Below are positions 1-36,140 of a stretch of 36,140 bases of DNA, one piece after another. This stretch comes from Limnochordia bacterium (lineage in GTDB: Bacteria > Bacillota > Limnochordia > Darwinibacteriales > DTU012). The first letter of the stretch is position 1, and each line of letters opens with the position of its first letter. The translations under genes and the position numbers were made by a program. Location: the NCBI GenBank assembly GCA_007116145.1, contig SKJB01000031.1, forward strand, positions 1 to 36,140. The letters are read 5' to 3'. Below the pieces are notes generated by a model. That model was not told the origin of the DNA. It saw only the letters and a program-made list of their open reading frames with translations, and searched no databases.

Positions 1-23
1 AAACACGATTTTGTATACTTCAC
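1..23 (-). CDS. start of an unknown gene running off the left edge
   Basis: Only the first seven codons are visible, reading (M)KYTKSC from a GTG at 21-23. The call rests on the signals ahead of it: a GAGGAGG ribosome site at 33-39, nine bases before the GTG, and a well-spaced promoter at 64-92. It is transcribed away from metK behind metK's terminator, so it is a separate unit. Function cannot be told from seven residues. Confidence 0.45.
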
Positions 24-63
24 GGTATACTTCCTCCTCGTTTGACCTCCCTTGGGCAAGTAT

Positions 64-98
64 ATCCTACCATAAATTGACTTATCTGTCAATTGACA
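64..98 (-). promoter_or_regulatory. sigma-A-type promoter within a TGTCAATTGACA palindrome
   Basis: Read on the minus strand, TTGACA (87-92) and TAGGAT (64-69) are separated by 17 bases. The -35 box is one half of a perfect 12-bp palindrome at 87-98, which could be an operator or a chance product of TTGACA. It would drive the partial gene at 1-23. Confidence 0.6.
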
Positions 99-108
99 AT
101 TAAATAAA

Positions 109-127
109 ATAGGGCCTAGGGCCCTAT
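109..127 (-). terminator. intrinsic terminator of metK
   Basis: Arms 109-116 and 120-127 form an 8-bp GC-rich stem with a 3-base loop. The minus-strand RNA continues into a U-rich run (ATTTTATTTAA). The stem overlaps the metK stop codon at 124-126. Confidence 0.65.
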
Positions 128-1305
128 AAATTTGCTTCTGCACGTAATAACTCGGCTTTATCGGTTTGTTCCCAAGGTAGATCCAAATCAACGCGACCAA
201 AATGACCATAAGCTGCTACCTGCTTATACAGCGGTCGTTGTAAATCCAGATCACGAATAATGGCAGCCGGGCGCAAATCAAAATGCTTGCGAATAAGCTC
301 TTCTATCTTTGCTTCGGGAATTGCATTGGTACCAAAGGTATCAACCATTAACGAAACAGGTTTAGCTACTCCAATTGCATAAGCTACTTGCACTTCCACC
401 CGCCGTGCAAGACCAGCCGCTACTATATTCTTAGCCACATAGCGAGCTGCATAACAAGCAGAACGATCCACTTTTGTCGGATCTTTACCCGAAAACGCAC
501 CCCCACCATGGCGGCCCATTCCACCATAGCTATCCACAATAATCTTACGCCCTGTTAATCCTGCATCTCCTTGTGGACCCCCCACCACGAATCGGCCCGT
601 TGGATTAATTAAGTACTTTGAATCATGCCGGAGTTCATCGGGAATCACTGGATGAATTACATGCTCAATCATATCTCTTTCAATGGTTGCATGATCCACC
701 TCTGGATGATGCTGGGTAGAAATAACCACCGTTTCAACGCGGACAGGTCGATCATCTTCATATTCAACAGAAACTTGACTTTTACCATCAGGGCGTAGAT
801 ACGGAACGGTTCCATCTTTGCGCACCTGGGCTAGGCGGCGTACCAACTTATGCGCTAATGCAATCGGCAAAGGCATCAGCTCTGGTGTTTCATCTGTTGC
901 ATACCCAAACATCAGCCCTTGATCGCCTGCTCCTGTTTGGGACACCTCGTCCACTTCACCACTCCGTAATTCCCAAGCCTTGTCCACACCTTGCGCAATA
1001 TCGGGTGATTGTTCTTCAAGACATGTTAACACTGCACAAGTATCCGCATCGAAACCATATTTTGCCCGATCATATCCAATCTCGCGAATCGTGTTGCGCA
1101 CGACTTTTTGAATATCGATGTAACAGCGAGTGGTAATCTCACCCATTACAACCACTAAACCAGTGGTTACCGCTGCCTCGCAAGCCACTCTTGCAGTAGG
1201 ATCCTCAGCTAAAATAGCATCCAAAATGGAATCCGAAATCTGATCACACACCTTGTCGGGATGCCCCTCAGTCACTGATTCAGAAGTAAATAAGTATTTC
1301 TTCAT
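124..1305 (-). CDS. metK: S-adenosylmethionine synthetase
   Basis: Makes S-adenosylmethionine from methionine and ATP in the cytosol. Visible family signatures are the N-terminal [20 protein letters not shown], the hexapeptide-type [12 protein letters not shown] (ATP binding) and the glycine-rich [16 protein letters not shown] loop. At 393 residues it has the usual length. I start it at the ATG at 1303-1305: an AGAGGTG ribosome site sits five bases upstream and the family always begins [15 protein letters not shown]. An in-frame ATG 42 bases further up lies in a leader hairpin and is unlikely. It has its own promoter (1387-1415) and terminator, so it is monocistronic. Confidence 0.97.
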
Positions 1306-1334
1306 ATCTACACCTCTTTCTAAATAACCAACAA

Positions 1335-1362
1335 CAATCCTCTCCATAAACCGAGAGGATTG
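1335..1362 (-). promoter_or_regulatory. 10-bp hairpin in the metK 5' leader
   Basis: Arms 1335-1344 (caatcctctc) and 1353-1362 pair perfectly around an 8-base loop. It lies between the metK promoter and its ribosome site, in a leader of roughly 75 bases. That leader is too short for a SAM-I riboswitch and I see none of the conserved SAM-I segments. It could be an attenuator-like or mRNA-stabilising stem. Confidence 0.5.
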
Positions 1363-1386
1363 CAGTAAATCCTTATAGCAATTTCC

Positions 1387-1415
1387 ATACTAACATTGTA
1401 ATCTCACTCTGTCAA
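1387..1415 (-). promoter_or_regulatory. metK promoter
   Basis: On the minus strand, TTGACA (1410-1415) and TAGTAT (1387-1392) have a 17-base spacer. It starts just past the stop codon of the upstream lipoprotein gene (1421), with no terminator between, so read-through from the aro operon is also possible. Confidence 0.6.
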
Positions 1416-1420
1416 TAGTA

Positions 1421-2140
1421 TTACTGAACACGACGCCAAACATACGTTGGCAATAAATCCACCGTAAAAGAACTCACGGCATCACGAACAGCTCGCAAAC
1501 GGGCATTCGGGATCTCACGACGATTTGTTTCTGGTACGATTGATTTCGGCGGGGGATCTAAGCTCGACCAACTAAGCGTTTCATAACTACTCGAATCATA
1601 CGCACCAGATACCCTTTTAGTATAGAGTACCCAGCCTGTATCGACACCTATCACTCGTACACTCATCCGCACTAACACAGAGGTATTTTGACCAGAAGAC
1701 CATCGGGCCCTTGTCTCAGACCCGTGCGTGTATGTACTTGTGCGCCGTGGTGTCAGCAGTGAAACATCCTCAAAATATGTGTCGATTTCACCAGTAATGA
1801 TTGCGTCGACACGGAGAATATTACCTAAATCATAAATGATGTCATTTGTAATCGTCGAGCCTCGCCGTACTCCCAAATGACTAAGAGCAGACTGTACCGT
1901 GTGGCGGTCCACAACGTGGTAATAGCCCTGTAAACTTTCAATCAGTCTTGTTTCCACTTCGAGGGAAAGGCCAGGGTCTACAGTATAATTATCAAAGCTT
2001 ACAACAGCGAGCCGCTGCGCACCCTGCAAATCAGCACGGGGGGGCACCATTACTTGCTCCCGCTCACTACACCCGACCACAAAAACTAATGTCAGCAATA
2101 GTAGTACAAGAAAACCTAACTTCACCTGTTTCTTCATCAT
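1421..2140 (-). CDS. CsgG/TolB-N-like lipoprotein
   Basis: A 239-residue predicted lipoprotein. A basic start and a long hydrophobic run end in the lipobox-like VVGC, giving the lipidated Cys at about residue 24. The mature part resembles the CsgG/LpoB-type fold: RLAVVSFDNYT at the start, then LIESL..YYHVVDRHTV, a DAIITGEI strand and SVRVIGVDTGWVLYTKRVSG. This fold is found in periplasm-facing outer-membrane lipoproteins; the assignment is from motif pattern only. Its ATG overlaps the stop of the ABC ATPase gene (ATGA), with GGAGG at 2147-2151, so the two are translationally coupled. Context suggests a lipoprotein that works with, or is moved by, the neighbouring ABC system. Confidence 0.7.
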   Translation of the reverse strand: MMKKQVKLGFLVLLLLTLVFVVGCSEREQVMVPPRADLQGAQRLAVVSFDNYTVDPGLSLEVETRLIESLQGYYHVVDRHTVQSALSHLGVRRGSTITNDIIYDLGNILRVDAIITGEIDTYFEDVSLLTPRRTSTYTHGSETRARWSSGQNTSVLVRMSVRVIGVDTGWVLYTKRVSGAYDSSSYETLSWSSLDPPPKSIVPETNRREIPNARLRAVRDAVSSFTVDLLPTYVWRRVQ

Positions 2141-2811
2141 TTGTCACCTCCATGATTGATAGCACTTCCTAACCATAATTCCTTCCCCTCAACGAATGTG
2201 GCGAGTTGATCATTATGGGTAACCAAAACAAAAGATGCCTTGGATTGCTTCACTAGAGCTAGTAGCAATTGAACAATCTCTCGACCAGATTCCCCATCAA
2301 GATTACCCGTGGGTTCATCCGCTAAGAGCAGTGGTGGCTCGTTGACTAACGCGCGGGCAATGGCTACTCGTTGTTGCTCACCACCCGACAAATTCCTGGG
2401 ATAATCTGTACCCCGCCCTGCTAACCCAACGTACCCTAGGAGCTGTCGAGTTCGGCTCGCAACCTGAGAAAATCCAGCCATTCTCGCTGGTAATTCAATA
2501 TTTTGGGCCACTGTTAATTCCGGTATGAGACAAAATTGCTGAAAAACAAAACCAAGTGCGCGATTTCGCCATCCCGCTAGGATTGCTTCCTTTTGCTTGG
2601 ATACATCCTGTCCTTGAAAATATACCTTTCCTTGCGTTGGTTGTTGCATAAGACCTAAGATTTGTAGTAAGGTGGTTTTTCCGCTTCCCGAGGGACCCCG
2701 AACTACCCAGGTCTCCCTAGTTTTAATCATCAGATTAAAATTATGTAACACTGGAGAGGTGAATGTAGGATAGTGTTTAGAGACTGCCTCGAGGCGCAAT
2801 AGCTCACTCAT
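2137..2811 (-). CDS. ABC transporter ATPase, LolD/MacB type
   Basis: A 224-residue cytoplasmic ATPase. Walker [10 protein letters not shown] is at 39-47, the signature [15 protein letters not shown] at 141-155, and Walker [13 protein letters not shown] at 161-172. The ADEPTGNLD ending is characteristic of the LolD/MacB/FtsE group, which powers mechanotransmission or lipoprotein extraction instead of ordinary substrate channels. Its start overlaps the end of the permease gene by 8 bases and its end overlaps the lipoprotein start. Together with the FtsX-fold permease upstream it makes a complete transporter, probably as a dimer of each. The substrate is unknown; lipoprotein release or export of a peptide or macrolide are the family precedents. 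Confidence 0.93.
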
Positions 2812-3958
2812 TTTTCATCACCTCAGTCGGCTGTACCTGGCTAAAGCGTAGAGCAGGATAAAAAATCGCAATGACGCAAGTGAGTAAAGCTACAATAATC
2901 ACCCACCAAATATCACTACTTGCCCACCGGACGGGAAGTCGTTGGAAATAGTAAACCTCGGGCACACGAATAGGATACTGGGCCAAATATAACTGAATAC
3001 TATATGCTGTTCCCAAACCTATCATACTACCAATGACCCCACAAAGCAACGCCTGTCCAATAAATAATTGCCAGATGTTTTGAGGCGTTGCTCCGAGTGC
3101 ACGCAACACACCAATGGTTTTCGCTTGGGATAATAACCGCAATAAGAACACATTTGCAATACCAAAAGCAGCCACAACAAAGACGAAGAGTACTAACACA
3201 ATCACAACCTGCCGTTGCACCTGTAGTCCAATAAACAAGGCCGGTTGTTGCTGATACCAAGGTCGCACCCACAGATTGGTCTTTCTCTGAAGCGGCGAAA
3301 TATATTGCGTAACCCTTATTAAATCGACCACATTGACCCCATATCCTGTATACCCCTCTACATTCCATAAGCGCTGGGCTAATCCAATAGGCATCATGAC
3401 GAGTTTTGCATCATTTGTATAGAATCCAGTAAAAAAAATCCCATTGACAGGTAGATGTAATGCACTCTGCGAAGACGTTATTTGGATTAGTTCACCAAGC
3501 TCAACACCTAATAACCGTGCTAGTTCGCCGCCAATTAGTACACCAGGCTGTGCGTGAATCACATCCCAACTTCCTGCTTCTAAGAGTTCTTCGATCCTGT
3601 GCAAATTGTTTTCGAGCCCCCAATCCACACCTTTAATGACCACACTCTCACTCGCTAGACTCCTTGTGATTAAGGCAGGAAAGCGTAAAAATGGGGCACT
3701 TGCCAAAACACCTTCCACACTCTCAATCTCTTGTTGTAAATCTGCAGTTACCAATTGGTTGATACCCGCCTCAAGGGTTACATGGGGTGTTAGTTGTAGC
3801 ATTTGCTCCCGATAAAACTGCTCTAAACCATGGGTTACTGACAGTATCACTAATAGTACCGTAACGCCAATAGCGACACCCGAGATAGCTAACAAGGTTT
3901 GGCGCCAATAATAGCGTAATTGTTGGAAAATTAACCCCCAAATCCAGGTTGTGCGCAT
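2804..3958 (-). CDS. FtsX-fold ABC permease, LolC/E-MacB type
   Basis: A 384-residue inner-membrane protein with the family's four-helix layout: helix 1 at about 21-43, a large extracytoplasmic MacB-type domain at about 45-248, then helices at about 250-275, 298-323 and 350-371. Telling segments are LIGGELARLLGV, seen in LolC/E proteins, KTIGVLRALGA just after helix 2, and the C-terminal Q-PTEVMKNE. The ATG at 3956-3958 follows AGGGTGA, and the gene begins nine bases after aroB ends. With the ATPase it forms a LolCDE/MacB-like pair. I see no LolA or LolB, so lipoprotein trafficking is an inference from the neighbouring lipoprotein gene. Confidence 0.9.
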   Translation of the reverse strand: MRTTWIWGLIFQQLRYYWRQTLLAISGVAIGVTVLLVILSVTHGLEQFYREQMLQLTPHVTLEAGINQLVTADLQQEIESVEGVLASAPFLRFPALITRSLASESVVIKGVDWGLENNLHRIEELLEAGSWDVIHAQPGVLIGGELARLLGVELGELIQITSSQSALHLPVNGIFFTGFYTNDAKLVMMPIGLAQRLWNVEGYTGYGVNVVDLIRVTQYISPLQRKTNLWVRPWYQQQPALFIGLQVQRQVVIVLVLFVFVVAAFGIANVFLLRLLSQAKTIGVLRALGATPQNIWQLFIGQALLCGVIGSMIGLGTAYSIQLYLAQYPIRVPEVYYFQRLPVRWASSDIWWVIIVALLTCVIAIFYPALRFSQVQPTEVMKNE

Positions 3959-3967
3959 GCTATCACC

Positions 3968-5068
3968 CTACTCTTTATTGTACATAGTTAACAACACGGC
4001 TTTGACCTGCTCCATGTCTACTGCAGGGACGATCTCTACTTGACCGATTTTTGTGGGCAGGATAAACGTCACATTAAAGCCTACGGCCTTTTTATCAAAC
4101 CGTAGACCCTCTAGGATAGTCTCTACTGGTTTGTCAGGCAAGGTCAGAGGCATACGATAATCTGCTAACACAGATTGTATTGTATCAGCCTCTGTAGAGC
4201 TTAACATACCATAGGAACAAGCCAATTTGACGGCCACGACCATCCCAATAGCCACCGCTTCTCCATGACTATATTGGCAATAGTTTGTGGCTCGTTCAAT
4301 GGCGTGTCCAGCTGTATGCCCTAAATTAAGCACCGCTCGCAATCCCTGTTCGGTTTCATCTTCACCCACCACTTCTGCCTTTATCTCACAACAGCGGTAG
4401 ATAATCCCTGCTAATACCGTAGGATCACGACGTTCGACAGCCTGCTGCTTGCTAGCTAAGAACGCAAAGAAATCGGCGTCCCACAAAACTCCATACTTAA
4501 CAACTTCAGCTAATCCAGAAATCCATTCACGCTCTGGTAAGGAGCTCAGTGTATCTAAATCCCCAATGACTGCCTCGGGGTGGTAAAAGGAACCAATCAT
4601 ATTCTTACCAAGTTGATGATTGACTGCCACTTTCCCGCCTACACTACTATCGACTTGCGCCAATAAAGTGGTAGGAATCTGCACAAAAGGAATTCCTCGC
4701 AAATAGATAGATGCTACAAACCCAGCAATATCGCCTACCACTCCACCACCAAGCGCCACTAGCAATGTTTTCCGTGACAACTGCTTTTCAAGCGCAAAGG
4801 CAAGAATCTCTCCTGCAGAATCCCAGGTTTTATATTGCTCGCCATCCGGTAAAAGGAAAGAATGAACTCGCTTACCCCCGTTTTCCAAACTCCTCACCAC
4901 TTGCGCCCCATACAACGGATACACAGTTTCATTACTAATTAGCAATATATCTGCACTGCTTTGATAGGCCGGAAGCGGCTTTAACAGTTGCGTGAGCTGC
5001 GACAACAATGCAACACCAATATAAACGGGATAACTTGTCGTTTGCGTAGTTACGGTTAAGGTTTTCAA
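3968..5068 (-). CDS. aroB: 3-dehydroquinate synthase
   Basis: Second step of the shikimate pathway: cyclises DAHP to 3-dehydroquinate, using NAD and a divalent metal. The NAD loop GGGVVGDIAGFVA lies at about 107-119, followed by RGIPFVQIPTTLLAQVDSSVGGK; metal-ligand segments GLAEVVKYG, NLGHTAGHAIE and SHGEAVAIGM are present. The only plausible start is TTG at 5066-5068, giving 366 residues, the family length. This TTG overlaps the aroA stop as TTGA, and a GGGGAGG site lies ten bases upstream inside aroA. A longer frame from an ATG 69 bases upstream would overlap aroA by 73 bases and add residues the family lacks. Confidence 0.96.
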   Translation of the reverse strand: MKTLTVTTQTTSYPVYIGVALLSQLTQLLKPLPAYQSSADILLISNETVYPLYGAQVVRSLENGGKRVHSFLLPDGEQYKTWDSAGEILAFALEKQLSRKTLLVALGGGVVGDIAGFVASIYLRGIPFVQIPTTLLAQVDSSVGGKVAVNHQLGKNMIGSFYHPEAVIGDLDTLSSLPEREWISGLAEVVKYGVLWDADFFAFLASKQQAVERRDPTVLAGIIYRCCEIKAEVVGEDETEQGLRAVLNLGHTAGHAIERATNYCQYSHGEAVAIGMVVAVKLACSYGMLSSTEADTIQSVLADYRMPLTLPDKPVETILEGLRFDKKAVGFNVTFILPTKIGQVEIVPAVDMEQVKAVLLTMYNKE

Positions 5069-6366
5069 GAGAGCACTACCTCCCCGCCTAATTTCCGTAA
5101 TACTTGATGAAAATCGGGAAACGAGACCGCCACGCATTCTGCGTCATTAATCACTGTCTCGCCCTTGGCAACTAAGCCCGCTATAGCTAGAGATAAGGCA
5201 ATTCGATGATCCCCATGACTCTCACACACTACACCATGCAACGCGTTTTGCCCATTGATACGCAGACCATCTGGCAATTCAACAATATCTACTCCAAGTT
5301 TACTGAACTCTGCAACCACAGTAGCAATGCGATTACTCTCTTTAACCTTCAGCTCCGCCGCATCGCGAATTTCTGTAACTCCTCTCGCACAAGCTGCTGC
5401 TACAGCAAGAATCGGAATCTCATCAATTAAGCGAGGAATAAGATCACCACCGATTGATACGCCTTGTAGTGGTCGACTCTCGACAGAAATATCGCCGAAC
5501 TGTTCCCCCGCACTGGTGCGAATATTCTCAATCTGAATCCGAGCTCCCATCGCATTTAACACTTCAATAATTCCTGTACGACTCGGATTGAGACCAACAT
5601 TTTTTAACAACAATTGCCCATCGGGTACAATGCTTGCTGCCACTAATAAAAACGCAGCCGAAGAGATATCTCCAGGAACATTAATCGGACATGCTTGTAA
5701 CTCCTGCTGCCCTTTCACTCGTACCCAACCATTTCCTTGCTCAACAGGTACTTGGAACCCTGTTAACATAAGCTCTGTATGATTTCTAGATTGTGCGGGC
5801 TCTCTAACCTCTGTCCAACCAGGTGCATACAGACCTGCTAACAAAATACCAGACTTTATCTGAGCACTTGCAACCGGTGTTTCGTATGTAATCGCTTGCA
5901 AATCACCACCATAAATAGCAAGAGGAGCAAAATTCGCCGCTTGGCGTCCTGTGATGCGCGCCCCCATCTGTTGTAATGGCTTGGTGACCCGTTGCATCGG
6001 TCGACGACGAATAGATTCATCTCCGTTTAAAATACTACTAAAGGGCTGTCCCGATAGGATCCCAGAAATCAAACGGATAGTCGTCCCAGAATTACCCACA
6101 TCGAGTACATTTTCAGATTCTGTAAGTCCTAAGAGACCACGTCCATGCACTACAACCTGTTCTGGTGTATACTCAATCGTAATTCCTAGTTGACGAAAAC
6201 ATTGCATGGTATGTAAACAATCATCACTTGGCAAAAAGTGCTTAATCACCGTTTTTCCACGAGCTATTGAACCTAGCATAATACTACGATGCGATATCGA
6301 CTTATCCCCTGGAATAATCGTCTCACCTGTTAAAACTTGGGTGGTACCCACAGTTAATCTTGCCAT
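5065..6366 (-). CDS. aroA: EPSP synthase (3-phosphoshikimate 1-carboxyvinyltransferase)
   Basis: Sixth shikimate step: joins phosphoenolpyruvate to shikimate-3-phosphate. Substrate-binding motifs are GDKSISHR at about 20-27, GNSGTTIR at about 91-98 and RRRPMQR at about 120-126; the catalytic Asp and Glu regions appear as LIDEIPILAVAAA and KVKESNRI. The NSGTT form of the glycine loop, in place of NAGTA, is typical of class II enzymes of Gram-positive type. I choose the ATG at 6364-6366 (433 residues), since AAGGAGG touches the other ATG (6373-6375) with no spacer but stands nine bases from this one. It is the first gene of the aroA-aroB-ABC-lipoprotein operon. Confidence 0.96.
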   Translation of the reverse strand: MARLTVGTTQVLTGETIIPGDKSISHRSIMLGSIARGKTVIKHFLPSDDCLHTMQCFRQLGITIEYTPEQVVVHGRGLLGLTESENVLDVGNSGTTIRLISGILSGQPFSSILNGDESIRRRPMQRVTKPLQQMGARITGRQAANFAPLAIYGGDLQAITYETPVASAQIKSGILLAGLYAPGWTEVREPAQSRNHTELMLTGFQVPVEQGNGWVRVKGQQELQACPINVPGDISSAAFLLVAASIVPDGQLLLKNVGLNPSRTGIIEVLNAMGARIQIENIRTSAGEQFGDISVESRPLQGVSIGGDLIPRLIDEIPILAVAAACARGVTEIRDAAELKVKESNRIATVVAEFSKLGVDIVELPDGLRINGQNALHGVVCESHGDHRIALSLAIAGLVAKGETVINDAECVAVSFPDFHQVLRKLGGEVVLS

Positions 6367-6392
6367 ATTGACCATCCTCCTTATAAAAGAAA

Positions 6393-6409
6393 CACTCCTT
6401 GCTGGAGTG
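6393..6409 (-). promoter_or_regulatory. hairpin in the aroA leader
   Basis: CACTCC (6404-6409 read on the minus strand) pairs with GGAGTG (6393-6398) around a 5-base loop; the RNA then reads UUUCUUUU before the ribosome site. It has the form of a small leader terminator, but the stem is only 6 bp and no alternative pairing or T-box element was seen. Confidence 0.35.
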
Positions 6410-6434
6410 CCTACTATTTCAATGGTTTTGATCT

Positions 6435-6463
6435 ATACTATCAGAAAATAGCCGATTTGACAA
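6435..6463 (-). promoter_or_regulatory. promoter of the aroA operon
   Basis: TTGTCA (6458-6463) and TAGTAT (6435-6440), read on the minus strand, are 17 bases apart. The transcript would cover aroA through the lipoprotein gene. Confidence 0.6.
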
Positions 6464-6472
6464 GCACCCTGT

Positions 6473-7063
6473 TTAGCGCTGTAGCATGCCTGGTAACAAT
6501 AAAAACACTACGTCCTCAGCAATTTTTTCTGCATCGATTACTTCCTGAGCCTCAATGGCGTTTAAAACGATTCCATTAACCGCTCCATCGATCACCCCAG
6601 TTACAACTAGCATACTAACAGGAAATGCTGCTGGAATAAACTTGCTAAGATGATGGGTTGAGGCCTCAGCTATACTTGAGCGTGATACTATGAGCCTAGC
6701 CTGTAACTCTTGTTCCAACTGTGGGGCCCATTGGAAGGCTTGATCGATCAGCCCTAAGTGCTTAAGGTAGAATTCCACTTTAATCCGTACTAAGCTCTTA
6801 AGCACAAGCGCTGCGGATTGAATCTCGAAAAGCTGGTTTTGCAGAGACAACACCAACTCTTGCGCACGCACTTCAATTAAAGAAACAAATACTTCTTGTT
6901 TGCTAGCAAAATATAAATAGATAGTGCCCTTAGCCACACCAGCCTCTTCGGCGATATCTTCAACACGCGCCGCTGCAAAACCACGAGCTACAAATACTCT
7001 TTCTGCTCCATCTAAAATAAGTGCCCGTTTATCTGTATTAGGGGTTATAACTGGATCATTCAC
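6473..7063 (-). CDS. TetR/AcrR-family repressor of the efflux operon
   Basis: A 196-residue regulator. Residues about 12-60 carry the TetR helix-turn-helix (ILDGAERVFVARGFAA..VEDIAEEAGVAKGTIYLYFASKQEVF); the rest is a helical ligand-binding and dimer domain with no recognisable ligand signature. The GTG start at 7061-7063 is preceded at seven bases by AAAGGAGAG. It is the last gene of the efflux operon, 48 bases after the second TolC-family gene, and the operon promoter carries a TetR-type palindrome at 14171-14190. The simplest reading is that it represses its own operon and is released by a pumped compound. Binding is inferred, not shown. Confidence 0.9.
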   Translation of the reverse strand: MNDPVITPNTDKRALILDGAERVFVARGFAAARVEDIAEEAGVAKGTIYLYFASKQEVFVSLIEVRAQELVLSLQNQLFEIQSAALVLKSLVRIKVEFYLKHLGLIDQAFQWAPQLEQELQARLIVSRSSIAEASTHHLSKFIPAAFPVSMLVVTGVIDGAVNGIVLNAIEAQEVIDAEKIAEDVVFLLLPGMLQR

Positions 7064-7111
7064 ACCAGAACTCTCCTTTGTAACTCTTTGTATTAGAGCT
7101 TTTTTTAGCCA

Positions 7112-8704
7112 TCACCATTGCCCACTGACTATACCTTGAATGAGTACGGGTACCGAAACACCCATGGCTACCGCTAGCTTGGTTTGTTGTTCTTGATACT
7201 TCAGAGCAGCGGTACGTAAATCATTGCGAGCCATTTTAACAAATAAGTCACCTTCCAACAGATCCTTTGCCGTTACAAAGCCGTGATCATACATCTGCTG
7301 TAAACGCACTAAAGTCTGCTCCGCTTCTTCCACTAATAGCAAATGTAATTCATAGGATTGCCAAGCTTGTGTTAGTTGCTGGTGGAGTGCATAAATCTCT
7401 AGATACACTCCATCTTGTGCTCGCTGGTATTGCAAATTTGCTTTTTCCACGGCCTGTTGTAATCTTTCATCCTCGACCCGTTTTGCGCCTCCATCACCAA
7501 ACCGATACGTGAACCCAAGCGTAATTTGCCACGGATTGACTCCATCACGCTCATCACCGAATCCAGGAGCGATTGAGTCTTCTATCTGATCAAAAATCTC
7601 ACGCCAACGCTCTTGAGCAGCCGCAGGTAAATCGTTGAACCAGTCCGCATCTTCCCAATCAGAACCCACATCCAGTAGCGCTGGACTATCCGTTTTGGTC
7701 GTAAATAATGTACCCGTTACACGCTGGTTGGAGTCGAAGGATGCTTGCATCACTAGGTCATTATAGAGATAGCGAGCAGCTACGTTAGCCGTCCAGTCCC
7801 GCTCGCGTAAAAATGCTTGATAATCTAATTCCGCCAGCTGTTTTTGTGTCGCTAACATACGAAGTTCCACACGTTCGGCCAATCCCTGAGCAACCGCTGT
7901 ATCAAGCAGAATATCCCAGGCAACTGGCGGCTGCTGTTCAACAGATTCCAACAGCGTCGCCACCCATTCTTGGCCTTGTTCCAGATAATGAAAATCCAAA
8001 CCAACGATTTGTAGTAATCCAAATAAAGCCACATTTAACCCATTTTGGGCTGCTTGCATCTGATTCTGTGTCGTCATTAAATGACTTTGTTCTCGTAATA
8101 CATCCAAAGGGGTAACCACACCATCACCCTCTTTTTGTCTGGCAAACTCCAAATTTTGGGCAGCATGATCCAAAGCTAACTCGGCTAACGCTAATGAATT
8201 ATAGGCTTGGATGATGCCATGGTAATACCCTTGAATGGCTGTCATAAGATTGATGATTGCTTGTTCTTTTTGCATAACCCCTGCCTCAAAACCTAATTGA
8301 CTCTTTGCAAAAGCGGTACGTAGCTGATTATTTAGTCCGACCTGTTGCACCATCGTGATAGAGGCTGAACGAGTATGAATCGACTCACCTTGATCCATAC
8401 CCCGCAACGAGTATAAACCACCAATAGGGTTATTCGCAAGATTTTCGCACTTATAGTCAACACTTGCATGTATCTGTGGCCGTAGAGCAGCCTGCAAACT
8501 TTGAATGGAATGGACCACTTCTTGGATCTGCATATCGGTTAATTGGATACTTCTATCTGTAACAATAGCAATCGCTAAGATATCGCCAAGCGATTGAATG
8601 TGTTGCAAATCAATCACCGACGTCTGTCCATGCACTAGCGCGCTTCCACTCAACCAGAGGATGATGATCAGCACATACAGGAGTATCAACTTACATCTAG
8701 ACAT
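7112..8704 (-). CDS. TolC-family outer-membrane efflux protein, long form
   Basis: A 530-residue exported protein. The ATG at 8702-8704 follows GGGAGGA and begins a clean signal peptide (MSRCKLILLYVLIIILW.., cleavage probably after VHG). Long helical stretches rich in Gln and Ala occur in two halves (about 125-215 and 400-515), as in TolC. Strand-like segments precede and divide them: LRPQIHASVDYK, then TANVAARYLYNDLVMQASF and PWQITLGFTYRFGDG. The last is a classic TolC barrel strand. An acidic insert of roughly 60 residues (DVGSDWEDADWFND..) sits in the second half and is unusual. It should be the outer-membrane exit duct for the RND pump encoded upstream. Confidence 0.87.
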   Translation of the reverse strand: MSRCKLILLYVLIIILWLSGSALVHGQTSVIDLQHIQSLGDILAIAIVTDRSIQLTDMQIQEVVHSIQSLQAALRPQIHASVDYKCENLANNPIGGLYSLRGMDQGESIHTRSASITMVQQVGLNNQLRTAFAKSQLGFEAGVMQKEQAIINLMTAIQGYYHGIIQAYNSLALAELALDHAAQNLEFARQKEGDGVVTPLDVLREQSHLMTTQNQMQAAQNGLNVALFGLLQIVGLDFHYLEQGQEWVATLLESVEQQPPVAWDILLDTAVAQGLAERVELRMLATQKQLAELDYQAFLRERDWTANVAARYLYNDLVMQASFDSNQRVTGTLFTTKTDSPALLDVGSDWEDADWFNDLPAAAQERWREIFDQIEDSIAPGFGDERDGVNPWQITLGFTYRFGDGGAKRVEDERLQQAVEKANLQYQRAQDGVYLEIYALHQQLTQAWQSYELHLLLVEEAEQTLVRLQQMYDHGFVTAKDLLEGDLFVKMARNDLRTAALKYQEQQTKLAVAMGVSVPVLIQGIVSGQW

Positions 8705-8720
8705 TTTGAATCCTCCCACT

Positions 8721-9767
8721 TTACCGCAACGCCAAAGCGACTGCGGTATCATACTTCGCTTTCGCTAACTGATAGTCATATGTTGCTGCGATATAGTCAT
8801 TTTTAGCAGATAAAACCGCAAGTCTCGCATCAGCTAAGTCTGTGCTTGTGATCATATTAGCTTCATACATAAGTTCAGATAAACGAATCATTTCTTCTGC
8901 CTCTTCGACTCCCTTTTGCAACACACGAATCCGTTCAACTGCATCTTTAATTGCAGAGTAGTTCTGCCGAACATCCAGCTCTAAGAGTGCTCTAACCTGG
9001 TTAAACTGGGTTTCCATTTTGGCAAGGTTGATGCTTGCTTGCTCTAAGGTAAGTGCTGGAGTATAGTCGTTATCGGCTAATTCTACATTCTTACGAGCCA
9101 CATCAATGGCAATTTGCAACTGCTTGATCTCATCACGATTTGTCAAAGCAAATGCCAGGTCTGCATATAAATCGCCATCAAATGGCTGATAGTCTAATTC
9201 GTAGCTCTGGGCATACACCAACCCATCCAACGGTACTCCGAGCGTTTGGCGAAACTTCATTTGCGATAATTCTAACCCATGCTGCGCTTGCGAAAGACCA
9301 GCTTGTGCATTAAGGACACTACGTGTTGCTTGGATCACATCAAGACGTGTGACTGTACCGACCGCGAGCTTCTTCTCAGCAATATCTAAGTGACGCTTCG
9401 CCGATTCTACAGCTTCTGCAGCAATCGCAACCATGTTTTCCATTTTCAGTACACTGTAAAAATCGGTCTTTACTGTAAGTCCTAACTTATCTTTACCCAT
9501 TAAGTAATTCTGCTGTGCCATGTCAAGCCCTGCTTGCGCTTGTAATAACATCACAGGAGACGGACGCATAATCATTGCAGCTTCTGCCTGCTTATATTGA
9601 AGTTGCGCCTCTTTAAGAGCTAGATACGTCAAGTGTAGCTCCAAGCTATTTTCTTCGGCCATGCTAGTAGCCTCTTTTACAGTAAGATACATTTCATTCC
9701 CTGCTTGAGCTGACCCCGCTAACAGCATTAACAGCAATATTCCCCAAACTAATCTGTTCTGACACAT
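8721..9767 (-). CDS. TolC-family protein, short form without evident barrel strands
   Basis: A 348-residue exported protein with signal peptide MCQNRLVWGILLLMLLAGSAQA. It has the TolC-family helical pattern: LTVKEATSMAEENSLELHLT, AVGTVTRLDVIQATRSVLNAQ and a second-half match MITSTDLADARLAVLSAKNDY. At 348 residues it is about 100 shorter than usual. Where TolC proteins have two strand pairs, this one has only AAMIMRPSPVMLLQAQ and NDYTPALTLEQ, running straight into helix. It may thus form, or cap, a periplasmic helical tube without its own barrel, or pair with the longer protein downstream. It lies 15 bases after the pump gene, with GGGAG nine bases before its ATG. Confidence 0.82.
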   Translation of the reverse strand: MCQNRLVWGILLLMLLAGSAQAGNEMYLTVKEATSMAEENSLELHLTYLALKEAQLQYKQAEAAMIMRPSPVMLLQAQAGLDMAQQNYLMGKDKLGLTVKTDFYSVLKMENMVAIAAEAVESAKRHLDIAEKKLAVGTVTRLDVIQATRSVLNAQAGLSQAQHGLELSQMKFRQTLGVPLDGLVYAQSYELDYQPFDGDLYADLAFALTNRDEIKQLQIAIDVARKNVELADNDYTPALTLEQASINLAKMETQFNQVRALLELDVRQNYSAIKDAVERIRVLQKGVEEAEEMIRLSELMYEANMITSTDLADARLAVLSAKNDYIAATYDYQLAKAKYDTAVALALR

Positions 9768-9782
9768 AGATCCACGCTCCCT

Positions 9783-12700
9783 CTATTTATTTGCTACAAC
9801 ATCGTGCACTGAATCCTTATCCCTTGTGGTAAGAGTTGTGAGCCAGTTACTAAATCCATCAATGAGCAGATAAAATACTGGAATCATAAATAAGGTTAAG
9901 ACCGTCGAAGTGGTTAACCCGCCAATTACTACTAGCGCAATTGGACGTTGCAACTCATTGCCCTCACCGAGTCCGATAGCCAAAGGAATCATCCCTAGCA
10001 CTGTCGTCAATGTGGTCATTAGAATCGGCCGCAAGCGGGTTTTCCCAGCTTGAACCAAAGCCTCCTCCACGCAATAACCTTCACTGCGTAGTTGATTGAC
10101 ATAATCAATAAAGACGATCCCATTATTAACAACAATACCGGCTAACATAATGGCTCCGACAAAAGCAACCACACTAAAAGTCACCCCTCCGCTCAATAGT
10201 CCGATAACGACGCCTACGATCGCCATGGGTAAAGTGACCATGATCACAAGGGGCTGTAATAACGACTCAAATTGCGACGCTAAAACCATATAAACCAAAG
10301 CAATTCCTAATAGCATAGCTAATGCTAGTTGCCCAAAAGCATCGCCCATTTCAGCGTCTTCACCACCAAAACTCACACTCACTCCGGGAGGAAGGGTATA
10401 AGAGTCCACGACCGAGCGCACCTCATTCATGGTCGACCCTAAATCTCGGCCGACAATTTGTCCCGTCACATTAATTTGACGGTTACGCTCTGAACGGTTA
10501 ATGGAGACTGGTCCCTCTCCTTCCTCTAACCAAGCAAGCTCCTTAAGAGGTACAACCCCACCACGAGCTGTCTGGACTGGGATATTCTCAATGTCACCAG
10601 GATTTTGGCGCCAGTCTTGAGCTAAGCGGAGGACAACATCCACTTCCTGTCCTCCCGTCCGATAGCGAGTTACCGTCGTACCACTAACAGCCATGCGGAT
10701 TGTGGATGCTAGCTGACCCACTGTTACTCCGTGGAGCGCAATTTTTTCACGATCCATATTAATGCGAATTTCTGGTTGACCCTCTGCCATACTGTTCGTT
10801 ACTTCCTGGGTACCAGGGACACGGGCAATGAGTTCTCCTAACTCATGGGAAACACTATGGAGTAAGGCTAAATCATCACCCCCTAACTGCACTTGAATCG
10901 GATCACCGAATGAACCAGAAAACAAACCATCCATGCGCACCGTAACATCAGCACCAGGTATCCCCTGAGCGTAATGGCGAAAGTCTGTGATCAGCTGATC
11001 CGTGCTACGTGCGCGTTGATTAAGTGGCACGAGCTTTACACGCACGCGTCCTGTTTCCGAACCCCCACTCCCACCGGTATTAGAAGACCGTTGCCCAACC
11101 GTGGTCGAGACATTCTCCACTTCTTGTAAGGAACTTGCATATTGTTCAAACCCTACGATCACCTCATTAGTATCCACTAATAGGGTACCTTTTGGCATAT
11201 TCACCCTAATCGTAATTTCACCTTGATCCATCTCAGGCATAAACTCCATCCCGATCTGTTGGACCAGGGCATAACTAATAAGCAAAGTCACTACGGCTAC
11301 ACCCACTGTTAACCAGCGATAGCGCAACACTTTTCCTACTGCATGACCATACCACTCCTGCACACGGACGAGAGCTACTTCCATAAAATCCAGTTTTTTG
11401 ATACCTAAACTCTGACTATCCTGCTTTAAGACGAGAGCTGCAAGCATAGGGACTAGAGTTAATGAAATCAAGAGCGACGCTAATAACGAAAAGGTTACCG
11501 TTAGCGCCATATCTCGAAAGATTTCCGCAGCAATCCCGGAAACGAAAATCACAGGCAAAAATACCGATATTGTGGTTAGCGTTGAAGCCATAATCGCTGG
11601 TGCCATTTGTTCAGCCCCTAATTCCGCTGCGGCCACACTATCCTTGCCCAACTCTCGATGGCGAAAGATATTCTCTAACACCACAATACCATTATCCACT
11701 AGCATCCCCACACCCAGTGCGAGACCGCCTAGCGAGACCATATTTAATGTGGTAGTACTAAAATACATCAACACAAAGGTTGCCACTACAGAAATGGGAA
11801 TAGCAGCCCCGATAACCAATGTAGTCCAAAAATTACGCAAAAAGAGTAACAACATAATTATCGCTAAAGCACCACCGATAATCGCATTTTGCGTCACACT
11901 ATTTACCGATACCTTGATGAACTCTGTCGTATCCTGAGCCACAATTACCTCTAGTCCCTCAAAGGCTAACTGCTGGTTAAGTTGGTCTACACTAGCTTTT
12001 ACCAAATCAGCCGTTAGTACACTATTACCACTCGCTTCTTTGAGAATCGCTAACATCACGGATGATTGCCCATTAAACCGACTTAACTGTGTGGTTTCCT
12101 TATAACTATCTTCAACAATGGCAATGTCACTTAGTTTAACAAGCCCACCACTTATAGTGGGGATTCGCACTTGACGAATCTGATCCACCGAGGTAAACTC
12201 ACCAGTGGTTCGTAGTACATATTCCAAATTATTAGCCGTTACATTACCCGCTGGTAAATTTAAGTTTCCGAAACGGAGCGCTTGACTGATTGTATCCATA
12301 CTCACTCCAGCTGCTTGGAGTAATCCAGGATGTAATATCACCTTTATCTCTCGCTCCTGCCCGCCAGATACATTTACGGATGCAACTCCTTCTAGGCGCT
12401 CGAATTGACTCTTTAACTCATCCGCTCGTTGTCGCAAGGCAAAGGCACTCGTATCTCCCCGCAATACAAGTTGCATAATGGGAGACGCACTCGGATCAAA
12501 CTTTGCAATAATTGGACTATCGGCTTCGTCGGGCAAAAAATCTTTGACCATATCAATGCGTTCTCGCACATCGAGAGCCACGAAATTCATGTCAATACCC
12601 CAGTCAAACTCGGCGATCACCACAGAATTTCCACGACTAGATACGGAGCGAACACTCTTAATGTTATTGACCCCACCTAACGCCTCTTCCAACGGGCGTG

Positions 12701-12890
12701 ACACCAGGTTCTCTACTTCATAAGGGCCTGCATTGGAATAATTGGTAGACACAGCTAAAATGGGGGCTTCAATATTCGGCAAGAGATCGATCGGTAGTCG
12801 GGTCAGACTTACATACCCCAACAATAAAGTCATAGCCACACCCATGATCACCGTTACCCGACGATTAACTGCTAATTTTGGCAAACTCAA
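9783..12890 (-). CDS. RND efflux pump, HAE-1/AcrB-SwrC type
   Basis: A 1035-residue inner-membrane, proton-driven pump. Two similar halves each have one N-terminal helix, a large periplasmic loop and further helices. Family segments include RLPIDLLPNIEAPILAVSTNY, RPLEEALGGVNNIKSV, LVVxxP-type helix VVATFVLMYFSTTTLNMVSL and the C-terminal RPILMTTLTTVLGMIPLA. In helix 4 the proton-relay pair is D399-N400 (AcrB has Asp-Asp), and in helix 10 N922 stands where AcrB has its key Lys. It starts at TTG (12888-12890), six bases after GGAGGAG, which overlaps the adaptor's stop. Exports drugs, surfactants or other amphiphiles by family precedent; the true substrate is unknown. Confidence 0.96.
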   Translation of the reverse strand: MSLPKLAVNRRVTVIMGVAMTLLLGYVSLTRLPIDLLPNIEAPILAVSTNYSNAGPYEVENLVSRPLEEALGGVNNIKSVRSVSSRGNSVVIAEFDWGIDMNFVALDVRERIDMVKDFLPDEADSPIIAKFDPSASPIMQLVLRGDTSAFALRQRADELKSQFERLEGVASVNVSGGQEREIKVILHPGLLQAAGVSMDTISQALRFGNLNLPAGNVTANNLEYVLRTTGEFTSVDQIRQVRIPTISGGLVKLSDIAIVEDSYKETTQLSRFNGQSSVMLAILKEASGNSVLTADLVKASVDQLNQQLAFEGLEVIVAQDTTEFIKVSVNSVTQNAIIGGALAIIMLLLFLRNFWTTLVIGAAIPISVVATFVLMYFSTTTLNMVSLGGLALGVGMLVDNGIVVLENIFRHRELGKDSVAAAELGAEQMAPAIMASTLTTISVFLPVIFVSGIAAEIFRDMALTVTFSLLASLLISLTLVPMLAALVLKQDSQSLGIKKLDFMEVALVRVQEWYGHAVGKVLRYRWLTVGVAVVTLLISYALVQQIGMEFMPEMDQGEITIRVNMPKGTLLVDTNEVIVGFEQYASSLQEVENVSTTVGQRSSNTGGSGGSETGRVRVKLVPLNQRARSTDQLITDFRHYAQGIPGADVTVRMDGLFSGSFGDPIQVQLGGDDLALLHSVSHELGELIARVPGTQEVTNSMAEGQPEIRINMDREKIALHGVTVGQLASTIRMAVSGTTVTRYRTGGQEVDVVLRLAQDWRQNPGDIENIPVQTARGGVVPLKELAWLEEGEGPVSINRSERNRQINVTGQIVGRDLGSTMNEVRSVVDSYTLPPGVSVSFGGEDAEMGDAFGQLALAMLLGIALVYMVLASQFESLLQPLVIMVTLPMAIVGVVIGLLSGGVTFSVVAFVGAIMLAGIVVNNGIVFIDYVNQLRSEGYCVEEALVQAGKTRLRPILMTTLTTVLGMIPLAIGLGEGNELQRPIALVVIGGLTTSTVLTLFMIPVFYLLIDGFSNWLTTLTTRDKDSVHDVVANK

Positions 12891-12893
12891 GTT

Positions 12894-14147
12894 TTACTCC
12901 TCCGTTCTAGTTACCCTCACTCTGCCACCTGGACGTAAATTGTTTTGCCCTGCCACTACAACCTGATCACCAAGGGCTACTCCTTGCACTTCCACAGATC
13001 CCTGTACCTGTAATCCGAGGCTCACAGGCACCAAATCGGCTGTATCTGCAAAGACACGATAGACATGAGGAGCACCATTATGACTACTAATAGCTCGCGT
13101 CGGAATGGTTACCACGTCTATTTCTTGCCTCACCACAATATGAGCTGTCCCGTACATCCCAGGTTTAAATTGACCTTCTTCGTTTGAGATTTCAATAGTA
13201 ATTGGAAAGAGCCCTCCTTGTTCCGCAGCTGGAGCCACCGTCGCAACCACTCCCGTAATCTCCTGGTTAGGCAAAGCATTTAGCAAAACTTGTACTTGTT
13301 GCCCTGGGCGAATTTTTACCACATCGACCTCACCCACAGACACCTGCAACCGTACAGAAGAGGAATCTACAATCGTAACCACCATCGTTCCTGTGCCGAC
13401 CATTCCACCCACATCTGCGTTTAAGCGGCTAACAACACCCGATATCGGCGCGCTAATTCTTGCATTTTCATAGGATAACCTAGCTAACTCGTATACCGCT
13501 TGCCCTTGAGCCACTGATGCACGTGCAGCTGCAATATCCTCGACTCTCGCTCCAAGGTGCACTAATTCCATCGCCTTTTCAGCACCGCGCAACTGGGCAC
13601 TAGCCACCGTGTACTGCGCAGTAATTGCATCCCAATCCTTGCCGGACATCACCCCTTGCTCATACAGATGAACAGCTCGCTCATAGGTTACACTTACATT
13701 CTTGTAACTCGCTTGTGCTTGCTCGAAGTTAGCCTGCGCTTGTTCAATCTCAGCGGGCCTAGCACCTGCTAAAGCGCGATCTAGATTCGCCTGCGCCATC
13801 GCTAAACCAGCCTGCGCTTGTTGCATTTGTAGCCGTAGCTCGTGAGCCTCTAATTCCACCAATACATTACCTTTACGAATACTATCTCCGACTTGCACAT
13901 GGACTTTGGCTACCCGCCCTGGCACCTTTGGAACTACAATTACCTGGGCCTTAGGAGCAAGTGTTCCGTGAAATGTCAGTACTTCATCAAGGCTTTGCAA
14001 CTTGGCGAGGGCAACACTAACCGGGAAATAAATCTCTTCTCCATAGTTGGATGTTACCTCAACATTTCTCGAGATGGGCAGATACCAACTAACCCCAACA
14101 ACAATAGCTAAAACCAAAACACTGGTCACAATTATTAACTTAAACAA
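12894..14147 (-). CDS. RND periplasmic adaptor (membrane fusion protein)
   Basis: A 417-residue adaptor linking the pump to the outer-membrane duct. One N-terminal helix (KLIIVTSVLVLAIVVGVSWY) anchors it. Half-lipoyl segments VPGRVAKVHVQVGDSIRKGNVLVELE and ISAPISGVVSRL..VGGMV flank a coiled-coil hairpin rich in Ala and Gln (about 100-200); a beta-barrel part (PGQQVQVLLNALP) and membrane-proximal part follow. The right start is TTG at 14145-14147, nine bases after GGAGG: the in-frame ATGs upstream lie in the operator and the -10 region, and so cannot be translated from this promoter. First gene of the efflux operon. Confidence 0.93.
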   Translation of the reverse strand: MFKLIIVTSVLVLAIVVGVSWYLPISRNVEVTSNYGEEIYFPVSVALAKLQSLDEVLTFHGTLAPKAQVIVVPKVPGRVAKVHVQVGDSIRKGNVLVELEAHELRLQMQQAQAGLAMAQANLDRALAGARPAEIEQAQANFEQAQASYKNVSVTYERAVHLYEQGVMSGKDWDAITAQYTVASAQLRGAEKAMELVHLGARVEDIAAARASVAQGQAVYELARLSYENARISAPISGVVSRLNADVGGMVGTGTMVVTIVDSSSVRLQVSVGEVDVVKIRPGQQVQVLLNALPNQEITGVVATVAPAAEQGGLFPITIEISNEEGQFKPGMYGTAHIVVRQEIDVVTIPTRAISSHNGAPHVYRVFADTADLVPVSLGLQVQGSVEVQGVALGDQVVVAGQNNLRPGGRVRVTRTEE

Positions 14148-14170
14148 ACAAAATCGCCTCCAACAAAAAA

Positions 14171-14190
14171 GACTGACTGTCCAGTCAGTC
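14171..14190 (-). promoter_or_regulatory. TetR-type operator of the efflux operon
   Basis: A perfect inverted repeat with 9-base arms, GACTGACTG and CAGTCAGTC, around a 2-base centre. It begins ten bases past the -10 box, so it covers about +3 to +22 and would block transcription. This form (TGACTGACT..AGTCAGTCA) is common among TetR/AcrR operators, and the operon ends with a TetR gene. Confidence 0.85.
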
Positions 14191-14199
14191 ATATACCCC

Positions 14200-14228
14200 A
14201 TTATAACAATTTAGGGTTTTTCTGTCAA
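14200..14228 (-). promoter_or_regulatory. consensus promoter of the efflux operon
   Basis: On the minus strand TTGACA (14223-14228) and TATAAT (14200-14205) are both perfect and 17 bases apart. Such a strong promoter fits a tightly repressed operon. Its -35 box directly follows the T-run of the rib terminator. Confidence 0.9.
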
Positions 14229-14257
14229 TAAAAATAACGAAGCCATGGGCTTCGTTA
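14229..14257 (-). terminator. terminator of the rib operon
   Basis: TAACGAAGCC (14235-14244) pairs perfectly with 14248-14257 around a 3-base loop; the minus-strand RNA continues with UUUUUAUU. It separates ribH from the efflux promoter. Confidence 0.9.
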
Positions 14258-14268
14258 CAGTTCCAGAT

Positions 14269-14739
14269 TTAGCCAATACTCGTTTGCAGATCGGCCATTT
14301 CAATTGCGCTAACCGCTGCTTCCCAACCTTTATTACCAGCTTTAGTACCAGCACGTTCAATCGCCTGTTCAATAGATTCAGTGGTGATCACTCCAAAGAT
14401 TGTGGGCACTCCTGTACCCATCCCCACAGCTGCTACCCCTTTGGAGACTTCCGCACAGACATAATCAAAGTGAGGAGTGTTGCCCCGAATAACCGCACCA
14501 AGACAGATGACTGCATCATACTTCCCCGATTTTGCTAACGTTTGCGCGGTCATGGGAATTTCAAACGCTCCTGGCACCCAAGCAACGGTAATATCGTCCT
14601 CACAACCACCGTGCCGCCGAATCCCATCGAGGGCACCATCGAGTAATCGTGTTGTAATAAAATCATTGAAACGTGCAATTACAATCGCAAACCTTTTACC
14701 ATCGGCCTTGAGAAATCCTTCTAGTGTTTTATAACTCAT
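14269..14739 (-). CDS. ribH: 6,7-dimethyl-8-ribityllumazine synthase
   Basis: Penultimate step of riboflavin synthesis: condenses the ribityl-uracil amine with dihydroxybutanone phosphate. The protein has the family's [14 protein letters not shown] start, [32 protein letters not shown] (with the catalytic-loop His) and the [24 protein letters not shown] end. It is 156 residues from the ATG at 14737-14739, eight bases after AAAGGGG; a TTG six codons earlier overlaps this ribosome site and is rejected. Likely assembles as an icosahedral or pentameric shell, as the family does. Last gene of the rib operon, followed at once by its terminator. Confidence 0.96.
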
Positions 14740-14758
14740 TGTATTATCCCCTTTCAAT

Positions 14759-15949
14759 TTAACGAAGATGTCCTAACTTACAAGATTTCGTTTGCAGATA
14801 ACGAGCATTTTCTGGGTTCTCAGCAATGATAATCGGAACCCGGCCCACAATTTCTAAACCATAGCCTTCTAATCCCACAACTTTTCTGGGGTTATTCGTC
14901 AGTAAACGAATTGTTTGTACTCCAAGATCCAGCAAAATCTGGGCTCCGATTCCATAATCCCGTAAATCAGCAGCAAAACCCAGTTCTAAATTGGCTTCCA
15001 CCGTATCGCGCCCGGCTTGCTGTAATTCATACGCTTGGAGCTTAGGTCCTAATCCGATGCCACGACCCTCCTGCTGCAAATACACTAAAATCCCTCGTCC
15101 TTCACTAACAATTTGGCGCATCGCCTCATCCAATTGATCCCCACAATCACAGCGTAGCGACCCAAACACATCACCGGTGAGACACTGCGAGTGCACCCGT
15201 AGCAACACATCACATCCATCACCGATTTCACCATGGACTAAGGCAACATGCACCTGATTGTCTAATTTGCTCTGATAACCATGGGCCACAAACTCACCCC
15301 ACTTTGTCGGTAGCCGCGGGGCTGCGACTTTTGTCACTAACTTTTCAGTACTCCGACGATAGGCAATTAAGTCCTTAATGGTAGCAATACTCAGTCCGTG
15401 CTTAGCGGCAAATTTCGTCAGCTGGGGCAAACGTGCCATTGTGCCATCATCGTTCATAATCTCACAAATAACCCCCCCTTCATACCTGCCAGCCATCCGT
15501 GCTAGATCCACAGCGGCTTCGGTGTGTCCTGCTCGACTTAAGACCCCTCCGTCTTTTGCCATAAGGGGAAAAATATGACCCGGTCTCCGTAGATCATCTG
15601 GTGTAGTATTGGGGTCAATAAGAGTCTTAACCGAAATCGCTCGCTCAAAAGCAGAAATTCCCGTCGTAATGCCCTCTCTGCCATCCACAGAAACAGTAAA
15701 TGCAGTTTGCATTGTATCCTGGTTATCTGCCACCATAGCCTCTAAATCTAGCTCTCCACAGCGCTTTTTCGTTAAAGGAACACAAATCAGTCCTCTCCCG
15801 TGACTCGCCATAAAGTTAATAACCTCAGGCGTCGCAAAATCAGCCGCAACCACAATATCTCCCTCGTTCTCACGATCTTCATCGTCAACAATAATTACCA
15901 TTTTACCCTGACGGATTTCTTCTACTACTTGCTCAATCTTGGCAAACAT
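14759..15949 (-). CDS. ribBA: bifunctional DHBP synthase / GTP cyclohydrolase II
   Basis: Feeds both branches of riboflavin synthesis. Residues about 1-200 are the DHBP synthase domain, which makes dihydroxybutanone phosphate from ribulose-5-phosphate ([48 protein letters not shown]). Residues about 205-396 are GTP cyclohydrolase II, with the zinc Cys set in [20 protein letters not shown] and the active-site QQEGRGIGL. Both catalytic sets appear intact. Start is the ATG at 15947-15949 with a GGAGGG site upstream; the TTG one codon earlier is less likely. It sits 18 bases after ribE and 19 before ribH. Confidence 0.97.
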
Positions 15950-15967
15950 CAAAATCCCTCCTCGTAT

Positions 15968-16609
15968 CTACACAAACCCAAATTGCTGTAATTTTTCTTG
16001 GGTTATCCCACTAGATGTCTTCTCTCGTCCTAACATAGTTGCTACATACTTTCCGAGAATATCAGTCTCAATATTTACGAAATCGCCTGGCTGCTTTTGT
16101 CCAAGAATCGTTGCAGACGCCGTATGGGGTATCAGTGATACAACACAGATATTCCCTTCTAGTTTGGCAATAGTTAGGCTAGTGCCATCGACTGCAATGG
16201 ATCCCTTAGGAACCAGATAAACTCTTAAGTGCGCTGGCACTGCAATTGAGTACCACAACGAATTCCGTTCCCGCCTAATGTGGCTAATACTCCCAACATC
16301 GTCAATATGCCCAGTTACCCAATGACCACCAAGGCGTCCACCTACTTGCAGAGCCCGCTCTAGATTGACTCTCGACCCAACCTTAAGCACTTTTAGAGCC
16401 GTTTTATTGAGCGATTCAACCATAATATCGGCAGTAAACGAGTTATCCCCTTGCGAAGCAGCTGTCAGACAGACTCCATTTACAGCAATACTATCGCCAA
16501 TCCTTGCATCGTCAAGAACGCGACTACATTGTATGGTTAGTTGACAAATCTGCGGTCCTTGTTTCCACCCAATCACCTGACCGATTTCTTCCACGATACC
16601 AGTAAACAT
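15968..16609 (-). CDS. ribE: riboflavin synthase, alpha chain
   Basis: Final step: dismutation of two lumazine molecules into riboflavin and a recycled pyrimidine. It is 213 residues with the duplicated lumazine-binding fold. Half one begins MFTGIVEEIGQV and contains DSIAVNGVCLTA; half two has GGHWVTGHIDDVG and GSIAVDGTSLTI, matching repeats. ATG at 16607-16609 is preceded by AGGAGGGA. It lies 10 bases after ribD and 18 before ribBA. The name follows Bacillus usage; the same enzyme is ribC in Escherichia coli. Confidence 0.96.
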   Translation of the reverse strand: MFTGIVEEIGQVIGWKQGPQICQLTIQCSRVLDDARIGDSIAVNGVCLTAASQGDNSFTADIMVESLNKTALKVLKVGSRVNLERALQVGGRLGGHWVTGHIDDVGSISHIRRERNSLWYSIAVPAHLRVYLVPKGSIAVDGTSLTIAKLEGNICVVSLIPHTASATILGQKQPGDFVNIETDILGKYVATMLGREKTSSGITQEKLQQFGFV

Positions 16610-16619
16610 AAAGTCCCTC

Positions 16620-17705
16620 CTAAAGACGTACCCAATTCGGATATGCTTCTATGCATATATCATCCCCAACAGTTCGGACCTTAATTGCTTGAAGTTGGTC
16701 AATCGCAGACATACGTACATTACCTAGGTTTCCAAGCACAGCGATCCCCTCCTGTCCAATCAGTTTCGGAGCAAGATAAAACTGTACCTTGTCGATTAAC
16801 TGCGCTTGCCAGAAACTAGCCGCTACTGTGGGACCACCTTCTAACAGTAAGGATGTTATTCCTTGCTGCCCAAGAGTGGTTACTAACCACGCAAGATCAA
16901 TCGTGGGCTCAGGACTGTACAACACACTTACATCTCCACTATAACTCTGATCTACACATGCACCTTGACCAACTACCCAAATCGTGTGACCGCCGGCTAG
17001 GGAGTTAAACACCTTGGCTGTTGCTGGAATTCGACCTCGTCCATCAAGGACAATTCGCACTGGCTGCCTGCGTCCATCAGGGAGAGGACGCACCGTCAGT
17101 AGCGGATCATCCATAAGGACAGTACCACTACCTACCAAGATACCATCGAGGTATGCTCGTGTACGATGAACCTCTGCTCGTGCAGAAGCACCTGTCACCC
17201 ATCTTGCATCGCCATTTGCAACGGCTATTTTTCCATCGAGTGAACAGGCAGCCTTCCAGAGCACAAAGGGTTGTTTCTTGGAAATAAACTTAATAAAAAT
17301 CTCGTTAAGCGACTTCGCTTCAGCTTCACAAATCCCCATAGTTACTTGGATACCCGCACTCTCTAATTGCGCAACACCCATGCCTGCTACTTTTGGATTG
17401 GGATCTTCCATTCCGATCACCACACGCCCAATACCAGCCCTAATAATTGCCTCCGTACAAGGAGGGGTGCGACCATAATAACAACACGGTTCTAGGTTAA
17501 CATATAAAGTAGCATCGACGGCCTTATCACCCGCTGCTTGCAATGCCCATACTTCTGCATGGGGTCCACCTGCCTTCTTATGATACCCTTCACCCACTAC
17601 CACACCATCTTTAACAATCACACATCCAACCAAAGGATTCGGAGATGTGCCTCCTTGCCCTTGTTTGGCTAAGCGCAAACAGTGTTCCATCCAACGTGTA
17701 TCCAC
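16620..17705 (-). CDS. ribD: riboflavin deaminase/reductase
   Basis: Two consecutive steps of riboflavin synthesis. The N-terminal deaminase domain (about 1-145) has the zinc motifs HAEVWAL and EPCCYYGRTPPC and the nucleotide-binding SPNPLVGCVIV. The C-terminal reductase domain (about 147-361) has LDGKIA, WVTGASARAEVHRTRAYLDGILVG and LLLEGGPTVAASF. It is 361 residues, the normal length, starting at GTG (17703-17705) behind GAGGTGAG; family members start M-D-x-x-Y/W-M exactly here. It is the first gene under the FMN riboswitch. Confidence 0.96.
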   Translation of the reverse strand: MDTRWMEHCLRLAKQGQGGTSPNPLVGCVIVKDGVVVGEGYHKKAGGPHAEVWALQAAGDKAVDATLYVNLEPCCYYGRTPPCTEAIIRAGIGRVVIGMEDPNPKVAGMGVAQLESAGIQVTMGICEAEAKSLNEIFIKFISKKQPFVLWKAACSLDGKIAVANGDARWVTGASARAEVHRTRAYLDGILVGSGTVLMDDPLLTVRPLPDGRRQPVRIVLDGRGRIPATAKVFNSLAGGHTIWVVGQGACVDQSYSGDVSVLYSPEPTIDLAWLVTTLGQQGITSLLLEGGPTVAASFWQAQLIDKVQFYLAPKLIGQEGIAVLGNLGNVRMSAIDQLQAIKVRTVGDDICIEAYPNWVRL

Positions 17706-17730
17706 GCTCTCACCTCACCCTAGTTCTACA

Positions 17731-17762
17731 CAAAAAAAGCCCTGGAACAACTCTCCAGGGCT
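17731..17762 (-). terminator. riboswitch-controlled leader terminator
   Basis: Perfect 9-bp arms, AGCCCTGGA at 17738-17746 and its partner at 17754-17762, with a 7-base loop and seven U residues after it on the minus strand. It lies between the FMN aptamer and ribD, which is the place for transcription control by FMN. Confidence 0.92.
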
Positions 17763-17837
17763 ACTTCACACGAAAGAATAGGATTAGATGGTTATGACTT
17801 TCATCAGCCACATACAAATCATGCTATTCGTGTCCCT

Positions 17838-17962
17838 TCTTTCATCCAGACTATACTGTCGGCTTTGGAATCTCACCAAATCAACCACTACTTGTGGCTC
17901 GCGGGCTTATGCTCTCACATATTACCACCGGTGGGGAATCACACCCCGCCCTGAAGGATATT
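17838..17962 (-). ncRNA. FMN riboswitch (RFN element)
   Basis: On the minus strand the conserved blocks occur in the known order: ATCCTTCAGGGC.GGGTG, ATTCCC, CCGGTGGTAATA, AGCCCGCGAGC, GATTTGGTGAGATTCCAAAG, CCGACAGTATAGTCTGGATG. FMN binding should favour the terminator at 17731-17762 and shut off ribDEBAH. Between aptamer and terminator, CACGAA-TAG and CTATTC-TTTCGTG segments can pair and may belong to the antitermination switch. Confidence 0.97.
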
Positions 17963-18076
17963 AGCTATATATATTCGCTGTTCCACTCCTAAATCCTGCT
18001 AACAAAAAGACTTTTTTAAGCACTTCTTTCATACAGTATCTACTCTATGGTTACCATCAACCATCCCTTGGCGAAA
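17963..18076 (-). other. gap between glmS and the riboswitch
   Basis: A weak hairpin (18047-18052 with 18059-18064) and an A-T-rich AAAAAAG/CTTTTT pairing follow glmS, but neither is a convincing terminator. The rib promoter must lie here; TATATATA near 17969-17979 may be its -10 region, without a clear -35. Confidence 0.4.
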
Positions 18077-19891
18077 TTACTCGACTGTTACGCTCTTTGC
18101 TAAATTCCGAGGCTTATCTACATCGCAATTCCTAGCTTTAGCCGCATAATATGCTAGTACTTGCATTGGTATCACTGTCAACAAAGGGGCTAGAAAATCT
18201 AGTGTACTGGGTAACAGTAAAATCTCATCACCAACATCGGAGAAATCACCAGAATCGGCTAATGCTAACAAGAGAATATCTCCACCGCGCGCTTTTACTT
18301 CTTTTAGATTACTTACCATTTTTTCTTTTAATAAGCTTTGCGTTACTAAAGCAATCACAGGTACATCAGGCATAACCAGTGCTAGCGTTCCATGTTTGAG
18401 CTCTCCTCCAGCTAATGCTTCACCATGTATATAAGAAATTTCCTTAAGTTTTAACTGTCCTTCCATAGCTGAGGCATAGTCAAGACCTCTCCCGAGAAAA
18501 AAGGCATCCGTTGCTTTGACTAATTTCTGGGCATAGTCTCGTAATCGCTCTTCATGCATAGCTAGCACGCTTGCAATCTGATCAGGAATTTTTGTGAGTG
18601 CAATTAGACTACTAGGATCAACACGCCCGAGCAACTGTTCCTGTAAATAGGCTGCAATTAAATATAGGCAAGCCAATTGCGTTGTATAGGCCTTAGTAGA
18701 AGCTACAGCAATTTCTGGTCCAGCATGGGTAAACATTACAGCGTCAGCCTCACGAGCTAAGGTTGAACCAACGACATTTGTAATTGCCAACACCCTTGCT
18801 CCTTTTGCCTTGGCTAAACGCAAGGCACCGAGCGTATCCGCTGTCTCACCCGACTGACTTATCACGATGAGTAAAGTATTTGCATCGGCTTTCACTCGTT
18901 TATAGCGGTATTCTGACGCTAACTCGGTTTCAACCGGTAGCTCTAGCAAATCCTCTAGTAAACATTTGCCATACAACGAAGCATGATACGCAGTCCCACA
19001 AGCAATAAACTGAACCTTAGTAATCCCTTTTACCAAACTTACAGGAATATCGTGACTTATGGTGAGATTTCCATCTTGATCAATCCGCCCAGCTAACGTG
19101 TCGCGAACTGCTTTTGGCTGTTCATGGATTTCTTTTAGCATAAAGTCCGCAAAACCTTCTTTTTCAGCCTGAATGGGATCCCACTCTACCTGAAAAACTG
19201 CCTTATCTATCGGGACTAATTCTTTGTTAAATACCTCCACTGTATCCCTAGTCATCCGCGCCATTTCTCCATCTTCTAATATATAGACGTTGCGGGTATA
19301 ATCTAAGATGGCTGGAATATCGGAGGCAAGATAATTCTCCCCCATTCCTAATCCTATTACTAAAGGTGAATCCTGACGAACCACCACTAATTCATCTGGG
19401 CTATCCTGTGCTAGCACTGCGATAGCGTAAGAGCCCCTTAAATCTTTAATGGCTAAACCAATAGCTTCCAGCAAATTCCCTTGGTAATACTTTTCGATCA
19501 AGTGACTAATAACCTCTGTATCTGTTTCGGAACGAAAAACATGACCTTCGGCAATCAATAGGGTCTTAAGATCCTGGTAGTTTTCGATAATTCCATTATG
19601 AACCACAGCAATATTTCCCGTACAGTCATAATGAGGATGGGCATTATCATCAGATGGAGCGCCATGCGTAGCCCAACGAGTATGACCGATCCCCACACTA
19701 CCACTAATTACCTTCTGATTGAGTAAACATTCGAGATCTGCAATCCGTCCTTGCGTTTTATGAACATGAAGTTTGCCATTTAATTCGCAGATTCCTGCCG
19801 AATCATAACCGCGATATTCCAGTTTTTTTAACCCTTGGAGTAAAAAGGGAGCTACTTCCTGTAAACCTACATATCCTACGATCCCACACAT
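18077..19891 (-). CDS. glmS: glutamine-fructose-6-phosphate aminotransferase
   Basis: Makes glucosamine-6-phosphate, the entry step to peptidoglycan and lipid A amino sugars. The mature enzyme starts MCGIVGYVG, so Cys2 is the glutaminase nucleophile; the N-terminal domain shows YRGYDSAGI, GHTRWATHG and DNAHPH. Two SIS sugar-isomerase domains follow (FIACGTAYHASLYGK, VISQSGETADTLGALR) and the C-terminal KPRNLAKSVTVE is conserved. The start at 19889-19891 is fixed by Cys2 and by AGGAGG nine bases upstream; a frame reaching 69 codons further passes through the ribozyme and is not coding. 604 residues, family length. Confidence 0.97.
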   Translation of the reverse strand: MCGIVGYVGLQEVAPFLLQGLKKLEYRGYDSAGICELNGKLHVHKTQGRIADLECLLNQKVISGSVGIGHTRWATHGAPSDDNAHPHYDCTGNIAVVHNGIIENYQDLKTLLIAEGHVFRSETDTEVISHLIEKYYQGNLLEAIGLAIKDLRGSYAIAVLAQDSPDELVVVRQDSPLVIGLGMGENYLASDIPAILDYTRNVYILEDGEMARMTRDTVEVFNKELVPIDKAVFQVEWDPIQAEKEGFADFMLKEIHEQPKAVRDTLAGRIDQDGNLTISHDIPVSLVKGITKVQFIACGTAYHASLYGKCLLEDLLELPVETELASEYRYKRVKADANTLLIVISQSGETADTLGALRLAKAKGARVLAITNVVGSTLAREADAVMFTHAGPEIAVASTKAYTTQLACLYLIAAYLQEQLLGRVDPSSLIALTKIPDQIASVLAMHEERLRDYAQKLVKATDAFFLGRGLDYASAMEGQLKLKEISYIHGEALAGGELKHGTLALVMPDVPVIALVTQSLLKEKMVSNLKEVKARGGDILLLALADSGDFSDVGDEILLLPSTLDFLAPLLTVIPMQVLAYYAAKARNCDVDKPRNLAKSVTVE

Positions 19892-19923
19892 ATATATATT
19901 CCTCCTGTATTTAAAATTGGATA

Positions 19924-19966
19924 TAAAAAAACCATGCAGTTGTAGTCGGATCACAACGCAGCATGG
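19924..19966 (-). terminator. terminator-like hairpin between glmS ribozyme and glmS
   Basis: CCATGC (19961-19966 read on minus) pairs with GCATGG (19932-19937), an inner TTGT/ACAA adds four pairs after a small internal loop, and seven or eight U residues follow. It stands 14 bases past the ribozyme core and about 20 bases before the glmS ribosome site. It looks like a true intrinsic terminator, which is not part of the standard glmS ribozyme. Confidence 0.65.
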
Positions 19967-19979
19967 AGACGCGTTAAAA

Positions 19980-20132
19980 CCCCTAGCCATTTGAAAGTAT
20001 TTTGTCGCTGAAGTCGCCTTCAGATTTTGTAACTTCCTATCGAATATGGCATCCGAGTGGTATCCGCCGAACGTTTCGATAAACCACTCCCTCGTCAACT
20101 TTCCGAAACTAAACTAGGAAAGTTCTGGCGCT
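19980..20132 (-). ncRNA. glmS ribozyme: glmS ribozyme
   Basis: The minus strand has the conserved core: AGCGCCAGAACTTTCC at the 5' end, a loop, GGAAAGTTGACGAGG, GGTTTATCGAAAC.TTCGGCGG, the P3.1-like CTGAAGGCGACTTCAG, and a distal purine-rich GGCTAGGGG. Self-cleavage, using glucosamine-6-phosphate as cofactor, is expected between the bases complementary to 20132 and 20131. This gives feedback control of glmS. Confidence 0.95.
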
Positions 20133-20166
20133 AGATTTCAGTTTTCAAAGGTTTGGCTCGACACAA
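20131..20166 (-). CDS. possible 11-residue leader peptide before the glmS ribozyme
   Basis: A full-strength ribosome site, AGGAGGTGA (20175-20183), stands in the leader upstream of the ribozyme. A TTG at 20164-20166, eight bases later, opens the frame MCRAKPLKTEI, and its TAG stop (20131-20133) straddles the predicted cleavage site. There is no conservation evidence; the site could equally be a non-coding ribosome-binding or RNase-protecting element. Confidence 0.2.
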   Translation of the reverse strand: MCRAKPLKTEI

Positions 20167-20232
20167 TCTATGATTCACCTCCTAATTTCCTCTTACTAAA
20201 GATGTATTCGTCACTAATCCACTATCTCCTTT

Positions 20233-20263
20233 ATTATATGCTAATTTTAAATAAATTGTGCAA
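20233..20263 (-). promoter_or_regulatory. probable glmS promoter
   Basis: A perfect TATAAT (20233-20238) with TTGCAC (20258-20263), read on minus, but the spacer is 19 bases; shifting the -10 to CATATA gives 17. The transcript would start about 95 bases before the ribozyme. Confidence 0.5.
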
Positions 20264-20338
20264 GTTTTCACACGCAGGGAATAAAGAGAGCCACAGAGAA
20301 GTTAACACAACAACGCAACTAACGAGGAGGAACACTTT

Positions 20339-22339
20339 ATGAAAGGTCATTTTCTGTCAACTTGTCGACAAATCATTATTTTCCTCATCGCTTTGGGATT
20401 ATTTTTAACAATGTGTAGCACTCCAACCTCCATGCAATTTCAAAAAATTACAAACCAAACCACTACTATGCCGCAAAATTCCTTTTATGCGAATCAACCG
20501 AAGCGAACAGTAGCTAGTAACCATACCCAGCAAGTATTGGATTTTGCTTATCTCGCTTTACAAGCTGGACAGAGTCAAGAGGTACGAGATTTACTAAGAG
20601 ACCACCCAGCGCTTGAGAACAGGACCGTGAAGATTGCTTACAGCGAGGCCCTTTTAGCACTTGATGAGGTAGAATTAGCGATTTTGCACCTCCTCTCAGC
20701 CAATAAACTGCAGGAATCCTGGGATGTGCATTGGAAACTAGCCACGGCCTACACACAGTTAGCCGACTTCGAGAAAGCATTAGTGCATTACGCAGATGCA
20801 ATGAACCAAGGTCCGACATCAACGTTAGTCCTCAATGATTATGCCTATACCTTAGCAGCCATGGGTAAAATAGAACTAGCGATTGAGACCATGCAGCAAA
20901 GCCTGCGCACAGACAGCAGCCAATATTACCTGAACTGGCAACTAGGAGATTGGGCGGCAAGCATTGAGAATTACCAACTAGCAATTGGCTTTTGGCAAAC
21001 AGCGCAGAGAATTCGTCCCAACAAAGAAGTTCAAGCACAAATAGAGAATGCACACAGATTTCTACCAAGGCCAGAGCCGCTGCAAGTACAACCTGAGCCC
21101 CCATCCGTTCAATTAGTGCATCACCACACTGTCACAAAAACAGGTAACGCATCGCCAATTCGCGTTGGGCTCATGGAAAAGGTAACAACGCTCACTTTCA
21201 GTGCTGGTGCAGATTTTCTGATCACGTCTTCAGAAAGCACCTCTTTAAGAGCCGCTGGAAAAACCCTGTGGCAAATTCGTCTTGATCCGAATGAAAAGGA
21301 CAAAATAGTCATGCGGAGTTCTCAGCAAGAAATACAACTAACCCCACCAATCCGATTGGTACAGACGCAACCCACCACAACCTTTGCTATATATGATATG
21401 GCTTATGGATCAGGCTACTTCTGGGCAGGACGAGAGACTCGTCAGTACCGAGGCGACATGGAGTTTTTACTTTATCCACAAGGGATTACAGTCGTTAATG
21501 AGTTACCGTTGGAAGAATACCTCTACGCCGTTGTCCCCGGAGAAATGATTGCTTCTTGGCCAATGGAAGCGCTCAAAGCACAGGCCGTGGCTGCACGTAC
21601 CTATACTGTCTTTCACCTAGGCCGTTACCATGAGCGCGGCTTTGATCTACTCGCCTCCGTTGCCTCAGCTCATTATCCTGGAGTATCGCGAGAACACCAG
21701 CGAACCACCACAGCGGTTAACGAGACAAAGGGACAAATTATAACCTACCTAGGTCAACCAATAGACGCTGTCTACTCAGCCAATAATGGAGGTATTCGGG
21801 CCTCTAGTGCCGAAGTATGGGGAGGTAACCGCGCATACCTAGTAAGCGGTCATGATGGAGATGAACTTCCTTTCCAATCCCCTACAGCATTTCTCCATTG
21901 GTTAAAAGATGATGCGGATGTTTACTCAAATATTGGGCGGCAGCGCAGTAATTTTCGTTGGACCCGTACGTATAGTAGGCAAGAGTTGCAGCGATTTGCC
22001 CCTACTCAAATTGGTGAACTGCTCGATCTCCGCATACTTGACCGTGGCGAATCGGGTCGAGTCGTAACGATCGAATGGGTGGGTACATTAGGCTCAACCC
22101 AGGTGCATAGAGATGCAATTCGTAGTAGTCTAGGAGGATTGCGGAGCAATTTATTCATCATGCATCCTAGATATAACAGTGACAACACCCAAATCATGCA
22201 AGTGATAATCTGGGGTGCAGGCTGGGGACACGGAGTTGGCATGAGTCAAACAGGAGCCTACGGAATGTCAGAGCGTGGGTACAACTACGAAGACATTATT
22301 CGCTTTTATTATCCGTCAACACAACTCCAAACTAGATAG
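20339..22339 (+). CDS. TPR and SpoIID-domain protein (lytic transglycosylase-like)
   Basis: A 666-residue envelope protein. One hydrophobic segment (about 10-27, IIIFLIALGLFLTMC) anchors or exports it. Residues about 60-240 are TPR-like helical repeats (ALVHYADAMNQGPTSTLVLNDYAYTLAAMGKIELAIETMQ). A Pro-rich linker (about 243-258) leads to a SpoIID/LytB domain from about 280: LPLEEYLYAVVPGEM with the catalytic Glu, ALKAQAVAARTYT, and GWGHGVGMSQTGAYGMSERG. SpoIID cuts denuded peptidoglycan strands during engulfment, but the domain also occurs in non-sporulators. The TPR fusion is unlike Bacillus SpoIID (about 340 residues). GAGGAGG precedes the ATG; first gene of a plus-strand group. Confidence 0.88.
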   Translation: MKGHFLSTCRQIIIFLIALGLFLTMCSTPTSMQFQKITNQTTTMPQNSFYANQPKRTVASNHTQQVLDFAYLALQAGQSQEVRDLLRDHPALENRTVKIAYSEALLALDEVELAILHLLSANKLQESWDVHWKLATAYTQLADFEKALVHYADAMNQGPTSTLVLNDYAYTLAAMGKIELAIETMQQSLRTDSSQYYLNWQLGDWAASIENYQLAIGFWQTAQRIRPNKEVQAQIENAHRFLPRPEPLQVQPEPPSVQLVHHHTVTKTGNASPIRVGLMEKVTTLTFSAGADFLITSSESTSLRAAGKTLWQIRLDPNEKDKIVMRSSQQEIQLTPPIRLVQTQPTTTFAIYDMAYGSGYFWAGRETRQYRGDMEFLLYPQGITVVNELPLEEYLYAVVPGEMIASWPMEALKAQAVAARTYTVFHLGRYHERGFDLLASVASAHYPGVSREHQRTTTAVNETKGQIITYLGQPIDAVYSANNGGIRASSAEVWGGNRAYLVSGHDGDELPFQSPTAFLHWLKDDADVYSNIGRQRSNFRWTRTYSRQELQRFAPTQIGELLDLRILDRGESGRVVTIEWVGTLGSTQVHRDAIRSSLGGLRSNLFIMHPRYNSDNTQIMQVIIWGAGWGHGVGMSQTGAYGMSERGYNYEDIIRFYYPSTQLQTR

Positions 22340-22369
22340 ATACACAAAACTTGTAAAGAAGGAAAAATC

Positions 22370-23527
22370 ATGCATACCTATTTAGATAATAGTGCTACAA
22401 CTCCTATGCTCACTGCCGTTTTAGAGGCAATGTCACCATATTGGCAAACCAAATTCGCTAACCCTTCCTCCCCACATCATCTGGGCGTTGTCGTTGAATC
22501 AACCCTAAACCAGTGCCGCCAGATCCTAGCCCAACTACTAGATGTGAAAGCGGAGGAGATTTACTTTACAGCCGGTGGAACAGAGGCAAATAACCTAGCA
22601 CTGCAAGGTTTGGCTCGAGCGTATGGAAGAGCAGGTCATATGATAACTTCACCCACAGAGCATGACTCTGTGCTGCAGGTTGCTCACTTCCTAGAACAGG
22701 ATCTTGGGTGGGATATCACCTATCTTTCCGTTGATCGATTAGGGCGTGTCAATCTTGAGGAACTCCGGAATGCCATTACACCACGGACGAAAATCATTAG
22801 TATTATGATGGTCAATAATGAGATCGGCACCATCCAACCGATAGCCGAAATTGGATCCATAATCAAGGAAGTGAACCAAGTACGGCAGGATAAGATCGTA
22901 TTCCATGTTGATGCAATTCAGTCTCTAGGCCGCCTACCCTTTACGATTCATGCACTCAATATCGACATGTTATCGATTAGTGGTCACAAAATTTTTGGTC
23001 CTAAGGGCAGTGCTTTATTATTTGTACGACGCGGAATCCAAATATCTCCTGTTATTTTTGGCGGAGGACAAGAACGAACACTACGATCTGGAACAGAAAA
23101 TATTCCTGCCATCGTTGGCCTAACCAAAGCTTGTCAGATAGTGTTGCAATCCCAGCATAAAAACATAATAGAGCTTACCCAAAAACGAGATAGCTTGCTA
23201 GAGGGTCTAGCAGAGATTCCTGGCATTACATTTAACAGTCATCGTACCGGTGCTCCCCACATTGTAAACCTCCAATTTGCCGGTCTGCGTGGTGAGGTTC
23301 TTGTCCACTTCCTCGAGCAACGCGGAGTATTTGTGTCAATGGGTGCAGCGTGTACGGCGCGAAAGCAGTCTATCTCCCATGTTCTTCAAGCTGTCGGCCT
23401 CACTCCTGAGGAAGCTAGTTCTTCACTGCGCATTAGTCTATCGAGCATCACAACTATGGAGGAAATTGCATATGCAATCAAGGTTATGCAAACAACGGTA
23501 ACCGAACTCCGAGCTATTTACCATTAG
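22370..23527 (+). CDS. cysteine desulfurase, NifS/IscS family
   Basis: A PLP enzyme taking sulfur from cysteine and passing it as persulfide. The PLP Lys is K207 in SGHKIFGPKG; H98 (TEHDS) stacks on PLP, and D181 with Q184 (HVDAIQSLG) hold it. C328 in GAACTARKQS is the persulfide Cys, on the long loop of class I enzymes. RSGTENIPAIVG is conserved. It is 385 residues with GAAGG before the ATG, 30 bases after the SpoIID gene and 13 before thiI. That pairing suggests its main job is sulfur for ThiI (4-thiouridine in tRNA, thiamine), not general Fe-S assembly. Confidence 0.95.
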   Translation: MHTYLDNSATTPMLTAVLEAMSPYWQTKFANPSSPHHLGVVVESTLNQCRQILAQLLDVKAEEIYFTAGGTEANNLALQGLARAYGRAGHMITSPTEHDSVLQVAHFLEQDLGWDITYLSVDRLGRVNLEELRNAITPRTKIISIMMVNNEIGTIQPIAEIGSIIKEVNQVRQDKIVFHVDAIQSLGRLPFTIHALNIDMLSISGHKIFGPKGSALLFVRRGIQISPVIFGGGQERTLRSGTENIPAIVGLTKACQIVLQSQHKNIIELTQKRDSLLEGLAEIPGITFNSHRTGAPHIVNLQFAGLRGEVLVHFLEQRGVFVSMGAACTARKQSISHVLQAVGLTPEEASSSLRISLSSITTMEEIAYAIKVMQTTVTELRAIYH

Positions 23528-23540
23528 GAGGCTAAACACC

Positions 23541-24722
23541 ATGTATCAAACACTGATTGTACGTTACGGAGAAATAAGCTTAAAGGGTAAGAATCGCTAC
23601 AAATTTGAGGATTCATTAGTCAGGAATATTCGTTATGCTCTCCATGAACTCGCTCATGGGCGTATTCGTAAAGCATTTGGACGTATCTATGTAGACATCC
23701 AACATGATAATTGGGGAACTATCGTTCAGCGCCTAAGCACAGTCTTTGGTATTACTTCCATTTCACCCGTTCTCCATTGCTCCCTAACGATGGAAGCGAT
23801 TGAACAATCAACGTTGACCTTAATGGAACAATCCCAGGGTAAGACATTTAAAGTGTCAACCAAAAGAGCCAATAAACGATTTCCCATTGACAGTATGACA
23901 GTAAGTCGCGAATTAGGCGCCCATGTACTCAATCACTTTCCACAGCTTACAGTGGATGTTCATCACCCAGACATTAACTTACAGATTGAGTTGCGCGATA
24001 ATGGCGCGTATTTATTTAACTCTACGATCCCAGGTTCTGGTGGGATGCCTGTCGGTAGTAGCAACAAGGGGTTGTTGTTGCTCTCAGGAGGAATTGATAG
24101 CCCTGTAGCCGGCTATCTCACGATGAAGCGTGGAGTGACTCTTGAAGGGTTACATTTCTACTCCTACCCCTTTACAAACGAACGATCGAAGGATAAAGTA
24201 ATCGAGTTAACCCGCATTTTAGCTGGATATGCAGCCCAAGGCAAACTAAAGCTCTGGGTTGCCTATTTTACCGAGATCCAAAAAGCGCTCGAAAAGAATC
24301 CGTATTCTGGCCTAAAAATCACTCTAATGCGGAGAATGATGCTCCGAATTGCTCATACATTAGCGGAACGCGAAGGAGCTCTCGCGCTTATTACAGGAGA
24401 TAGTTTAGGTCAAGTCGCAAGCCAGACAATGGAGAGTATCTCCACTATTAATGCAGTTACAAATATGCCGATATTCCGACCATTAATTAGTATGGATAAA
24501 CAGGAAATCATAGATATCGCCAGGCGCATCCAAACGTATGAAACGTCCATTTTGCCACATGAAGATTGTTGTACCGTATTTGTTCCGAAAAACCCAGCTA
24601 CACGACCCCGACTTGAACAAGCTCTTGAAGCAGAGAGTCATCTTGATATTCCTGGATTAGTCGAAGAAGCCATATCACGAACGGAATCTCTTATTGTTTC
24701 TCATAAAATAGACTTTTTGTAG
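23541..24722 (+). CDS. thiI: tRNA 4-thiouridine synthase
   Basis: Adenylates U8 of tRNA and adds sulfur; also supplies sulfur for the thiamine thiazole in some bacteria. The N-terminal ferredoxin-like and THUMP part (about 1-165) has RYGEISLKGKNRYKFED and FKVSTKRANKRFPIDS. The PP-loop is SGGIDSPVAGYLTMKRG at 182-198, and HEDCCTVFVPKNPATRP carries the catalytic Cys region. At 393 residues it lacks the C-terminal rhodanese domain of the Escherichia coli protein, as in Bacillus, where a dedicated desulfurase donates sulfur. AGGAGG stands nine bases before the ATG. Confidence 0.96.
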   Translation: MYQTLIVRYGEISLKGKNRYKFEDSLVRNIRYALHELAHGRIRKAFGRIYVDIQHDNWGTIVQRLSTVFGITSISPVLHCSLTMEAIEQSTLTLMEQSQGKTFKVSTKRANKRFPIDSMTVSRELGAHVLNHFPQLTVDVHHPDINLQIELRDNGAYLFNSTIPGSGGMPVGSSNKGLLLLSGGIDSPVAGYLTMKRGVTLEGLHFYSYPFTNERSKDKVIELTRILAGYAAQGKLKLWVAYFTEIQKALEKNPYSGLKITLMRRMMLRIAHTLAEREGALALITGDSLGQVASQTMESISTINAVTNMPIFRPLISMDKQEIIDIARRIQTYETSILPHEDCCTVFVPKNPATRPRLEQALEAESHLDIPGLVEEAISRTESLIVSHKIDFL

Positions 24723-24816
24723 TTTTTTTTCAAGCCATGGCAGGAATTCTTACAAAAACCTAGAAATCATATAATTATTCTAATATAGCGTATCGGTTTT
24801 TATAGGAGGTTTTGGC

Positions 24817-25005
24817 ATGGAGGCAGTGCACGATAATGTTATGGATGAACTTGCGAAGTTAAAAAAAGAAATTATGCAACTCAAACAAGATAATCAAACA
24901 TTACGCCGAGAATTAAGACGAAGAGATGCACGCATCTCCAATTTTGAGGATGTTTATTTGACGTTAGAAGAACGACAAATTCTACTTGGTCGCACATACG
25001 CATAA
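24817..25005 (+). CDS. 62-residue coiled-coil protein of unknown function
   Basis: A small soluble protein with no family I recognise. Residues about 8-45 form a highly charged coiled coil (ELAKLKKEIMQLKQDN.., then LRRELRRRDARI). The C-terminus, LTLEERQILLGRTYA, is not coiled coil and may be a docking end. The ORF is credible because TAGGAGG lies eight bases before the ATG and codon use is like its neighbours. It is 94 bases downstream of thiI after a T-rich stretch, so it may have its own promoter (CATATAAT at about 24768-24775 is a possible -10). A large hairpin follows it. Confidence 0.65.
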   Translation: MEAVHDNVMDELAKLKKEIMQLKQDNQTLRRELRRRDARISNFEDVYLTLEERQILLGRTYA

Positions 25006-25027
25006 AAGGCATAAAAGGCATAAAATA
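25001..25027 (+). repeat. three tandem 9-base units at the 3' end of the coiled-coil gene
   Basis: Two exact copies of cataaaagg (25001-25018) and a third, cataaaata, are adjacent; the first contains the stop codon. Probably replication slippage; the copies cannot extend the protein because the frame is already closed. Confidence 0.6.
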
Positions 25028-25054
25028 TGAGAACGATAGCATCTAACCAAACAC

Positions 25055-25110
25055 AAACAACAAATATCATTAAATCCTTTGGATAAAGGGTTTAATTTTA
25101 TTTGTTGTTT
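25055..25110. terminator. long bidirectional hairpin between converging genes
   Basis: 11-bp arms at 25055-25065 and 25100-25110 are perfect; inner arms 25069-25074 with 25091-25096, and CCTT/AAGG, extend the structure. U-rich tracts follow mainly on the plus strand (TTTTCTT). It spans the last four codons of the VanZ-like gene. It probably stops transcripts from the 62-residue gene and from the minus-strand gene. Confidence 0.6.
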
Positions 25111-25565
25111 TCTTGTAATTCTTTATCGTAACCCTGGTTCTTGTTTCGTTGCACCCTACAGTAATGCCGCCAACCGATTACTGCGATAGCGAAGGTAATT
25201 CCAATCATATCAATAAACACGTCCACGATAGATCCTGTTCGATGCGGCAATGTACTCTGGTACCATTCGTCTAAACACGCTATGATGAGAGCGAAGGTAA
25301 ATCCCCACGCTAAATAGTTTTTGCGCAACCGAGGGGTGGCATGAAGTGCATAAACAATAATAGCCGTTCCGAAAGCATACGCGAGAACATGACCGAGTTT
25401 TCGCACATAAAACACAAGTGTCTGAATATCCGATTTGGACAAATTTGGAAACCAACTCATCATACCTTGACTCATTGTCCCTGCACTAGACTCAGGCTGA
25501 GCAGAAAAAATGAAGAGTAAAAGCACATACAGGAAAACGTACAACCAACGAACCACAATAAACAT
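25098..25565 (-). CDS. VanZ-family membrane protein
   Basis: A 155-residue inner-membrane protein with four predicted helices (about 5-20, 62-80, 85-98 and 116-134). VanZ-like signatures are RKLGHVLAYAFGTAIIVYAL in helix 2 and LDEWYQSTLPHRTGSIVDVFIDMIG, where the Asp-Glu-x-x-Gln and R-x-x-x-x-D pattern is typical. The family is named for a protein giving low-level teicoplanin resistance, but the biochemical role is unknown and most members are not resistance genes. A terminator (25577-25610) separates it from the Cys-rich gene upstream, so read-through or an unseen promoter must serve it. Its last codons lie in a large hairpin. Confidence 0.88.
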   Translation of the reverse strand: MFIVVRWLYVFLYVLLLFIFSAQPESSAGTMSQGMMSWFPNLSKSDIQTLVFYVRKLGHVLAYAFGTAIIVYALHATPRLRKNYLAWGFTFALIIACLDEWYQSTLPHRTGSIVDVFIDMIGITFAIAVIGWRHYCRVQRNKNQGYDKELQENNK

Positions 25566-25576
25566 CCTTTCCTTAC

Positions 25577-25610
25577 AAAAATCGAGCTGGCTCCTAATAA
25601 GGAACCAGCT
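25577..25610 (-). terminator. terminator after the Cys-rich small protein gene
   Basis: AGCTGGTTCC (25601-25610 on minus) pairs with 25585-25594 over 10 bp with one G-U pair and a 6-base loop; CGAUUUUUG follows. It comes 12 bases after the 49-residue gene and 12 bases before the start of the VanZ-like gene. Confidence 0.75.
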
Positions 25611-25622
25611 GACTCTGGTAAT

Positions 25623-25772
25623 CTAAAAATTAGCCTTTTTCCGATAGTAATGTGGGCATTGCTTGCACGTATCCAAAGCATCGATGGCCATACGCCAAGC
25701 GTATTTTGAACAATAGTACTCTAAACCACCCGAAAAATCACCGACAAATTTCGCATAGCTACAAACTTCCAT
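25623..25772 (-). CDS. 49-residue Cys-rich protein, possible metal binder
   Basis: A small cytoplasmic protein, not recognised. It has four Cys, at positions 4, 21, 36 and 39, the last two as CKQCPHYYRKK, which suggests a zinc or Fe-S site. It is rich in Tyr (YYC, HYY). The ATG at 25770-25772 is preceded by GGAGGTGG at the proper distance; a longer frame upstream lacks such a site. It has its own promoter (25829-25858) and terminator, which strongly supports a real gene. A 7-bp palindrome sits just upstream of its ribosome site. Confidence 0.65.
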   Translation of the reverse strand: MEVCSYAKFVGDFSGGLEYYCSKYAWRMAIDALDTCKQCPHYYRKKANF

Positions 25773-25789
25773 GCAAAAACCACCTCCAG

Positions 25790-25805
25790 AAGAGATACAT
25801 CTCTT
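25790..25805 (-). promoter_or_regulatory. palindrome beside the ribosome site of the Cys-rich gene
   Basis: AAGAGAT and ATCTCTT arms (7 bp) around AC, about 17-32 bases into the predicted transcript and ending two bases before the GGAGG (25783-25787). It could be a repressor site or a hairpin masking translation; a 2-base loop makes the DNA-palindrome reading more likely. Confidence 0.4.
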
Positions 25806-25828
25806 GTTACTATCCGCTTCTACCAGGC

Positions 25829-25858
25829 ATTCTATGCATGTCAAGAAATCTTTGTCAA
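25829..25858 (-). promoter_or_regulatory. promoter of the Cys-rich small protein gene
   Basis: TTGACA (25853-25858) and TAGAAT (25829-25834), read on minus, with an 18-base spacer. The -35 box lies inside the last codons of the ParB-like gene. Confidence 0.65.
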
Positions 25859-26752
25859 GGAACGCTTATCCACTTTACCATCAGGTAGAGATGCAATAAC
25901 TTCCGCTAACAAGCTGCTTAATACTCTTGACTGACGTAATAATTCTTGACGCTGCTCGCCTTCAAGTTCATTTAACTTAGTGAGCTCGGTTTTTACTAAA
26001 TAGTCGCCAGATTTTGCGAGAAACGACACGAGTTTATCCACATCCCACTCTTCATTTCCCTCCTGTTTAGGAGCATCCTTTGGTATTAACCGTAATTTTC
26101 GAATCGCATCTTCTATACTTAAGTCCGTAGCGCTACCAACTAATTCAAGCACCTTCTTTGTCTCTGTCCGATTAAGAGCATAATAAAGAACAGAATCAAG
26201 TACAACATTAACGAGCTTATCACTATTTTTCTTCATCGCATAGCGTTTAGCTAGAGTAATGTGAGAAAGCGTGAGTGGTGAAGATCCGCCATAATAATTA
26301 TTCAAGACTGCATCTTGATAACGACTATCTACGGTTAAAATATCGAGCCAATCATTAAGCGTCGTGCGCGGAATCCCTAATTTCTTAGCAACTGCAGTTT
26401 TGGATAATTTATCCTCGCTCATATACATACGTACCGCGACTGCCTTATCTAATGGATTGAGATCTTCGCGCTGAAGGTTTTCGATCAGCTGAATCTGACG
26501 AACGCAACTATCCTCACTGAGAACTAGAGCAGGAATGGTTGGATGCCCTAATTGCTTACACGCAGCTAATCGGCGTGCGCCAGCGACTAACAAATATCCT
26601 TCCTCGCTTTTCATTACTAATATCGGCTGAAGAACACCTACATCATCAATACAACCTGACAATCCATCCAAGGTATTTGAGTCCAACCGCGATCGAACGT
26701 GTTTTTCTTCGCCAACGCAGATTTCGCTAATTAGTAACTGACTAACTTGCAT
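25841..26752 (-). CDS. orphan ParB/Spo0J-like protein
   Basis: A 303-residue DNA-binding protein. The ParB N-terminal domain (about 1-100) includes LQPILVM, VAGARRLAACKQLG (the CTP-binding box, here GARR where most have GERR) and ENLQREDLNPLDKAVA. A helix-turn-helix follows, LSKTAVAKKLGIPRTTLNDWL, then a helical C-terminus. ATG at 26750-26752 has AGGAGG eight bases upstream; longer frames are rejected. No ParA, gidB or rsmG neighbours are present, so this is unlikely to be the chromosomal ParB at the origin. It may be a Noc-like or regulatory ParB relative. Its C-terminal domain does not match anything I can name. Confidence 0.83.
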   Translation of the reverse strand: MQVSQLLISEICVGEEKHVRSRLDSNTLDGLSGCIDDVGVLQPILVMKSEEGYLLVAGARRLAACKQLGHPTIPALVLSEDSCVRQIQLIENLQREDLNPLDKAVAVRMYMSEDKLSKTAVAKKLGIPRTTLNDWLDILTVDSRYQDAVLNNYYGGSSPLTLSHITLAKRYAMKKNSDKLVNVVLDSVLYYALNRTETKKVLELVGSATDLSIEDAIRKLRLIPKDAPKQEGNEEWDVDKLVSFLAKSGDYLVKTELTKLNELEGEQRQELLRQSRVLSSLLAEVIASLPDGKVDKRSLTKIS

Positions 26753-26843
26753 CAGTGCAACCTCCTCTCTAAAAAAAGTTACTCCAATAAAGTGTAATAT
26801 CCTTACTACTATTCTCTTAATCATTGTAAAGTCCTGCATTGAC

Positions 26844-26881
26844 AAAAAAATACAGAAGAAGCCGTCAGAATCAACGACTTC
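26844..26881 (-). terminator. terminator of the envelope gene pair
   Basis: GAAGTCGT (26874-26881 on minus) pairs with ACGGCTTC (26858-26865), 8 bp with one G-U, and is followed by a U-rich tract with seven consecutive U. It separates the YG-repeat gene from the ParB-like gene. Confidence 0.75.
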
Positions 26882-26914
26882 CAATTACTAATGAGAATAT
26901 CTAATGTAACTCGT

Positions 26915-27838
26915 CTAGTTTTGGGCTGGACGTAATATAAAGCCAATAACGTTCTGTGTTCTCTCTGTCTCCACAAAGAACTCTGTTCCAACGGGAATCG
27001 CAACATCACGACCACGAATAAAATAGCCTCCAACTAATCCAATCGGACCCAAAAGTAGAATTCCTGCCATGCTAGCACCTGCAGCCAACTCAAGTGAGTG
27101 GTTCCTTTCTGTTGCTTTGGCATCCATTTTTAAACGAATACTACTACCATCCAAAGCGGAAACCATTCCAAAGTTAATCACGATTCGACCATCGCGCCCG
27201 AGCATACCAGCAGTAGTCACTTCGGCTACTCTTCCGATACCCTCTGATCCAGCTGGAATAACAATGCGACCTTCAACGATAACGTCCTCGCTTACTCGAT
27301 AGCGAACTTCATCGCCGACCCGAGCATTTGCTGAATCGACCTCTGTTAATAATCTAATCTTAACTAAAGTTTGCTCTCGAAGCTCAAGGGATTTAATGTC
27401 TAACTGGGTAGTAACCCATAGAGTAGTCATCAACTCTCTCGTTCGTTTTGATAACGAACCTGGTTGAACAGCACCGAGCAGATCAATTTCTAATTGATCT
27501 AATCGTTCAATCAAGGGTTGTCCAGCAGTCAATTTTGCAGAAAAACCATACTCAGCCAAATTCAATTGCAATTTAATGCTAGCAGTCCCCGTGTGATTTG
27601 CATCAAGAAACGAGTATATATTATCAATTCGAGTCAATACAGCTCCTGATTGCTTGCTTCCGTAAATGTCTTCCTCGATCCGATCAACTCGCTCAACAAG
27701 TGCTCCCACCCGAGTCTCTCCATATACCAACTCCTCGAGCCTACTCAAAGTGGTTAAGGGGGTAACATTCGCACTAACTCCAATAGGCCACATTACAACA
27801 AACAAGACAATAACAATAAAAACACAAATCCCTTTCAA
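26915..27838 (-). CDS. secreted protein with repeated YG motifs
   Basis: A 307-residue exported protein of unknown function. Signal peptide at about 1-23 (cut near VSA). At least three 20-residue repeats follow the scheme R-[LI]-E-x-x-[VIL]-[YL]-G-x4-G-[AS]-x-x-x-R: residues 32-51, 52-71 and 114-133, with a degenerate fourth near 93-112. The C-terminal half has a beta-rich domain (DEVRYRVSEDVIVEGRIVIPAGSEGIGRV, ..IPVGTEFFVETE) with a glycine-rich hydrophobic stretch at about 258-276 (GASMAGILLLGPIGLVGGYF). It reads from TTG (27836-27838) six bases after GGAGGG. It follows the 494-residue outer-membrane protein by 18 bases and is likely its partner. Confidence 0.75.
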   Translation of the reverse strand: MKGICVFIVIVLFVVMWPIGVSANVTPLTTLSRLEELVYGETRVGALVERVDRIEEDIYGSKQSGAVLTRIDNIYSFLDANHTGTASIKLQLNLAEYGFSAKLTAGQPLIERLDQLEIDLLGAVQPGSLSKRTRELMTTLWVTTQLDIKSLELREQTLVKIRLLTEVDSANARVGDEVRYRVSEDVIVEGRIVIPAGSEGIGRVAEVTTAGMLGRDGRIVINFGMVSALDGSSIRLKMDAKATERNHSLELAAGASMAGILLLGPIGLVGGYFIRGRDVAIPVGTEFFVETERTQNVIGFILRPAQN

Positions 27839-27856
27839 TGCTAGCCCTCCTCTAAA

Positions 27857-29341
27857 TTAAAACCGAATAGAAAACTCAGCTGTCGCTTGGTTTGTTTTTT
27901 GCTCAGTCATAGTACTATTCATGCTGGAAAAATCAATAAGCTTGTAATTAAGTTGAAATGAAGCTTCACTATTAATAAGATAACTAAATCCTACTGAAGC
28001 TGTTTTCTTCGAGTGCTTTTCAGCATCGGCGGAACCGATTACCTCGATCCCGTCATTCCCTTTACCGGTCTCTTGAACCACCCGCTGAGGGCTATCCATC
28101 CACTCAGAGGTAACACCGAGGAGCAAACGACCTTGAGGAAATGGAATATCTAACCCGAGACTAGTGACCGCAGGATTTCCTAGTTCGATGACTGTCTTTT
28201 CGTTGGAATCTACTTGTCTATAGCCAGCACTTACTAATAAAGAATTGGGCAAGCTGTAACTTAAATCTACTGTTGTTGTGGTTAACCGAGAATGCTCTTG
28301 ATCGGTATATGCAAATTGATCTCGTCCTGTGCTCACAGATAAGTCACCAAAACGGACCGATAGTTCATACCCCGCTCCACTCGCTGCTGTTGGATTACTA
28401 CTGCTCGCAAGCTGATCGGCTTGTAACGAACGAAGACTACCACCGAGCTCCACATCTCCTATTCTCACTGTTGCCCCTAATTGCATTAAGCCTGGACTTA
28501 ATGGATGATCGGTATTATGGAGATACTGCCCTTCTAAAGTTACATCATTCGTCAATAAATACTTCCCTGTTAATGCCGCAATAATGGAGTTTCTATTACC
28601 CCCATCGAATTCGCTTCGCATAAAGCCAGCTCTTAGCACTAAATCATCTCGCGCTGGAATTTTTCCGTCTACAATTGGCGATAAACCCTGCAATTCCCAA
28701 TCTAACAAACGATCTTCTTCCATAGATTCATGTACCATCGAAGTTTGGACAGTTATCGTATTTTGTCGGATTTCTTCCCATAAAGTTGCTGGATTAATCG
28801 GATACTCTGGTATCCATAAACTTTTCGAAGTCGTTGCGCCAGGTTGCTCAACTGTAGCAAATAAATCTGGACTCAGCGCTGCTCGTTCTGCTAATAGGAC
28901 CTGCTCTATTCTTTGTGCAACATTGTTATGTAATTGCGGATCCTTAATTGCATAGCCTAAGGCTTTGAGTTCAAAACGAAACTCATAGGCGAGTTGATCT
29001 ACCATCATAATTTGACGACTGGAAAGGGTTTGGGACGCACTGGCTCGAGAATTATAATCCGCAATGATTTCAGAGAGAACAACCTCTCTACTGACACCAA
29101 AACGCTGAACAGACGAAATGTTAACTGTATCAATATATTGAATAACGCTCGCAACTAATAAGGCTACTTCAAAACGATTCAAACTTCCAGGATTCGGCGC
29201 AACGGGCAGAAAACTACCTTCCGCTAACGTTTCTACAGCACGGTAAACCCAATGTTCTTGAGGAATAGGGTCTGAAGACAGGGTTGCTGCAGGCGAAGAC
29301 AACAAGAGTACAAATATCAACACGAATACGCTTTTACCCAC
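27857..29341 (-). CDS. SLH-like outer-membrane beta-barrel protein, 494 residues
   Basis: Signal peptide, then an SLH-like module (about 26-75: PIPQEHWVYRAVETLAEGS.., LNRFEVALLVASVIQY), a helical linker (about 76-180) and a C-terminal region of alternating strands (about 235-494) that ends in SIRF. The terminal Phe and repeated strand patterns fit an outer-membrane barrel. The layout matches OmpM-type proteins in which the SLH module holds peptidoglycan and the barrel holds the outer membrane, but no coiled coil of OmpM length is present. GTG start (29339-29341) with GGAGGAG five bases upstream. Second gene of the operon that begins with the YqgF-like gene. Confidence 0.82.
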   Translation of the reverse strand: MGKSVFVLIFVLLLSSPAATLSSDPIPQEHWVYRAVETLAEGSFLPVAPNPGSLNRFEVALLVASVIQYIDTVNISSVQRFGVSREVVLSEIIADYNSRASASQTLSSRQIMMVDQLAYEFRFELKALGYAIKDPQLHNNVAQRIEQVLLAERAALSPDLFATVEQPGATTSKSLWIPEYPINPATLWEEIRQNTITVQTSMVHESMEEDRLLDWELQGLSPIVDGKIPARDDLVLRAGFMRSEFDGGNRNSIIAALTGKYLLTNDVTLEGQYLHNTDHPLSPGLMQLGATVRIGDVELGGSLRSLQADQLASSSNPTAASGAGYELSVRFGDLSVSTGRDQFAYTDQEHSRLTTTTVDLSYSLPNSLLVSAGYRQVDSNEKTVIELGNPAVTSLGLDIPFPQGRLLLGVTSEWMDSPQRVVQETGKGNDGIEVIGSADAEKHSKKTASVGFSYLINSEASFQLNYKLIDFSSMNSTMTEQKTNQATAEFSIRF

Positions 29342-29438
29342 ATCTACTCCTCCTCTTTGCTACGATTTCGATTTATCCTACCCTACATCTGTGTATTTCT
29401 CCAAACTTTGTCAAATCCCTTCTTTTATACTGAATTTC

Positions 29439-29858
29439 TTAATTCCCTAACATTTTAGCTAAATAGCGCTCTGCTAAAATCACCGCCACATAGTCGTCAA
29501 TGGGTACTGGCGGCACTTGCAGCGAAACCGGTACTAATCGATGCCAGCCTTGGGGTGGGTGCTCGAGCCAATAGCGTTGCCGTGCCTGCACACTCGACAA
29601 ATGTTCGTCAGTGGGTTCCACCCTATTACTAATATGTGGAATCGCCGCCAACAATTCCTCAATAAACTCCTTTGATCCGGTTCGATCACCAACGATAATC
29701 GGACCGTTACTTGGCAAAAGTTCCACAATACGGTTCACTGTCTCAGTACGGGATACAACCTCCTTTAATACCACACGTTGGAGTTCAAGTAGTGCCAGAC
29801 CACACTTAAGACGCCCAGGATCTACAGCAAGAATCGGTAAATGCTGAAACCCCATCAT
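29439..29858 (-). CDS. YqgF/RuvX-like RNase-H-fold protein
   Basis: A 139-residue cytoplasmic protein. Motifs are like those of YqgF/RuvX: LAVDPGRLKCGLALL (first Asp), PIIVGD, EPTDEHLSSVQARQRYW and the C-terminal PIDDYVAVILAE with Asp residues. YqgF/RuvX proteins act in pre-16S rRNA maturation or resolve branched DNA, but this one lies among envelope genes instead of beside alaS/mltG. It is divergent: DPGR replaces the usual D-[FY]-G, so it may be a second copy or a specialised member. ATG at 29856-29858 or the adjacent one at 29853-29855; a promoter lies just upstream. Confidence 0.7.
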   Translation of the reverse strand: MMGFQHLPILAVDPGRLKCGLALLELQRVVLKEVVSRTETVNRIVELLPSNGPIIVGDRTGSKEFIEELLAAIPHISNRVEPTDEHLSSVQARQRYWLEHPPQGWHRLVPVSLQVPPVPIDDYVAVILAERYLAKMLGN

Positions 29859-29888
29859 CTATTCCCCCTCAAGTAAATCTATTCGTAC

Positions 29889-29918
29889 ATAACATGGTCG
29901 ATTTGACGGTTTTGTAAA
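29889..29918 (-). promoter_or_regulatory. promoter of the YqgF-like/OMP operon
   Basis: TTTACA (29913-29918) and TGTTAT (29889-29894), read on minus, 18 bases apart, directly behind the porin terminator. Confidence 0.5.
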
Positions 29919-29951
29919 TAAAAAGCGGTCCTAGTTTTCACTAAGACCGCT
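29919..29951 (-). terminator. terminator of the main porin gene
   Basis: A 12-bp stem (29924-29935 with 29940-29951, one G-U pair) closed by a GAAA tetraloop on the minus strand, followed by UUUUUAUUU. Strong intrinsic terminator, as expected after an abundant mRNA. Confidence 0.93.
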
Positions 29952-29967
29952 CTTGTAGCCAATATCA

Positions 29968-32409
29968 TTAAAACTTAAATTCTAAACCAGCCTTAACTTC
30001 CTGTACATTTGTGGCATTGTCAGCCCCATCAAGAGACCTAGTTTGTAATGCGCTCAAGTTCAACTTCATAGTATCATCAAAACTATATCCTGCCTTGACA
30101 CTATGGGCTGTCTGATTTCCAAACAGAGCCGCAAAAGCTCCGCGAGGCATGATTAACTCTAAATCATATCCTAGATTGACTTCAGCACCATTAACATTGA
30201 GTCCATAGCCTAAGTCTACTGCTAAGATATTTACATCATGACCTGTCCAGTTCGTTGCGTCTTTCCAGTTACCATCAATCCAGTTACGAACAATTGTAAA
30301 GCTTGTCCCAAAGACTAAGTTATTAACAATCTCTAAATCTGAGGTGCCAACCTTAAACTCATTATGATTCACATTAGCAATACTTCCCATCGCTCCAGAA
30401 ACCTGGATTGGAATCAGGTATTCAAGTTCATATGCCGCATTAAACATCGTTGCTTGAACAGTATTTGCACCTGTATCATCTATTTCGTTATACGACTTGG
30501 CAGCAAGACTGAGGCCTAAAATCGAAGCGGATGCCCCTAATTCTAAGCGAGTTTCGGAGTTCTCAACGAAACTGCGGTCACTCAGTAATCCATTACCAAA
30601 GTTGTCTTCGGCTTTACCCCATGCAGCATTCACAGCAACACCACCGAAGCTACTATCAAGGTTCACTTCATACAGACGATTATCAGCTACCACGCTTTGA
30701 TCTAATGCAAGAGCAGCATCATAGTTTACGCCATACACTGTACCATACACGCTAACTAAACTTGCAGATTCACCGTCGAATTGGTTTACATTATCAAATA
30801 AATAACCATACTGAGCCTTTACATTAAATGCAGGAACAAAACTGTATTTACCACTAAGAGCAAACAAGTCATTATTTCCCTCACGACCAAGTACTGTGTT
30901 ACCCATAATCCCTAATCCACGAAAATCAACGAGAACTCCAAATTCAGGCTGTTCATTGAGTATATAAGAACTAAAACGTTCCGTTACTTCATCTTCATCC
31001 ATAGTGCCAGCTACTAAGCGGGTAACAGGACTCGCACTTAATACTTCTACGCCGTAAGTGTCAAATTCTAAGCTATCACCAAAACCTTCACCCTTTAGTT
31101 TTGCATAGACATTGACGAGCATATCTTCACTCGGCTTAACGGCTAAGTTTAAGCTAACCTCTTGGGCAGCTGTCACTCCACTCAATACTTCACGATCATT
31201 CATTAGCAGTAGATGTGGGTTAACTGCTCCATCATGAGCGTTCTTATCAATATTGGCTTTTAAGCTTCCACTTAACTTAATGCGTTCTGTTTCTGTTTTA
31301 AAGTCAACATAGTCAACTTCCAAATCGGTTAAACGATGATCAACACCGATTAGATCGTGTTCTACCTTAGTTACTCGCCCTTCTACCTTAGTTACTCGCC
31401 CTTCTACATTCCCTAAACCGCTTTCAAGCTCAGTAACTCGTCCATCTACATTCCCATACAACATTTCAAGTTTATCGACACGAATACCTAACAATGCTAG
31501 TTCTGATTGGAATTCATTGCCTAAAGCCACTACACTGTTAGCCACCTCTGCTACTTGAGCATCAAGAGCTACCATTAATCCGTCGACATCACCGCGGATT
31601 GCAGCAACTAAAGCATTAAGAACATGAAAATCTTGCTTCATATCATCCATTTGCGCACCAAGACCCTGGAACGCCAACTCATGACTCTCTAAATCTTTAC
31701 GCAAACCATCAACTTGAACTTGTACATTTTGGATTGTAGCCGTAATTTCAACTAGGCTTTCGGCCAACACTTGTTCAACAATAGCGCTAATCACGGCTTC
31801 ATCAACCTCAGCATATTCCTGGATAATACGTTCAATAACCTGAGGTTCTGCTATTGTTGCTTCAGCTAAGGCTAAGGCTTCATCTAGTTGCTTTTGCGTT
31901 AAATTGCCAACGAAGTCAGCAATCATGGCTTCAGCTTCTGGGGTGAGAATAAAAGGCCGCTCAATCGGTTGCACTTCGACAACGGTCTCAATTGTTTGTT
32001 CTCTTATCGTCTCTGTAACCACAGGAATATCAATTTTAGCTAACTCATCTTTAACTAACTGACGAAGATCAGCTTTTGCTCCTTCGATATCAGCTAATAC
32101 ATTCGCTGTAATCTGTTTTTGGACATCTGCTGTATTTCGTAGAACTTCCGTAGCTACTAGAGCTTCTAACCGAGCTAACGTTCGAGCAAAAACCATGGCA
32201 GCTTCATAACGAGTTAACATGCGTGAACCACCATACGTTCCATCTGGATATCCTTCGATTAATCCAACGGCAGCTAGTCCGATAATCGAATCGTAAGCCC
32301 AGTGGTCTGCTGGCACATCAGAAAAAGGGTTTGAAGCGCCAAATGTAGTTGCTGAGAGACTAACAACAAGCACTATCATTAAAACAAATGCAAGTCTTTT
32401 CGTTTTCAT
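29968..32409 (-). CDS. OmpM-like SLH porin (813 residues)
   Basis: Likely the major outer-membrane protein. Signal peptide 1-24; SLH module about 26-85 (FSDVPADHWAYDSIIGLAAVGLIEGYPDGTYGG, MLTRYEAAMVFARTLARLE); a long coiled-coil stalk of about 270 residues with heptad repeats (QVDGLRKDLES.., GRVTELESGLGNVEGRVTKVE); then a barrel of roughly 440 residues ending in GLEFKF. This is the OmpM layout in diderm Firmicutes, where the SLH binds modified peptidoglycan and the barrel tethers the outer membrane. ATG with AGGAGG 11 bases upstream. It is monocistronic, with a long leader and a strong terminator. Confidence 0.9.
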   Translation of the reverse strand: MKTKRLAFVLMIVLVVSLSATTFGASNPFSDVPADHWAYDSIIGLAAVGLIEGYPDGTYGGSRMLTRYEAAMVFARTLARLEALVATEVLRNTADVQKQITANVLADIEGAKADLRQLVKDELAKIDIPVVTETIREQTIETVVEVQPIERPFILTPEAEAMIADFVGNLTQKQLDEALALAEATIAEPQVIERIIQEYAEVDEAVISAIVEQVLAESLVEITATIQNVQVQVDGLRKDLESHELAFQGLGAQMDDMKQDFHVLNALVAAIRGDVDGLMVALDAQVAEVANSVVALGNEFQSELALLGIRVDKLEMLYGNVDGRVTELESGLGNVEGRVTKVEGRVTKVEHDLIGVDHRLTDLEVDYVDFKTETERIKLSGSLKANIDKNAHDGAVNPHLLLMNDREVLSGVTAAQEVSLNLAVKPSEDMLVNVYAKLKGEGFGDSLEFDTYGVEVLSASPVTRLVAGTMDEDEVTERFSSYILNEQPEFGVLVDFRGLGIMGNTVLGREGNNDLFALSGKYSFVPAFNVKAQYGYLFDNVNQFDGESASLVSVYGTVYGVNYDAALALDQSVVADNRLYEVNLDSSFGGVAVNAAWGKAEDNFGNGLLSDRSFVENSETRLELGASASILGLSLAAKSYNEIDDTGANTVQATMFNAAYELEYLIPIQVSGAMGSIANVNHNEFKVGTSDLEIVNNLVFGTSFTIVRNWIDGNWKDATNWTGHDVNILAVDLGYGLNVNGAEVNLGYDLELIMPRGAFAALFGNQTAHSVKAGYSFDDTMKLNLSALQTRSLDGADNATNVQEVKAGLEFKF
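31361..31402 (-). repeat. exact 21-base duplication in the porin stalk
   Basis: Two adjacent copies of tctaccttagttactcgccct, coding for GRVTKVE twice, followed by a degenerate third. It adds exactly one heptad, so the coiled-coil register is kept. Confidence 0.9.
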
Positions 32410-32697
32410 TTTAGTAAGTACCTCCTAAGTTTAAATAACTGATAACAATTTAATTATTAAAGCCCTACGTTTTACAATCCACAGGAGTTTCCTTGTTTCC
32501 TCACTAAGGTTGCAAACTTTTGGCGGTCTAGGATATCTCTGATTTAATGTGAGCGTCCCCTTATTCTCCTTTCTTTTAAGTATTTCAGAGATACATTGTT
32601 TAACATCGCAATAATATCATGTATTACTTCTATATAGTTACAATAGAATCCTTCTTAAACTAGATCTTTTTTAAGGGGGTAACGTAGTAATAGCTAG
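32410..32697 (-). promoter_or_regulatory. long structured leader of the OmpM-like gene
   Basis: No gene in about 290 bases. Features seen: perfect 9-bp inverted repeat TATCTCTGA (32534-32542 / 32585-32593) with a 42-base loop that holds a purine-rich GAAAGGAGAATAAGGGG; GAGGAAACAAGGAAACTC nearby; and an A-T-rich part around 32600-32650 that probably contains the promoter, though no clear box pair stands out. I recognise no known riboswitch consensus. Confidence 0.45.
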
Positions 32698-32733
32698 AAA
32701 AAGGGTAGCCCTCGAAAAGCGAACGCTACCCTT
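32698..32733 (-). terminator. terminator of the third SLH gene
   Basis: AAGGGTAGC (32725-32733 on minus) pairs perfectly with 32701-32709, with a CG-rich 15-base apical part, and UUUUUC follows. It closes the transcript of the 276-residue SLH gene and isolates the porin. Confidence 0.85.
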
Positions 32734-32765
32734 CCTAATTTCAATTATGATTACACTTCGCAAGC

Positions 32766-33596
32766 TTAGTTCACACTATTCGAGAAATTGATCAGTCGGT
32801 ACTGAGCGAACAATGGGTCTATAGGCGATTGTGATCTCCTCTGTGTCCCTTGATCACGAATAGTACTTTGGTATAATTCCGTATCCCTACTGTAATTTCG
32901 AGCTGGTTGTGAATCATCTTTATCATTTGAGCGTGGGAAAAAATCAATTATCTGTTGAGCAGCTGGTAATGAACATGAACCTGTATCAATCAAAAGCTGA
33001 TATTCGGGATAGTTCAGATCCGTGAGTGGTGATAAACTACGTTCAATCTCTGTGATCTCTACCCCGAGGAGACTGATTTCACGCACTAACTCAGATAGTA
33101 AGGCCAGCGCCTGACCCATGGCTCTTCCATACTCTACTAGATCTGTTTCTGAAGTACTTACTCTACCTATCCATTGCCAAAGAATAGCATCATAGATCTC
33201 TGTAATAGCCGTTTGAGGTAGTATTGGCAGCAAATCTCGATAATCTCCTGTGCTACTTTGATACTTTTGCAGCACCTGACGATTAAGCTCAGCACGAGAT
33301 GCATACCTTTCTACAATGGTATTTATCGCTTGTGTTTGTTCGGCTTGACGAATTGCGATGTCTGGATTGTACTGTTCCACAAACATTGCTACGAGCATTG
33401 CCGCTTCCATTCGACTAAAACCGAACTCGCGCGCAAGTTCAATGGGATACAGAATCAATTCTGTTACGACTAATTCCGTGAGTGCATTGTATATCCAGTG
33501 TTTAGCAGGGATATCTTCAAACGAATTTGCCTGTACAATGGGTGCAGTTACCATTACAATCCACAGAATACAAATGAGATAGACACTAGATTTCAA
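32766..33596 (-). CDS. SLH-like exported protein, 276 residues
   Basis: A signal peptide (KSSVYLICILWIVMVTAPIVQA) is followed by an SLH-like module (about 25-75: FEDIPAKHWIYNALTELVVTELILY, FSRMEAAMLVAMFVEQY) and helical regions; there is no barrel. It resembles the N-terminal half of the 494-residue protein. The best start is TTG at 33594-33596, with GGGGG five bases before; it places the signal peptide at the very N-terminus. A longer frame from 33662 begins with no spacer after AAAGGAG and adds 22 residues. Role unknown; likely a wall-bound partner of the outer-membrane proteins. Confidence 0.7.
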   Translation of the reverse strand: MKSSVYLICILWIVMVTAPIVQANSFEDIPAKHWIYNALTELVVTELILYPIELAREFGFSRMEAAMLVAMFVEQYNPDIAIRQAEQTQAINTIVERYASRAELNRQVLQKYQSSTGDYRDLLPILPQTAITEIYDAILWQWIGRVSTSETDLVEYGRAMGQALALLSELVREISLLGVEITEIERSLSPLTDLNYPEYQLLIDTGSCSLPAAQQIIDFFPRSNDKDDSQPARNYSRDTELYQSTIRDQGTQRRSQSPIDPLFAQYRLINFSNSVN

Positions 33597-33646
33597 ATGG
33601 TCCCCCAAGCACCTAAACTCGTATAAAACACATACATAGCTTAGAA

Positions 33647-33733
33647 CTAGACGGGTAGACACCTCCTTTTGAACGGGACAAAAATAGCAATAACTAACGA
33701 ATGTGAGCTATATCTAGTTATTCGGCGAGGCAT
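33647..33733 (-). CDS. possible 28-residue peptide upstream of the SLH gene
   Basis: An ATG at 33731-33733 stands six bases after CAGGAG and opens MPRRITRYSSHSLVIAIFVPFKRRCLPV. It has basic ends and a hydrophobic middle (SLVIAIFV). The region is otherwise empty between DUF3084 and the SLH gene. It has a plausible ribosome site but nothing else in support. Confidence 0.25.
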   Translation of the reverse strand: MPRRITRYSSHSLVIAIFVPFKRRCLPV

Positions 33734-33771
33734 GACAATCTCCTGCAATCAGCCCTTGGTACTAATTGCCA

Positions 33772-35004
33772 TTACTCGCTAGCTACTTCTAATTTTAGCT
33801 TAAGGGGACCTACCGCCGCCCAGGTATCTTCTGCTGCAAGTGCTCGAATTATAACTCGTCCCGATATCTCGTTTGCTTCGTCAATCGTCGCCAGAAAATC
33901 GATGAGCGGCACCTCAACCGCAGCTTGATTCTGGGTAATCATCCCACTGGTAATCGCCTTAATATTGGCCTCTCCTAACAACGTAAGGAGCTGTTTGTCT
34001 AAATCAAATGTTGTGGGTAAATCCAAAGACATTTCTGCTAAAACAGTTCCTTCCAAAAAAATTAATTCATTAGGAATCAACTCTAGATAGGTTTTAATCG
34101 GTTCACCCACAACAGTATTACTTTCTGAAGCAGCTCGCACCACCCATAGTCCTCGTTGTTGATGGAGAGCATGAGCAGCTAAATCTAATGTATACTGCGG
34201 TAAAATCAAAGCTAGCTTGTTATCATCACTAAATGCGCCTCTCCGCAAAGCCACGCTATTGGCCTCTTCAAGGAAGCTCTCTAGTCGCTCGTAGATTACG
34301 GCTATAGGTTCGCCTCCCTCAAATACCTGGGCAAAAATAATCTCATCTGCTTCGTAGGCTAGGTTAATATAGCGCATTTTATTCTCAAAATTAGCAAATA
34401 CATAGTCTAGTGCATCATAATCTTTCGCTAATGACTCATAAGCTTTGCCTAATACTTCGTATTCTTGCAGTAGATTTGCTCGCCGCGACTCTAAATCCTC
34501 AACTTGCCCTTTTAAGCGTTCACTAGCCTCACGAAACGTATCTGCACTTTGCCGTTCCTTCTGCACTTCCTGCTTCGCAGTCTCTAAATCCTCGACTAGG
34601 GCTAAATATTGATTCATCGCAAGCTCCATTTGAGCTTGAGCTTGTTCTAACTCGACGGCAGCTCGATCCCGTTCAGCTACCATGGTAATCAGACTAGCTT
34701 CCATATCGCCAATACGAACTGTTGTTTGTTCCAACTTACTTTGACTTTCCATTAGGGCTTCTTGAATGGACTTCATTCGAAATAAAGCGGTGCGAACATC
34801 ATTAGAAGCTATCGACAGTACTGCAATTGAGGAACCCGCGATAAAAATACCAGTAACAATCGTAATTAAAATGCCGGTGTGTTTCGGGCGTAAACCAAAT
34901 AAGGTTAAGCGTTTACGACCAACTTTCATCCCGATTTTATCCCCAAAGTATGCAACTAAACCACCTACAAGGGCTAACGTAATGATCAGTGTTAAACCAT
35001 ACAT
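33772..35004 (-). CDS. DUF3084 membrane protein of the LPS-transport locus
   Basis: A 410-residue inner-membrane protein. Helix 1 (about 3-20, LTLIITLALVGGLVAYFGD) and the conserved loop KIGMKVGRKRLTLFGLRPKHT lead into helix 2 (about 43-64). A coiled coil (about 75-205) and a periplasmic alpha/beta domain follow. This is DUF3084, known in cyanobacteria and diderm Firmicutes. ATG at 35002-35004 is preceded by GGGGGGAG at eight bases; the ATG eight codons up overlaps that site. It follows lptB by 39 bases, so a role in lipopolysaccharide transport or envelope assembly is likely by context, not shown. Confidence 0.87.
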   Translation of the reverse strand: MYGLTLIITLALVGGLVAYFGDKIGMKVGRKRLTLFGLRPKHTGILITIVTGIFIAGSSIAVLSIASNDVRTALFRMKSIQEALMESQSKLEQTTVRIGDMEASLITMVAERDRAAVELEQAQAQMELAMNQYLALVEDLETAKQEVQKERQSADTFREASERLKGQVEDLESRRANLLQEYEVLGKAYESLAKDYDALDYVFANFENKMRYINLAYEADEIIFAQVFEGGEPIAVIYERLESFLEEANSVALRRGAFSDDNKLALILPQYTLDLAAHALHQQRGLWVVRAASESNTVVGEPIKTYLELIPNELIFLEGTVLAEMSLDLPTTFDLDKQLLTLLGEANIKAITSGMITQNQAAVEVPLIDFLATIDEANEISGRVIIRALAAEDTWAAVGPLKLKLEVASE

Positions 35005-35043
35005 ATCGCTGTCTCCCCCCCTTTGCATCAGATACTGTCACAA

Positions 35044-35763
35044 CTATAGTACAAAATTTGCCCCCAAATAGTGCTTGCGCGCCTGCTCGTTTTCAGAAAT
35101 TTCCATAGCAGTACCGGCTACTAATACCTCTCCCTCCCGCATAATATACGCACGATCAGTAATTCTCAGCGTTTCCCGCACATTATGATCGGTAACTAGG
35201 ATTCCTAAGTTCTTCTTGCGCAATAAAGCAATAATCTCCTGAATCTCAGCAACTGCAATTGGGTCCACGCCAGCAAAAGGTTCATCGAGCAATACGAAAC
35301 CAGGACTTGTAGCTAAGGAACGAGCAATTTCTGTACGCCGACGTTCTCCACCGGAGAGTGCATACCCTTTTTGCCTACGTACCTGTTCTAAGTGGAACTC
35401 TTGCAATAAAAGTTCTAACCGTTCCTGTTGGTCTATGCGGGATAAGCGTTGTAACTCTACTATAGCCTGTATGTTTTCTTCTACGGTAAGTCGACGAAAA
35501 ATCGATGCTTCTTGAGGAAGATAGGCAATCCCTAATCGTCCTCGCTGGTACATAGGTATATTGGTAATCTCTGAACCATTTAGAAGAATCGATCCTTTAT
35601 TCGCCTTCTCAAGTCCGACAATCATAGAGAACGTTGTGGTTTTACCTGCACCATTAGGTCCTAGTAAGCCTACTACTTCACCTGGATCTACGCGCACACT
35701 TACCCCGCTTACTACGATCCTTTTTCCGTACTGCTTGACTAAATTATTGGCTATAATACTCAT
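35044..35763 (-). CDS. lptB: LPS export ABC ATPase
   Basis: ATPase of the LptB2FG complex, which extracts lipopolysaccharide from the inner membrane. Walker A GPNGAGKTTT at 35-44, Q-loop segment YLPQEASIFRRLTVEENI, signature LSGGERRRTEIARSLA, Walker B FVLLDEPFAGVDP, and switch His in VTDHNVRETL. The PQEASIF and DEPFAGVDPIAV forms mark LptB against other branched-chain-type ATPases. 239 residues, family length. ATG 35761-35763 with GGGGGC upstream. LptF/G and LptA/C are not in the window. It lies 30 bases after the LpxB-like gene, in the same operon. Confidence 0.95.
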   Translation of the reverse strand: MSIIANNLVKQYGKRIVVSGVSVRVDPGEVVGLLGPNGAGKTTTFSMIVGLEKANKGSILLNGSEITNIPMYQRGRLGIAYLPQEASIFRRLTVEENIQAIVELQRLSRIDQQERLELLLQEFHLEQVRRQKGYALSGGERRRTEIARSLATSPGFVLLDEPFAGVDPIAVAEIQEIIALLRKKNLGILVTDHNVRETLRITDRAYIMREGEVLVAGTAMEISENEQARKHYLGANFVL

Positions 35764-35793
35764 ACCAAAAGCCCCCTGGATACTAAACAGCCC

Positions 35794-36140
35794 CTAGTTA
35801 TCTTCTGTGTCTTGATCAAGCATAACTAGAACTGCTTGTGTAGCTCGTTCAATAGCACCAAAACTTCCTAACACATCGGGTAAACGCTTAAATTCCGTTA
35901 CCATTGTGGCTTTTAAGTCTGTATCAGCCAAGAGACGAATTATCTCTTTGGCCACCTTAGATTCGGTTAGATTGCTTTGAACCAGCTCGGGCATGGCAAG
36001 TTTCTCTAAAAGAAAATTGACCATTGAAAAGTACGATTTGTGAGTGAGCATTTTATCTAATAGATAGCTCGTTGCTGCGACTTTATGAACGGCTAGCGAG
36101 GGCTTACCCATCAAAGCTGCTTCCAAACTAGTACAACCAC
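35794..36140 (-). CDS. lpxB: lipid-A-disaccharide synthase, C-terminal part
   Basis: The 5' part is beyond the right edge; about 115 C-terminal residues are seen, and the frame continues open to the last base. The segment matches the LpxB end: GCTSLEAALMGKP (nucleotide-sugar site; others have SGTATLE), then KSYFSMVNFL, PELVQ and a helical tail with LGSFGAIERATQAVL. LpxB joins UDP-diacylglucosamine and lipid X to make the lipid A disaccharide. A MurG-type glycosyltransferase is the alternative, but the PELVQ and VNFL motifs and the lptB neighbour favour LpxB. Confidence 0.8.
   Translation of the reverse strand, partial: GCTSLEAALMGKPSLAVHKVAATSYLLDKMLTHKSYFSMVNFLLEKLAMPELVQSNLTESKVAKEIIRLLADTDLKATMVTEFKRLPDVLGSFGAIERATQAVLVMLDQDTEDN

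Follow-up and report, generated by a model that had tools for sequence, protein, structure and literature searches.

A clade-specific candidate pseudoknot terminator between the glmS ribozyme and glmS in Limnochordia-type bacteria

The glmS leader is the textbook ribozyme-riboswitch and is thought to work through cleavage alone. Used as a negative control, Bacillus subtilis glmS gave no sign of transcription termination (PMC12121620), and a 2026 survey, in which ARNold predicts terminators after glmS aptamers, found no covarying overlap and judged such a platform not common (PMC13273304). A 2022 review lists glmS among the classes never found in tandem (PMC9481103). Structurally, the P3/P3.1 pseudoknot of the ribozyme class has been described (PMC11602151), as has a preformed pocket (PMC2258182). 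Other riboswitch classes offer closer parallels to the leader studied here: the compact, conserved HMP-PP (thiS motif) riboswitch doubles as the terminator, may include a pseudoknot and often stands in tandem behind another riboswitch (PMC6478431), and in the transcriptional preQ1-I riboswitch an H-type pseudoknot controls intrinsic termination or pausing (PMC11625349).

We analyzed a window of 36,140 nucleotides (contig SKJB01000031.1 of the Limnochordia bacterium assembly GCA_007116145.1) in which glmS is preceded by a ribozyme assigned to RF00234 on the basis of a full-length covariance-model match above the gathering score and its position upstream of the gene (Table 1). The arrangement resembles the B. 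subtilis type in having a full-length ribozyme upstream of glmS, with an RNase J family protein encoded in the same genome; however, the mechanism described for that type is cleavage and decay, whereas the window has a conserved structure and a U-tract between ribozyme and gene. It likewise shares with the ARNold-predicted terminators a terminator-like structure between ribozyme and glmS, but the survey (PMC13273304) describes no conserved element, whereas the clade of the window has a conserved pseudoknot-like unit. A promoter-like site at 20262-20233 lies where the glmS promoter is expected, since the gene at 20339-22339 (+) is divergent from glmS; the count of such sites in the region is not above that in shuffled sequence. 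Just downstream of glmS, before the riboflavin genes, is an ordinary FMN riboswitch (RF00050, 17830-17962, minus strand, 116.4 bits).

Table 1. Features of the glmS leader and gene in the window, in order of transcription.
Feature	Coordinates	Strand	Remarks
Promoter-like site TGCACA, 18 nt, TATAAT	20233..20262	(-)	upstream of ribozyme; 10/12 consensus matches
glmS ribozyme, RF00234	19983..20143	(-)	103.6 bits, gathering score 37; model 1-167, full length
Ribozyme cleavage site, expected by homology	between A20132 and G20131	(-)	
P3 loop GCCAU, partner of ribozyme 3' tail (P3.1)	20046..20050	(-)	from sequence
Ribozyme 3' tail AUGGC, P3.1 3' strand	19986..19990	(-)	invariant in five leaders
P1 5' strand GGGUUUUAACGC	19971..19982	(-)	U19977 faces U19953; 8/12 pairs changed on both sides, 0/500 shuffles
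S2 5' strand CCAUGC, inside P1 loop	19961..19966	(-)	nearly invariant; 5' arm of the terminator in the earlier note
P1 3' strand GCGUUGUGAUCC	19948..19959	(-)	folding and covariation
Inner helix GUUGUG/UACAAC of competing nested terminator	19939..19957	(-)	would break P1; pairing not conserved
Linker L3	19938..19947	(-)	first bases GAC (19947-19945), adjoining P1 in every one of the five leaders
S2 3' strand GCAUGG	19932..19937	(-)	3' arm of the terminator in the earlier note
U-tract, 7 U	19925..19931	(-)	6-8 in relatives; directly after S2
Ribosome binding site AGGAGG	19901..19906	(-)	from sequence; outside element
glmS, 604 aa	18077..19891	(-)	ATG at 19891; GATase and SIS domains

An earlier note on this DNA had proposed that a plain terminator-like hairpin stands between the ribozyme and glmS. 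Its arms, CCAUGC (19966-19961) and GCAUGG (19937-19932), are indeed present before the AGGAGG, but the plain hairpin is wrong or incomplete as a model. The arms make a 6-pair stem enclosing 23 nt, which as a simple hairpin gives a fold z of -0.93 and is matched by 33 of 200 shuffles; a simple terminator scan of the region does not list it, and the fold of the whole 271-nt leader (z -0.27) is uninformative. The U-tract, given there as 8 bases, has 7 (19931-19925), and the CCAUGC arm begins 16 nt past the end of the Rfam match rather than the 14 claimed. Because the simple hairpin is insignificant against shuffles, significance had to come from comparison.

The comparison set consisted of five complete ribozyme leaders, including that of the window, from five genera in two families of one order. 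Within this order the ribozyme occurs in 6 of the 37 genomes examined, and the ribozymes of the complete leaders are 80-87% identical; the contig of G034 ends after a ribozyme and P1 5' strand, and the remainder of the element was not found. The possibility that related leaders keep the hairpin is borne out for its arms and U-tract in every complete ribozyme-glmS leader of the order (5/5), where the interval from ribozyme to gene contains CCAUGC or UCAUGC, GCAUGG or GCAUGU, and 6-8 U. Folding of the five sequences reveals a separate hairpin, P1, whose loop holds CCAUGC in each case; P1 has 11-12 pairs and a predicted energy of -13.3 to -15.1 kcal/mol and is the favored fold in all of them. The P1 loop is 9 nt long, reading GUCCAUGCA in three genomes and CUUCAUGCA in G003, and is 2 bases longer (11 nt) in the window. 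On the 3' side of P1, all five leaders have GAC at once, then 6-7 nt, GCAUG(G) and 6-8 U. Eight of the 12 P1 pairs have changes on both sides among the five sequences, a level that none of 500 shuffles reaches, and the covariation score is 0.489 versus at most 0.139 in slid controls, which have at most three both-side pairs. Pairwise identity averages 0.63 and 0.38 for the P1 strands, but 0.94 for the loop, 0.93 for the S2 3' arm and 1.0 for the U run.

Since the 5' arm of the terminator lies in the loop of the covarying P1, the conserved architecture would be either an H-type pseudoknot or a pair formed by P1 and a terminator. The covarying stem 1 and the conserved loop and tail, with workable loop lengths for a loop-to-tail stem 2, are compatible with an H-type pseudoknot. 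Its dimensions (11-12 bp for S1, 5-7 bp for S2, ~2 nt for L1, 9-10 nt for L3) resemble those of the coronavirus frameshifting pseudoknot in geometry only. Within S2, five of the six pairs never vary, and the sole variation, a U/U in G003, which keeps just five S2 pairs, breaks a pair; as S2 has no compensating change, we infer the pseudoknot from sequence conservation and geometry. The predicted S2 pairing amounts to -6.7 to -9.6 kcal/mol, and with the polymerase in the U-tract P1 is computed to be outside the enzyme and formed, with a pair probability of at least 0.995 before S2 emerges. As in an intrinsic terminator, the U-tract follows the stem directly and is conserved (6-8 U in 5/5 leaders).

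P1 might instead be an antiterminator that holds CCAUGC in its loop, occupies its own 3' strand and blocks a nested terminator, in which case a factor opening P1 would turn glmS off. The nested terminator does use the P1 3' strand, P1 is the favored fold in 5/5 leaders, and plain competition between P1 and the terminator is possible because G000 and G031 have a nested terminator of similar predicted energy (-15.1 vs -15.3 and -15.7 vs -16.3, respectively). However, the nested terminator is less stable in G003 (-5.5 vs -13.3) and G002 (-11.3 vs -16.0) and is therefore not the conserved state, and the pairing of its inner helix is not conserved. The plain terminator part alone, which ranges from -3.6 to -13.2 kcal/mol across relatives, is weak in G003 (-3.6) and G001 (-8.6), although both leaders retain the U-tract and GCAUG(G); moreover, the arms of P1 and S2 do not overlap, so both helices can coexist. 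We accordingly favor a pseudoknot terminator or attenuator and treat the P1 antiterminator as its main structural rival, one that we consider quite unlikely.

The element was searched for beyond the five leaders. A covariance model run against 73 genomes of the class and 398 of the phylum gave clear matches only in ribozyme-glmS leaders, and of 66 places returned by a pattern scan of GTDB r220, the 4 that match the model clearly are all glmS leaders. A rule-based scan for a pseudoknot with a U-tract (1.59 million strand-bases, 3212 U-tracts), with scoring rules chosen once the element was known, gives 21-24 to the five leaders and 20 to the highest-scoring place unrelated to them; by the same scoring, none of 57 ribozyme leaders outside the order has the element at the leaders' score. 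Plain terminator-like hairpins, unmatched in 60 shuffles, are found in the ribozyme leaders L013, L015, L076 and L096 from outside the order. The element is absent from the related glmS genes of G006, G008, G010 and G033, all four without a ribozyme, and no member lacking a ribozyme was found by the class and phylum model search or the GTDB r220 pattern scan. With matches confined to ribozyme-glmS leaders and none in the four ribozyme-less genes, element and ribozyme therefore co-occur in the order. The string CCATGC..GCATGGTTTTT occurs once in G000, and looser repeats elsewhere in G000, G002 and other genomes are without the element's spacing and GAC. A search of 19880-19995 against Rfam gave no family match; the top hit had an E of 5.2 and fell far short of its gathering score. 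Judged from five sequences, the element is clade-specific, belonging to a small group of uncultured Limnochordia-type bacteria.

Like many HMP-PP riboswitches, the element stands behind another RNA device, here the ribozyme, but in HMP-PP the pseudoknot state disrupts the terminator, whereas here S2 itself abuts the U-tract; we noticed no sequence resemblance between the two, and Rfam gives no match (PMC6478431). The preQ1-I terminator is a separate downstream hairpin, unlike the window element, to which that family has no Rfam match either.

Taking these comparisons together, we propose with moderate confidence that the glmS leader consists of a ribozyme and a clade-specific H-type pseudoknot terminator (attenuator) in series. 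The glucosamine-6-phosphate-activated ribozyme would come first, with the pseudoknot element directly behind it. P1 would form on leaving RNA polymerase and expose CCAUGC in its loop; the emerging GCAUGG would pair with that loop, placing a helix at the U-tract and leading to termination or a strong pause before glmS. The pseudoknot element would set, and may regulate, the number of transcripts that reach glmS, and the ribozyme would destroy these transcripts when glucosamine-6-phosphate is high. The comparison shows the conserved layout, the covariation of P1, the near-invariance of S2 and the U-tract, and the restriction to ribozyme-bearing glmS leaders; from there we infer formation of the pseudoknot, in-cell termination and whatever signal might regulate it. 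The earlier note picked out a genuine feature, though incompletely, and its guess at the kind of function was right: the transcriptional layer it placed between ribozyme and gene has comparative support (structure and U6-8 in 5/5), but the object is a conserved pseudoknot-like element and no simple hairpin.

A further suggestion of that note, that cleavage or folding of the ribozyme alters read-through, finds almost no support in the leaders, as no ribozyme helix overlaps P1 or S2, apart from the 4-base CCAU/AUGG found in both P3.1 and S2. Direct coupling of this kind might proceed, for example, by a strand swap between P3.1 (GCCAU/AUGGC) and S2 (CCAUGC/GCAUGG), with which the invariant P3.1 tail, the nearly invariant S2 and the shared CCAU/AUGG are consistent; on the other hand, we put the probability of a 4-base overlap at a few per cent, the ribozyme pocket is described as preformed (PMC2258182), and the broad survey found no covarying overlap (PMC13273304). 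We regard such coupling as very improbable.

The pseudoknot terminator could work with or without a second signal. As a constitutive attenuator or pause site it would answer to none and would lower basal expression or buy time for ribozyme folding; pausing or termination requires at least a structure followed by a U-tract, and pseudoknot-stabilized pausing has been described for preQ1-I (PMC11625349). The loop, GAC and S2 letters are kept while P1 diverges, however, which is more than such a site would seem to need, and we hold this version to be possible rather than expected. The pseudoknot might also be a very compact second riboswitch aptamer, itself the terminator and in tandem behind the ribozyme, which a ligand would stabilize or disrupt. 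Conservation of the loop and GAC in sequence as well as structure, and detection of the element only upstream of glmS, are consistent with this version, and a compact terminator-embedded aptamer is possible, as HMP-PP riboswitches show (PMC6478431); in addition, ribozyme-less relatives have glmS behind glutamine synthetase (G010, G033) or behind glutamate-synthase-type genes (G006), which hints at nitrogen control. Yet few unpaired bases are conserved, and the GlmS proteins of two carriers (G001, G003) probably cannot use glutamine. Glutamine, or a related nitrogen signal, was a first guess for the second signal and was not adopted, given these two carriers without a working-looking glutaminase. 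A second aptamer is, on balance, unlikely, and a sensing function would be new, because the 2022 review lists glmS as never in tandem (PMC9481103). Both versions are sub-cases of the pseudoknot-terminator explanation, and our confidence in them overlaps with our confidence in it.

Several glmS loci of relatives differ in their surroundings or their protein. At L039, L040 and L043, which have no ribozyme, glmS comes directly after glutamine synthetase (G033 and G010, the assignment coming from a Pfam run on G010) or after glutamate-synthase and GXGXG-domain genes (G006). The ribozyme-controlled glmS of L044 (G001) and L022 (G078) encodes a 368-residue protein without a glutaminase domain; L022, the only one of the two run against Pfam, has SIS domains alone, and these proteins are perhaps ammonia-dependent enzymes or deaminase-like relatives. 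The full-length GlmS of L041 (G003) starts MSGVIGYVG, with Ser for the catalytic Cys, and reads HTAWVTHG for HTRWATHG, with Ala for Arg; its use of glutamine appears doubtful. G002 has a second, partial GlmS-like frame (G002:C247:720-1703, 335 aa), in which matches to residues 1-80 and 356-604 stand side by side and the middle is missing.

At L007, L009, L014 and L021 (G069, G072, G061 and G054) the gene behind the glmS-type ribozyme (100-111 bits) encodes fructose-1,6-bisphosphatase instead of GlmS, an identity given by PF01950 (580.6 bits) for L014, the one tested; in G054 and G061 another ribozyme stands before glmS. The product of fructose-1,6-bisphosphatase, fructose-6-phosphate, is the substrate of GlmS, and a ribozyme upstream of this gene was not reported in the paper titles and abstracts that we searched.

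With a second conserved element lying between ribozyme and gene, two-layer control of glmS can be put directly to the test. A terminator with the second stem of a pseudoknot as its U-proximal helix would broaden the common view of intrinsic termination, and terminator finders based on simple hairpins would miss one of this type. If the element were a tandem aptamer, it would represent a new riboswitch class, and glmS would respond to two metabolites: glucosamine-6-phosphate through cleavage and another through termination.
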